A stretch of DNA of 41,838 nt from a virus. How positions within the stretch are numbered: the stretch's first letter is position 1; the number at the start of each line of letters is the position of its first letter. Under the pieces are notes generated by a model, which made no database searches, was not told the DNA's origin, and saw only the letters and a program-made list of their open reading frames with translations. Below, one piece after another: positions 1-41,838 of the stretch. The position numbers were made by a program, and so were the translations under genes. The stretch lies in the IMG/VR virus record IMGVR_UViG_3300025591_000009, positions 1 through 41,838 of that record; one strand, given 5' to 3'.

Positions 1-642
1 GTAAGACAACCTACTACCTCACCACACTCGCCTCATGCACCCGATCATGTGAGACAACATGAGACCCTGAAGGCGATACCATCGCCAACGCCTCAACTCC
101 AAGCTGTAAGACATTGAGCGACAGCGTGGGCTTATCAGCGTCACTACCAATCCCAAAGATTGTCTTACCAGCGTTCGCAAGGTCTACCATCTTCCTACTC
201 GCCTCCAACGCCGAGAGGTTGTCTAACTCTGTAAGACTTGATGCCGCCTTAGTTAACCCGATCGCCATTGAAGAGTGAAACGACTTCTTATTTTCTTCCA
301 TACTCACCGACAAAGCATCGGAAGTGTGACAAATTGTTACAGCGTCACGATGTCCATTCTCTCTTTTCATCTCCTGAATTGCCTTCGCCTTGTTAACTAG
401 TTTCTGAGCGTTGGTGGAGGTTGGCCATTCATCTCGTTTTGCCCATTGCCTGATGGTGGCGGGTTTGATTCCGTGGATGCGAGCTGTCTCTGTAAGACAT
501 CCTGTTGCTAGGTATGTTGCCTTGATTTCGTTTCTGTCGACGGCGAGTGGTGAAGGCATGGTAAGACAACGATTTCAGAATGTGTGACAGATAGTCCCTA
601 CTAGGTTTTCTCTGTAGAGTCAAGATGAAAACATTGTCTTAC
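1..642. repeat. GTAAGAC heptamer array over the HTH gene and window end
   Basis: The heptamer GTAAGAC occurs at 1-7, 106-112, 231-237, 492-498 and 561-567, and inverted at 162-168 and 636-642. One more copy lies at 41811-41817, 28 bp before position 1 if the ends are joined. Most copies continue with A or T. Chance would give about 0.1 copy in this length on both strands. Four copies lie inside the HTH gene, one abuts its start codon, and one is in the divergent promoter region. Inference: recognition sites for the HTH protein, as an operator array or as a packaging (pac/cos) site. In phages such as P22 the pac site lies within the small terminase gene. Confidence 0.6.
14..559 (-). CDS. HTH protein, candidate terminase small subunit
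   Basis: 181 aa. Residues about 9-45 form a helix-turn-helix typical of phage small terminases and related DNA-binding proteins: a 'YLATGCLTETARIHGIKPAT' helix pair followed by IRQWAKRDEWP. The middle and C-terminal parts are helical and of unknown fold. A small terminase would bind the packaging site and hand DNA to the large terminase, which lies 7 kb away on the same strand. Its gene carries four GTAAGAC heptamers, with another directly against the start codon, which fits self-binding or autoregulation. It is convergent with the small unit at 41.36-41.67 kb if the ends join. It could instead be a transcription regulator. Confidence 0.55.
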   Translation of the reverse strand: MPSPLAVDRNEIKATYLATGCLTETARIHGIKPATIRQWAKRDEWPTSTNAQKLVNKAKAIQEMKRENGHRDAVTICHTSDALSVSMEENKKSFHSSMAIGLTKAASSLTELDNLSALEASRKMVDLANAGKTIFGIGSDADKPTLSLNVLQLGVEALAMVSPSGSHVVSHDRVHEASVVR

Positions 643-726
643 TGAAAGTATTTTTCTTTTTTTTCTTGGGAAAATAGTGGGGTCTGCCATTCTTAATCCG
701 TGACCAACACCAACACCACACACACC
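560..726. promoter_or_regulatory. Divergent promoter region between HTH gene and rightward cluster
   Basis: No gene. The segment separates the leftward HTH gene from the rightward early cluster, so it should hold promoters for both. It contains two oppositely oriented GTAAGAC sites (561-567 and 636-642), a T-rich tract at about 649-665, and an ACC/ACA-rich stretch leading to the ATG at 727. A TTGACT on the minus strand near 620 could be a -35 box, but no good -10 partner was found. The placement of the heptamers suggests control by the HTH protein (inference). Confidence 0.4.
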
Positions 727-945
727 ATGAACACCACACACCAAACCACAAAAAGCGGAATGCATAAAACAGGAAGCAAAATCAATCAAGAGGGCCGTGA
801 CCTTGTTGCCAAATGGATCAGGCAGGATCGTAGAGATGGATACAAGGTAAAAGCATTTTTAGGGGGACAATATATCCCGAACGGATTCCGATACCTTGCC
901 GCCCGTTTTTTCACAACTTCCCCCATCATAAAGGGTCGTCGATAA
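727..945 (+). CDS. Small basic protein, unknown function
   Basis: 72 aa from the ATG at 727. A GTG at 700 (81 aa) and an ATG at 760 (61 aa) are alternative starts. I chose 727 because it has the same ACC/ACA-rich, Shine-Dalgarno-less leader as its rightward neighbours. The core (GRDLVAKWIRQDRRDGYKVK) is basic and helical, and the C-terminus is rich in Arg and Lys. It is the first gene of the rightward cluster. No family recognised. Inference only: a small early protein, possibly nucleic-acid binding. Confidence 0.55.
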   Translation: MNTTHQTTKSGMHKTGSKINQEGRDLVAKWIRQDRRDGYKVKAFLGGQYIPNGFRYLAARFFTTSPIIKGRR

Positions 946-956
946 CCAAAAAAAAC

Positions 957-1103
957 ATGATACAAGCACACTACAAATCGAAGAAAGCATTGAAGGAGAG
1001 CGTGGGCCAGTCTCTCCGGTACAACGAGACATCCATGTTCGGTATTGAATACAAGAGCCACGGCACATTTTGCGTTGCCGACTACTCGCCGACTCGCAAG
1101 TAA
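957..1103 (+). CDS. Small conserved phage protein, apparently cut by an in-frame TAA
   Basis: 48 aa starting MIQAHYKSKKALKESVGQ and ending SPTRK before TAA at 1101-1103. From memory it resembles a widespread small phage protein whose members read on as '(W/Y/F)FA-VTM---L-KKV'. Here, in the same frame past the TAA, the sequence reads FAQVTMENDKIKKVS and stops at TGA 1149-1151, one base before the next ATG. The coding frame therefore seems to have extended to 1151 originally. Nonsense mutation, readthrough or sequencing error are all possible. The start is preceded by an A-rich leader with no Shine-Dalgarno sequence. Function unknown. Confidence 0.65.
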   Translation: MIQAHYKSKKALKESVGQSLRYNETSMFGIEYKSHGTFCVADYSPTRK

Positions 1104-1152
1104 TTTGCTCAGGTGACAATGGAAAACGACAAGATCAAGAAGGTATCCTGAT

Positions 1153-1221
1153 ATGTTCAACATCTTCGCCATATATTTTATCCTAGCCTTTGCCCTCCTG
1201 ATCAGTCGGGAGGGCAATTAA
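1153..1221 (+). CDS. 22-aa membrane micropeptide
   Basis: A 22-aa frame, MFNIFAIYFILAFALLI followed by SREGN. It is almost entirely one hydrophobic helix with a charged C-terminal tail. Its ATG sits one base after the TGA at 1149-1151 that would end the extended frame of the preceding gene, suggesting translational coupling. Several other tiny membrane ORFs in this genome are placed the same way, which supports its reality. Function unknown. Confidence 0.45.
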   Translation: MFNIFAIYFILAFALLISREGN

Positions 1222-1245
1222 ACAACACCACACCAACCCAACGCT

Positions 1246-1446
1246 ATGATCGCAATAATCGAAACATTCCTGAACGGAAATATAAGTGACGCACAAAAGA
1301 GGGCAAAAAACCGCTCTTTCATGAAGTTAGTTGAAGCGGCAAGAGATATAGGCTTTGAACCACTTAACGCTTGGAACATTGCCGCCACAATCAAAGGCTG
1401 GCAGACATGGGAAGAATACTGCCGACACGATCACGCTAGTAACTAA
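1246..1446 (+). CDS. Small phage protein, unknown function
   Basis: 66 aa. It starts IAIIETFLNGNISDAQKRAK and ends with KGWQTWEEYCRHD. The pattern (an N-terminal 'ETFLNGN--DA-K-AK' helix, then a 'A-D-GF---NA--IA---KG--TW--YC' helix pair) matches small helical proteins seen in many environmental phages, though I cannot name a family. The leader is ACC-rich (ACACCACACCAACCCAACGC) with no Shine-Dalgarno sequence. It lies in the rightward cluster between the membrane micropeptide and the Gp88-like gene. Confidence 0.65.
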   Translation: MIAIIETFLNGNISDAQKRAKNRSFMKLVEAARDIGFEPLNAWNIAATIKGWQTWEEYCRHDHASN

Positions 1447-1448
1447 AA

Positions 1449-1480
1449 ACCACCACCACCAACAACAACAACAACAACAA
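1449..1480 (+). repeat. (ACC)n(AAC)n trinucleotide leader
   Basis: Between the stop at 1446 and the ATG at 1486 lies a run of about four ACC and six AAC units, then A-rich sequence. It has no purine-rich Shine-Dalgarno motif and cannot fold, so it should give an unstructured 5' leader. It is the clearest case of the CAA-rich leaders found before many genes here. Slippage of the repeat could vary leader length (inference). Confidence 0.6.
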
Positions 1481-1485
1481 AAAAC

Positions 1486-2184
1486 ATGACAACAAAACTA
1501 CTCAGTATCGACACCAACGCAAAAACGATTAAGGGACAAGGGAAAGGATACCTGACGGGGATTTTATATCTCGCACCCTCCAATGAGTCGGGAGTGGTGA
1601 ACACTTGCGGATATGCTTCACAAGGTTGCCGTGCCGCTTGCCTATTTACTGCCGGAAGGGGAAGATTTGACAATGTCAGGAAAGCGAGAGTCAGGAAAAC
1701 GATGGAATTCCACCAGAATAAAGGGGAATTTATGGATCAACTCGTTAAAGATATTCATGCCCTGATCAAGAAGGCTAACAAGTTAGGTTTGAAGCCTTGC
1801 GTGAGATTAAATGGGACAAGTGACATCTCGTGGGAACAGATACCAGTAGGAAGAGCTTCAAATATCTTTGAACTATTCGAGTCCATCCCTTTCTACGATT
1901 ATACAAAGAATTTCAAGAAATTAGTGAGACTGAAGGAAAATCCCATCAGTAACTACAGCCTGACTTTCTCACGCTCTGAGAGCAACGAGGAACAGGCCAA
2001 GCTCGCCCTTGCCCTTGGTTTTAATGTGGCGAGCGTGTTCAGGGTGGTTCCCCCTTCATCATATGATCGCCCGGTGATTAATTGGGACGAGAGTGACCTT
2101 CGCTTTCTCGATCCTAAGGGAGTAGTGGTGGGATTGAAGGCCAAGGGAGACGCTAAAAAAGACAAGTCAGGATTTGTTCTATGA
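1486..2184 (+). CDS. Gp88-like (mycobacteriophage gene 88 family) protein
   Basis: 232 aa, matching from memory the phage 'gene product 88' family: N-terminal TTKLLSIDTNAKTIKGQGKG and ILYLAPSNESG, then a Cys-rich motif CGYASQGCRAACLFTAGRG (about residues 41-60), RKARVRKTMEF, and RLNGTSDISWE. The three clustered cysteines suggest a metal or Fe-S site. The family function is not established. It is the largest gene of the rightward early cluster and overlaps the next ORF by ATGA. It could act in host takeover or nucleotide chemistry, but nothing in the sequence proves it. Confidence 0.75.
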   Translation: MTTKLLSIDTNAKTIKGQGKGYLTGILYLAPSNESGVVNTCGYASQGCRAACLFTAGRGRFDNVRKARVRKTMEFHQNKGEFMDQLVKDIHALIKKANKLGLKPCVRLNGTSDISWEQIPVGRASNIFELFESIPFYDYTKNFKKLVRLKENPISNYSLTFSRSESNEEQAKLALALGFNVASVFRVVPPSSYDRPVINWDESDLRFLDPKGVVVGLKAKGDAKKDKSGFVL

Positions 2185-2297
2185 GTGACGACATTCTCGA
2201 TGCCCTGAAGTTTTGCCTTATCGCTTTGCTTTATTCAATCCCTGCCCTCTTTATTGGTTCCGTGATCATCACGGCCATAAAAGACACCAGAAAATAA
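2181..2297 (+). CDS. 38-aa membrane peptide coupled to Gp88-like gene
   Basis: The ATG (2181) overlaps the TGA of the Gp88-like gene, so translation is probably coupled. The 38-aa product has a short acidic N-terminus (MSDDILDALK), one hydrophobic helix (about residues 11-33) and a basic end (KDTRK), the usual layout of a single-span peptide. It is the last gene of the rightward cluster; a strong terminator follows 12 bases later. Function unknown. Confidence 0.6.
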   Translation: MSDDILDALKFCLIALLYSIPALFIGSVIITAIKDTRK

Positions 2298-2309
2298 GTA
2301 ACACAACCA

Positions 2310-2342
2310 AAGCCCCCGTTGCCTATATGGTGACGGGGGCTT
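2310..2342 (+). terminator. Rho-independent terminator closing the rightward cluster
   Basis: A perfect 10-bp stem, AAGCCCCCGT (2310-2319) with ACGGGGGCTT (2333-2342), 13-nt loop, followed by TTCC on the plus strand. On the minus strand it is followed by TGGTTGTG, so it may also stop leftward transcription. It lies just after the last rightward gene and in the convergent interval. Confidence 0.85.
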
Positions 2343-2378
2343 TTCCTTGCCCTGATTCTTGCCCTCTTAAATGCCGCC

Positions 2379-2395
2379 AGAATCGCTTTGATTCT
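2379..2395 (+). terminator. Weak second hairpin in the convergent region
   Basis: AGAATC / GATTCT, 6-bp arms with a 5-nt loop, followed by TTCCCCTT. A possible back-up terminator 40 bases after the main one, or simply part of the iteron region. Low support alone. Confidence 0.3.
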
Positions 2396-2453
2396 TTCCC
2401 CTTAGCCTTTCCCCTCCTGAATTGCCGACGATTTAAAATCGACCCTCGTGCGT

Positions 2454-2564
2454 GTAAGACGATTGCTTGCAATTACTCACAATTACTTGCAATGCATTTT
2501 GTAGGACAATTACTTGCATTTACTTACTATGTGGTTTGTAAGACCATTACTTACAATCACTTAC
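2454..2564 (+). repeat. Three 27-bp iterons, candidate origin or protein-binding region
   Basis: Three direct copies of a 27-bp unit begin at 2454, 2501 and 2538. Shared pattern: GTARGAC-N-ATTRCTTRCA followed by WTYACTYAC. Start spacings are 47 and 37 bp, differing by 10 bp (one helical turn), so the copies face similar sides of the helix. Each begins with the heptamer that forms the array at the left end (the middle copy has one change). A small palindrome, CGATTT-A-AAATCG, lies just upstream, and the region is AT-rich and non-coding between convergent genes. Iterons beside an AT-rich stretch suggest a replication origin; a second packaging or regulatory site is possible. Confidence 0.6.
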
Positions 2565-2746
2565 CTACGATTTTTTGTTGGCTTTTTCTCAAACCCGCCT
2601 TTTCGTCGGGCATTTTTCGTCGGGCAATTTTCGCTATCGTCGGGCAGTTTTAGCCATTTGATCTTCTGGTAGTTGTCTAGGAATGCCTTGGAGTTGCAGG
2701 ATCGTGGCGTGTCCCCCTTGCCAGCCTGTCCGTATAGGTTGCTCAT
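2561..2746 (-). CDS. Small conserved phage protein (AGKGD-PR motif)
   Basis: 61 aa beginning MSNLYGQAGKGDTPRSC, then FLDNYQKIKW. The 'GKGD-PR------F--NY--I-W' pattern is a common small phage protein of unknown function. The C-terminal half is basic (NARRKGGFEKKPTKNRR) and coded by a DNA segment with three CGTCGGGCA repeats, so the original end may have been altered. It is the last leftward gene before the iteron region and overlaps the preceding gene by ATGA. Confidence 0.7.
   Translation of the reverse strand: MSNLYGQAGKGDTPRSCNSKAFLDNYQKIKWLKLPDDSENCPTKNARRKGGFEKKPTKNRR
2604..2646 (+). repeat. Three short CGTCGGGCA direct repeats
   Basis: CGTCGGGCA followed by T- or A-rich bases occurs at 2604, 2618 and 2638 (spacings 14 and 20, not multiples of three). 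They lie in the 3' end of the small leftward gene. A related sequence, TTGCCGACGATTT, sits on the plus strand near 2422. Meaning unknown; possibly part of the origin-like region. Confidence 0.4.
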
Positions 2747-2958
2747 AGCCTGAGCATCCTTTCTGCCTGATCTCTCAGCACTTGTAGCTTATGAGAACCA
2801 CCAGAGGTATTGATCTCACCAATGATCAGGTTCAGGATTGCCCTGAGACTACTGGTGGTAGTCTCAAGGTCATATCTCTGTGATTCCATCCACGCCAGTT
2901 GCTTCTTGAGGGAAGCAATACGGAACATGGGATCAGGTTCCTGCTGGCTTGTCTCCAT
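2743..2958 (-). CDS. Small helical protein, unknown function
   Basis: 71 aa from the ATG at 2958 (METSQQEPDPMF). A longer frame to 3027 is open but overlaps the upstream gene more. The product is mostly helical (IASLKKQLAWMESQRYDLET, then LQVLRDQAERML), likely coiled-coil. It overlaps the next gene by ATGA and the previous by 26 bases. No family recognised. Confidence 0.6.
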   Translation of the reverse strand: METSQQEPDPMFRIASLKKQLAWMESQRYDLETTTSSLRAILNLIIGEINTSGGSHKLQVLRDQAERMLRL

Positions 2959-3151
2959 TTTTAAAAAGGGTGGAAGGGTTGAATTGATTTTTAAACACGA
3001 TGCCTCGCTTTTGAAAGAAGCGATCACAAGCGGCTCCCACTACACGAGATAGGTTCTCCACATAAGCCTCCCAATCTTCTCCGTGCGATGTGTCTCGGTG
3101 TTGCCACTTGTTGTGTGGAACATAATTGATGGGGCGTTTGCCCTTGCTCAT
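2933..3151 (-). CDS. Small protein, unknown function
   Basis: 72 aa, MSKGKRPINYVPHNKWQHRD then GEDWEAYVENLSRVVGAACD and a basic tail. The 'INYVPHNKWQHRDTSHGEDW' region looks like a folded, conserved core. It overlaps the upstream gene by 4 bases (ATGA). No name can be given. Confidence 0.6.
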   Translation of the reverse strand: MSKGKRPINYVPHNKWQHRDTSHGEDWEAYVENLSRVVGAACDRFFQKRGIVFKNQFNPSTLFKNGDKPAGT

Positions 3152-3480
3152 TGAAAGCTATGAAGGAGGTTCTCAAGACGGCACAGGAGGCAATGCTCCT
3201 TATCCTCCTCGTCGGGCGATCCATGATTGATGCCATCCGTGTTTCTGGCAACGAGTGCCAGAGCCACATAGCAATCTCCCAAAAGCTCCCACATATCGGG
3301 AGCCTTGGAGAATAGCTTGGCGAACTTGATGCTCTCTCCAATTGCAATGGATTGGTCAATGGTGAGGACTAGCTTGTCGTTCTTATCGAGTACCATGTCG
3401 CCGTCTGCGTGGAGTGGGAACTCCATTGGTACTCTCACTTCGTCTTGGTCGATTCCTGATGGTATGATGATGTTGCTCAT
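3148..3480 (-). CDS. Small phage protein, unknown function
   Basis: 110 aa. The first half is acidic and beta-rich (RVPMEFPLHADGDMVLDKND, KLVLTIDQSIAIGESIKFA); the second half is helical with a C-terminal CLLCR pair of cysteines. The leader is a typical CAA-rich, Shine-Dalgarno-less stretch (AACAAACCAACAAAACAAA). It heads a small group of three overlapping genes. No family recognised. Confidence 0.65.
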   Translation of the reverse strand: MSNIIIPSGIDQDEVRVPMEFPLHADGDMVLDKNDKLVLTIDQSIAIGESIKFAKLFSKAPDMWELLGDCYVALALVARNTDGINHGSPDEEDKEHCLLCRLENLLHSFQ

Positions 3481-3500
3481 TTTGTTTTGTTGGTTTGTTG

Positions 3501-3704
3501 TTAGTTAATTCCTAAATCGTATTCCAGTTCATCAATGCGGCACTCTGTGCTTTCGATCTCGTCAAGAATGGAGAGGTATTCTTCATCTTCCTTGTCTCCG
3601 ATATATGCATCTCGCTTCTTTTCAAGATCACGCAAATCGTCCTTGAGGTTAAGAAGAACTCCGTGGTCTTCCCAGTTTTCTTCCCAGTCTGTCATGATGC
3701 TCAT
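3501..3704 (-). CDS. Small acidic coiled-coil protein
   Basis: 67 aa, strongly acidic and helical (DLRDLEKKRDAYIGDKEDEE, then ILDEIESTECRIDELEYDLG). The heptad-like spacing of Leu and Ile suggests a short coiled coil. Its ATG overlaps the TGA of the upstream 51-aa gene. Function unknown; acidic small proteins can be DNA mimics or inhibitors in phages, but nothing here shows that. Confidence 0.6.
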   Translation of the reverse strand: MSIMTDWEENWEDHGVLLNLKDDLRDLEKKRDAYIGDKEDEEYLSILDEIESTECRIDELEYDLGIN

Positions 3705-3856
3705 AGTCTGTTGTAGTGTTTGAGGATTGGTTTGATTAATTCGTCGGTGATCTCACGGGTCTTGCCAAGCGAGTTAAGTTTCATGATCTGCTCTAGTGTG
3801 CGGAGCATTAAATCAAGCTCACCTTGAAGGTGCAAGATTTGTTCGTTAGAATCCAT
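3701..3856 (-). CDS. 51-aa small helical protein
   Basis: A 51-aa frame from ATG 3856 to TGA 3701, MDSNEQILHLQGELDLMLRT then LEQIMKLNSLGKTREITDEL. Its end overlaps the next gene's start (ATGA) and its start overlaps the end of the upstream membrane protein gene by 11 bases. The tight packing argues that it is real. The product is probably a helical hairpin. No family recognised. Confidence 0.55.
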   Translation of the reverse strand: MDSNEQILHLQGELDLMLRTLEQIMKLNSLGKTREITDELIKPILKHYNRL

Positions 3857-4070
3857 GTTCGATTTTATGTTGGGTGTTTGCGATTTCTTTCTTGGTCTCC
3901 CTTAGGGAGATCCTGTTGAGCATCATCGTGCATTCCATAGGTTTGTCACGATAAAAAACAGCAATGTTTTTCTCGGTCTGCTTGCGGCTGTATTCGAGAA
4001 GCTGGAAGCTATATACTACAAGCCCCACGAAAAGCGTGATGACTCCAAGGGAGATTACAAAGATTGTCAT
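3846..4070 (-). CDS. Small single-span membrane protein
   Basis: 74 aa from ATG 4070 (MTIFVISLGVITLFVGLVVY). One transmembrane helix at about residues 2-22, then a charged soluble tail. A longer version from a TTG at 4097 is less likely: the ATG follows the upstream TAA by one base. It sits behind a small lipoprotein-like gene, a pairing that could act at the envelope. Function unknown. Confidence 0.6.
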   Translation of the reverse strand: MTIFVISLGVITLFVGLVVYSFQLLEYSRKQTEKNIAVFYRDKPMECTMMLNRISLRETKKEIANTQHKIEHGF

Positions 4071-4071
4071 A

Positions 4072-4245
4072 TTAATCGTTGGAGATTTCGTTTCCAAGGG
4101 CTGTGCCTACGATGATCGTGTCCACGCTCGGCCCTTCATTGATCACATTGATGATGATCGGTGATGGATCGTGGATCTCAAACGGAGGAGGAAGGGTTTC
4201 CCATGCCATGCAGGATGATAACGGAATTAGGAGGAGGTATTTCAT
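4072..4245 (-). CDS. 57-aa secreted or lipoprotein-like peptide
   Basis: A 57-aa frame from ATG 4245 to TAA 4072. It starts MKYLLLIPLSSC, a short signal peptide with a plausible lipobox (LSSC, Cys12), then a Pro-rich acidic region (ETLPPPFEIHDPSP). Its ATG overlaps the stop of the upstream gene (ATGA), and the next gene starts one base after its stop. Likely exported to the periplasm or anchored in a membrane. Role unknown; Rz1-like function is possible, but a spanin candidate exists elsewhere. Confidence 0.55.
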   Translation of the reverse strand: MKYLLLIPLSSCMAWETLPPPFEIHDPSPIIINVINEGPSVDTIIVGTALGNEISND

Positions 4246-4493
4246 TTAAGTGAGGAGGCAATGGCGTTGTTCATGGATGCCGCACCAGCGAAGATGGAGT
4301 CGAGGTGGGCGAAGTGGTGGGGTTCAGCGTAGTTGCTTTCTAGTTCTTTGTCGGCGGCGATAGCGAGATGCAGGATCTCGTTTGCCCTCGACTTGCTGAT
4401 GCGGATCTCATCCATGCCGTGGCGGTCTGCCATCTTAACTGCGACTTGCAGGAGTGGCTTGATGTTGTCGATTACTGCGTGTGTGTTTTTCAT
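4242..4493 (-). CDS. Small helical protein, unknown function
   Basis: 83 aa from ATG 4493 (MKNTHAVIDNIKPLLQVAVK); a longer frame begins at 4568. The product is helical throughout, with SKSRANEILHLAIAADKELE and LDSIFAGAASMNNAIASSL. The upstream 75 bases hold one copy of the repeated GATG..CAAGAAC motif, so it probably starts a transcript. No family recognised. Confidence 0.55.
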   Translation of the reverse strand: MKNTHAVIDNIKPLLQVAVKMADRHGMDEIRISKSRANEILHLAIAADKELESNYAEPHHFAHLDSIFAGAASMNNAIASSLK

Positions 4494-4545
4494 GTTTTGG
4501 TTGAGCGGAGGTTGTGCCGCTGAGATCAGTCTTTCAGGTTTTGCA

Positions 4546-4568
4546 GGATGATCAAGAACTTTTTTCAA
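4546..4568 (-). promoter_or_regulatory. Copy 1 of a repeated promoter-like motif
   Basis: Plus-strand GGATGATCAAGAACTTTTTT then CAA. The leftward reading is TTGAAAAAAGTTCTTGATCATCC. It closely matches sequences at 18415-18436 and 19309-19332, each 27-53 bases upstream of a leftward gene start. Likely a promoter or operator used by several leftward units (inference). Confidence 0.45.
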
Positions 4569-4618
4569 TTATTTTTCATGTCCTCTAGAGCCTGTGTGGA
4601 TGCGGCTAAAATGGAAAT

Positions 4619-4650
4619 CCCCTCCCCAGCACATGACAACTGGAGAGGGG
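4619..4650 (-). terminator. Hairpin after the SSB-like gene
   Basis: CCCCTCCCCAG (4619-4629) pairs with CTGGAGAGGGG (4640-4650) over 11 positions with one mismatch and a 10-nt loop. In the leftward direction it is followed by ATTTCCATTTT. It lies 26 bases after the SSB-like stop and just before a new promoter-like motif, a good place for a terminator. Confidence 0.65.
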
Positions 4651-4675
4651 ACGCAACCACGCACCGAACTAAATT

Positions 4676-4933
4676 TTAGAATGGGATTTCTTCGTCCCTA
4701 TCATTGGGGGCATAGCCATTAGACTTTGACTTGTTGTGGGAGTCAACACCCTTTTTGAATGGCTCTTTCACGGACAGGGAAAGGAAGGCATCGCCGTTCT
4801 TGGAAGTCTTCTCCCAGATGCTCACCTCGTAATCCTTGCCGTCCACATTAAGTGGGCCGGCGAACTGCGGGGCTTTGGGGTTTGCGTTGTCTTTGCGGAA
4901 AGCCGCACCTCGATTTTTGTTGTCGTATTGCAT
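4676..4933 (-). CDS. Small SSB-like protein with acidic tail
   Basis: 85 aa. It has a beta-rich core (FAGPLNVDGKDYEVSIWEKT, then GDAFLSLSVKEPF) and ends DRDEEIPF. The terminal acidic-IPF is the hallmark tail of single-stranded DNA binding proteins, used to recruit partners. The core also resembles the DUF736-type small proteins. It directly follows the DnaB-type helicase in the operon, which fits a role at the replication fork. Too short for a classic SSB, so assignment is tentative. The leader is CAA-rich. Confidence 0.55.
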   Translation of the reverse strand: MQYDNKNRGAAFRKDNANPKAPQFAGPLNVDGKDYEVSIWEKTSKNGDAFLSLSVKEPFKKGVDSHNKSKSNGYAPNDRDEEIPF

Positions 4934-4945
4934 TGTTGTTTGTTG

Positions 4946-6202
4946 TTAATTCCTTTCGTCGAATCGTAGATATTCAGATCGGAAGGAAAGTGGGATTCTA
5001 CCAGTAGAGGTGGCACGAGACAAGGCTATATTTAACCACCAATCGTTAGGGTTCTCCTCGTCTCTCTGGATCTTCAAAAACATATCGCAGTCATTCTCGA
5101 TTCCCCTTGACTCACGAGATGCCCCATCCGCATTAAGTTGTGTGAGAGCGATGATGGGAATACCAAGCTCCTTTGCTAAAATCTTGATCGTGCGTGAACT
5201 CTCAGCCACTTGTTGCTCCCGGCTCTCCTTGCGGTTCAGGGGTTCTATAAGTTGAATGTAGTCCACGACAAGCATCTTGATCTTATGCACAGCCGCCATG
5301 CGTCGAGCGGCGGCACGGAGTTGAAGAGGGTTGATGCTGGACTCGTCCCTCACATAGATGGGTAGCTTACTCACCTGACTAATGCCCCATCTGATTTTGT
5401 CCATGAGTGCTTTGTTCGGGTCTTTGGAAAGCTGACTGATGTCGGCTCCTGAGAATGAAGACACAAGGCGATCAAGCAACTCGCCGCTTCCCATCTCAAG
5501 GGAAATGATACCCACAGGGTTGCCAGCATTCGCTGTACGCATAGCCATGTTCAGGGCGAGGCTAGTCTTCCCTCCCTTGGTTGCGGCTCCGATCACAATC
5601 ACTTGCCCCCCACGAAATCCAGAGGTGATGTCATCGAGTGGTTTAAATCCAGTCGTGATTCCGATCAACTTGCCTCGGTTCTTAACCATCTCCTCGTAAG
5701 CGGACAAGCGGTTTAGTGCCACCTCACCAACGGACTCAATGCGTCCTTTGGACTCAGCATCAGCGGCAATTCCAATCAGCACCTTCTGCACGATTTCGGA
5801 TAGATCTCCTCCCCCTGCTGGATCGTCAGCGGCATGAATGATCTTCTCTGCTCCAGCCTTGGCTAATCGGGCAGTATGCTTCTTGCGTAGGATGTCAAGA
5901 TACTCACTCCAGTTTGAAGTCACGGCTGGCGAGATAAAACACTCCGTGATGAATGATGGGCCTCCCACATCATCCAATGTCCCACCAACGCTCATGTGGT
6001 CTGTGATAGTGACAAGATCGCACTCCTTGCCTTCAGTCCAAAGACTTAGAGCGGCCTCAAAGATCTTCCTGTGGCATGGGTGGTGAAACAGCTTTGGGCT
6101 GGCATAATCAGCGGCCTCGTTAAGGATAGCTGAGTTCTGGAGGACGCAGGAAAGGAATGCCTTCTCTGCTGGATCGGATTGTGGTGTTATTTGTTTTGTC
6201 AT
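4946..6202 (-). CDS. dnaB: DnaB-type replicative DNA helicase
   Basis: 418 aa, close to the usual length of DnaB-family helicases. The N-terminal helical domain (residues about 1-110) is followed by a RecA-like ATPase core: Walker A GAATKGGKTS (205-214), GIISLEMGSGELLDRL (231-246), and Walker B MLVVDYIQLIE (310-320). The Walker A is unusual in lacking the common GRPSMGKT form. It would unwind DNA at the phage fork. Upstream lie two PD-(D/E)XK proteins and downstream an SSB-like gene. No polymerase or primase was seen, so the phage probably borrows those from the host. Confidence 0.92.
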   Translation of the reverse strand: MTKQITPQSDPAEKAFLSCVLQNSAILNEAADYASPKLFHHPCHRKIFEAALSLWTEGKECDLVTITDHMSVGGTLDDVGGPSFITECFISPAVTSNWSEYLDILRKKHTARLAKAGAEKIIHAADDPAGGGDLSEIVQKVLIGIAADAESKGRIESVGEVALNRLSAYEEMVKNRGKLIGITTGFKPLDDITSGFRGGQVIVIGAATKGGKTSLALNMAMRTANAGNPVGIISLEMGSGELLDRLVSSFSGADISQLSKDPNKALMDKIRWGISQVSKLPIYVRDESSINPLQLRAAARRMAAVHKIKMLVVDYIQLIEPLNRKESREQQVAESSRTIKILAKELGIPIIALTQLNADGASRESRGIENDCDMFLKIQRDEENPNDWWLNIALSRATSTGRIPLSFRSEYLRFDERN

Positions 6203-6203
6203 G

Positions 6204-6686
6204 TTAAATTAAATATTGAATATCTGTGAGTTGGTTTTGCTCCATAATGTAAAGCTCTCCCCTGCCAAGGTCTTTAATATTTTCTTGTCTCTTGAGTTCT
6301 GCGGCATAAGCCCATCCAGCACAGCGAAGAGATGGTGATCCGTCTGCTATCATCAACACATACACATCAACCATATTGTTCTTCCACAATGCACATGGTA
6401 ACCTACCAGTCTTGTATCGTGTAGTCTTAACATCAATCGCAAGCCCCCTGTATTCACAATCGCCCCTATCTGTGGCTTGTCCTACTGGCTTGGCATCAAG
6501 GTCTGGATAAATGTTGAGGTGCTTGCATAGAGCGATCTCGCCCATGCATCCGTCAATGTCGATCTGGAATTTGTCCTGATCGCCGAATTGCCTGTCAACT
6601 ATTCCGTTGGCACGAGAGCAGAGATGACGCTTCTTTCCAACGAAAGCCGCAAGTCTGATTTCGGCTTCATTAAGCGTGATGATCAT
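6204..6686 (-). CDS. Putative PD-(D/E)XK endonuclease-like protein
   Basis: 160 aa. Features suggesting the restriction-endonuclease fold: GCMGEIALCKHL (acidic residue in the first helix), then YRGLAIDVKTTRY, a D-x-K pattern typical of the catalytic strand. Such phage proteins act as resolvases or structure-specific nucleases. It overlaps the RecB-like nuclease gene by ATGA and ends one base before the helicase start, so it belongs to the replication module. Weaker than the neighbouring nuclease; could also be a non-catalytic relative. Confidence 0.55.
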   Translation of the reverse strand: MIITLNEAEIRLAAFVGKKRHLCSRANGIVDRQFGDQDKFQIDIDGCMGEIALCKHLNIYPDLDAKPVGQATDRGDCEYRGLAIDVKTTRYKTGRLPCALWKNNMVDVYVLMIADGSPSLRCAGWAYAAELKRQENIKDLGRGELYIMEQNQLTDIQYLI

Positions 6687-7414
6687 TTCTTTTTCTTGCG
6701 TTTAGACTCTGGTTTTGCGGCCTTTATTGCCCAGTAAAGTTCAACTTGCTTTTGGAATACAAACCATTCTTTTGAAAGGTCTTCTTTCCAGACCACTTCA
6801 AAATCCCCCTCATCCTGCTTTCCAATGCGGACGATGGCATGAGACTTTATTTGATTTGTTTTGCATAAACATGATTCTCCCATAGCCTCATATTCTGCAA
6901 CTGGCTGATTCTCGTTCCACAACGCCGCATAACCAGCACATTGTCTCCAATAGCTTTCGCTGATCTTCTTTGATGTCTTGAAATCAATCAACACATGATG
7001 ACCATTTTCCCTGTGTGCAATAAGGTCAATCGTCCCTCCATAACGGACGGCGTTATGCACAAGCTGGATCTCCGTAGCGACTTTTTCAAGGTGCTGTTCG
7101 TCCCACCAATCGACAAACTTGTTGTAGCAACCCAACGCCTTGTCGATGTCATCCTGCGAGTAATCCTCAAGGTCAGCCACCTGACCATTGAGATAGCACT
7201 CAATCAAGAAGTGAGCGATGGTTCCAATGTCAGCGGCCTTGTCCCTTTCCTTTTTGTAGTCCTTGCCTTCCCTGCCAAGGTTCCATGCCCAATGGATTAG
7301 GGCGGAAGGATCGTCTCCGATCTTGCATATAGTTGACCCACCGGGAACTTCCGTTCCATCAGCTAGGATGTATTTCTGATGGGGGGCGTTGCGTACTAGT
7401 TTTACTTTTTCCAT
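6683..7414 (-). CDS. PD-(D/E)XK exonuclease (RecB/Cas4-like fold)
   Basis: 243 aa with the classical motifs: GTIAHFLIE (His68), GGTIDLIA (Asp130), VLIDFKTSKK (Asp144, Lys146), then YWRQCAGYAALW (the QxxxY-type helix). The family includes phage exonucleases that work with annealing proteins. An Erf annealing protein lies elsewhere in the genome, so this could be its partner (inference). The C-terminus is a Lys-rich tail (KRKKKK). It follows the large terminase gene by three bases. Confidence 0.82.
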   Translation of the reverse strand: MEKVKLVRNAPHQKYILADGTEVPGGSTICKIGDDPSALIHWAWNLGREGKDYKKERDKAADIGTIAHFLIECYLNGQVADLEDYSQDDIDKALGCYNKFVDWWDEQHLEKVATEIQLVHNAVRYGGTIDLIAHRENGHHVLIDFKTSKKISESYWRQCAGYAALWNENQPVAEYEAMGESCLCKTNQIKSHAIVRIGKQDEGDFEVVWKEDLSKEWFVFQKQVELYWAIKAAKPESKRKKKK

Positions 7415-7417
7415 GCC

Positions 7418-9106
7418 TCATTCATAGGAGGCTTCAATCTCATGGTCAAGAACAAATCTTTCCCAATCTTCATCAGTTGCTCCATCGGCTCCAGTAGCGT
7501 TTCCGAGGCCGTTTTGCGTCACAAAGATTTCACAAAGTAAGGCAAGTGCATCAGCCCTATCTGGTGAGTTACCCTTGGTTCGCTTCTTGAGATCCTTCTT
7601 CGACTCTAGCAAGGTTCTCTCGTTCTTGAGCGAATAGATCCTAGCACAAAGCTCCCTAGCAGTTTGGTCATCCAATCCACGGAGCCTTCCAGACATCACA
7701 ATCATCTTAATCTGACCCCATAGTTGCGTGACCCGGTTGGCATAGACTTGCTTTGCTGGTCGAGGATCTTCCGTGGAGATGGCATTGTCAGTAGCCGCAC
7801 CACCGAAGCTCACCCTGATGAACCCATTCTTCCATCGTTGCTGGATGATGTCGGCAATACCAGCACCACCACCAGTCGCATCTAGGGCGAAGTCTTCTGG
7901 TCTCACATTGTGTTTATTCAGAAGTTCAATGGTCTTATCAGCCACCTGATAGAACAATGGATAGTCTGGGCTTTCCTCCAAATGAATCCTCACAACATCG
8001 GTGAGGAGCATGGTGAGTTGACCATCCGTTGCCTTTCCCACTTTTGCAAATCGCAGAATACAATCATCTCCGTCCGTGGTGAACGCTGGATCAAGGGCGG
8101 CAATGGTCTTCACTCCTCCACCAGTCCAAAGGATTGTCTCACGAGCCTTGCCGTCCTGAATGGTTGCTGAATCAAGGATTGTGTTTCTTGCTCCGCTCTT
8201 GCTCCACATACCACGGCAATAGGAGTTCCATTCAAGGCTCCCCTCCCCGAAGTTCTTCTTGATCGTATCCACATTGTCCTGACCAAACAAATACGGATAG
8301 ATGGTTTTACCAGCTTTAATGTTGGGAGACTTGAGTCCGTCAAACCTCACGCAGATTCCGCTCTTGGTTTCCCAATGCTCGTCATCATCACCAATACTCC
8401 CCCACCCCATGCGAGGTTCACAAAACAATCCGTGCGGATCATACATGGAAGATGCGTTGGCAATGGCAATGAAATGATAGAAGTCCGTACCCACTTCCAA
8501 GTTTGCCCTAGCTGAATACACGGCTGGGTTGGTCTGGGCCGCTTCGTCAACCATGATCACCATGCGAGGCAAGTGAACGCCCTGTAGCTTTCCTACTGCC
8601 TGTTCTACAGCACCAGAATCCACGGCAAGGGCAATGATACTGCTCCTGTCATCTCCCCTCTGGAACTGGATCTTGGTCTGGGAGTCCACCACATTAAGTC
8701 CGAAGAGGGGAACGGCAGGACGAACGAACCGCATCATTTCAGACCAGATACGACCCCTGAGTGATGGAACAGTCGTACTTGTGAGTGCCACTCGTGTAGC
8801 CATAGGCTTTGCCAAATACTCCACCAGAGACAAGAGCGTGAATGTGAATGTCTTTCCAGCGGCGGCACATCCAGTCACTCCAATTTCATCGTAGCTAGTC
8901 CAAGCCCATAGAGCGAGTTCGTTCCAATCATTCCAAGACCTGATCACATCAGGCCACAGCATTGCAATACAATGCTTGATATGCTGGCCTCGTGAGAAAC
9001 CGCTATAGATAGACGGATCTTTACACGCCACCATCAGCAACTCTATCTCAAGTTGCGTGATGGACGGATACCCGCTTAGATCCAGCCCGTAGGTCTGGAG
9101 CTTCAA
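7418..9106 (-). CDS. terL: Terminase large subunit
   Basis: 562 aa. ATPase: Walker A GCAAAGKT (79-86) and Walker B MVIMVDEAA with the acidic pair at 187-188. Nuclease: LDPAF (Asp339), LDATGGGAG (Asp409), and PDRADAL (Asp516, Asp519), the three acidic positions of the RNase H-like fold. It is the motor that pumps DNA into the prohead and cuts it. It lies directly after the scaffold gene. The candidate small subunit is 7 kb away, an unusual separation. Confidence 0.95.
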   Translation of the reverse strand: MKLQTYGLDLSGYPSITQLEIELLMVACKDPSIYSGFSRGQHIKHCIAMLWPDVIRSWNDWNELALWAWTSYDEIGVTGCAAAGKTFTFTLLSLVEYLAKPMATRVALTSTTVPSLRGRIWSEMMRFVRPAVPLFGLNVVDSQTKIQFQRGDDRSSIIALAVDSGAVEQAVGKLQGVHLPRMVIMVDEAAQTNPAVYSARANLEVGTDFYHFIAIANASSMYDPHGLFCEPRMGWGSIGDDDEHWETKSGICVRFDGLKSPNIKAGKTIYPYLFGQDNVDTIKKNFGEGSLEWNSYCRGMWSKSGARNTILDSATIQDGKARETILWTGGGVKTIAALDPAFTTDGDDCILRFAKVGKATDGQLTMLLTDVVRIHLEESPDYPLFYQVADKTIELLNKHNVRPEDFALDATGGGAGIADIIQQRWKNGFIRVSFGGAATDNAISTEDPRPAKQVYANRVTQLWGQIKMIVMSGRLRGLDDQTARELCARIYSLKNERTLLESKKDLKKRTKGNSPDRADALALLCEIFVTQNGLGNATGADGATDEDWERFVLDHEIEASYE

Positions 9107-9109
9107 GGC

Positions 9110-10291
9110 TTAGAGTCCTCGTAGCTGGGAGCGAATGGAATCAAGCCCAGACTTTGGATTGCCCTTGCTCACGCTCTCCTCATCGGAGGATGATCGTGTA
9201 ATCCTAGCCTGAACGGAAGCGTCTTCCTTGGCTCGGTTCTTATACTTAGCCAACTCTGCCTCCACCTTCGCCAGCTTCTCAATAGCATCCTTAGCGGCAA
9301 CGGCAAGGAAAGGAGTAAGTGCCATATCGTTTGAGCTTGCAGTACCCATCATGATGGCTTCTGCGGCTTCACGCCTAGCTCTAACAGCCTTGTCGTGATC
9401 CTCGTCACCGATCTCCCTGAACAATTCATTCTTGTTAGCGAGATGTGCCGCAACACGATCAAAGTTCTTCTTGGCACTTTCCATGAACTGCTGGTGGTTC
9501 TTCTCCTGCTCTACTTGAAGATCCTGATTAGTCTGACGATAGTTCTCCAAAGCACCTTCCAGATTACCACGCTTGCTGTCAGCATCATTGATAAGATTAA
9601 GGAACTGAGCGGCGGCGGCTCCACCACCGAACGATTCGTCAATAAACTCGATACGCTCCTTGCCCTTTATGGCGAGTGCCTTCTCCGCAATAGATTGATC
9701 ATCACCAATCTCCTTTGCGAATGTGGAAGCCTTGTCTATCGCTTCACTATATGGTTGCTCATATTTCTCCTTGAATTTTGGGGAACGCTCAAAAGCTGTA
9801 CGCTCAAGCTCTGCCTCCAGCTTCTCCAACTTATCACGATAAGATGTTACTTCCGTGTCCTTCTCCTTGAGGGAAGCCTCATAAGCCTCAGCCTTCTTGC
9901 GAAGTTCGGCAATATTGTCCTCCTTGGATTTCTTCTTGGGAGCCTCTACAGGCTCAGGGTCTTTTGTAAGATCAAGATCCGAAAGATCAAAGCTATCGCT
10001 TGATGCGGTTTTCTCAGTAGCCCTTTCCTTGGTCTTCTTTTCCTTCTTAGGCTCCTCTGGCGTGGACTCCACTCCGTCAAGATGCTTCAGGAACTCGTCT
10101 GATTCCATGCTGGTGATCTCCTCAATGCTCTGAGGGACTTGCTCACCGCTCTCCACCTTGGAATAATCTACACGCTCGATCTTAGGCTTCTGGTTGATCT
10201 GGCGGTTCAATACTTGCTCAAACGACTCAGAAGCGGGTTCTGGCGTGGAAGCAATGATGGGGTCTGCTGGCTGTGTTGTTGGTTCGCTCAT
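9110..10291 (-). CDS. Scaffold protein
   Basis: 393 aa, highly charged and helical. The N-terminus is Pro/Glu-rich (STPEEPKKEKKTKERATEK); the middle is coiled-coil (KKKSKEDNIAELRKKAEAYE and following). The C-terminus is basic and Ser-rich, as in scaffolds that contact the capsid. Length and composition are typical. It lies between the portal/ATP-grasp genes and the large terminase. The capsid protein itself is 14 kb away, which is unusual. Assignment rests on composition and position, not on a signature motif. Confidence 0.75.
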   Translation of the reverse strand: MSEPTTQPADPIIASTPEPASESFEQVLNRQINQKPKIERVDYSKVESGEQVPQSIEEITSMESDEFLKHLDGVESTPEEPKKEKKTKERATEKTASSDSFDLSDLDLTKDPEPVEAPKKKSKEDNIAELRKKAEAYEASLKEKDTEVTSYRDKLEKLEAELERTAFERSPKFKEKYEQPYSEAIDKASTFAKEIGDDQSIAEKALAIKGKERIEFIDESFGGGAAAAQFLNLINDADSKRGNLEGALENYRQTNQDLQVEQEKNHQQFMESAKKNFDRVAAHLANKNELFREIGDEDHDKAVRARREAAEAIMMGTASSNDMALTPFLAVAAKDAIEKLAKVEAELAKYKNRAKEDASVQARITRSSSDEESVSKGNPKSGLDSIRSQLRGL

Positions 10292-10294
10292 AAA

Positions 10295-10573
10295 TTAAAA
10301 TTCTCCTTGATAGGACGGGTTGATCTCTTCGATTTCTTCAGGCACAACTGCGAGTCCATGAAGATCATTAATTATAGATGCCCTGCCAGCATCGAACCCG
10401 AATAGAACATGGGCATTATTTGCACTAGCTACTAGGGCATTGGTGCTTCCCAATACTTTTGCGGCGGTGAGTCCATCCACAACGGATAGAGCTTGTTTCA
10501 TGATAGGAAGATCAAGGATCTTCTTTAGTTCTGCGGCAAGGGCTGTGTCAGCCCTCCAGTCTGTATATGTCAT
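10295..10573 (-). CDS. Small protein between ATP-grasp and scaffold
   Basis: 92 aa, MTYTDWRADTALAAELKKIL then PIMKQALSVVDGLTAAKVLG. Its start overlaps the ATP-grasp stop by ATGA and its stop lies three bases before the scaffold start. The product is mainly helical. A small protein in this position of a podovirus head module could be an accessory head protein. No family recognised. Confidence 0.6.
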   Translation of the reverse strand: MTYTDWRADTALAAELKKILDLPIMKQALSVVDGLTAAKVLGSTNALVASANNAHVLFGFDAGRASIINDLHGLAVVPEEIEEINPSYQGEF

Positions 10574-11850
10574 AGTAGATCTTTTTCAGTCGGCATTTCA
10601 TCATCAGAGAATAGAATTCCTTCTTCCTCCGCTGTTTCAATTTCATTAAGTGCTTTGATAATGGAGTCGCTATTAACAACTACATTGAATCCACTTACAG
10701 CTTCAGCGTGTTCTTGGCAAGCCTTAATTGCCTCTTCTGGCGTATCCCCAATCCCGATACAATCACCGATCTCTGGCATCTTAACGCCATCCGTAGGGAC
10801 GATATAGCCTTGCCCCTCGATCTCGGCATAGTTACGCCACTTAATCCATTGCCTAGCCTCTGGCTTGACGCTTACTGGACACCAGCGTTCATTGGCAAAG
10901 TCGGAAGTGATAATCGCCAAGGCTCCGTATTTAGCCCTCCATACAGGCTCCACAAGCTCTCCGTTGGCACCAAGCTCCACAATCTCCCCCACATTCTCAA
11001 TCATCTCCCAATACAGGGCAGATGGAGGTGCAGGGCAACGAGTCGTAAGGTCTATAAGATAGGGAGTTCCATCATCCGTCACCCGCACTTCCGTGGAGAA
11101 GAACTGGGCATACCCGGACTCCTCAAGGAATGGCGTAAGGCAGTCGTTAACATACTTTACTGGCTCCGCAACTTTGTCATAGTCCCTCACGCATCCCAAA
11201 TAGCCTTTGTCCTTCACCTCCACACCGACGAGGCAAGTGGATGGGAATTTCCCACCAACGGAGTAGCCGTCATATCCAGCTTCCACAACTGAATCAATCT
11301 TATGCTCCACGATAAATGGGAACACCTCACAGGCTCCACCAAGTGCATCCCAAAGCTCGTTCATGCGAGGCTCAACTTCCTTCCAGCTTGCGGAATGGAA
11401 GGTTTCTGCAAGCCCTCGGAATCCGCTAATCTTCACATACACATCGTCATTCTCCTCAAGATACTTGCGGAGATTGCTCATTCCAGTTACAAGCTCGCAC
11501 TTGCCCACAGGAAGCCCAAGGGCTTTCATCGTCTCTTTAGCCCTCCAACGCTGGACTTCCATCTTCTCGCCTAGCCCTGCCCCCCAGACTTTATAACCTC
11601 TGGAACGAAGCCACTCTTGAAGCTGGTAGAAGCCCACATCGGGGAAGACGATGAAGTCCACCTCGTCGATAAGCCTCCACATATCCTCGACACGCTCCAC
11701 TCCTTTGAGTCCAGTCCCAACCATAGCAGGGCCATGTTTGGGGAACGAGCGATCAGCATAGGGAACGAAGTAACTCACTTCATGATCTTCTGCCAGACGC
11801 TCGGCAAATGCCGTGAAGATTCCGTGGTCAATTACAAGGCACTTACTCAT
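10570..11850 (-). CDS. ATP-grasp enzyme, PurD-like
   Basis: 426 aa from ATG 11850 (MSKCLVIDHGIFTAFAERLA); a TTG at 11859 would add three residues. The fold reads as PurD/ATP-grasp: an N-terminal Rossmann-like domain ending in FPDVGFYQLQEWL, the lid VYVKISGFRG, the metal-binding strand TPYLIDLTTRCPAPPSAL, and a C-terminal RWCPVSV region. PurD ligates phosphoribosylamine to glycine in purine synthesis; similar genes are often annotated in environmental phages. The substrate here is unknown. It sits between portal and scaffold, where metabolic genes are rare. Its acidic C-terminal tail (EEEGILFSDDE) is not typical of PurD. Confidence 0.72.
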   Translation of the reverse strand: MSKCLVIDHGIFTAFAERLAEDHEVSYFVPYADRSFPKHGPAMVGTGLKGVERVEDMWRLIDEVDFIVFPDVGFYQLQEWLRSRGYKVWGAGLGEKMEVQRWRAKETMKALGLPVGKCELVTGMSNLRKYLEENDDVYVKISGFRGLAETFHSASWKEVEPRMNELWDALGGACEVFPFIVEHKIDSVVEAGYDGYSVGGKFPSTCLVGVEVKDKGYLGCVRDYDKVAEPVKYVNDCLTPFLEESGYAQFFSTEVRVTDDGTPYLIDLTTRCPAPPSALYWEMIENVGEIVELGANGELVEPVWRAKYGALAIITSDFANERWCPVSVKPEARQWIKWRNYAEIEGQGYIVPTDGVKMPEIGDCIGIGDTPEEAIKACQEHAEAVSGFNVVVNSDSIIKALNEIETAEEEGILFSDDEMPTEKDLL

Positions 11851-12034
11851 TTTCTTCAATCCCCATTTCCTTTGCTTGGTTGTCTCTAATTGTTTGTATC
11901 AGTAGCTTGTGAGCTAGTGCCAGTTCAGAATCACTTCCGTGAAAGGTGCGATGGTACAAGTACCTATCGTAGATCAATGCTACGATCAATTCCGTTGCTT
12001 CTGCTTTCCCCGCATCGAAGGGGTTCGTTTCCAT
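11843..12034 (-). CDS. Small protein between portal and ATP-grasp genes
   Basis: 63 aa, METNPFDAGKAEATELIVAL then IYDRYLYHRTFHGSDSELAL. Helical, acidic at the end (GIEENE). Overlaps the ATP-grasp start by eight bases. Its leader is of the CAACCC/ACAAACCAA type shared with other genes. No family recognised; the conserved gene order suggests a head-related or regulatory role. Confidence 0.55.
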   Translation of the reverse strand: METNPFDAGKAEATELIVALIYDRYLYHRTFHGSDSELALAHKLLIQTIRDNQAKEMGIEENE

Positions 12035-12045
12035 TTGGTTTGTTT

Positions 12046-14271
12046 TTAGGGTTGGATTTGTCCGTATTTCTGAGCCACCTTGAGGCGGTCAACCATCAGA
12101 CGCTGTGCGGTCTTGCGATCCTGCAACTGCATCTGGTGTTGAGCCTTGGCTTGCTTGATCTGAATATCGTTCTGGAGCTTCATCCGATCCAACTGGATTT
12201 TGTTCATGGCAACCATAGCCTTGGGGTCTTGCTGTTGCTGTCCCTGTTGCTGTTGAGCCATTTCCTGCTCCTGCATTTGCTTCGCCATACTATTGATCTG
12301 ATCAGCAACCTTCATAAGTTCGCTGGTCTGCTCATTGAGATTGTTGAACTGCTCATCACGAGTCGGGTCTTCCTCAAGATATTTCAGGTGAGTGAGAATA
12401 TGAGGAATAGCGGATTGCAAGACAATAGAAACCTGACGAGGATCTGCCTTCTGATCCTGAATACCCTGAACCATGCTTTCGCAGAATCGAAGATGGACTG
12501 TGAGATGGACGAAGTGATTTTGGTCTGGGTCAATAATAACCTGACCACCGCTCTGGAACGCATTGTTCTCAAGTGATGAGATGGAAAGCTCGTTGCCATC
12601 TGGCTTTGTTTCCTGCGGGATGCCGAATGCATCAATAGCAATCTGACCGCCACCAATAGCGGCAACCGTGGCATTAATAACATTCTTACGGCTGGACTCA
12701 GGAAGCTGTGGCAGATATTGAGAAATCTGGGACATAGCCGCAAGTCTAGCGGCGGCACTTCCCTGACCGATAGAGCGAGTGGCCTTGACTGACTCAATGT
12801 CAAGCAAAGCTCCAGCGGGAACTCCACGATTCATGCAAGCCTCTTGGAAGGAAATAGCCTCATTTCCACCCTGATCCTCTGGCAGGATGTTGGGATTAGC
12901 GGCACGGCGATAGACTTCCTTATAGTGAAGATCAAGAGCCTGAAGGTAGATTTCTGCCTTAACATTGGTGAGACGGCTCTTCTCGCCCATCTCAGCTTCA
13001 ATTTCCTTATTGCCCTTCTTGCGACCGCCACCCCCACCAACCATTGGGATGAATGTGCTGATCTCATCAGCTTCCTGACCTTGGAACATAGCCGCTACTT
13101 GCATAGCGGATGATAGATTTGAACCAACGCTAACCTGAGTTAGGTTCATCCCCGGAGGAAGAATCTTATAAGGGCCAACTTGGATCGTCTTAATCTTCTC
13201 TGCATCAGCCGCCGAGTTGGGCTGGAACATAACAGCAGATCCTACAATAACCCCCTCAAGTAAGGCATTGTTGACACGATTAATGGCCTCTGCCCACTTA
13301 TAAACTTTTTGTCCTAGTCCCCTAACTCCATGATAATATCCATTTCCAACGCCATTGAGGAAAACCGTGAACGCATTGGAGAACTTGGAATAACGGCTAG
13401 GCATCTCGCACAGGAACTCCGTGGAGTTGAGGCGATCAAAAATATAGTGGGAAATACGACCATCGTACTCCTTAACAAACATATGAGCCACCTTTATAAT
13501 CTTGCTCTTGGCGTAGGAGTAGTAGAGAGCGTTGTTTTTAAGCTCCTTCTGATACCACTCCCAAGGTCTGCGTTGATCCTGCTCGTCAACACGGGCATCC
13601 ATAATGGCTTGCTGGCACTCCTCGACATTCCAGCCACCACGCTTGGCGGCTTCGGGATTCTCAATATAGCGATATAGTTCCTCGCAATACATCTCATCCA
13701 AAACATAGCAAAACTCCCAATCATCTTGATTGACACTTGCTCCCTTGGGAACAACTAGGCTCCAAGGATCAATGGCTTTAGCCTTGAAATCAGTACCATC
13801 AGGCCAATACAAGCAAGCCTGACCATGAATGACAAGTTGCTTGTGGGCGATTTGATGCTGTGCTAGGAAACCGGGGTTTGTCTTGGCGAGTAGCTTGTGA
13901 AACTCCTCAGAGATGGTTCGGCTCCATTCCTCCCTCTTGCTCATGTCTTTTCCATACTGAGTACGGACGGTGGCATAATTGGGAACGGAGGTGAGAAGGT
14001 CGAAGTATGGAATAACAGCCGCCTCCACCTTGGACTCTGCGTGTCCCCAATTCACATTAACACGATCAGCCTGACCAAGTTCACGAAGCTGTTGGTCATT
14101 GTACGGAGCATTACCATCAATGATACCCTGAATCTGAGAACGACGATAAGAAGCAATCTGATCATCGTCGATAAGGGTGTAGAGCATACTACGGACTGAC
14201 CCTGCATCTTCCACCCTGCTCTTGGGAGGCTTTTCTCCAACATTGGGGTCAATTAGTCCGTAAGTAATCAT
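12046..14271 (-). CDS. Portal protein (podovirus type)
   Basis: 741 aa, the size and plan of podovirus portals. The N-terminus reads DDQIASYRRSQIQGIIDGNA PYNDQQL; the crown-to-stem region contains IHGQACLYWPDG and IDPWSLVVPKGA. The C-terminus is a long Gln-rich helix (MAQQQQGQQQQDPKAM, then a Lys/Gln-rich helix), like the barrel of P22-type portals. The dodecameric portal forms the DNA channel at the head vertex. It overlaps the upstream Cys-rich gene by ATGA. Twelve kilobases from the capsid protein. Confidence 0.88.
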   Translation of the reverse strand: MITYGLIDPNVGEKPPKSRVEDAGSVRSMLYTLIDDDQIASYRRSQIQGIIDGNAPYNDQQLRELGQADRVNVNWGHAESKVEAAVIPYFDLLTSVPNYATVRTQYGKDMSKREEWSRTISEEFHKLLAKTNPGFLAQHQIAHKQLVIHGQACLYWPDGTDFKAKAIDPWSLVVPKGASVNQDDWEFCYVLDEMYCEELYRYIENPEAAKRGGWNVEECQQAIMDARVDEQDQRRPWEWYQKELKNNALYYSYAKSKIIKVAHMFVKEYDGRISHYIFDRLNSTEFLCEMPSRYSKFSNAFTVFLNGVGNGYYHGVRGLGQKVYKWAEAINRVNNALLEGVIVGSAVMFQPNSAADAEKIKTIQVGPYKILPPGMNLTQVSVGSNLSSAMQVAAMFQGQEADEISTFIPMVGGGGGRKKGNKEIEAEMGEKSRLTNVKAEIYLQALDLHYKEVYRRAANPNILPEDQGGNEAISFQEACMNRGVPAGALLDIESVKATRSIGQGSAAARLAAMSQISQYLPQLPESSRKNVINATVAAIGGGQIAIDAFGIPQETKPDGNELSISSLENNAFQSGGQVIIDPDQNHFVHLTVHLRFCESMVQGIQDQKADPRQVSIVLQSAIPHILTHLKYLEEDPTRDEQFNNLNEQTSELMKVADQINSMAKQMQEQEMAQQQQGQQQQDPKAMVAMNKIQLDRMKLQNDIQIKQAKAQHQMQLQDRKTAQRLMVDRLKVAQKYGQIQP

Positions 14272-14927
14272 ATTTTAAGAAGTGATTCCGCTTGTGTGAT
14301 GTCTGGATTTTTAACCCAACACCAGTCAGGTCGCCTTGCAGTTGTCTCACTTTTCTCCCCTGTTAGCAAGAGATTTCTGTTGACATGAACAATGGCTTCA
14401 TTTTTGCAACCGCAAACGCCACAGCTTTGTAGGCTTGCATCAGAAGGTGTTGACCTACTGCCCTTTACCTTGCTAACCATTTCCCTAATAGCCTGTCCTG
14501 TGGCACATCCACCACAGAAGTTAGATGACATATTATAGAAACAACGAGAGCATATTTCAGCCCTTTTGTTAGCTTCGTTTTGATCCACCCATACTTCCTC
14601 TCCCTTAACAGCGGCAAGTGCCATTGCTGACAGGGATTTAATGCCCTTCAGGATGGTTTCTGCTGATAGTTGTGGCTGGAACCCAACATACTTTTCACCA
14701 GAGTAATTGCACCACCCTGCTGGCAACCTCCTGCAAATCTGGTCTTCAACCCTGTCTTTCCAGTCACTAGGAAGCGGAATGGCATTATCCTTATAATGTG
14801 CTTCCACCTTCCTGAACAGATCCTCAATAGAAAGTTGCCCTTCCACCTTGAATCCATTTTCAGGAACCGTGAAGGAGAAGCGACCCGGAGGGACTTGAGA
14901 GATGTTCTTTAGCTTCTGAAAGCTCAT
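14268..14927 (-). CDS. Cys-rich putative zinc-binding protein upstream of portal
   Basis: 219 aa. The N-terminal half is globular (VPENGFKVEGQLSIEDLFRK; RRLPAGWCNYSG). The second half has clustered cysteines: ICSRCFYN, FCGGCATG, CGVCGCKNEA, then PDWCWVK, consistent with two zinc sites. It overlaps the portal gene by ATGA, so the two are probably co-translated. I recognise the pattern from environmental phages, but it has no known function. It may bind DNA or act in head assembly. Confidence 0.6.
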   Translation of the reverse strand: MSFQKLKNISQVPPGRFSFTVPENGFKVEGQLSIEDLFRKVEAHYKDNAIPLPSDWKDRVEDQICRRLPAGWCNYSGEKYVGFQPQLSAETILKGIKSLSAMALAAVKGEEVWVDQNEANKRAEICSRCFYNMSSNFCGGCATGQAIREMVSKVKGSRSTPSDASLQSCGVCGCKNEAIVHVNRNLLLTGEKSETTARRPDWCWVKNPDITQAESLLKI

Positions 14928-15118
14928 TACTCGTCAATAATATTTGCGTTGTTTGGATCAAGCAACACCTCTGTGCAATGGTCAAGAGCCATCTTGTATC
15001 CATTCATAAAGGCTTCATACATATATTCCTTATGACCATCGGCTGTGCCGTGGTTCTTGGAATAAGTGCGGATACCCTCTGTGTTGAACCAATTCTCAAA
15101 TTTATCTGTAGCGTTCAT
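14927..15118 (-). CDS. Small protein, unknown function
   Basis: 63 aa from ATG 15118 (MNATDKFENWFNTEGIRTYS), with a GAGGAG Shine-Dalgarno eight bases upstream. A longer frame from 15148 is less likely. The end (TEVLLDPNNANIIDE) is acidic, and TAATG overlaps the next gene. Helical, aromatic-rich middle (YMYEAFMNGYKMAL). This resembles small phage proteins of unknown function. Confidence 0.6.
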   Translation of the reverse strand: MNATDKFENWFNTEGIRTYSKNHGTADGHKEYMYEAFMNGYKMALDHCTEVLLDPNNANIIDE

Positions 15119-15148
15119 TTGTATATCTCCTCGTCTTCTTCTTCCCAA

Positions 15149-15430
15149 TCATCCCCCATGTCGGGCAAGCTGGAATTGGGAAAAAGCACCATATGCTTCA
15201 TCAATAATCCCAGCCGCTTCGTTAACTGATTCTTCATTAAGGTCTGGGAAACGAGCATGGAGTATTTCATGTGCCAGCACATCAACGAGATTGCGAGTAG
15301 ATCCACGACTGATTGTGATCCTACGCTTCTCGTAGTCGCAAATTCCATCTGTGTTTTTGCCGGGGTTTCCATAGCCTATGCTCCACCTTGCCCCATTTAT
15401 CGTTAAGGACGCAATCTTTTTGAATTTCAT
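15149..15430 (-). CDS. Small zincin-like metallopeptidase
   Basis: 93 aa containing LAHEILHARFPDLNEESVNE (about residues 52-71), the HExxH zinc motif with a following acidic stretch typical of compact phage zincins. The beta-rich N-terminus (INGARWSIGYGNPGKNTDGI) would precede the catalytic helix. Such small proteins may cleave a host or virion protein; their targets are unknown. It overlaps the upstream 24-aa ORF by ATGA. The short length leaves no room for a propeptide. Confidence 0.7.
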   Translation of the reverse strand: MKFKKIASLTINGARWSIGYGNPGKNTDGICDYEKRRITISRGSTRNLVDVLAHEILHARFPDLNEESVNEAAGIIDEAYGAFSQFQLARHGG

Positions 15431-15501
15431 CGTGGTTTATAGGTGTTGAAGTAGAACCAAAGTGCAACAGCTACTAGGATGGCTATGAGCAAATCAATCA
15501 T
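15427..15501 (-). CDS. 24-aa membrane micropeptide
   Basis: MIDLLIAILVAVALWFYF then NTYKPR: one hydrophobic helix with a basic end. Its ATG overlaps the end of the upstream gene by eight bases and its TGA overlaps the zincin start (ATGA). Such double overlaps are unlikely for a chance frame, so I consider it translated. It could anchor or regulate a neighbour. Function unknown. Confidence 0.5.
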   Translation of the reverse strand: MIDLLIAILVAVALWFYFNTYKPR

Positions 15502-15760
15502 TGTTTTCTCCTTTAGATAGAATCATGCCCCTACGCTCCACATTGATACGCTCAACATCAATCACATCTCCATGCGTTCCAGACCGCTTGACGATCTCTG
15601 ATACAAGTCGGTAATCAATGTTTCCACGCTTCATGTCTTTCACCACATTCTCCAGCATCTTACGCTGTGATGGTGAGTTGACCTCATAAGGGCCAGCCAA
15701 CACATGATATTCGTTGGAGATGTAGTAGTGGTTTTGGATGTGTTTTGGTTCTTGGTTCAT
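15494..15760 (-). CDS. Small protein, unknown function
   Basis: 88 aa, NHYYISNEYHVLAGPYEVNS then RKMLENVVKDMKRGNIDYRL. It has a beta-rich start, then a basic helical part. Start and stop both overlap neighbours (ATGA at 15757-15760). No family recognised. Confidence 0.6.
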   Translation of the reverse strand: MNQEPKHIQNHYYISNEYHVLAGPYEVNSPSQRKMLENVVKDMKRGNIDYRLVSEIVKRSGTHGDVIDVERINVERRGMILSKGENND

Positions 15761-15996
15761 TTCTTGATAATTTTGTAGTGTGGTACTGGGTAGGTTTTGT
15801 GGCCTGTCTTGATTCTGAATTTCCTTCGCTCTATTTTTTTCTTTTCTATCATCTCGCAGATGATTCTATTTGTTTGGGCTATTTGTAGATTCCATTCCAC
15901 ACAAAGCTCTTTTGCTGTTTTGTATCCCTCTGGAGGAGTTTCTACATCAATGTGAGAATGTTTGGAAATTAATTTTGCCCATTCGTTAGCACTCAT
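15757..15996 (-). CDS. Small winged-helix-like DNA-binding protein candidate
   Basis: 79 aa. Sequence GYKTAKELCVEWNLQIAQTN then RIICEMIEKKKIERRKFRIK suggests a helix-turn-helix followed by a basic wing and a beta hairpin (GHKTYPVPHYKII). This would be a compact winged helix, perhaps a phage regulator. Overlaps the upstream 30-aa membrane ORF (ATGA) and the downstream gene (ATGA). Tentative. Confidence 0.5.
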   Translation of the reverse strand: MSANEWAKLISKHSHIDVETPPEGYKTAKELCVEWNLQIAQTNRIICEMIEKKKIERRKFRIKTGHKTYPVPHYKIIKK

Positions 15997-16085
15997 TTAA
16001 TTATAAAATTGTGAATGATTTCAATAGTGCAAGTTATAACAATGAATACGACTATTAACGAGCATAAAATAAGAAATGTTTTCAT
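15993..16085 (-). CDS. 30-aa membrane micropeptide
   Basis: MKTFLILCSLIVVFIVITC then TIEIIHNFIIK. One strongly hydrophobic helix after a short basic start. The ATG overlaps the phosphoesterase stop, and its TGA overlaps the next ATG (both ATGA). Double coupling supports translation. Function unknown. Confidence 0.55.
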   Translation of the reverse strand: MKTFLILCSLIVVFIVITCTIEIIHNFIIK

Positions 16086-16852
16086 ATTGGCAACCTCCAT
16101 TCCTTATCAAACTCGCCTCTGGTGATTAGCCACACGGCACTATCCTTTGGCCCAATCTCCCCATAGACTAGCCCTTGTCGCCATCCGAGGGTTGCTCGGC
16201 GGCATTTTGCATAGTCCATTTCGCCTCTGCGAGTAAGCGTACCCACGCAGTACCCTGTGCTTTCCTTAATCGTTCTGCCCTCTCCTTGCGACGAACGATG
16301 CGTGTGTCCAAATATGACTTTGCCGCCATAAGTCTCTGCCATATCCCTAGCCGCATTTTCGTTATAAATGGTTCCATGAGTGAAGGTCACATCGCCAACA
16401 GCATACTTTTGAAAAACTCCGTCATACGGAATCCTTCGGCAACCAATCTCGACAAACACCTTGTCAATATAGTCTGTTGCTTTTTGGGCGGCGTAGGCCA
16501 CCACAGCGTTGCGGTGATTGAGCATCCTTGGGATTCGATCCTCATGGTTTCCGTCCAAGACATGAGTTGGTCGGTACTCTCGCAAGAAAGCAAGCCCTCC
16601 ATCAATGTCTGGGGCAACTGGCTCTGACTCGTCACTACTTCCAGCCGCACCCGATCTCCAAGCGGTTGTATCACACCAATCGCCCAGATGAACACATATC
16701 GTCGGCTTCCATTTGTCTCGCATGGCAAGAACCGCAGAAATTGCAGTAGGGTCAGCGTATTTTCCATGACTACAGGAGACGGCAAGGAATCGCTCAAATT
16801 TTGTACCAATATGAGGGGCGGCTATCGCCGCCCCCTTTGCTTTGGATTTCAT
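16082..16852 (-). CDS. Calcineurin-like metallophosphoesterase
   Basis: 256 aa with the metallophosphoesterase signature: SCSHGKY (26-32), HLGDWCD (55-61), GNHEDRI (101-107), THG (158-160), GHTH (182-185). The usual first metal ligand Asp of the DxH motif is Cys27 here; as I recall, related phage proteins also carry SCSHG, so this looks like a family trait. Possible roles are DNA-end processing, phosphate or second-messenger cleavage. It lies next to the Erf module. The gene overlaps both neighbours by ATGA. Confidence 0.8.
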   Translation of the reverse strand: MKSKAKGAAIAAPHIGTKFERFLAVSCSHGKYADPTAISAVLAMRDKWKPTICVHLGDWCDTTAWRSGAAGSSDESEPVAPDIDGGLAFLREYRPTHVLDGNHEDRIPRMLNHRNAVVAYAAQKATDYIDKVFVEIGCRRIPYDGVFQKYAVGDVTFTHGTIYNENAARDMAETYGGKVIFGHTHRSSQGEGRTIKESTGYCVGTLTRRGEMDYAKCRRATLGWRQGLVYGEIGPKDSAVWLITRGEFDKEWRLPI

Positions 16853-17043
16853 TCTCCTAATTCAATTATGGCAATCATTTCGTCAGCCATTTCAAATGCA
16901 TCTGACGCTATTTCATCTTTCTTCCAACCTTTTTCTAAATCTCTAGTGCAATATGACTGCATAGCCAATCCAGCATAATACTCACGCAATGTCATTCCGT
17001 GATTTAACTTGCTTGAAAACGCATATATTTTTTGTTGTTTCAT
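16849..17043 (-). CDS. Small conserved phage protein
   Basis: 64 aa from ATG 17043 (MKQQKIYAFSSKLNHGMTLR). The 'GMTLREYYAGLAMQ' motif, then CTRDLEKGWKKDEIASDAFE, recalls a small protein found in many phages (TLRDYFAGQAL-type); its role is unknown. It begins two bases after Erf ends and overlaps the phosphoesterase start by ATGA. The longer frame from 17082 is less likely. Confidence 0.7.
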   Translation of the reverse strand: MKQQKIYAFSSKLNHGMTLREYYAGLAMQSYCTRDLEKGWKKDEIASDAFEMADEMIAIIELGE

Positions 17044-17045
17044 TG

Positions 17046-17801
17046 TTATTGCTCTGTTGTTGTTAATGTGACTAATTCCCACTTACTAGGATCCTTCTTC
17101 CCCGGAGCAACGCCAGCATTCACCAGCGTTCCATTAGCCCCGAAGTCAGTTGCCGCCATGAACAGCTTCTCATCGAATGTCATAGCCTCAATCGTCTTGC
17201 CGTTGTCGTTAAACTCAACGGAGTAGAGAGTCCACTTCTTTGCGGAGCCTTCCTTGCTCTGTGCGGCGATCTTGGCTTGAGTTGGCAATACGCCCCTCCA
17301 AGTAGCCACAGCGTTTCCTGCTGGCCTTACGGATGGGTTCTTGTCCATCGCCTTTGCTACGGCAGGGCGGCTGGAATCAATGTTGGCTTGGATCTTCTCT
17401 CCCTTGGATAGACCAGTAGAGATGTTGCCGTCATCGTCATCCTCCGAAGCAATACCCAACACGGCGGCTAGGGCATAGCGACGAGCATAGGTGATGGCAG
17501 ATCCCACTCCCTGCGGGGACTGATCCTTGAGAGGGAGCAGTAGCGTGGAGGTGGTGCTGTAGCCTCCCTTGTGCAGAATGGTAGTCTCCACACCAGCGGT
17601 TCCCTCCATGAAGAGGGGCTGTTGCATGACTGCCAAACCATGCTTTGCAAGGATGGGGCGAGTAGCGTCAATGATCGCATCCAGAGGAGCATACTTGCTC
17701 TTGAAATACGGATTGGCGGCTGTTTTAGCCACATTGGACAACTCACCAATAGCGGCGACTAGGGCTAGTGAATAAGCCTCCTGTGATTTGTTTTCGCTCA
17801 T
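17046..17801 (-). CDS. erf: Erf-family ssDNA annealing recombinase
   Basis: 251 aa. The N-terminal domain carries the family motifs: NPYFKSKYAPLDAIIDATRP (about residues 26-45), and GVGSAITYARRYALAAVLGI (about 97-116), then an acidic EDDDDGN stretch. Erf proteins anneal complementary single strands and circularise or recombine phage genomes. The C-terminal part (residues about 150-251) is variable. The PD-(D/E)XK exonuclease at 6.7-7.4 kb could supply the single strands. It starts with a TAATG overlap of the membrane ORF upstream. Confidence 0.9.
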   Translation of the reverse strand: MSENKSQEAYSLALVAAIGELSNVAKTAANPYFKSKYAPLDAIIDATRPILAKHGLAVMQQPLFMEGTAGVETTILHKGGYSTTSTLLLPLKDQSPQGVGSAITYARRYALAAVLGIASEDDDDGNISTGLSKGEKIQANIDSSRPAVAKAMDKNPSVRPAGNAVATWRGVLPTQAKIAAQSKEGSAKKWTLYSVEFNDNGKTIEAMTFDEKLFMAATDFGANGTLVNAGVAPGKKDPSKWELVTLTTTEQ

Positions 17802-17995
17802 TACTTCTTGAAGATGAAGGCCAAGAGATTACTAACCGACACGGCAAGCGTGGCGATGAGCAGGATGGTGGATGAGAGGATACGAGCCTCAAGCTCGTAA
17901 ATCTTCTCGCCGATTTCGTGATCCCACACGATACGAAGCTCGGTGGTTGTTTCCTCCTGCTTATCGCAGGGCTTCTTGCAGGGTGTTTTTTTCAT
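17801..17995 (-). CDS. Small single-span membrane protein
   Basis: 64 aa. Cys/Lys-rich start (MKKTPCKKPCDKQEETTTEL), then helix, then one transmembrane span at about residues 43-61 (ILLIATLAVSVSNLLAFIF). It ends in KK. The stop overlaps the Erf start as TAATG. It resembles the 82-aa protein just upstream in layout (basic N-terminus, central helix, C-terminal span). Function unknown. Confidence 0.6.
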   Translation of the reverse strand: MKKTPCKKPCDKQEETTTELRIVWDHEIGEKIYELEARILSSTILLIATLAVSVSNLLAFIFKK

Positions 17996-18006
17996 TGTGT
18001 TTTTGG

Positions 18007-18138
18007 TTATCCCCTCTCGTCAGCCTCAATCATTGAGTCGTCGATGAAGGAAATTGTTTCGTCTAGCGTGTTGCGGATGGATTCTAATGAATCAAGCAGG
18101 ATTGCGATTTTCTCCTCTGGTGTTAACTTGTCGCTCAT
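18007..18138 (-). CDS. 43-aa acidic helical peptide
   Basis: MSDKLTPEEKIAILLDSLES then IRNTLDETISFIDDSMIEAD. The ATG overlaps the TGA of the upstream gene (ATGA), and it ends 11 bases before the next start. The peptide is amphipathic and helical. It sits between two C-terminally anchored membrane proteins and might pair with them (inference). Confidence 0.55.
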   Translation of the reverse strand: MSDKLTPEEKIAILLDSLESIRNTLDETISFIDDSMIEADERG

Positions 18139-18383
18139 TTGAGGCAGAGCCAGATGAAGTTGACTGCTCCAAGTAGCGTTGCCACAGCAATTGCGTAGAA
18201 CATGACTTGCTGTCGTTCAGAAAGAATGTTGAGATCCTGCTGTTGGTCGAGAAGCATCGTGGTGATGTCTGTGAGTTCGTTTCGCTTTTGAAGAAGGTTT
18301 TTCCAGATTTCGGAGATTTCATTGCAAGGCTTGGTGGTCTTGGTGGTTTTCTTGACTGCGGTTTTTGGTTTGGTGTTTTTCAT
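18135..18383 (-). CDS. Small C-terminally anchored membrane protein
   Basis: 82 aa from ATG 18383 (MKNTKPKTAVKKTTKTTKPC); a longer frame starts at 18422. A very basic N-terminus, a helical middle (LLQKRNELTDITTMLLDQQQ), then one membrane span at the C-terminus (AIAVATLLGAVNFIWLCLK). The layout is similar to the 64-aa protein downstream; they may be diverged paralogs. Copy 2 of the repeated promoter-like motif lies 32 bases upstream. Confidence 0.6.
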   Translation of the reverse strand: MKNTKPKTAVKKTTKTTKPCNEISEIWKNLLQKRNELTDITTMLLDQQQDLNILSERQQVMFYAIAVATLLGAVNFIWLCLK

Positions 18384-18414
18384 AACGAATGTTGTTTTAT
18401 GGGTTGGGCTGACT

Positions 18415-18436
18415 GATGGCAAGAACTATTTTTGAA
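18415..18436 (-). promoter_or_regulatory. Copy 2 of the repeated promoter-like motif
   Basis: Plus-strand GATGGCAAGAACTATTTTTG then AA, which read leftward begins TTCAAAAATAGTTCTTGCCATC. It overlaps the stop of the upstream gene and lies 32 bases before the ATG of the next. It matches copy 3 (19309-19332) and copy 1 (4546-4568). Confidence 0.5.
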
Positions 18437-18782
18437 AAAGTTTCTCCATGATCGGAGCAAGATAAACACTAGCCCTATCGGATGGATACTCCGTGAGGCA
18501 GAAGTTTACGGCGGCGATAAGGGAGGCTTGCTTCAGTTTGATTTCAACCATTCTATCATAGCAGTCATTTTCATCTTCTGGTGTGGTGGGATTGTCCTCC
18601 TCGTCCCACTCGTATCCTAGTATGGCTCCAGTTGGAAGGCGGTATCCTACGGCGTGGAGGAAGCTCTCAAATGCTTCTATGCACTCGGATAGCGTGGATT
18701 CCTCGCTGATTGTGATGTTGACGCATGGTGAAGAGATTCCTTCAAGTGGCGTGATGGTGAATGTGTGTGGTGTGGTTTTCAT
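18426..18782 (-). CDS. Small acidic protein, unknown function
   Basis: 118 aa from ATG 18782 (MKTTPHTFTITPLEGISSPC). The start is chosen because its ATG overlaps the upstream TGA. The core is acidic (LGYEWDEEDNPTTPEDENDC), and the second half is helical and hydrophobic (IKLKQASLIAAVNFCL). No family recognised. Confidence 0.6.
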   Translation of the reverse strand: MKTTPHTFTITPLEGISSPCVNITISEESTLSECIEAFESFLHAVGYRLPTGAILGYEWDEEDNPTTPEDENDCYDRMVEIKLKQASLIAAVNFCLTEYPSDRASVYLAPIMEKLFQK

Positions 18783-19282
18783 TTTTGTTTGAGCTTCTGG
18801 ATCTCGTTGCGGAGGTTTTGGAGTTCTCCAGAAATATCTCTGTTTATTGACTCTTGAAGTCGCATCCAAGCGTGGAGATGATTGGGGGCTTTCTGCTCCT
18901 GCTTGTCGCTCAAATTATCGACTTTTTGATCAACAACGAAATTTGATGGTTCTGGATTAACGACAACGGGTTCCTCATCAACTGCTTTGCCGCAATCCTC
19001 GCAGATGTCTCCCATAGGCTCAACTCGGCTAAACCAAGTTCCAGTTGTGCTACCACAATGGGGACATTTCCAATCACTCACGGGTTCCTCTGGTTCGGGG
19101 GCGAATCGGAACTGGTAGAGCCTTAACAGAGAATCTGGATCTTCCTGCTCTTCCTTGCTTCCAATCAGCTTCCTCCATTCTGGCAGACTCCAATCATTTT
19201 CTGGAGCGAAGATTTCTAGCCTCTCAATATATTTACGGAGCCTTGCGACCTCGTTGTCGGGTTTCTGTGGGTTGGTTTTCAT
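18779..19282 (-). CDS. Zinc-ribbon-containing protein, unknown function
   Basis: 167 aa. The centre holds a CPHCGSTTGTW...ICEDCGKAVDE pair of CxxC motifs (about residues 74-101), a zinc ribbon. The N-terminus is charged, and the C-terminus has a helix (LQNLRNEIQKLKQK). A small phage protein that may bind nucleic acid or another protein. Copy 3 of the promoter-like motif lies 27 bases upstream, so it begins a unit. Confidence 0.6.
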   Translation of the reverse strand: MKTNPQKPDNEVARLRKYIERLEIFAPENDWSLPEWRKLIGSKEEQEDPDSLLRLYQFRFAPEPEEPVSDWKCPHCGSTTGTWFSRVEPMGDICEDCGKAVDEEPVVVNPEPSNFVVDQKVDNLSDKQEQKAPNHLHAWMRLQESINRDISGELQNLRNEIQKLKQK

Positions 19283-19308
19283 GCATCCCTTCTACGACTG
19301 CATCCGCT

Positions 19309-19332
19309 GGATGGCAAGAACAAATTTTGAGC
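19309..19332 (-). promoter_or_regulatory. Copy 3 of the repeated promoter-like motif
   Basis: Plus-strand GGATGGCAAGAACAAATTTT then GAGC. Leftward it contains CAAAATTTGTTCTTGCCATCC. It lies in the 105-base gap between the endolysin stop and the zinc-ribbon gene, 27 bases before its ATG. A GC-rich inverted repeat (GCTC..GAGC) follows the endolysin stop and could be a weak terminator. Confidence 0.5.
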
Positions 19333-19387
19333 TTGACACGATTTTGTAAAACCCCTTATGTATCCCCATACTGCTCCTGCGGAGAGC

Positions 19388-19819
19388 CTACGACAATCCT
19401 GTTTCTTTTGAAAGATCGTCAACTCTAGCCAACCATCCTTTTAAGAATTTCCTCAATACTGGCTTCTGCTCTGCGAGTCGATTGTAAAAGCCTCTACGCT
19501 CGTTTTGAAACTTCTTTGGATCTCTTCCAGATAAATTCAAAAACTTCAAAGCTCTAGACAATCCGCAATTGACACAAGCATCAAAGAAGATCCAGTCAAG
19601 AGGTTGAGGAAGGTGGTCGCAAGCGTACTTGAGCCATTCGCTCCAGTAGATTTCCGTGGCTTCCTTTTCGGTTAGATTCTTGATGTCAACATTTGGATGG
19701 GAACGCTGGTCGATGCCAAACTTGGTGGCACCCCCACTATCGTCTGGGTCATTCTCGTATGTAATCCCTTCATGCTCCCACAGGAACGGAATAACCTTAG
19801 TCTTAAAGTACGCCGTCAT
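19388..19819 (-). CDS. GH108-family endolysin
   Basis: 143 aa. The N-terminus FLWEHEGITYENDPDDSGGA TKFGID is the glycoside hydrolase 108 signature (EG....N.PDD.GG.T..GI), with catalytic Glu17. The family cleaves peptidoglycan glycan strands. The C-terminal part (GRDPKKFQNERRGFYNRLAE) is the usual 'R..FY' region. No signal peptide, so it needs a holin. It overlaps the holin candidate by 17 bases and closes the lysis cassette. Confidence 0.9.
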   Translation of the reverse strand: MTAYFKTKVIPFLWEHEGITYENDPDDSGGATKFGIDQRSHPNVDIKNLTEKEATEIYWSEWLKYACDHLPQPLDWIFFDACVNCGLSRALKFLNLSGRDPKKFQNERRGFYNRLAEQKPVLRKFLKGWLARVDDLSKETGLS

Positions 19820-20165
19820 CGTGCCACCTCGACTTCTGGATACGCTGATTCACAACCATGTCTGGAGCTTCGGCATTGCTATCCACCTTCACATCCTCGC
19901 TCATGTGCTGGAGTGCTGATACGGCCTTCCAATCCATAGCGGCCTGTCCCGTGATTAAAGTTGTTGCGGTGGCTCCAAAGAAAAGAACAACGAGGTTGGC
20001 GAGTTCCACGATGTCCTTGGATGCCTCTGCGTGGAGGACAATGAGAGTAGCAGAGACAGCAAATACAAGAAGAACGCAACTGCCAGCCAACAGAGCGTAG
20101 ATCGCCTTTTTGCTCTCCAGCGGCTTTTGGGACAACTTGTTCTCAATTAGATTAGAAACCGCCAT
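19803..20165 (-). CDS. Two-span membrane protein, holin candidate
   Basis: 120 aa from ATG 20165 (MAVSNLIENKLSQKPLESKK); a longer frame from 20234 is less likely. Two hydrophobic helices: about residues 20-42 (AIYALLAGSCVLLVFAVSAT) and 51-72 (LVVLFFGATATTLITGQAAM). The cytoplasmic tail is acidic then Arg/His-rich. Position (overlapping endolysin and spanin genes) strongly suggests a holin or antiholin. A second holin candidate lies upstream of the spanin. Confidence 0.65.
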   Translation of the reverse strand: MAVSNLIENKLSQKPLESKKAIYALLAGSCVLLVFAVSATLIVLHAEASKDIVELANLVVLFFGATATTLITGQAAMDWKAVSALQHMSEDVKVDSNAEAPDMVVNQRIQKSRWHDDGVL

Positions 20166-20512
20166 GATGTCTTGATTCCAATATAAAGCACTACGCACAA
20201 GATTGCAGAAAGTGCAATCAAACGCCATGTCCATAGCTCTTTAAGAGCCTTCTCCTGCTTCTGATGCCAGTAAGCGGCATCATTTTGAGCCTTGGCTAGA
20301 TCCTTGGCTTGCTGGTCAACTTGGGCTTGGTAGGTGTCTACTGCGGAGTTTAGCTCTTTAATCACCGCATTCCCTGCGGGAGTTGTGACGAGTGGTTTGA
20401 GCTTTTCAATGCTGGTTTTCACACCGACAACTGAGGGGGCTGTGTAGGCAACCTTCTCATGGGAAGCACACCCTGCCAGCAACAGGGCGGCTAGGATGGA
20501 GATACGCTTCAT
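20147..20512 (-). CDS. Putative unimolecular spanin (u-spanin)
   Basis: 121 aa. The N-terminus MKRISILAALLLAGC is a lipoprotein signal with a lipobox (LLAGC, Cys15). Residues about 40-90 are a helical periplasmic region (ELNSAVDTYQAQVDQQAKDL and following). The C-terminus is a membrane span (LIALSAILCVVLYIGI). An outer-membrane lipid plus an inner-membrane span in one chain is the plan of phage u-spanins, which fuse inner and outer membranes at lysis. This implies a Gram-negative host. It could instead be a lipoprotein with a tail anchor. Confidence 0.75.
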   Translation of the reverse strand: MKRISILAALLLAGCASHEKVAYTAPSVVGVKTSIEKLKPLVTTPAGNAVIKELNSAVDTYQAQVDQQAKDLAKAQNDAAYWHQKQEKALKELWTWRLIALSAILCVVLYIGIKTSWRFLI

Positions 20513-20691
20513 TTTAGGAGCCGCTTCACCCCGACATAGACGGCAATAAGACCAGCGATGAGGGATACCAGCAGGGTCATGTTCTGCAACCAGACATGGG
20601 TAGAGTTGAAGAAAGAGACGATGAGAGTCACCAACGAGACGATGGCACTTGTTGAGCCTACTTCAGCGTTGGAGACAACATGGTTGCTCAT
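20509..20691 (-). CDS. 60-aa two-span membrane protein, holin candidate
   Basis: MSNHVVSNAEVGSTSAIVSL then two hydrophobic stretches (about residues 15-29 and 38-56), ending in KRLLK. It overlaps the spanin start (ATGA) and the upstream gene (ATGA), so it is in the lysis operon. A small protein with two spans and a basic tail fits a class II holin. Which of the two candidates is the true holin cannot be told. Confidence 0.6.
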   Translation of the reverse strand: MSNHVVSNAEVGSTSAIVSLVTLIVSFFNSTHVWLQNMTLLVSLIAGLIAVYVGVKRLLK

Positions 20692-21029
20692 GACTTCTTG
20701 CCTTTAGAAACTGGCTTTGGCTGTGCCTCAACCTTGGGGGTCGATCCCTTGGGGAACAAAGCGGTGAGGGAAGCGGCGATGTCGGCTCCAAGGAGTTCAG
20801 CAACGCGGGCATCAACATCCTTGTCGGTAAACTGACCAGCCTGTGCATAGGTTGGTGTCGTGGTGGCATCCCAAAGGCGAAGATAGACATTCGCTCCCTT
20901 GATAAAGGCCGTAGCAGACTTGTCATCGTAGCTCACGATCCAATCAATCTGATTAAGAACGATTGGAGCAATGGCCTTACCATTGATAGGAGATGGAGTG
21001 ATGGTGATGGGAGATTTAAGAGAAATCAT
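20688..21029 (-). CDS. Small protein at start of lysis group
   Basis: 113 aa. The N-terminal part is beta-rich (ISLKSPITITPSPINGKAIA; IDWIVSYDDKSATAFIKGAN VYLRL); the tail is Lys/Pro-rich (PKVEAQPKPVSKGKKS). It lies between the fibre gene and the holin candidate. It may be a small tail or tail-fibre accessory protein. No family recognised. Confidence 0.55.
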   Translation of the reverse strand: MISLKSPITITPSPINGKAIAPIVLNQIDWIVSYDDKSATAFIKGANVYLRLWDATTTPTYAQAGQFTDKDVDARVAELLGADIAASLTALFPKGSTPKVEAQPKPVSKGKKS

Positions 21030-21033
21030 GATG

Positions 21034-22728
21034 TTAGATGTTAATAAACCAAGGAAGGTTAAGCAAGCGAGAAATTAGCACATCCCCGCCTTCAGAGATA
21101 GACACTTGGAACCCAGTAGATCCATATGCCATAGGGGTTGAGTTTAGATTAACGAGAGAGTTGTCGTTCCAAGCATATTGAATACCTTTAGATGAAGTAT
21201 ATTTAGCTGTTCCATGAATAACTCCTTCTGAATTATATGATCCAGAGTTAAAGGTAACATCGCCATAAACAACAGCTTGATACATTCCCCATGAATCGCC
21301 ACCAAATGTTGCACCATTGCTTATGGTGATTGAGATATAAACAAGCTCCGCATTGTTCGCAGTAAGCGTGTTAATCGTTGGATTTGCCGTTCCTGTGTTG
21401 GCATAAATTGCACGAGAAGGTGCAATAATCACATCGGTGGAGGCATCGGGAATTACTTGAGTTCCAACCGAATTAATCGGGCGAGTTGTATAGGAATCAT
21501 CACTCCACCAATTTAGTGTGTTGTTAAAATCACCATCGTTAGCCCCGCCAATAGAGGGGTTGTCGTTAAAATGCTGTGGGCTAACGGCGGGCCAGTCAAG
21601 GTAGGTTACAGAACCAGAAACATTGCCGCCAATAGGATAGCTACCTAGTCCACCGGAATAATATACTGTGGCGTTGCCATCGATCTGACCAAAGTTGTAT
21701 GATTGCTCATAGAAGAAAGCATTTCCATGAACAGTACCAAGGCTGCTGGTAGATTGATCTCGGAAGGTGGCATTGCCAGTAATGTATCCGTTTTCTCCAA
21801 GCGAGCAAGTATCGTGGAATGAGATTCCGTCCGTTGCAGTTCCATCAAATACGCCGCCTGTGCCTTGGAAATTAACTAGCCCTGTTGAGTTAAGAACAAG
21901 AGGATAATAAAAGCTGGATGAATAAAACTCTGCTGAAGAGCAATAGCAAACTCCATCTCCAGAAGTATTCTCAATAACTTCTCCGTAGATTTTTACTGGT
22001 TTAGTATTAATGGGAAGAGCCGTAGCTTGAATCGTAAATCCAGAATCCAGCCACCAGTTTAAAAGGTTCCCCCAATCTCCATCAGCTTCAGCATTATTGT
22101 AATAAAGTGGCTTATTAAATGGATATGTTGATCCAGCACCGCTATTATAAAGTGCCGTTACATCCGCTGTAGACAATGCTCGGTTCCAAACGCCAACTTC
22201 ATCAATAGAGCCAGATAAAAAAATTCCTGTTAGAACAGCATCTCCACCAAAATATAAATTGCTAACATTACCGAGTTGGTCTCCTATGGCTACAAAAGAA
22301 CCATTTAAATAAAAAGATGGAACTCCACTATAAACTGACAAACAAAAATAATTCCAACTATTTTCAGACAAAGGTGCTGACATTCCTTTATCCTCCAACC
22401 AATTATCAGCAACAATATTTCCATTTCCTGTGCGAATATTTAAACCGGGATATTGTCCAATAATTGTCGAAATCTTATTAGAATCCGTGGTGTTTACCCA
22501 TCCAGCGATTGAATAATTGCCAGTAGATAATGACAATGAAATTGGTGTTGAAAGGTATTGGTCAACACCATCAAAAACAGCATCCCCAGCAATAATTCCA
22601 GTTCCTAGCGTTACGCCATTATTATTAGTAAGAGTATTGCCATTACCAGTCGAGTCAACGAGACTGACTCCACCAGAACCATTATTATTAAGGCTCCAGT
22701 AAGCTAAAATGTTATCTGTGAGTGCCAT
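21034..22728 (-). CDS. Fibre-like protein with LamG domain
   Basis: 564 aa. The N-terminus reads LAYWSLNNNGSGGVSLVDST GNGNTL, then SIAGWVN, ISTIIG and SIDEVGVWNRALSTADV (about residues 1-205), the concanavalin/LamG domain of sugar-binding surface proteins. After it lie two copies of a 'DGDW-N-LNWW-D--FTT-A--LP' type module (about residues 220 and 405) within beta-rich repeats. It probably binds glycans on the host surface. Placed just upstream of the lysis genes, as is usual for tail fibres. Confidence 0.75.
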   Translation of the reverse strand: MALTDNILAYWSLNNNGSGGVSLVDSTGNGNTLTNNNGVTLGTGIIAGDAVFDGVDQYLSTPISLSLSTGNYSIAGWVNTTDSNKISTIIGQYPGLNIRTGNGNIVADNWLEDKGMSAPLSENSWNYFCLSVYSGVPSFYLNGSFVAIGDQLGNVSNLYFGGDAVLTGIFLSGSIDEVGVWNRALSTADVTALYNSGAGSTYPFNKPLYYNNAEADGDWGNLLNWWLDSGFTIQATALPINTKPVKIYGEVIENTSGDGVCYCSSAEFYSSSFYYPLVLNSTGLVNFQGTGGVFDGTATDGISFHDTCSLGENGYITGNATFRDQSTSSLGTVHGNAFFYEQSYNFGQIDGNATVYYSGGLGSYPIGGNVSGSVTYLDWPAVSPQHFNDNPSIGGANDGDFNNTLNWWSDDSYTTRPINSVGTQVIPDASTDVIIAPSRAIYANTGTANPTINTLTANNAELVYISITISNGATFGGDSWGMYQAVVYGDVTFNSGSYNSEGVIHGTAKYTSSKGIQYAWNDNSLVNLNSTPMAYGSTGFQVSISEGGDVLISRLLNLPWFINI

Positions 22729-22740
22729 TAGCTACAAGAA

Positions 22741-23013
22741 TTAGTCTTGAGCAACACGGGTCAACGCACCATTTCCATCATATTGCAGATAGACATAGTA
22801 AACTGCAGTTCCGTTTTGCTTAAAGGTGATGTAGGTCGGCTTGGTAGGAAAAGAGCTATTGCTATACTCAAGCACAACATCGTTATAGGCAGGGATGTCA
22901 AATCCAGTAGTAACCTTGGTTTGGATTGAACCAGCGGCCTCTAGGATTCGGCAAAGAGTTAGGTCGGAACCATCAGAGGTGGAAGAATAGACAGGTGTGA
23001 AATCTCGGCTCAT
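22741..23013 (-). CDS. Small structural-type protein, paralog of the next gene
   Basis: 90 aa, MSRDFTPVYSSTSDGSDLTL CRILEA, then a beta-rich part (PTYITFKQNGTAVYYVYLQY). The first 26 residues are nearly the same as in the 145-aa gene upstream (MSRVFNPVYSSTSDGSDITL CRILEA), so the two share an N-terminal module. It is likely a docking domain for the virion; the rest would differ in function. The neighbours suggest a tail or head decoration protein. Confidence 0.6.
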   Translation of the reverse strand: MSRDFTPVYSSTSDGSDLTLCRILEAAGSIQTKVTTGFDIPAYNDVVLEYSNSSFPTKPTYITFKQNGTAVYYVYLQYDGNGALTRVAQD

Positions 23014-23056
23014 AGTAGATGATTCTTACTGGCTTTTATTAGCCAATGCAAGTGAT

Positions 23057-23494
23057 TTAAGCCCAAGTAAGGCTTAAAACTATATCTCCTGCACCAACAT
23101 TCCCTCCTCCACTAGCACTCGTAACCATTGCATACGATACTCCGTTATGGAAATAGAATGGGGAAGTACCCAAGGCAAGCGTGATGGTCTGCCCATTCTG
23201 GAGTGGGATGATATAATCTGGCGTGTCTGAAGCAGGATTAGGCGTGGTAGCCATATCGTAAAACTTCACATACTTGGTCTGATTGCTGACATTTGTGGCA
23301 ATGAAGTTATGCACCCTTCCAGCACTTGCTTTAACCACAGTAGCATTGGTGCTTGCGGTACTTACCTTCGTATGGGGAAGAAGCCCATCAGACAATGGGT
23401 TTGCAAGCGTGGCTACCGCCTCTAGGATACGGCAGAGCGTGATGTCAGATCCGTCCGAAGTGGACGAATACACAGGGTTAAACACCCTGCTCAT
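23057..23494 (-). CDS. Putative virion protein with the shared N-terminal module
   Basis: 145 aa. It has the same first 26 residues as the 90-aa gene and then a beta-rich domain (ASAGRVHNFIATNVSNQTKY VKFYD, PLQNGQTITLALGTSPFYF) resembling small phage coat or decoration proteins. Downstream of the acidic 97-aa gene and the capsid protein. The exact role is unknown. Confidence 0.6.
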   Translation of the reverse strand: MSRVFNPVYSSTSDGSDITLCRILEAVATLANPLSDGLLPHTKVSTASTNATVVKASAGRVHNFIATNVSNQTKYVKFYDMATTPNPASDTPDYIIPLQNGQTITLALGTSPFYFHNGVSYAMVTSASGGGNVGAGDIVLSLTWA

Positions 23495-23497
23495 AGG

Positions 23498-23791
23498 TTA
23501 ATCCATCTCCTCGTCGGGAGAAGCCTGTTCCTCTGGAGTCTCCTCTTCCATAGAGGCAGATCCCTTCTTGTCCTCCATGGCACCAAGCTGTTCCTTAATG
23601 GCATCCTTGGCTCCCTTGGGCTTGTCAGCCTTGTCCTCCTTGGAGGCGATAGGGGTCTTGTCCTGCCCGATAGAGAGGATGTGGATCTTGCCGTCCTCAA
23701 TCTTGAAGCCAGCAATCTCGGAAAACTCGTTGCCGTCCTTAACTCCATCTGGAGCAGAAAAGCCTTTGGGGATAGGGAAGGATAGTGCCAT
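23498..23791 (-). CDS. Small acidic protein downstream of the capsid gene
   Basis: 97 aa. A globular start (FPIPKGFSAPDGVKDGNEFS, GFKIEDGKIHILSIGQ), then a highly charged, low-complexity tail (EDKKGSASMEEETPEEQASP DEEMD). It begins after the capsid terminator. Acidic tail and position suggest a head-decoration or scaffold-related protein, but no family is recognised. Confidence 0.55.
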   Translation of the reverse strand: MALSFPIPKGFSAPDGVKDGNEFSEIAGFKIEDGKIHILSIGQDKTPIASKEDKADKPKGAKDAIKEQLGAMEDKKGSASMEEETPEEQASPDEEMD

Positions 23792-23849
23792 AGTGGATGT
23801 TAATTACGATTTATTTAATGTTGATGCAATGGGAATCTAACAAAAAGAA

Positions 23850-23879
23850 AAACCCCCAAGGATTTCTCCAAGGGGGTTT
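23850..23879 (-). terminator. Rho-independent terminator after the capsid gene
   Basis: AAACCCCC (23850-23857) pairs with GGGGGTTT (23872-23879), 14-nt loop. In the leftward direction it is followed by TTCTTTTTG, a good U-tract. It sits 24 bases after the capsid stop and separates capsid mRNA from the next genes. Confidence 0.88.
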
Positions 23880-23903
23880 CCTTTGATTACTAATCCCTAG
23901 TTA

Positions 23904-25076
23904 TTAGGAATTCGTACATTGAACGCTACCGAAGTCGTTCGGGCAACGCTTGTGTAGAACCACACGACCGAGCCAAGGCTGGAGAGGGCGGCTTCCGCTC
24001 TGGAAGATAGCCAACCAGCGACCGATCTTACCGAGGGGGTTGACAGTCGTATCACGAATGTTCAGCCAGAAGAACTGGCCGCTGTAGTAATACGGATAAT
24101 CGTCAAACGCCGCACCGGGGATGTTCGGCCCAACTTGCTGGACTGCCTCCTCATACACATCGGGGTGGAAGATGTATGCGGCTTCAATCGGAGCGGTGTT
24201 GTAGGCAGGATTCGGAACCCACTTGTAACCAGTCTGGGCGGCCTGTTGCACGAAGGGATAAATCTGCGTGTAAGCACCACCAGAGTAGGTGAAACGAGGA
24301 ACCTCGAAGTCGATCAGGTGATAGTAGCCACCGAACGAACGATCCACACCAAGGGGAGCGACAAGCTCCGAAGGGGTGGCATAACGAATGTCCTGACGGA
24401 GTTCGCTGTTGTTACGGATAAGCTGACGGCTGGTCTCAGGGCTGGTGATCAGACCGAGGACAGCGGCACCATTCTCACGACCGAGGGGGTTGTGACCAGC
24501 ACCATCACGAATAAGCTGAACACGGATGGTGTCAAGCTGATCCTGAGCAAGCTGGAAGGTAGGAACGGGAACGGTGTTCAACGCACCGCTGTATTCCGTG
24601 GTGTAGCCAGCCTGAATCTTGGGAACGAGTCGCATATACTCAGTACGGCGGCGGTTATCGAGAACCGTCTTGGTAAGCTGGGTAAGTTGCTCCACGGTCT
24701 TGGTAACCTGAGACTCGATTTGGAACGAGGTCTTGAGGTCATCCAAGCAGATGCAAGGGGTTTGGTAGCTCTTGGTCTGGAGATTCCAGTTAGCAACGCT
24801 CTGACCGAAGGACAGATCATTGGTAGCAGGGACGCAACCAGAGGAGGAGGTTCCGTTAGAGGTGGAGACATTGCTCCAATCCGACTCAAAAGAGCCAGAA
24901 AGAACACGCTCAACCGTGATTTCGTTGAGGGAGGTTCCCATACCGAGGGGGAACTTGCCAACACGAGTCAGGCGACCCCAAGGGGACTCGACCTGATAAC
25001 GCTGTTGGATGTCAACGGAGAAGCGACCAGTCTCCCGCTGGAAGAGGTCGTTAACTGTAGAACAGGCGATAGCCAT
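23904..25076 (-). CDS. Putative major capsid protein
   Basis: 390 aa. Residues about 30-60 (ESPWGRLTRVGKFPLGMGTS LNEITVERVL), a Cys-containing turn (SSGCVPATND), SYQTPCICLDDLKTSF, and a long helix (LTKTVLDNRRRTEYMRLVPK) give the plan I associate with capsid proteins of environmental podovirus-like phages. The length fits. A 185-base leader with hairpins lies upstream, and a strong terminator downstream, giving it its own abundant transcript, as expected of a coat protein. It lies 9.6 kb from the portal, which is unusual. The HK97 fold itself cannot be shown. Confidence 0.72.
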   Translation of the reverse strand: MAIACSTVNDLFQRETGRFSVDIQQRYQVESPWGRLTRVGKFPLGMGTSLNEITVERVLSGSFESDWSNVSTSNGTSSSGCVPATNDLSFGQSVANWNLQTKSYQTPCICLDDLKTSFQIESQVTKTVEQLTQLTKTVLDNRRRTEYMRLVPKIQAGYTTEYSGALNTVPVPTFQLAQDQLDTIRVQLIRDGAGHNPLGRENGAAVLGLITSPETSRQLIRNNSELRQDIRYATPSELVAPLGVDRSFGGYYHLIDFEVPRFTYSGGAYTQIYPFVQQAAQTGYKWVPNPAYNTAPIEAAYIFHPDVYEEAVQQVGPNIPGAAFDDYPYYYSGQFFWLNIRDTTVNPLGKIGRWLAIFQSGSRPLQPWLGRVVLHKRCPNDFGSVQCTNS

Positions 25077-25265
25077 AATAGTTTATAAAGTAAGTTTGTT
25101 TTGGTTTGGGTGATGTAGATATAACCCTAGCGGGTAATAGCTACCTTAATTTTGGATCGGGCTAGTCTCCATAATTACGCCCAATTTTGAAAGGTGGCTA
25201 TCCTCTCGCTGGCACAGCCAGTTTCAGCTAACCTTGCCTTACATTAAAACTAATGTATGTGTCAA
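25077..25265 (-). promoter_or_regulatory. Long structured leader and promoter region of the capsid gene
   Basis: 185 non-coding bases between the HNH stop and the capsid ATG. Leftward: TTGACA (25265-25260), overlapped by a perfect inverted repeat ACATTA-AAAC-TAATGT (25241-25256); no good -10 was found at 16-18 bases. Then a CTGGC-TGT-GCCAG hairpin (25209-25221) and further short pairings (TAGC/GCTA near 25130). It ends in a CACCCAAACCAAAACAAAC stretch before ATG. The structure may stabilise or regulate the capsid mRNA. Confidence 0.45.
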
Positions 25266-25846
25266 CAGGAAAAATACTTTTTCCTTAATGAATTGGCAAT
25301 TTCGCCTGTTAGCATACCACTTTCTTTAAGCGATTGATATTCTTGCCTGTAAAAAAATTGGTTAATTGCATTGATTTGCCTTTTGTCCACAGGGTAAGAG
25401 GGGTTCAGATTACCAACAATGAATTGGATATTTACAAATCTCCTTGCCATTTTTCTTGCTTGCCAACCATCTCTTGATGGGGCTGTTAACACAGAATATG
25501 CATTACCAGAGTATTTGTCCTCAATTTGTTTTTTATGCTCATCTGTTAGCATTGAATATAAAACCTCGATTGTGCATCCCCTTCTTTTTGTTTTTTGCCT
25601 TCTTGTAGCTCTTTCCATTGCATGAATCGCCTCATGGCAATCCCTACACAAAACTTGTAAATCTTCTAGTAGCTCCTCGCCGCCAACACGATCATAGGTT
25701 AAATGATGAACATCGTTTCCATAACCGCCGCATTTGCCGCAAATCTCGCCATAATGCTCTATTGCCTTCAATCTTATTGATCTCCACAATGGAGATTGAA
25801 GATATTCCCTATGAGTTATCTGCCTTATTGTAAGGTGATCTCTCAT
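25262..25846 (-). CDS. HNH endonuclease
   Basis: 194 aa. The HNH core is clear: ICGKCGGYGNDVHHLTYDR then EDLQVLCRDCHEAIH (about residues 35-75), with two Cys pairs for zinc and catalytic His. A basic linker (RATRRQKTKRRG) follows, and the C-terminal half is helical. Phage HNH proteins of this type are homing-like or packaging-associated nucleases. It sits directly upstream of the capsid gene beside a second nuclease, a place where mobile nucleases often land. Confidence 0.85.
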   Translation of the reverse strand: MRDHLTIRQITHREYLQSPLWRSIRLKAIEHYGEICGKCGGYGNDVHHLTYDRVGGEELLEDLQVLCRDCHEAIHAMERATRRQKTKRRGCTIEVLYSMLTDEHKKQIEDKYSGNAYSVLTAPSRDGWQARKMARRFVNIQFIVGNLNPSYPVDKRQINAINQFFYRQEYQSLKESGMLTGEIANSLRKKYFSC

Positions 25847-25856
25847 GGATTAAATT

Positions 25857-26243
25857 CTACTTTTGTAGCATTTGCTTCAAAATCTGGCAGTTTTCCATCG
25901 TAATCAATGGTGCAGTCCATCTGACCACCTTCCATCCAAGTTTATGGGCTTCCCAGTATTTCTCTGCGTCTTTAAGGAAACCTCCACCTCTAGCGTGGCG
26001 ACCGCCCCATGCCCCGCCTTCAATCTCAATAAGAGTGAGGCTATCGTGATGGGCGTAGTCAGACCGCCACTTGCGAGTCGGATGGAAGCGATACTCCACC
26101 TCCAGAGACGGCCCTTTTACTGCCGCCCATAGCAGATCGAACCTTCTTTCGAGACTGCTTGGAACCCTTGGTTTTGGTGATGAAACCTTCTTGGCAGAGC
26201 CGTTCCGTGATTTCCTTTTTGGCTTTTCTGGATTGTTTTGCAT
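25857..26243 (-). CDS. PD-(D/E)XK endonuclease (DUF559/Vsr-like)
   Basis: 128 aa. Core: EVEYRFHPTRKWRSDYAHHD, then LIEIEGGAWGGRHARGGGF, LKDAEKYWEAHKLGWKVVRW, matching a phage nuclease family with R.D.A, E.E.G..W, and GR(H).RG.GF..D.EK motifs. The N-terminal 45 residues are basic (PKRKSRNGSAKKVSSPKPRV) and overlap the upstream glycosyltransferase gene by 185 bases in another frame. Likely a single-domain endonuclease with a DNA-binding tail. It may cut at or near a packaging or homing site. Confidence 0.78.
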   Translation of the reverse strand: MQNNPEKPKRKSRNGSAKKVSSPKPRVPSSLERRFDLLWAAVKGPSLEVEYRFHPTRKWRSDYAHHDSLTLIEIEGGAWGGRHARGGGFLKDAEKYWEAHKLGWKVVRWTAPLITMENCQILKQMLQK

Positions 26244-27018
26244 GATTGATAATAGTCAAAAGTGCTTCTTCAATATGATTGTCCTTTGTTTCATGAGGCT
26301 TGCTCTCGCAGGAGCCACCCGCCGCAGGATCTCCCTGCGTACCATTCGGAAGTAAACCATCATTAAATAACACTCCCAACTTGTCTGGGTGATATACCAC
26401 CGCATTAAGATTAACGCAATCGGGAGTTACAACATCACGCCTCCACTTCTTTTCTGGAACCCAATCATGATGAATAAGATTTGTACGAGCCATTTGATAA
26501 ACCACTTGACCACCAGATGCGATGTCCCAAGCGGTATTCTCGTTGTTAAAAATTGAAGGAGCCAGTCTAGGAAGATCCCAATGATAAACAGCAACTCCGC
26601 TCATATGGTCAACTCCATTGGGCATGATGTTCCTAATGCCAACAAAGTCTCCCATAAATGGTTTTCCGCAAGCCGCATAAGCGGCTTCAATCTTGTCAAT
26701 CCAATCTGGCGTTAGCGGAACGGCATCTGGTTCCATCCAGAGGAACGGCTGTTTAAGATTGTTATGAGCCAACCAAGCGACTTGCTCAAATGCCATATTG
26801 CAACTTACAGGCCACCCTGATTGTGTGTGGTGGCAAACTTCTACAATCACCTCTGCGAAGCAAGCCTGAAGCGTTTCTTTAATACCATCCGTGGTCGCAC
26901 AATGTGCAGGAGCCAGAACAATCTTGTGGGCTTTATAGGAGCCTAGTTTAGCCACATGGCTTGCCCAACGCCGCATCTGGGCTAGATCACCATCGTAATA
27001 GGAAATTGCTACAATCAT
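26059..27018 (-). CDS. Glycosyltransferase-like protein with basic C-terminal tail
   Basis: 319 aa. The N-terminal portion (VAISYYDGDLAQMRRWASHV; FLWMEPDAVPLTPDWIDKIE; GVAVYHWDLPRLAPSIF) looks like a nucleotide-sugar glycosyltransferase, with EPDAVPL standing for the metal-binding DxD. Residues about 255-319 form a Lys/Arg-rich tail overlapping the downstream nuclease gene out of frame. It could decorate the virion or host glycans. The tail is odd for this family. Confidence 0.62.
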   Translation of the reverse strand: MIVAISYYDGDLAQMRRWASHVAKLGSYKAHKIVLAPAHCATTDGIKETLQACFAEVIVEVCHHTQSGWPVSCNMAFEQVAWLAHNNLKQPFLWMEPDAVPLTPDWIDKIEAAYAACGKPFMGDFVGIRNIMPNGVDHMSGVAVYHWDLPRLAPSIFNNENTAWDIASGGQVVYQMARTNLIHHDWVPEKKWRRDVVTPDCVNLNAVVYHPDKLGVLFNDGLLPNGTQGDPAAGGSCESKPHETKDNHIEEALLTIINHAKQSRKAKKEITERLCQEGFITKTKGSKQSRKKVRSAMGGSKRAVSGGGVSLPSDSQVAV

Positions 27019-27059
27019 TTCAATGCAGATGGTTTATTCCATTTATCTGCGTATGTCAA

Positions 27060-27965
27060 TCATAATACAGAAGTAATTGTTATTGACGCATTAAATGAAT
27101 ATTCCACATCAGAAACAAGGAAATCACTTGGCGAAAAAGGAGGGCAAGGGATATCTGGGTCAACAGGAAAACATAAAACATTTACAACTGGGTTAGGGTT
27201 ATAATAAAGATTGCAAGTTGAAGACCCGCCACCATAAAAATTCAGAGTATAAGTTCCACCTATTTCTAGTGTTCCCGAAACATCATTAGCAGGAATATTT
27301 CCAATACTATATGTTGGATATAGAAAATATTCTGCCGAGCCAACTGTATAAAAAGAGTAGCCTGCAGAAACATCCCCTCGAAAAAATATATATGGGTCAA
27401 TATAATAAAGATTTGGTGTTACTGTATAATCGCAATACATACGAAACCAATTGCCTTCACCACTATTGTTAGGCCATCCCAAATTTCCATATCCAGCAAT
27501 TAAAGAATCTGAAGTCACAGCCCCATTACTATACACAGTCCAAGTTCCATTAAATATACTTCCGCTTGTGGCGGTAGAAACTATATCTCCAGAAGGTCCT
27601 TCATAGCCTTCAGAAAAGGAAAAATCAAATCTATCGCCGTCTGTTGGACGGCTACAAATAAGATATTCCCTATTATCTGATTGTCTACATAGAGCGTCTT
27701 GAGATAAATACGAATAATCAGCTGAAGCACTATAAGTTTGTAAACTTATGCCATATGCAGGTGATGCAATTGTTGAGCTAGAACTTCCAGAAAAAGAGTC
27801 AAATGTGTAGGTTTTAGCATTCCACCAATACTGCATTGCTTGTTCGAATGTTACTTCAAGAAACGCATCTTTAACTGCTGAGCTTGGAAGCTGTGGTATA
27901 CACCCCGTAAACTCATATCGGTCTCGGTTTTCACCAAAAAATCCAGACACAATTACATTGCTCAT
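27060..27965 (-). CDS. Putative tail or fibre protein
   Basis: 301 aa from ATG 27965 (MSNVIVSGFFGENRDRYEF). A longer frame runs to 28010. Rich in Ser, Tyr, Gly and beta strands (YNPNPVVNVLCFPVDPDIPC; ISLQTYSASADYSYLSQDAL), with many cysteines, typical of fibre-like extracellular phage proteins. It is AT-rich relative to neighbours. It lies in the fibre region between structural and glycosyltransferase genes. No domain named. Confidence 0.6.
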   Translation of the reverse strand: MSNVIVSGFFGENRDRYEFTGCIPQLPSSAVKDAFLEVTFEQAMQYWWNAKTYTFDSFSGSSSSTIASPAYGISLQTYSASADYSYLSQDALCRQSDNREYLICSRPTDGDRFDFSFSEGYEGPSGDIVSTATSGSIFNGTWTVYSNGAVTSDSLIAGYGNLGWPNNSGEGNWFRMYCDYTVTPNLYYIDPYIFFRGDVSAGYSFYTVGSAEYFLYPTYSIGNIPANDVSGTLEIGGTYTLNFYGGGSSTCNLYYNPNPVVNVLCFPVDPDIPCPPFSPSDFLVSDVEYSFNASITITSVL

Positions 27966-27967
27966 AT

Positions 27968-28555
27968 TTAAACAGGGACTGGGAAAATTGAAGCAATCCC
28001 ATTTGCGCAAAATGCAGACATCCCCAAATTTGTTACAACAATTGGTTGAACTTTACCATCATTAACATACGCTAACAACTTCCTTGCATAAATTTGGCTC
28101 GGTGGATTTCCACCATCATCTTGAAGGTTTCCGTTTGCTACATAGATACCACCACCAGTAAAAGAGCCACCATTGCCAACCGTCTTGATTGTTGCTGATG
28201 TTATGCTAAATCCAGATATACCAAGCTCAAGCCAAACATAATCATTGTTATTACAATTTATGTATGTATCTAAATTATCAATTGTTATCAAATTACGTGA
28301 GTCAATAGTAGAATCAAATAAATACGAATCACTAAAAACTGATATAGACAATTGACCTGCAACTACTTTAGTTGATATTTTAAATGGGTAATTCAAAACA
28401 GGAGGTGATGACTGTCTCCTTGCGGGAAGCTGTGGTTCAGTTGTCCATATTGGAGTAAACGATCCCCCCATGCCAATCCCTTGTGCAAATGTAGTTCGAG
28501 AGCTTGGTATAGAGCCAAACCCAGAAAACTCTGCTTTTACATCTTTTATATCCAT
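27968..28555 (-). CDS. Putative structural protein, unknown function
   Basis: 195 aa. Beta-rich (LPARRQSSPPVLNYPFKIST; QLSISVFSDSYLFDS; ITIDNLDTYINCNNNDYVWL). Gly/Ser-rich end (TVGNGGSFTGGGIYVANGN). The gene is AT-rich and starts just after the previous gene's stop. Position and composition fit a small tail-fibre or tip protein. No family recognised. Confidence 0.55.
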   Translation of the reverse strand: MDIKDVKAEFSGFGSIPSSRTTFAQGIGMGGSFTPIWTTEPQLPARRQSSPPVLNYPFKISTKVVAGQLSISVFSDSYLFDSTIDSRNLITIDNLDTYINCNNNDYVWLELGISGFSITSATIKTVGNGGSFTGGGIYVANGNLQDDGGNPPSQIYARKLLAYVNDGKVQPIVVTNLGMSAFCANGIASIFPVPV

Positions 28556-28556
28556 A

Positions 28557-29747
28557 TTACTTTAGAAGAACAAGCTGTTGGACAACCCGCCAGATGTTTG
28601 CCTTCCAGTAATCTGCCTCAAAAGCAATAAGCTGATATGTTCCAACTAATGCGTTGTATTGATTTGCCGTGGTGGTGGAAACAGGAACATTATATGTTTC
28701 GTTTATATAACCATGCACAGGATCATTTGATGCCGTAGTGAATGTAATGTACAAACCAGAGTTAGTTAGTGCATCTGGGATATTCACTTTAAAGAAATAT
28801 CCATCATAATACACATTGATTGCAATAGGATCAAATAGCGTATAGGACGGAGTAGGCTGACCATACTGGTAGCTAGTGATGTGCTTAAACACAGTTTGGT
28901 AGCTCCTCTTAGCCCTCATTACTGGAGTAACGCTTACATTGATGTCCCAGTTTGGCATCTGTGGTGCAGACACCTCAAACCCAGTAACAAGGTTGGGGGA
29001 AGCGTAAGCACCAGTTTTATATTCAGTACGAGTGGCGGGAAGGCTGGAAATACTAGAAATAATCCTAGCTGATTTGTTTGAGTCAATAGGCTCATCCCTG
29101 TAGGCAATAGTCCCATTAGCAACAGAATATGGTGAAGCAGATGACGAAATGATCTGCTTGGTATTGGTAACAACAAGGCCGAGGTCAGCATCGTATTGCT
29201 TTCCAGTAAGCAAAGGGCCGGGGATTGTCTCATACACCCTCTGCACTTGAACATAGCGAGAGCGTAGAGGATTACCATCCTCAAGTTCTGCCATAGCTTG
29301 CTTGACTATAACAGCGTTTCCACCAAACACAGGATCTGTTGCACCAATTGCTACTGTAGTGTATTGGGAGCGAGGAACGATGTAGGTGCGAGTATAAACT
29401 GGGTAGGATGGATTCTCCTCACTATACTGGATATTATAGTTCCAAGGATCTTGAGATGCCAAGGTGCGGTCATTGGCATAGTAGTTATAAACAAACTGAC
29501 CAGTCTCGTCTGGCTTCTGATAGACCAGATACAGAGTAGAAGGCCACTTGTTAGCGTCCCTCTTGTCGTAAGTAATGGAGCCGTCTAGCGGCTGTGGGTT
29601 GTAAGCACCCTTTTCGGTACTAACTTTTTCAACCAGAATAATATGTCCATCCTTCGTATAGAAGTCTGGTACATTGGGGGTGGGGTATTGAGGTACTCCC
29701 CACTCCAAAGGAGGGTTTGGAAATCTAGGTTGTTTGGAAGTTGCCAT
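28557..29747 (-). CDS. Large tail-associated structural protein
   Basis: 396 aa. Begins MATSKQPRFPNPPLEWGVPQ and is beta-rich throughout (TLYLVYQKPDETGQFVYNYY; FFKVNIPDALTNSGLYITFT; YQLIAFEADYWKANIWRVVQ). Its ATG overlaps the stop of the 744-aa gene (TAATG). It follows the two ejection proteins, as tail-tube or nozzle proteins often do. The family is not recognised. Confidence 0.6.
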   Translation of the reverse strand: MATSKQPRFPNPPLEWGVPQYPTPNVPDFYTKDGHIILVEKVSTEKGAYNPQPLDGSITYDKRDANKWPSTLYLVYQKPDETGQFVYNYYANDRTLASQDPWNYNIQYSEENPSYPVYTRTYIVPRSQYTTVAIGATDPVFGGNAVIVKQAMAELEDGNPLRSRYVQVQRVYETIPGPLLTGKQYDADLGLVVTNTKQIISSSASPYSVANGTIAYRDEPIDSNKSARIISSISSLPATRTEYKTGAYASPNLVTGFEVSAPQMPNWDINVSVTPVMRAKRSYQTVFKHITSYQYGQPTPSYTLFDPIAINVYYDGYFFKVNIPDALTNSGLYITFTTASNDPVHGYINETYNVPVSTTTANQYNALVGTYQLIAFEADYWKANIWRVVQQLVLLK

Positions 29748-31975
29748 TATCGTAGGGGAATATCGTTGCGGAGGAATGGTATAGATTCCTGCATAACTTG
29801 CAATACATTTTCAGGAACCCTCTTGTTATACTTTGGAGCCACAGCGGTGTTAGCAACATCCCAGAAGCTAGTCCAGTCAACTGGTTGTTCAAGATCCATC
29901 AGGTCTGCCACATATTTAGATGCGGCAGGAATGTATGGCTGGAAATACACTTCTGCAAATGTTTCTGCCAAACGCTCTCTTGAATGAGCAATCTTCTCAA
30001 ACTCAAACATTGATTTAACAAATGGAGCTTCCTCAACAAGCCCCAATGCAGTTTTCCAAGCACCATTACCAACCTCTTGTGCCTTTTCATACCAAGGCAT
30101 TGATTCTTCCACATGGTTCTTCCAATAACGGCTCATGGAAGCACCAATTTGCAAGCAAGCAAACAATGGGTTTTCAAGAAGGTTTCTTGGAAGTGGCTTA
30201 TCCCACCAAGGGAATTTAATCTGACCATATTCCAACTCCCCCTTTTCTTCACCAGTAAGATAAATTCCTCCAATGCTTTCTTCAAATACTGCTCCGATAG
30301 CCATCATAGTAAGGCCAGCAGATCCACGCTTTAGCTGACGCATGATAAGATCAGCCTCCTCTGGCTGTAGTGTGTCTAGCCCTTTTGCCACAGCTTTTGC
30401 CATTCTGACTGCGGCTGGAGCAGTTCCAAACGCATATTCAAATGTTTGGAAAACAATGTTTGTTGGAATCCTGACAATTGGCAATGTTTGTTTTAGCACA
30501 AATGCGGCTGTTTTACCTGCAATTTCTCCACGCTCTAGTTGCCTAATAGCACCATTGTAAATGTTAACAACTGCATTGTCGCTTTTAAAAATTGCGTCAT
30601 TTCCATATTCAAAAGCAGTCAGTTCTGCTTGTTGCTTAACTGCTTCGCTATGTGGATCTTCCCCCATACGCTCTGCCCATTTAAGGTAGCGTCCATAAGC
30701 CATGTTGTAGTTTGCAACCCTAGTTGGATTCTTAACAGCTTCGTGAAGCCTCCCCCAGAATCCCATCCAGTTTTGAGGAATGTCTGACCCCCTCCCCATT
30801 TTTAAATCAAGTGCTGATGTTTGTCCTAAGAATGTAATTTTATTAAATTCCTTTAGACCAGATATAAGACCCTTCCAATACGCATTTGTATCTTGGTATG
30901 CCTCCTCCCATCTGCCACCCTCAGTAGGAGCCATTTTTGCTATCTTGTTAATCAAAGGGATAGCCCTCAACCCATATCCAGCAGTTTCAGTTATTCCACG
31001 GGACAGAGCAACCTCAGCACTAGCGGCGGTTAGTTTGGCAAGTGATTTAGGGCCAGAAAGAATTGAAAACCTCTTCAAGTTTGTCAAGAAATCCATGCTC
31101 CTCTGCAACGGAGTCCTGTTCTCGTATTCAATCTTGGCAATAGCCTTCCTCACATTGTCCTTGAGCGTTTCCAGTCTTTTCTGCTTTTCAACTACTTCAG
31201 GTGTTTTAATCTGCTCTCTGTATTTCCTGTTTGATGTGAAATCACCAGTAGCAAGCTGTTCCTCTAGCCTTGCCGCAGAACGATCAAGGCTTGCAGAGTA
31301 GTTTTTAATAGCCGCCTCCCTCAATGATTCTTTTTTCCAAGGAGTGTCTTTAACCTGAGCTTTTAGATCAGAAATCTCCTTAATAAGAGCTTGCTCTTCG
31401 GGGCTTACTTCCTTTGGTGCCTTTTCAGCTTTTTCTTTCGGCCCTTCTTTGATAAGCCTTTCAACTTCTGCTTTCTTCTTTAAGAGTGTTTCAATTCTTC
31501 CCTGCTTCTTGATCTGATCGTTAACTTCTTTCAGCTTTTCCTGAAGCAAAGCACGGTTTTCAGTAGGTACATCAGCCCTCTTGCGGCGTTCCTCTTGAAT
31601 TCCAGCAAGCCGATTGGTTTTCTCATCAATCTGACGAAGCAGGGATTCCTCCTTCTTTGTTTCCTCATGCAGGGTCTTGATGGTGTCAAGAGCCTCGCCC
31701 TTAGACTTGAAATACTCTAGTTGCTTCTTGGATGCACGGATGTCTTTGGAATCAACCTTATCACGATAGGATTCTTTCTTCTTTTGCTTCTTTAGAGCAT
31801 CATCCTGAAGCGAGGATAGTTTCTCTTTCTCGTGCTGTTCAGCAATCTTGAGAACACGCATCGCCGCACCTAACTTCTTTCCAATATCCAGCTTGTCATC
31901 TGCAAGCTCTTTCTTGGCGGCTTCTAGGCTGGCTTTATCTTGCTGGGCAAATTTATTCGCACGAACGCAACTCAT
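29747..31975 (-). CDS. Second half of a polyvalent ejection-type protein
   Basis: 742 aa from ATG 31975 (MSCVRANKFAQQDK), with AGGAG nine bases upstream. Residues about 1-270 are coiled-coil, basic. Then comes the segment I recognise as the C-terminal part of large phage polyvalent proteins: MDFLTNLKRFSILSGPKSLA KL, then SAEVALSRGITETAGYGLRA, MAPTEGGRWEEAYQ, and NAIFKSDNAV-like helices. In other phages this seems to be the continuation of the large protein upstream. A membrane-interacting, ejected internal protein is likely. The C-terminus is unique. Confidence 0.72.
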   Translation of the reverse strand: MSCVRANKFAQQDKASLEAAKKELADDKLDIGKKLGAAMRVLKIAEQHEKEKLSSLQDDALKKQKKKESYRDKVDSKDIRASKKQLEYFKSKGEALDTIKTLHEETKKEESLLRQIDEKTNRLAGIQEERRKRADVPTENRALLQEKLKEVNDQIKKQGRIETLLKKKAEVERLIKEGPKEKAEKAPKEVSPEEQALIKEISDLKAQVKDTPWKKESLREAAIKNYSASLDRSAARLEEQLATGDFTSNRKYREQIKTPEVVEKQKRLETLKDNVRKAIAKIEYENRTPLQRSMDFLTNLKRFSILSGPKSLAKLTAASAEVALSRGITETAGYGLRAIPLINKIAKMAPTEGGRWEEAYQDTNAYWKGLISGLKEFNKITFLGQTSALDLKMGRGSDIPQNWMGFWGRLHEAVKNPTRVANYNMAYGRYLKWAERMGEDPHSEAVKQQAELTAFEYGNDAIFKSDNAVVNIYNGAIRQLERGEIAGKTAAFVLKQTLPIVRIPTNIVFQTFEYAFGTAPAAVRMAKAVAKGLDTLQPEEADLIMRQLKRGSAGLTMMAIGAVFEESIGGIYLTGEEKGELEYGQIKFPWWDKPLPRNLLENPLFACLQIGASMSRYWKNHVEESMPWYEKAQEVGNGAWKTALGLVEEAPFVKSMFEFEKIAHSRERLAETFAEVYFQPYIPAASKYVADLMDLEQPVDWTSFWDVANTAVAPKYNKRVPENVLQVMQESIPFLRNDIPLR

Positions 31976-34900
31976 AATCAAGTTCTCCTATAATTCTGTC
32001 AGCATCAATAATTGCATCGTCAATATGCCCCCTGACTTGGGACTCAAGATTGTGAACCTCAACGCTGAACCTTTCAAGGATTTTCGCTATCTGTGCTTGC
32101 TTCTCCTTTGGTGACTTCATCTTTAAAGCCTTCCTAAAAGCCCTGTTAAACAGGAATGTCTTGTCGTTGTTACGACTAATTGATCCGAGTAGGCCAGCTT
32201 GAGACTTCTGGTGGAAGGCTCCATTGCCATTAAGGATGTCCATCGTCTGTCCCTTCTCCCAATTATCCCCCATAAACCTTGAGATCCTGTCATGGACAGC
32301 ATCTGCAATCTTGTCTGGATTCTTGGTTTTAAACAGTTCCGAAAGGTTCCTAGCCATTCCCCTGACGGCAATTCCCATAGTGATGGGGTCTTGCCTGTTG
32401 TTTTTGAGCATGGTTGTAAACTTCTCGACTTCTTCCTTGGGAACCTTTTTCTCTCCTTCAAGCTCTGAAATCATGCGGCTAGAGAACTCAAGATACTCAA
32501 TAAGACCACGCATATTCTCTTTCTGCTTGGTTTTTTCCACGGCATCAAAGTATTCCTTCTCTGTTTTGTCGATGTCCTCACTAAGTTTGGTGAGGTTTTT
32601 CTTTTCCTCGTCGGTCAGTTTATCGTCTTTAAGCCCTGCACGGCGTTTTGCCGCCCTAGCCTTGGTAATGAGTGTCGGGAGCGAGTAATCGGCCTTTACG
32701 AGCATTCTCAGGAATCCTAGCGACCTTCCAGCCTCGCTATTGGTGCGGGACATGAGTTCAGATAGGTCTGCATACTCACGCTGGGCATCGTCGTATTCCT
32801 TGTCGTAGCGTTTAATGAGGCGTTCATCAGTCTCCCTAGCCAGCTTTGCCGCTATGGTGTCTCGTTTTGCCATAGCCTCTGCCACAGAATACCGAAGAAT
32901 AGAAGTTTCCACAGGAGAAAGCACCCTCACATTCCTTTTTAGTGCAGAAATAAATGATGCCGCATATCCCTCCCTGCTATTGATTTGCTCCATTGCCTCC
33001 TCCCAATGCTCACCGCTGGCAATTGCGGCTTCTTTCATAACAGGGTTTAGTCCACGGGCAATGCGGTCATCGTCAATGGCCTTCTGAGTGAATCGAACAT
33101 CCTCTGAGCTTCTGTCAAGGGACTCGTTTTTTATGTCATTTACTTCTTTGCCAGACCACATCTTTGGGAACTTAACTGCCTGATCAAGATCCCTTTTGAA
33201 GAACTCGCTGTGTGCGGCTAGAGATTCACCCTCTTTGAATAGGTTAAACCTCTCATCTTCAGAGTAATTCTTTGCATTCTTGAATGCTTTCTCAAAAGCC
33301 TTAGACCACGCTGAGTAGTTGGTTCCACCCTTGAACTCTCCTTTTGCCAAGTCTTTGTGGATCTTTGCAGAATTCACGAGATCAGCATTATGATCACGCT
33401 CGTCGAACTTTACTCCAGCCTCTGTTTTTTTCATAGCACCCGGCCCAAACTTCTGTCCTTGACCAGCCGTTTCAGGATGATCATCCAGAGACAAGTGGTT
33501 GCTATGCATTTTGAATCCAAGAGCCTTGTCAGCATCTAATTTTGCAATGTCTGCCTGACCACTAAGTCTGGCAACTTGCTCTGCCTTATCACGGCTTACG
33601 AATGCATTGGTATCGGTCTTGTATCCAAATTCAAGTCCTTCCCTCTCTTCGGGATGGGCGTATGTCTCGCTAATCTCTTTCCAAGACATACCAGATTTAA
33701 GCATGGCTTGCTTGTGAGACGCTCCATAAAAAACTTTTCCCTTGTTCTTGCCCTTGTTAGGACGGAAAGCGGCTGACAGCACACGAGTCCCCATAGGCTC
33801 AGAGGGTTTTGGCTCCCTAGGCTTACGAGCCTTTGGTTCCCCTTGTTCCTTCGGTGCTTCCTCTGGTGCTGGCTCAGGCTCAGGAGCCTTGGATTCCATG
33901 ACAGGCTCTTTGGACGGCTTTGGCTTTGCGGCTTCCGCTTTGGCGGCGGCTTTCTGCTCTGCCTTAATTTCCTTCTTTCTTGCAACAGCAAGTTTACGAG
34001 CATCATTAAGGAATTTATTCCTTACTTTGGTCTCCTGAATCAGTTTTGCATCTTCCTGATTTTGCTTCAGGAAAGCATCTACTTCCTCTGGAGTGGAAGC
34101 CTCCTCAAACGAGGCTACTTCTTTTTTACCTTCACCTTCCCGCTGTGGAGTTCCTTCTTCAACTTTGACTGTTGTTTCTGGGACAGGGGGCTTCCCTTGC
34201 TCAGGAGATACCCCACTTGTTTCTTTGACTTGCTCTTTTGTTTCACTTGGTTTTTCAGGTTGCACCTCGGCCTTAGCCTTGGTTGGTTTCTTTTTAGATT
34301 CTTGAATGGTGATCCCGTAATGAGCGGCAAGCTCCTCCACAGTCGGAACTTTCTCTAGCACAGAAAGCTCTTCGGTTTCTTCTGGTGTTAGCTCTTTCCC
34401 AGAATCACGCTTTTCAGAAAGTTCTGTATATCGTTTGTTACCGTTATAAATAATTGTATCACGGCTTGCAAACTTTGGTGCTTGCGGCTGTGGAATTGGT
34501 GGAGGCTTAGATAAAGTATCGGCAGTTTCAGGCAAATCAAACTGACTTACATATTCAGCAACTTTATCTAAATCACCTCTGTCTTTTCCAATGCCCGGAG
34601 TAAAATCATCATGACCGCCCTTAATACCAAGTAATGCCATAGGAACAACACCAACTAATTGTTTTGCGGCATCTCCAAATTTTCCAGTCAATACATTTTC
34701 AGTTATAGTCGGTGCTTTTTGCTGTTGTTTGGAAATTGCATTGTCGAGTGTAGTAGCAATTTCATTTTGTGCGGCAACAAGTCCAAATGACTGGAGGAAG
34801 CGACTTGCACCACGCTTCCATACATTTCCCAATCTTGAGGTTACGCTTAATGGAAGTGCGGCTCCAATTTCAGACTCAAAGAGAGTTTTGTAAAAAGTTC

Positions 34901-35981
34901 CAAGAGATTCTTCACCTGATTTTCCTTCAGAAATGGATTTATCCATCTCCATTTTTGCAGATGCAAGGGATGCTGGTGCAAAATCAAGCATTCCATTTAA
35001 TGCTTTTTTACCAATAACGCCAAGGTCTGCGGCTAATCCCTTTGCACCAACCGCCATTAATCCTTCTTTTGTATATTGAATTGCCTTTGCCTCTGGTAAT
35101 GCAATAAGACTTACAATATCTGGTATAAGAGATCCAATTTGATAAAGAGGGCCATTAAGCCATCCACCCCTGCCTTTTTGGGACTCTTCTAGTTTTTTAG
35201 CAGTTTCAACGCTTATTTTTTGGGCTTTTGGGATGGTATCAATAAAAGCATCAGTATATTTGTTTTTCCCAAATATTGCTTCTGCCATTTTTGCGTTAGC
35301 AATTACGCTTTGATATTGAGGCATATCCTCAATTGTATCAATACCAAGATTTACAAACTTTTCTATCCCCTGTGCAATACCAGTACCAAAAGATTTTAAA
35401 TATTGAACCCCTGCTGAATCCCCTTCGGATGGAACGGTGGGGAACGGGGCTGGCTTGGGGGCTACTTCTGCTTGCTCCCCCGCTTTTCCTTCGCTTGGAA
35501 TTGCTTGCTGGACTTCGGTTTGCGGCCCTTGGTATCTTGGGCCGACTGACATTGCTTGTTGTTTTTCAAGTGGTTCACCTCCTATCCCTAAAGCTGAATC
35601 ACCCGTGAGGGCGGTTCTAATCTTTAGACTGGCTTGGTTTTGCCCCTGAACGAGGCCGCTGTCTTGGGGACTGGATTGACCATCGGCTTGTACCCCGACT
35701 TGAGATTCTGCTTGGACTTCGCCGTTGACGGGCAATTCCGCATCACCTTGTCTGCCATCTTCTTGGTTTTTGCTGGTTTCATATACATTGTTGTCACCTC
35801 CTTTTGTTTTGTATTTTTCCTTTAGGAAAGAGTCAATTTCATTGAGGTTGTATCCATTTTCTCGTGCGTCCTTAAATCCTTGATCAAGGGATGCGAGATG
35901 GGAAAGAATATCTTCATCGCTTACTTTAGCCTCACGAGCTTTTGCAACACTCGTAGAGAACTCATTATAGTCAAAAGGCAT
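31953..35981 (-). CDS. Very large internal virion (polyvalent-type) protein
   Basis: 1342 aa from ATG 35981 (MPFDYNEFSTSVAKAREAKV); a TTG at 36008 is also open. N-terminus: short helical repeat-like region. Middle: low-complexity Pro/Glu/Lys region (about residues 560-790). Then the domain FYGASHKQAM...FGYKTDTNAFVSRDKAEQVA RLSGQ...FKMHSNHLSLDD, and further NSEAGRSLGFLRMLVKADYS LPTLITKARAAKR, both typical of large polyvalent phage proteins. It would be packed in the head and ejected. The 34.45-35.4 kb part of the gene is AT-rich, which may indicate mosaicism. Confidence 0.75.
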   Translation of the reverse strand: MPFDYNEFSTSVAKAREAKVSDEDILSHLASLDQGFKDARENGYNLNEIDSFLKEKYKTKGGDNNVYETSKNQEDGRQGDAELPVNGEVQAESQVGVQADGQSSPQDSGLVQGQNQASLKIRTALTGDSALGIGGEPLEKQQAMSVGPRYQGPQTEVQQAIPSEGKAGEQAEVAPKPAPFPTVPSEGDSAGVQYLKSFGTGIAQGIEKFVNLGIDTIEDMPQYQSVIANAKMAEAIFGKNKYTDAFIDTIPKAQKISVETAKKLEESQKGRGGWLNGPLYQIGSLIPDIVSLIALPEAKAIQYTKEGLMAVGAKGLAADLGVIGKKALNGMLDFAPASLASAKMEMDKSISEGKSGEESLGTFYKTLFESEIGAALPLSVTSRLGNVWKRGASRFLQSFGLVAAQNEIATTLDNAISKQQQKAPTITENVLTGKFGDAAKQLVGVVPMALLGIKGGHDDFTPGIGKDRGDLDKVAEYVSQFDLPETADTLSKPPPIPQPQAPKFASRDTIIYNGNKRYTELSEKRDSGKELTPEETEELSVLEKVPTVEELAAHYGITIQESKKKPTKAKAEVQPEKPSETKEQVKETSGVSPEQGKPPVPETTVKVEEGTPQREGEGKKEVASFEEASTPEEVDAFLKQNQEDAKLIQETKVRNKFLNDARKLAVARKKEIKAEQKAAAKAEAAKPKPSKEPVMESKAPEPEPAPEEAPKEQGEPKARKPREPKPSEPMGTRVLSAAFRPNKGKNKGKVFYGASHKQAMLKSGMSWKEISETYAHPEEREGLEFGYKTDTNAFVSRDKAEQVARLSGQADIAKLDADKALGFKMHSNHLSLDDHPETAGQGQKFGPGAMKKTEAGVKFDERDHNADLVNSAKIHKDLAKGEFKGGTNYSAWSKAFEKAFKNAKNYSEDERFNLFKEGESLAAHSEFFKRDLDQAVKFPKMWSGKEVNDIKNESLDRSSEDVRFTQKAIDDDRIARGLNPVMKEAAIASGEHWEEAMEQINSREGYAASFISALKRNVRVLSPVETSILRYSVAEAMAKRDTIAAKLARETDERLIKRYDKEYDDAQREYADLSELMSRTNSEAGRSLGFLRMLVKADYSLPTLITKARAAKRRAGLKDDKLTDEEKKNLTKLSEDIDKTEKEYFDAVEKTKQKENMRGLIEYLEFSSRMISELEGEKKVPKEEVEKFTTMLKNNRQDPITMGIAVRGMARNLSELFKTKNPDKIADAVHDRISRFMGDNWEKGQTMDILNGNGAFHQKSQAGLLGSISRNNDKTFLFNRAFRKALKMKSPKEKQAQIAKILERFSVEVHNLESQVRGHIDDAIIDADRIIGELDYELRSCE

Positions 35982-36015
35982 GGCATTTGATCTTATAAAA
36001 TTGAGCAAATGTCAA

Positions 36016-37383
36016 TTACTCAGTATACTCTGGAATTTGCCTCTTGTTATTAACGATAACTTCTGGCATTGGTGCTTCTGAATCTGGAGTAGGTGCGGAA
36101 GTGCTTTCAGAAGGTTTACGCTGTGTGTCAGAGGCTGAAGTAAATGGTGCGGCTTTAGACTCGCCAGCGGACTGCATGATCTCATCGGCAGGAGTTCCCA
36201 TTGACTCAGACTTGGGCGTGTATCCAGAAGGAGCCGTGGCTTCCTTAGATGATCCCATATTCAGGGGGAGATCACCCGTAACTTCCACATTCATTCCCTG
36301 TTTGGGAGCCACTCCAAACCCTCCAATCTGGGAAAGATCCAGCTTCTTGGCTGGTGCTTGTTCCATAGGTTCACTCATGCTTTGCGGCCCGAACTCAGTT
36401 TTAACACCAAGTTGCTCCATTGATGCCTGTCCCTTTCCAAGGATGCGTTGCGTGGAGGCGTTAAACTCCTCGTGCATTGACTTTTCCATAGGTGTAGACT
36501 TGAATCCCTTCTTGGTAGCATCGGTGTATTGCACCATATCTCCATTAGGATCTGGCTTAAATTTGTTAGTTTCAGGATCAACAAATCCTGTTTTTGCAGT
36601 TACACCCTTGGGATTAGGAACATTCAGCTTTGCCTGAGCATAGGTGAAAGGAAGCCCACCGCTAACAGCAGTCCAATCAGATTGCAATGCACGGGTTTCT
36701 TCAATTCTTTCCTTCGGAGTGCGAACACGCATTGCCTCCTCACGCTGTGCATCCAACTTGGACTGCTGAATCACGCTGTCAAAGTGCTTGTCCCAGATGG
36801 GAACACCATCTTCGTCCTGTTTAAGGATGTTGGGATCTCTAGGATCTCCCTTAATCTTGTTCTCCTCAAAAGTTTTAGACCAAAAATTAGCAACATCTTT
36901 GTGCTGTTTATCCAAATCTTTAACTTGTGCAACAATACCACCATTGTCTTTGTTGGCAACAATACGCAAGAAGTCAGGGTCTTTATAAAGAGCCTTCCTC
37001 TGCTCGTCATACTTCATGGAAGCTGGGTCAAGATTGTTTGAAATATAGAGCGACATAGCGGCCCTATCATTCTCTTTCTGCTCCTTTTGAGCGTCCTGAT
37101 CTGCCTTGATCCTCTCACGCTCCATGCCAATGGTTTCCATACGCAACTGATGTTGCTCCATTGCAATTTGATGTTCTTCCATGCGTTGCTGATGCTGTTG
37201 CATCTGCTGTTCCCTTTGCAACTGCATTGCCAGCTTGAAAAGCTCTAGTTTTTCAGTAAATTGTTGCTTCTCTTCCTTGCGAGTACCAGTTTCCTCAAGA
37301 AGGGCTTGAGCATAGGGAGACATACCTCCCCCTGCTCCTGCGGTGCGAGTAACAAATGATCGTGCTGAATCTTCTTGAGCCAT
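36016..37383 (-). CDS. Coiled-coil internal virion protein candidate
   Basis: 455 aa. Residues about 30-120 form a Gln/His-rich coiled coil (QREQQMQQHQQRMEEHQIAM). The middle (NFWSKTFEENKIKGDPRDPN; LQSDWTAVSGGLPFTYAQAK) is globular. The C-terminal quarter is disordered (Ser/Thr/Pro-rich). Two bases after the upstream gene and before the large ejection proteins. Probably an internal or neck protein of the head-tail region; no family recognised. Confidence 0.6.
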   Translation of the reverse strand: MAQEDSARSFVTRTAGAGGGMSPYAQALLEETGTRKEEKQQFTEKLELFKLAMQLQREQQMQQHQQRMEEHQIAMEQHQLRMETIGMERERIKADQDAQKEQKENDRAAMSLYISNNLDPASMKYDEQRKALYKDPDFLRIVANKDNGGIVAQVKDLDKQHKDVANFWSKTFEENKIKGDPRDPNILKQDEDGVPIWDKHFDSVIQQSKLDAQREEAMRVRTPKERIEETRALQSDWTAVSGGLPFTYAQAKLNVPNPKGVTAKTGFVDPETNKFKPDPNGDMVQYTDATKKGFKSTPMEKSMHEEFNASTQRILGKGQASMEQLGVKTEFGPQSMSEPMEQAPAKKLDLSQIGGFGVAPKQGMNVEVTGDLPLNMGSSKEATAPSGYTPKSESMGTPADEIMQSAGESKAAPFTSASDTQRKPSESTSAPTPDSEAPMPEVIVNNKRQIPEYTE

Positions 37384-37384
37384 A

Positions 37385-38104
37385 TTAAATTACTCCGTAT
37401 TTCTTTTTGATGGCCTGTATGTCTTTTTGCTCTGCGGCTTTCCACTTGCGTTGATCGCTAGAAGATAGTTTAGCACCAGCAAAAGGATCTTTCCCTGCGA
37501 AATCCTCTGGAGAAAACACATCACTCTTGCCAATCATAGGAGATCCACCAGCCATAGTCACTTGCTTGCGGCGTTCAATCTCAGCGGCATTTGGATTAAA
37601 TGAAGCGGATGGCATTTCCTTGCTCCTATCAATTCCAGTAAATGTGCCAGCAATACCGGGTCGCAGACCAAATCCCTGCTCAGGTTTGTCCTGAATAAGC
37701 TCTCCACTCAACCCCCTATGCTCTTGAGGGGTAACATCAACAACTCGATAAGGAGTTCCAGCGGCACTCAGTTTCCACTTGGCTCCCTTATCATCAATCT
37801 GCTTCCCCCTGCCACCAAGAAGATCAACAAGGGAAGAATAAAGATCCATAAGGCCACCAGATTCTTTGGCTCCAGCTTGATTGGCATTCTTAGCTGAATC
37901 AGCCTGAAAAGCATCCTCAGAGGAAAACCCAACTGGCTTATTCAAATAATCCTGCATTGAACCAGTTCCAGAAGCCACATTTTGAAATGATGGCGTGTAG
38001 GATTGACCCAAATCGAAAGACGATAGCTTTGCCATGTTTTGTGCAAATGGCGTGTAGGCTAGTGGATTGTTAGATCCCTGTGGAAATAAATTATCTTCTC
38101 CCAT
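37385..38104 (-). CDS. Putative structural protein near the head-tail adaptor
   Basis: 239 aa, mostly unstructured and polar (FSSEDAFQADSAKNANQAGA; LSSSDQRKWKAAEQKDIQAI), with a Gly/Leu-rich helix (GLMDLYSSLVDLLGGRGKQI). It lies between the adaptor and the coiled-coil protein, in a group with only two-base gaps. It could be a small internal core protein. No family recognised. Confidence 0.55.
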   Translation of the reverse strand: MGEDNLFPQGSNNPLAYTPFAQNMAKLSSFDLGQSYTPSFQNVASGTGSMQDYLNKPVGFSSEDAFQADSAKNANQAGAKESGGLMDLYSSLVDLLGGRGKQIDDKGAKWKLSAAGTPYRVVDVTPQEHRGLSGELIQDKPEQGFGLRPGIAGTFTGIDRSKEMPSASFNPNAAEIERRKQVTMAGGSPMIGKSDVFSPEDFAGKDPFAGAKLSSSDQRKWKAAEQKDIQAIKKKYGVI

Positions 38105-38105
38105 A

Positions 38106-38819
38106 TTAGATTAAGTTTTGAATTGCTCCGGGGGCAAATGCCTTGGTTTGAATATCAACTTGTGCCTGTTCTCCATCCTCGTAATTCATGGTTTCATCAT
38201 TCAGACATTTATAAGCCAAATCCCAATACACATTAGCTCTCTCAAGCTCATTCACATTCTCGTAGTTATAAGCCTGAACTCCATAACGATAGGCATTCCG
38301 ATTAGATGGGATGAGAAGATCGTTGTCTCCAGATAACGGCACATACCCACGCCTGACCAAACAATACATGGTGCGATTTTCAGGCACCCTTCCCACCACC
38401 CTATACCTTTGCGTGTCGGCAGTAGCACCAGATGGCAAAGCACTTGCTGGAGTTTGTCCCATGCGGATCACTTGAGTGTCCCCCACATAGGAGGCTGGCA
38501 TATAACCAATCCCTGCGTCATTCCAAGGATACCAATCACTCATCACATCCACAATATCACCAGTAATATAGGTGCTATCAATAGCCATCACCTTCAACAC
38601 GCTCTCAATTCCAGCAACAGTATCGAAGTAGTAGTTCCCACTCCCATCAACAGAAGTGGTGAAGGAATGAATGAACCGATTCCCCTTCCATTGCCCAGAG
38701 GAAATAAACCTCTCATTGACAAAATTAATGGCACTAGCAACTACTGGGTCAGAAGCCCCTTGGCTCGTAACATACGGAGCCAGAAGAGTTTTAGCCTGTG
38801 CGAAAGAAAGGGAAGCCAT
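38106..38819 (-). CDS. Head-tail adaptor (tail tubular A-like) protein
   Basis: 237 aa. N-terminal helix pattern FAQAKTLLAPYVTSQGASDP then AINFVNERFISSGQWKGNRF, a pattern of podovirus gp11-type adaptors (IN----RF--SG-WKG). Beta-rich core (YYFDTVAGIESVLKVMAIDS), then RVVGRVPENRTMYCLVRRGY and an AYRYGVQAYNYENVNELERA helix pair at the end. It would link portal and tail. Follows the small 87-aa gene. Assignment rests on pattern and position. Confidence 0.65.
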   Translation of the reverse strand: MASLSFAQAKTLLAPYVTSQGASDPVVASAINFVNERFISSGQWKGNRFIHSFTTSVDGSGNYYFDTVAGIESVLKVMAIDSTYITGDIVDVMSDWYPWNDAGIGYMPASYVGDTQVIRMGQTPASALPSGATADTQRYRVVGRVPENRTMYCLVRRGYVPLSGDNDLLIPSNRNAYRYGVQAYNYENVNELERANVYWDLAYKCLNDETMNYEDGEQAQVDIQTKAFAPGAIQNLI

Positions 38820-38861
38820 AATCAGTTACTTAACTAACAATCACCATCAGTTAAGTCAACT

Positions 38862-39125
38862 CTAATCATCGTCATCTTCCATCTCACATTCAATAGTTGG
38901 ATCATCAAACTCCCCATTAGACCAAGCCTCAATCATCCCAGTCACGGCAAACTTATTTCCAAACTGCGTCCCATGATAAGAAGTTCCTCCTTTCTCACAC
39001 TCCCTAGAAAGCATAATCACCCCCACATCAAAATGCTCGGAAGCAATAGCCCTTATCTTATTGATGGCCTCATCAATACGCTCAAACTCTCCGTCATCTT
39101 CTGGGTATGGCTGGGCGGTGAGCAT
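38862..39125 (-). CDS. Small acidic protein, unknown function
   Basis: 87 aa, with an N-terminal region rich in acidic residues (YPEDDGEFERIDEAINKIRA) and a C-terminus ending in MEDDDD. The middle (HFDVGVIMLSRECEKGGTSY) may be a beta hairpin. A GCAGGG before the ATG could be a weak Shine-Dalgarno. It separates the sugar enzymes from the adaptor. No family recognised. Confidence 0.6.
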   Translation of the reverse strand: MLTAQPYPEDDGEFERIDEAINKIRAIASEHFDVGVIMLSRECEKGGTSYHGTQFGNKFAVTGMIEAWSNGEFDDPTIECEMEDDDD

Positions 39126-39149
39126 CCCTGCTTTTTAATACACAAGCCT

Positions 39150-39836
39150 TTAATCCGCAAGGATTCTCTCAATCTCCTGCCTCTTATCGTCGGTTAGACC
39201 ATCCCAACTCCTATACTGCTTGCAAAAGGAAGGCCAATCCTTTGGTTCCATCCAAGCAAACGCATCCCTATGATACCGATATGCCCATTGCCCCATCGTG
39301 TTGAACTCTGAAAATTCATGCCCCAGTTGATTGCAAATCCAATCATCCACGCTCATCCCATGATTTGTAGCCATGAAAGCCCTAAACTCCCGATACAGCC
39401 ACCGAGGGAAAACAATCGGTAAACGCCTCATATACTCGTAACTATCCCTCCACCCCAACGATCTAGCCGATATATCCATCCAAGGCGATACACAGCCATC
39501 CTCACGCAAATAAACAGGCTTCCCATCCAAGAACAGATCCATAGGACTCACATCCTTCGCCAAAATACAATCCGAGTCCATGTGCATCACATACTCGTTC
39601 TTACAGAACTCGTCGGCATGGAGCTTGGTAATCTGCTGATCCATATACCCATCTTTGGCCTTCGGCTCAATAAGATGCACCTCCCCATCAACCTTTGGCA
39701 ATAACCCAATATCAGAGGCAGGAATAGCAATGTGAACCTTCCCAAATCCATGAGCATACTTCTCAACCGATCTCAAAGACAATTCCAACCAGTTAAAGTC
39801 TTGAGAATAGGATCGGTAAAAGATGTCTACATTCAT
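39150..39836 (-). CDS. Glycosyltransferase (DUF6492-like)
   Basis: 228 aa from ATG 39836; a TTG at 39848 also open. N-terminus MNVDIFYRSYSQDFNWLELS LRSVEKYAHGFG, then FCKNEYVMHMDSDCILAKDV with the DxD (Asp-Ser-Asp) metal motif, PVYLREDG, and a C-terminal aromatic region. This matches the DUF6492-type glycosyltransferases. It overlaps the FkbM gene by ATGA, so the two act together, perhaps building and capping a sugar on the virion or host surface. Confidence 0.75.
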   Translation of the reverse strand: MNVDIFYRSYSQDFNWLELSLRSVEKYAHGFGKVHIAIPASDIGLLPKVDGEVHLIEPKAKDGYMDQQITKLHADEFCKNEYVMHMDSDCILAKDVSPMDLFLDGKPVYLREDGCVSPWMDISARSLGWRDSYEYMRRLPIVFPRWLYREFRAFMATNHGMSVDDWICNQLGHEFSEFNTMGQWAYRYHRDAFAWMEPKDWPSFCKQYRSWDGLTDDKRQEIERILAD

Positions 39837-40498
39837 TTCGCAACGCAAAGGATGTCATACTGCATCCCTCCCTCATCTGGATATGGCTCAAATTCATACC
39901 CCATTCCATGCAAAACATCAAATATCTGGGCGGGAACAACACCCTGCCTCTTTAATGCCCCAACATTAATCTCTATCCACATGATCGGCCTGTGAGCCTC
40001 AATCGTCTTCTTTGCTCCCAACAACGCCCTCAATTCCATCCCCTCCACATCCATCTTTATAAAATTCAACCTTTGAAATGGCATGGAATCCAATGCCACC
40101 ACATTAATCGACTGCCCACCATCGCCCACATGAGACGCACCAGCATTCACATCAATAGCCATCTTCAACTCCCCACTCCTGTCACTTAACCCAAGATTCA
40201 ATGCCATAGCCTCTGGGCAGTTGTGAACCAAGCACTCATAAGCCGCTGGATTAGGCTCGAAAGCAATCACCCTTCCAGTCTTACCAACGGCCTTGGTATA
40301 GGCAATAGTATGATCTCCTATAAATGCCCCTGCATCAACCACCACATCACCATCCTTGATATACCTCAAAATAAGGGGAAGTGCATTCTGGTCGTGATCC
40401 AACCTACCCTCCTCTTCCACCCATCTTGAAATATGGGAATCACCATCCAATACAGCTATTCCATTAGAAAGAATTTTCACGGCTTGACATTGCCACAA
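39833..40498 (-). CDS. FkbM-family SAM-dependent methyltransferase
   Basis: 221 aa from TTG 40498 (a GTG at 40480 is the other option). It has the FkbM motifs: VVVDAGAFIGDHTIAY (SAM-binding motif I), GRVIAFEPNPAAYECL, GQSINVVALD, and FIKMDVEGMELRALLG. FkbM methyltransferases O-methylate sugars and small molecules. It sits directly upstream of, and coupled to, the glycosyltransferase, so the methylated product is likely a sugar. Such genes in phage genomes may modify virion or host glycans. Confidence 0.85.
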   Translation of the reverse strand: MWQCQAVKILSNGIAVLDGDSHISRWVEEEGRLDHDQNALPLILRYIKDGDVVVDAGAFIGDHTIAYTKAVGKTGRVIAFEPNPAAYECLVHNCPEAMALNLGLSDRSGELKMAIDVNAGASHVGDGGQSINVVALDSMPFQRLNFIKMDVEGMELRALLGAKKTIEAHRPIMWIEINVGALKRQGVVPAQIFDVLHGMGYEFEPYPDEGGMQYDILCVAK

Positions 40499-40507
40499 CT
40501 AACTCCA

Positions 40508-40615
40508 TCATGGCAAGTAATCAATAACGGATTCTTCTAGCCCTCCCATGATTTCTATTTGATTTTCTTTTAGAAAAGTAAACCTCATCAACTCTTGTTT
40601 GAGGGTAAGTCTCAT
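40508..40615 (-). CDS. 35-aa small peptide
   Basis: MRLTLKQELMRFTFLKENQI then EIMGGLEESVIDYLP. The ATG overlaps the TGA of the 76-aa gene (ATGA), and it ends nine bases before the FkbM start. Amphipathic and helical. It is probably real because of its coupling; function unknown. Confidence 0.5.
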   Translation of the reverse strand: MRLTLKQELMRFTFLKENQIEIMGGLEESVIDYLP

Positions 40616-40842
40616 TTTAGCATCCCCCTTTTAACCACACCATCAACCCTCCTCCTTTGCCTTACTAATCCTTTATGGCCTTTTGCCATCCTCCAATAAG
40701 AACACCAATCAACCCACCAAGGGTCATCCCCCCTATACCCCCAGCATACCAAAGCATTGTTGTCAGGATGGATGTCTCCATTCTTAAATCTACGCTTGCC
40801 CTCCAAGGCTCCACGATCTAAATTATCACCAGCTTCGCTCAT
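40612..40842 (-). CDS. Small Trp-rich protein, unknown function
   Basis: 76 aa, MSEAGDNLDRGALEGKRRFK then NGDIHPDNNALVCWGYRGDD PWWVDW, basic at the end. The aromatic-rich middle (five Trp) with RRRVDGVVKRG tail is unusual. Its leader ends in CAACCCATAACAACCT, as seen before other genes. Its stop overlaps the 35-aa ORF start. No family recognised. Confidence 0.6.
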   Translation of the reverse strand: MSEAGDNLDRGALEGKRRFKNGDIHPDNNALVCWGYRGDDPWWVDWCSYWRMAKGHKGLVRQRRRVDGVVKRGMLK

Positions 40843-40866
40843 AGGTTGTTATGGGTTGAGGTTAGG

Positions 40867-40897
40867 GGCGGGAGAGAACACCACATTCTCTCTCGCC
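40867..40897. terminator. Hairpin before the Trp-rich gene
   Basis: GGCGGGAGAGA (40867-40877) pairs with TCTCTCTCGCC (40887-40897) over 11 positions including one G-U, with a 9-nt loop, followed on the plus strand by TTGTTATTT. In the leftward direction it lies between the 53-aa ORF (stop at 40905) and the next start, followed by CCTAACCTC. It could be a terminator or attenuator after the 53-aa ORF. Confidence 0.5.
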
Positions 40898-40904
40898 TTG
40901 TTAT

Positions 40905-41066
40905 TTATACCACTTGACTTCCATTGTAGCAAGTGCTATCAGTAATCCCTTCCCCAATGGGAAGTCTGTTCAACGACAGGATGTCTCTGACTCCCCTGCA
41001 AATCGTTATACCTCGTGGATGGTCGCCCAGCCATGCCTTAATCTTTGTCATACGCAATGCTTGCAT
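40905..41066 (-). CDS. 53-aa ORF under a structured leader
   Basis: MQALRMTKIKAWLGDHPRGI then TICRGVRDILSLNRLPIGEG. A GGAGG (41075-41071) lies four bases before the ATG at 41066; an ATG at 41051 (MTKIKAW) is also possible. Basic, with an AWLGDHPRGI..CRGVRDIL core, and a polar end. It lies first in the leftward late unit. The start site is inside a hairpin of the folded leader. No family recognised; it may be a small regulator. Confidence 0.55.
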   Translation of the reverse strand: MQALRMTKIKAWLGDHPRGITICRGVRDILSLNRLPIGEGITDSTCYNGSQVV

Positions 41067-41205
41067 ACTACCTCCATATAGAGGCAAGTGCAACGACCTG
41101 AAGGAAATAGCGAGGGGTCGAAGTTGCGAATGCTCTCTTGGAACCGCTTTGATTTAAGACACCAAAGCCCCAAGGGGCATGCTTTGTCTTCCCTCGGAGA
41201 GCGTT
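41060..41205 (-). ncRNA. Folded leader RNA, candidate cis-regulatory element
   Basis: Leftward transcript. P1: plus 41129-41137 (AATGCTCTC) with 41197-41205 (GAGAGCGTT), 9 pairs incl. one G-U; inside it AGAC (41157-41160) with GTCT (41186-41189) and AAAGC (41164-41168) with GCTTT (41181-41185). P2: GCAACGACC (41090-41098) with GGTCG-AA-GTTGC (41116-41127). P3: CTTGC (41060-41064) with GCAAG (41084-41088), and CCTC (41071-41074) with GAGG (41081-41084). P3 covers the GGAGG and touches the ATG of the 53-aa ORF. Such a layout (folded domain plus start-site hairpin) is what riboswitches or thermosensors show; the ligand, if any, is unknown. Confidence 0.5.
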
Positions 41206-41216
41206 ATTCATTACCC

Positions 41217-41269
41217 TTCTTATTAAAGATAATCACCATTTCCTTTAATAACACATTTTCTTATTAAAG
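41217..41269. promoter_or_regulatory. Three TTATTAAAG boxes in the divergent control region
   Basis: TTATTAAAG occurs at 41220-41228 and 41261-41269 (both within TTCTTATTAAAG), and inverted (CTTTAATAA) at 41243-41251. Spacing between centres is 23 and 18 bp. They lie just upstream of the folded leader (leftward) and about 90 bases from the rightward 75-aa gene. Probably operators or an AT-rich promoter element shared by both directions. Confidence 0.5.
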
Positions 41270-41281
41270 CATTCCTTCATC

Positions 41282-41341
41282 ATGTCGATAAAACACAAAT
41301 TTCTATACATATCCAACACAACCTGTCTAAATCATCGACAT
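41282..41341. promoter_or_regulatory. Widely spaced 8-bp inverted repeat before the rightward unit
   Basis: ATGTCGAT (41282-41289) and ATCGACAT (41334-41341) are perfect inverted copies, centres 52 bp apart (about five helical turns). They frame the likely promoter of the 75-aa gene (a TATACATAT lies at 41304-41312). This is the arrangement of operators that work by DNA looping. Inference. Confidence 0.4.
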
Positions 41342-41355
41342 ATCTTTACACAACC

Positions 41356-41583
41356 ATGCTCCACCAAAACGACTCCCTCTCATTCAACTCATTCAAAGAC
41401 GCTACCAAACTAGCGGCATCAGGCGAAGAATACTCTCATCTCATCTCCCTAATGAACCCAGACCACGCCCTTCGCCTCAAACTCTTCGTCCAAGAACTCC
41501 CTTGGAGCGTAGCAAACAAGACGATCTATGGAAAAGCACATTGGAAAGAACAATCCGAAGCTCGTCAAAAGAAACGCAAATGA
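41356..41583 (+). CDS. Small protein, unknown function
   Basis: 75 aa, NDSLSFNSFKDATKLAASGE EYSHLISLMNPDHALRLKLF, then Lys/Arg-rich C-terminus (SEARQKKRK). Helical and basic. Leader ends TTTACACAACC, ACA-rich and without Shine-Dalgarno. It overlaps the following membrane peptide by ATGA. It is transcribed rightward, opposite to almost all late genes, so it may belong with the early rightward cluster across the join. No family recognised. Confidence 0.6.
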   Translation: MLHQNDSLSFNSFKDATKLAASGEEYSHLISLMNPDHALRLKLFVQELPWSVANKTIYGKAHWKEQSEARQKKRK

Positions 41584-41666
41584 AACACCACATCAAAATA
41601 ATTTTAGCCTTCACTCTAATAAATACCTTCTTATTGTTGGCTATAGCCTACAGAATGTGGAGTTAG
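41580..41666 (+). CDS. 28-aa membrane micropeptide
   Basis: MKHHIKIILAFTLINTFLLL AIAYRMWS. One hydrophobic helix between basic ends. The ATG overlaps the TGA of the 75-aa gene. It follows the same pattern as four other tiny membrane ORFs here. Function unknown. Confidence 0.5.
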   Translation: MKHHIKIILAFTLINTFLLLAIAYRMWS

Positions 41667-41838
41667 CTCTCAAAAGCTCGCTGTCGCATCTTTAGACGCT
41701 CACAAACAAAGCGAGTGTCACTTCTTTAGAAGCAGAACAAAGTTCTGTCACTCTGGGATTTTGTGAAAAAATTGTGGAGGGGTTTTCGCGTGAGAGCGTC
41801 CGCAAACTTTGTAAGACAAGGGGTGGTGTGCGTCCTAC
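41667..41838. repeat. Repeat-rich non-coding right end
   Basis: 172 bases without a gene. TGTC(G/A)C begins imperfect direct repeats at 41682, 41716 and 41746 (spacings 34 and 30). The repeats share TGTC..(A/T)TCTTTAGA(C/A)GC and ACAAAG. Inverted repeats: CTCGCT (41677-41682) / AGCGAG (41710-41715); CTTCT-TT-AGAAG (41721-41732); CAGAAC-AAA-GTTCTG (41733-41747). One GTAAGAC copy is at 41811. If the ends join, this is convergent with the HTH gene, so the hairpins may act as terminators in both directions, or the region may be part of a packaging site. Confidence 0.5.

Follow-up and report, generated by a model that had tools for sequence, protein, structure and literature searches.

What does a cluster of direct repeats in the non-coding DNA between two converging operons do for the phage that carries it? 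The question is raised by a 41,838-bp viral contig, the whole of which is here called the window, in which three 27-bp units start at 2454, 2501 and 2538 and open with the heptamers GTAAGAC, GTAGGAC and GTAAGAC, respectively. A second record, L005, joins the right end of the window to its left end via 93 further bases, indicating that the map is circular or circularly permuted. The original prediction regarded these repeats (array 2) as an iteron origin or as a second binding site for the protein of another repeat cluster at the left end (array 1). Array 2 proved to be real, conserved and more structured than that prediction had seen, and a probable function can be proposed for it.

The repeat array between converging operons

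The three units are present as claimed. Their 27-mers share 22/27 positions in each pairwise comparison (counted by eye), and three GTARGAC words inside 111 bp were obtained in 0/400 window-length random sequences (first-order Markov resamples), the maximum being two; over the whole window, 14 GTARGAC were observed against 5.3 ± 2.2 expected. Self-identity at array 2 was 0.45 at lag 10 and 0.64 at lag 37, compared with window-wide means of 0.25 (sd 0.05), and the window maxima of both measures lie at 2461–2466. Independently, TRF detected a period of 10 at 2462–2493 and a period of 37 at 2470–2564.

On the plus strand, the first heptamer, GTAAGAC (2454..2460), is followed by three ten-mers of the form WATTRCNYRC (gattgcttgc, aattactcac and aattacttgc; 2461..2490) and by a spacer ten-mer of the family WWTGTDKTTT (aatgcatttt; 2491..2500). 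The second, GTAGGAC (2501..2507), is followed by two ten-mers (aattacttgc and atttacttac; 2508..2527) and the spacer tatgtggttt (2528..2537), and the third, GTAAGAC (2538..2544), by two ten-mers (cattacttac and aatcacttac; 2545..2564). The predicted 27-bp unit is real in the window, where it is composed of 7 + 10 + 10 bp, but the true unit across relatives is 7 + 10n. Similarly, the proposed register with the helix applies to the ten-mers and to the increments by which the spacings differ, but not from heptamer to heptamer (27/37/47 bp, about n + 1/2 turns).

Left of array 2, the plus-strand genes for GP88 (PF17338; 1486–2184) and a 38-aa ORF (2181–2297) are closed by a hairpin terminator, identified by eye at about 2311–2341. 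To the right lies a minus-strand ORF (2561–2746), and the minus-strand operon that ends at array 2 encodes a probable, very diverged TerL (phrog_38, E 2e-4), an exonuclease, DnaB, SSB and small ORFs; the DnaB, SSB, exonuclease and Erf-like genes represent phage-encoded replication and recombination functions. The predicted location in AT-rich DNA between convergent genes was thereby confirmed, with plus- and minus-strand genes converging on a site whose GC content, 0.33, is in the lowest 2% of the window's 111-bp windows. Elsewhere, the window encodes a large protein with a lectin-like Laminin_G_3 domain (21034–22728; Pfam E 7e-13) and a methyltransferase-like protein (39833–40498; phrog_8156, E 9e-28), and positions 38501–41500 stand apart from the remaining sequence by a strong GC skew, −0.32 to −0.35 in each 1-kb window.

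A second repeat family, missing from the original prediction, accompanies the array. CGTCGGGC occurs three times, at 2604, 2618 and 2638 (array B; 2604..2645, plus strand), overlapping the 3′ part of the ORF at 2561–2746, and CGTCGGGY was observed four times in the window against 0.6 expected. As the word GCCCGACG is translated in three different reading frames of this ORF (LPDD, CPT and ARR), it is the DNA and not the protein that is repeated. In 14/14 of the related contigs described below, 3–6 copies of CGTCGGGY, mostly 13–20 bp apart, lie 45–77 bp to the right of the last heptamer, so that the element is bipartite and includes the CGTCGGGC repeats. To the left of the array, a degenerate inverted copy of the B repeat (CCGACGA; 2425..2432, minus strand) was read in the sequence and in relatives, where the equivalent position holds CCCGACGATT and then TTTTATGCTTT.

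Two candidate structures were rejected. The predicted palindrome CGATTTAAAATCG exists in the window but is not kept in relatives (L090 has CGATTTAAAAGGC), and was discarded as a chance occurrence, while an RNA or DNA hairpin through GTARG..CTTRC is possible in the window, but relatives, judged by eye, do not preserve the pairing (GTAAGACGATTGCTAAC).

A spacing grammar kept in related viral contigs

Relatives were found neither among phage records (by distant blastn) nor among prokaryote genomes, and were gathered from viral contigs by searches with GP88, the HTH protein encoded at the left end, the helicase and TerL. The search of relatives for the unit, which had been suggested as a check, revealed direct repeats in non-coding DNA that are conserved with a strict grammar: the modular form [GTNNNAC](WATTRCNYRC)n(WWTGTDKTTT), represented by three units in the window, is common to 14 contigs, in each of which the slot was parsed, and at least 14 related viral contigs keep the spacing rule, this number being a lower bound. 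L086 and L112 do carry array 2 and were found via their CGTCGGGY repeats; one more array (L132) came from scanning viral contigs for the DNA pattern, where most hits were single chance matches.

The heptamer of array 2 is usually GTAAGAC, in an orientation that differs among relatives, and it also occurs as GTCTTAC (the same word reversed), GTCATAC and close variants. GTCATAC stands at the left edge of array 2 even where array 1 is built on GTAAGAC, which makes it unsuitable for judging whether the two arrays change in step. Heptamer spacings were 27/37/47/57 bp (7 mod 10) in 17/21 cases from 11 contigs; array 1 has no such spacing rule, with 8/68 only. CNYRC cores are positioned, with few exceptions, at −5, +5, +15, +25 and +35 from the heptamer end, and, across the scanned records, clusters of the ten-mers were essentially confined to array 2. 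As 27, 37 and 47 bp correspond to about 2.6, 3.5 and 4.5 turns, the heptamers alternate between roughly opposite faces of the helix. The reversed heptamer GTCTTAC gives a core in the same phase (−5), so the ten-mers might represent the same half-site in a weaker form.

This regular lattice recalls two further kinds of sites. Plasmid centromeres typically consist of tandem short repeats at one-turn spacing, and a centromere-like partition site of short, helically phased repeats would match array 2 in this respect; as neither a ParA/ParB-like gene nor an integrase was found among the proteins scanned (with many small ORFs outside the scan), we consider a partition site scarcely probable. In addition, the ten-mers, whose one-turn spacing is also about that of low-affinity DnaA sites, could be degenerate DnaA boxes (TTRCNYRCA resembles TTATNCACA) through which the host initiator would open the site; ten-mer copies like TTACGCACA and TTACACACA are one base off a DnaA box. 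However, the matrix of the ten-mers has C at position 4 almost throughout, as against the T of DnaA boxes, and TTWTNCACA was found in 1/14 slots and not at the array of the window, leaving recognition by DnaA very unlikely.

The two arrays largely occur together. Among contigs showing both regions, array 2 is present in nearly all of those in which the HTH gene has a GTAAGAC array, and contigs without array 1 are also without array 2, although the sequences are related and the counts hence not independent. L094 and L263 have array 1 without array 2, and their slot holds a different, very AT-rich stretch, whereas contigs lacking both arrays often have other tandem repeats there. A TRF score of at least 60 was reached in 45% of 22 slots and in 6% of control windows, a difference partly due to array B and array 2 themselves. 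Such contents, other tandem repeats or an AT-rich stretch, are what a functional slot for exchangeable iterons would be expected to hold. Tandem arrays seen in the same slot of relatives without array 2 include CGGGAATGCTAA (×4.6) in L280 (16830–16943) and ATCGCCCTCA (×5) in L313 (9128–9177). In L004, the contig end (5824–5872) repeats the contig's own terminator region as a fold-back, which is an artefact of assembly.

The small-terminase-like gene and its flank

The HTH protein, of 181 aa, is encoded on the minus strand at 14..559 and resembles small terminases (TerS): the PHROG TerS families 2606/509/1889 match 18–19/20 homologues, with a best E of about 2e-6 and over the HTH part only. Its predicted layout comprises an HTH at 9–43, a helix and a helical hairpin at 79–135; the AlphaFold models have pLDDT 61–64, and fold searches returned no decisive match for the C-terminal part. 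The gene harbours sites from the left part of array 1 (1..642), in which GTAAGAC occurs at 1+, 106+, 162−, 231+, 492+, 561+ and 636−; the right part (41745..41838), with GTAAGAC at 41811+ and GTAGGAC at 41832−, includes part of a conserved non-coding block, and the array runs on into the 93 bp absent between the window's end and start. The original prediction had linked the heptamers of array 2 to this left-end array, and the link was upheld in relatives: wherever the HTH protein is at least 62% identical and the array region is covered, GTAAGAC is the top enriched 7-mer in and beside the gene, with 6–14 copies against about 0.1 expected. In most homologues more distant than 62% it is not the top 7-mer, L263 (44% identical, with a diverged HTH) being an exception. 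Within the gene, the codons for Gly-Lys-Thr read GGT-AAG-AC in 14/14 users, although GGT makes up 25% of Gly codons, showing that the DNA word itself is under selection.

Several further features of this region were observed. The TerS-like proteins of L098 (3087–3569) and L263 (19374–19856) have a strongly diverged N-terminal HTH and a conserved C-terminal half, and GTAAGAC sites are kept in both. In alignment A2, Tyr43 follows the recognition-helix Arg in 7/7 aligned homologues without GTAAGAC arrays and in none with them; this split mostly mirrors relatedness and was set aside as proving nothing. TGTNACA words (TGTGACA/TGTCACA/TGTTACA) are repeated in the promoter region of the HTH gene, at 580–590 in the window and upstream in relatives with and without GTAAGAC, and are possibly another operator. 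A tRNA-Gln gene adjoins array 1 in L008 (378–449) and L096 (4600–4671); none was found in L005, which spans that region of the window's genome.

Behind the TerS-like gene, relatives with and without GTAAGAC keep the non-coding block AAGGAATC..TGACGGGCACC..CACAATTTTT..AAAATCCCAG, which spans 41745–41838 of the window plus the 93-bp gap (L005 3423–3515), so that the window's right end falls inside it. The block is a candidate cos or pac site, and a better candidate than array 2, which is separated by about 1.9 kb from the HTH gene's start and by about 2.5 kb from the block; array 1 alone overlaps the HTH gene. The block bears directly on the possibility that array 2 is a second small-terminase site, with the HTH protein being TerS and both arrays its binding sites. 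The ring of TerS subunits would then wrap array 2, with one contact per turn, to start or regulate packaging. In TerS rings the HTH motifs are arranged in a circle, and direct repeats are found in pac sites (PMC4737164); the case is furthered by the match of TerS PHROGs to 19/20 homologues, by the TerS-like order of HTH, helix and helical hairpin in the predicted layout, and by the GTAAGAC common to both arrays. Nevertheless, the structure model is weak (pLDDT 64) and the fold matches are not decisive, the better packaging candidate AAGGAATC..TGACGGGCACC..CACAATTTTT stands beside the HTH gene whether or not GTAAGAC is there, and array 2 is about 2.5 kb off, missing in L094 and L263, and paired with an unrelated repeat. 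We therefore regard this role as rather unlikely.

The sites at 561+ and 636− flank the start of the HTH gene, which suggests autoregulation, and the protein weakly matches the structure of the cluster A2 immunity repressor (7r6r, Z 5.5, 2.5 Å over 44 residues). The HTH protein could accordingly be a repressor, with array 2 acting as an operator or transcriptional road-block that stops read-through between the converging operons, like the stoperators of mycobacteriophages, which are asymmetric sites bound by a monomer (PMC9283540). This is clearly unlikely. The sites are mostly in two clusters and not across many intergenic gaps, whole-record scans having yielded clusters and scattered copies instead of a stoperator-like layout of many single intergenic sites; the orientation of the array 2 heptamer varies between relatives; an intrinsic terminator already ends the plus-strand operon; and the lattice of ten-mers is left without explanation.

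A proposed origin and its counterparts in known systems

Comparison of the related contigs establishes, at the sequence level, the modular grammar, its conservation, the co-occurrence of both repeat types and DNA-level selection on the heptamer. All features of this grammar are consistent with a protein that starts from a strong anchor and contacts the DNA at each turn, and we propose that positions 2425–2645 form a bipartite assembly site for a multi-subunit nucleoprotein complex, most likely a phage replication origin, a reading to which we give about an even chance. The strong heptamer (GTNNNAC, usually GTAAGAC) would anchor a phage DNA-binding protein, of which several copies assemble, and the weaker CNYRC copies, one per helical turn, would extend the complex; as the distance to the next heptamer changes in whole 10-bp steps, the length of the complex would change by whole helical turns. 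The neighbouring CGTCGGGY repeats would be bound by a second factor or by the same one. The heptamer-binding protein is probably the HTH protein of 14–559, whose own gene and 3′ flank hold the second GTAAGAC cluster, and array 2 may share its binding protein with the packaging region. The origin would be sited where two operons meet, past the terminator of one and at the end of the other, which encodes SSB and the DnaB helicase. We infer the identity of the binding protein, the binding of several subunits and the origin function alike.

The origin is favoured over packaging because the separate conserved block behind the HTH gene is the better cos/pac candidate, and because the slot, situated where the replication operon ends, contains repeats that are exchangeable. 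Compositional evidence was mixed. GC skew lent the origin no support, its extremes in five records not falling consistently at the site; the AT-skew maximum lies within about 0.2–0.8 kb of it in 3/5 records, where gene orientation also switches. The GC minima of the slot are 0.32–0.38 in five records (percentile 0.9–14.6), which is not the genome minimum in every relative. Further points count against the proposed origin and its binding by the HTH protein: DnaA boxes are missing from every slot but one, array 2 is absent from L094 and L263, and the HTH is diverged in L098 and L263, yet GTAAGAC is kept. GTAAGAC is found both in the HTH gene and at array 2, but the gene looks like that of a TerS, and its product resembles small terminases more than any initiator, so that GTAAGAC may belong to packaging only. 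That replication and packaging are linked by one TerS-type HTH protein, which would bind GTAAGAC in the packaging region as well as in a helically quantised origin array far from it, is a tentative idea that we think unlikely.

The motif was not recognised in published papers, although a word search of the open literature is weak evidence. The grammar (a heptamer with n ten-mers, 7 + 10n spacing and a second repeat family) provides a precise picture of a complex sized in whole helical turns, and array 2 points to a probable origin for a whole family of phages that are uncultivated. As the heptamer is also present in the probable packaging region, array 2 offers a concrete case in which to ask whether one DNA-binding protein can link replication and packaging.

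In logic, though not in sequence, the nearest precedent is SPP1 gp38, whose direct-repeat binding sites lie partly within the gp38 gene (oriL) and partly at the distant oriR (PMC6316719). Both systems have shared repeats inside a gene and at a distant site, AT-rich DNA and a phage DnaB helicase; here, however, the protein is TerS-like, a helicase loader was not recognised, the repeat sequence and the 7 + 10n grammar differ, and any function here is a predicted one. Like iteron origins (lambda O/ori and iteron plasmids), array 2 has several direct repeats of about 20–30 bp beside AT-rich DNA, but its unit is a composite of heptamer and ten-mers, its spacing changes in 10-bp steps, its heptamers occur in either orientation, a second repeat family is adjacent, and it does not overlap an initiator gene. 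The pac sites of SPP1/SF6 and lambda cosB (PMC4737164) are matched by array 1, with repeats inside and next to a TerS-like gene and an HTH protein, whereas array 2, with a grammar and partner repeat of its own, is about 2.5 kb away from the block that is the packaging candidate. Finally, the mycobacteriophage cluster A stoperators (PMC9283540) are likewise asymmetric short sites for one phage HTH protein in several places, but are single and scattered through intergenic gaps, whereas array 2 is clustered, phased and bipartite.
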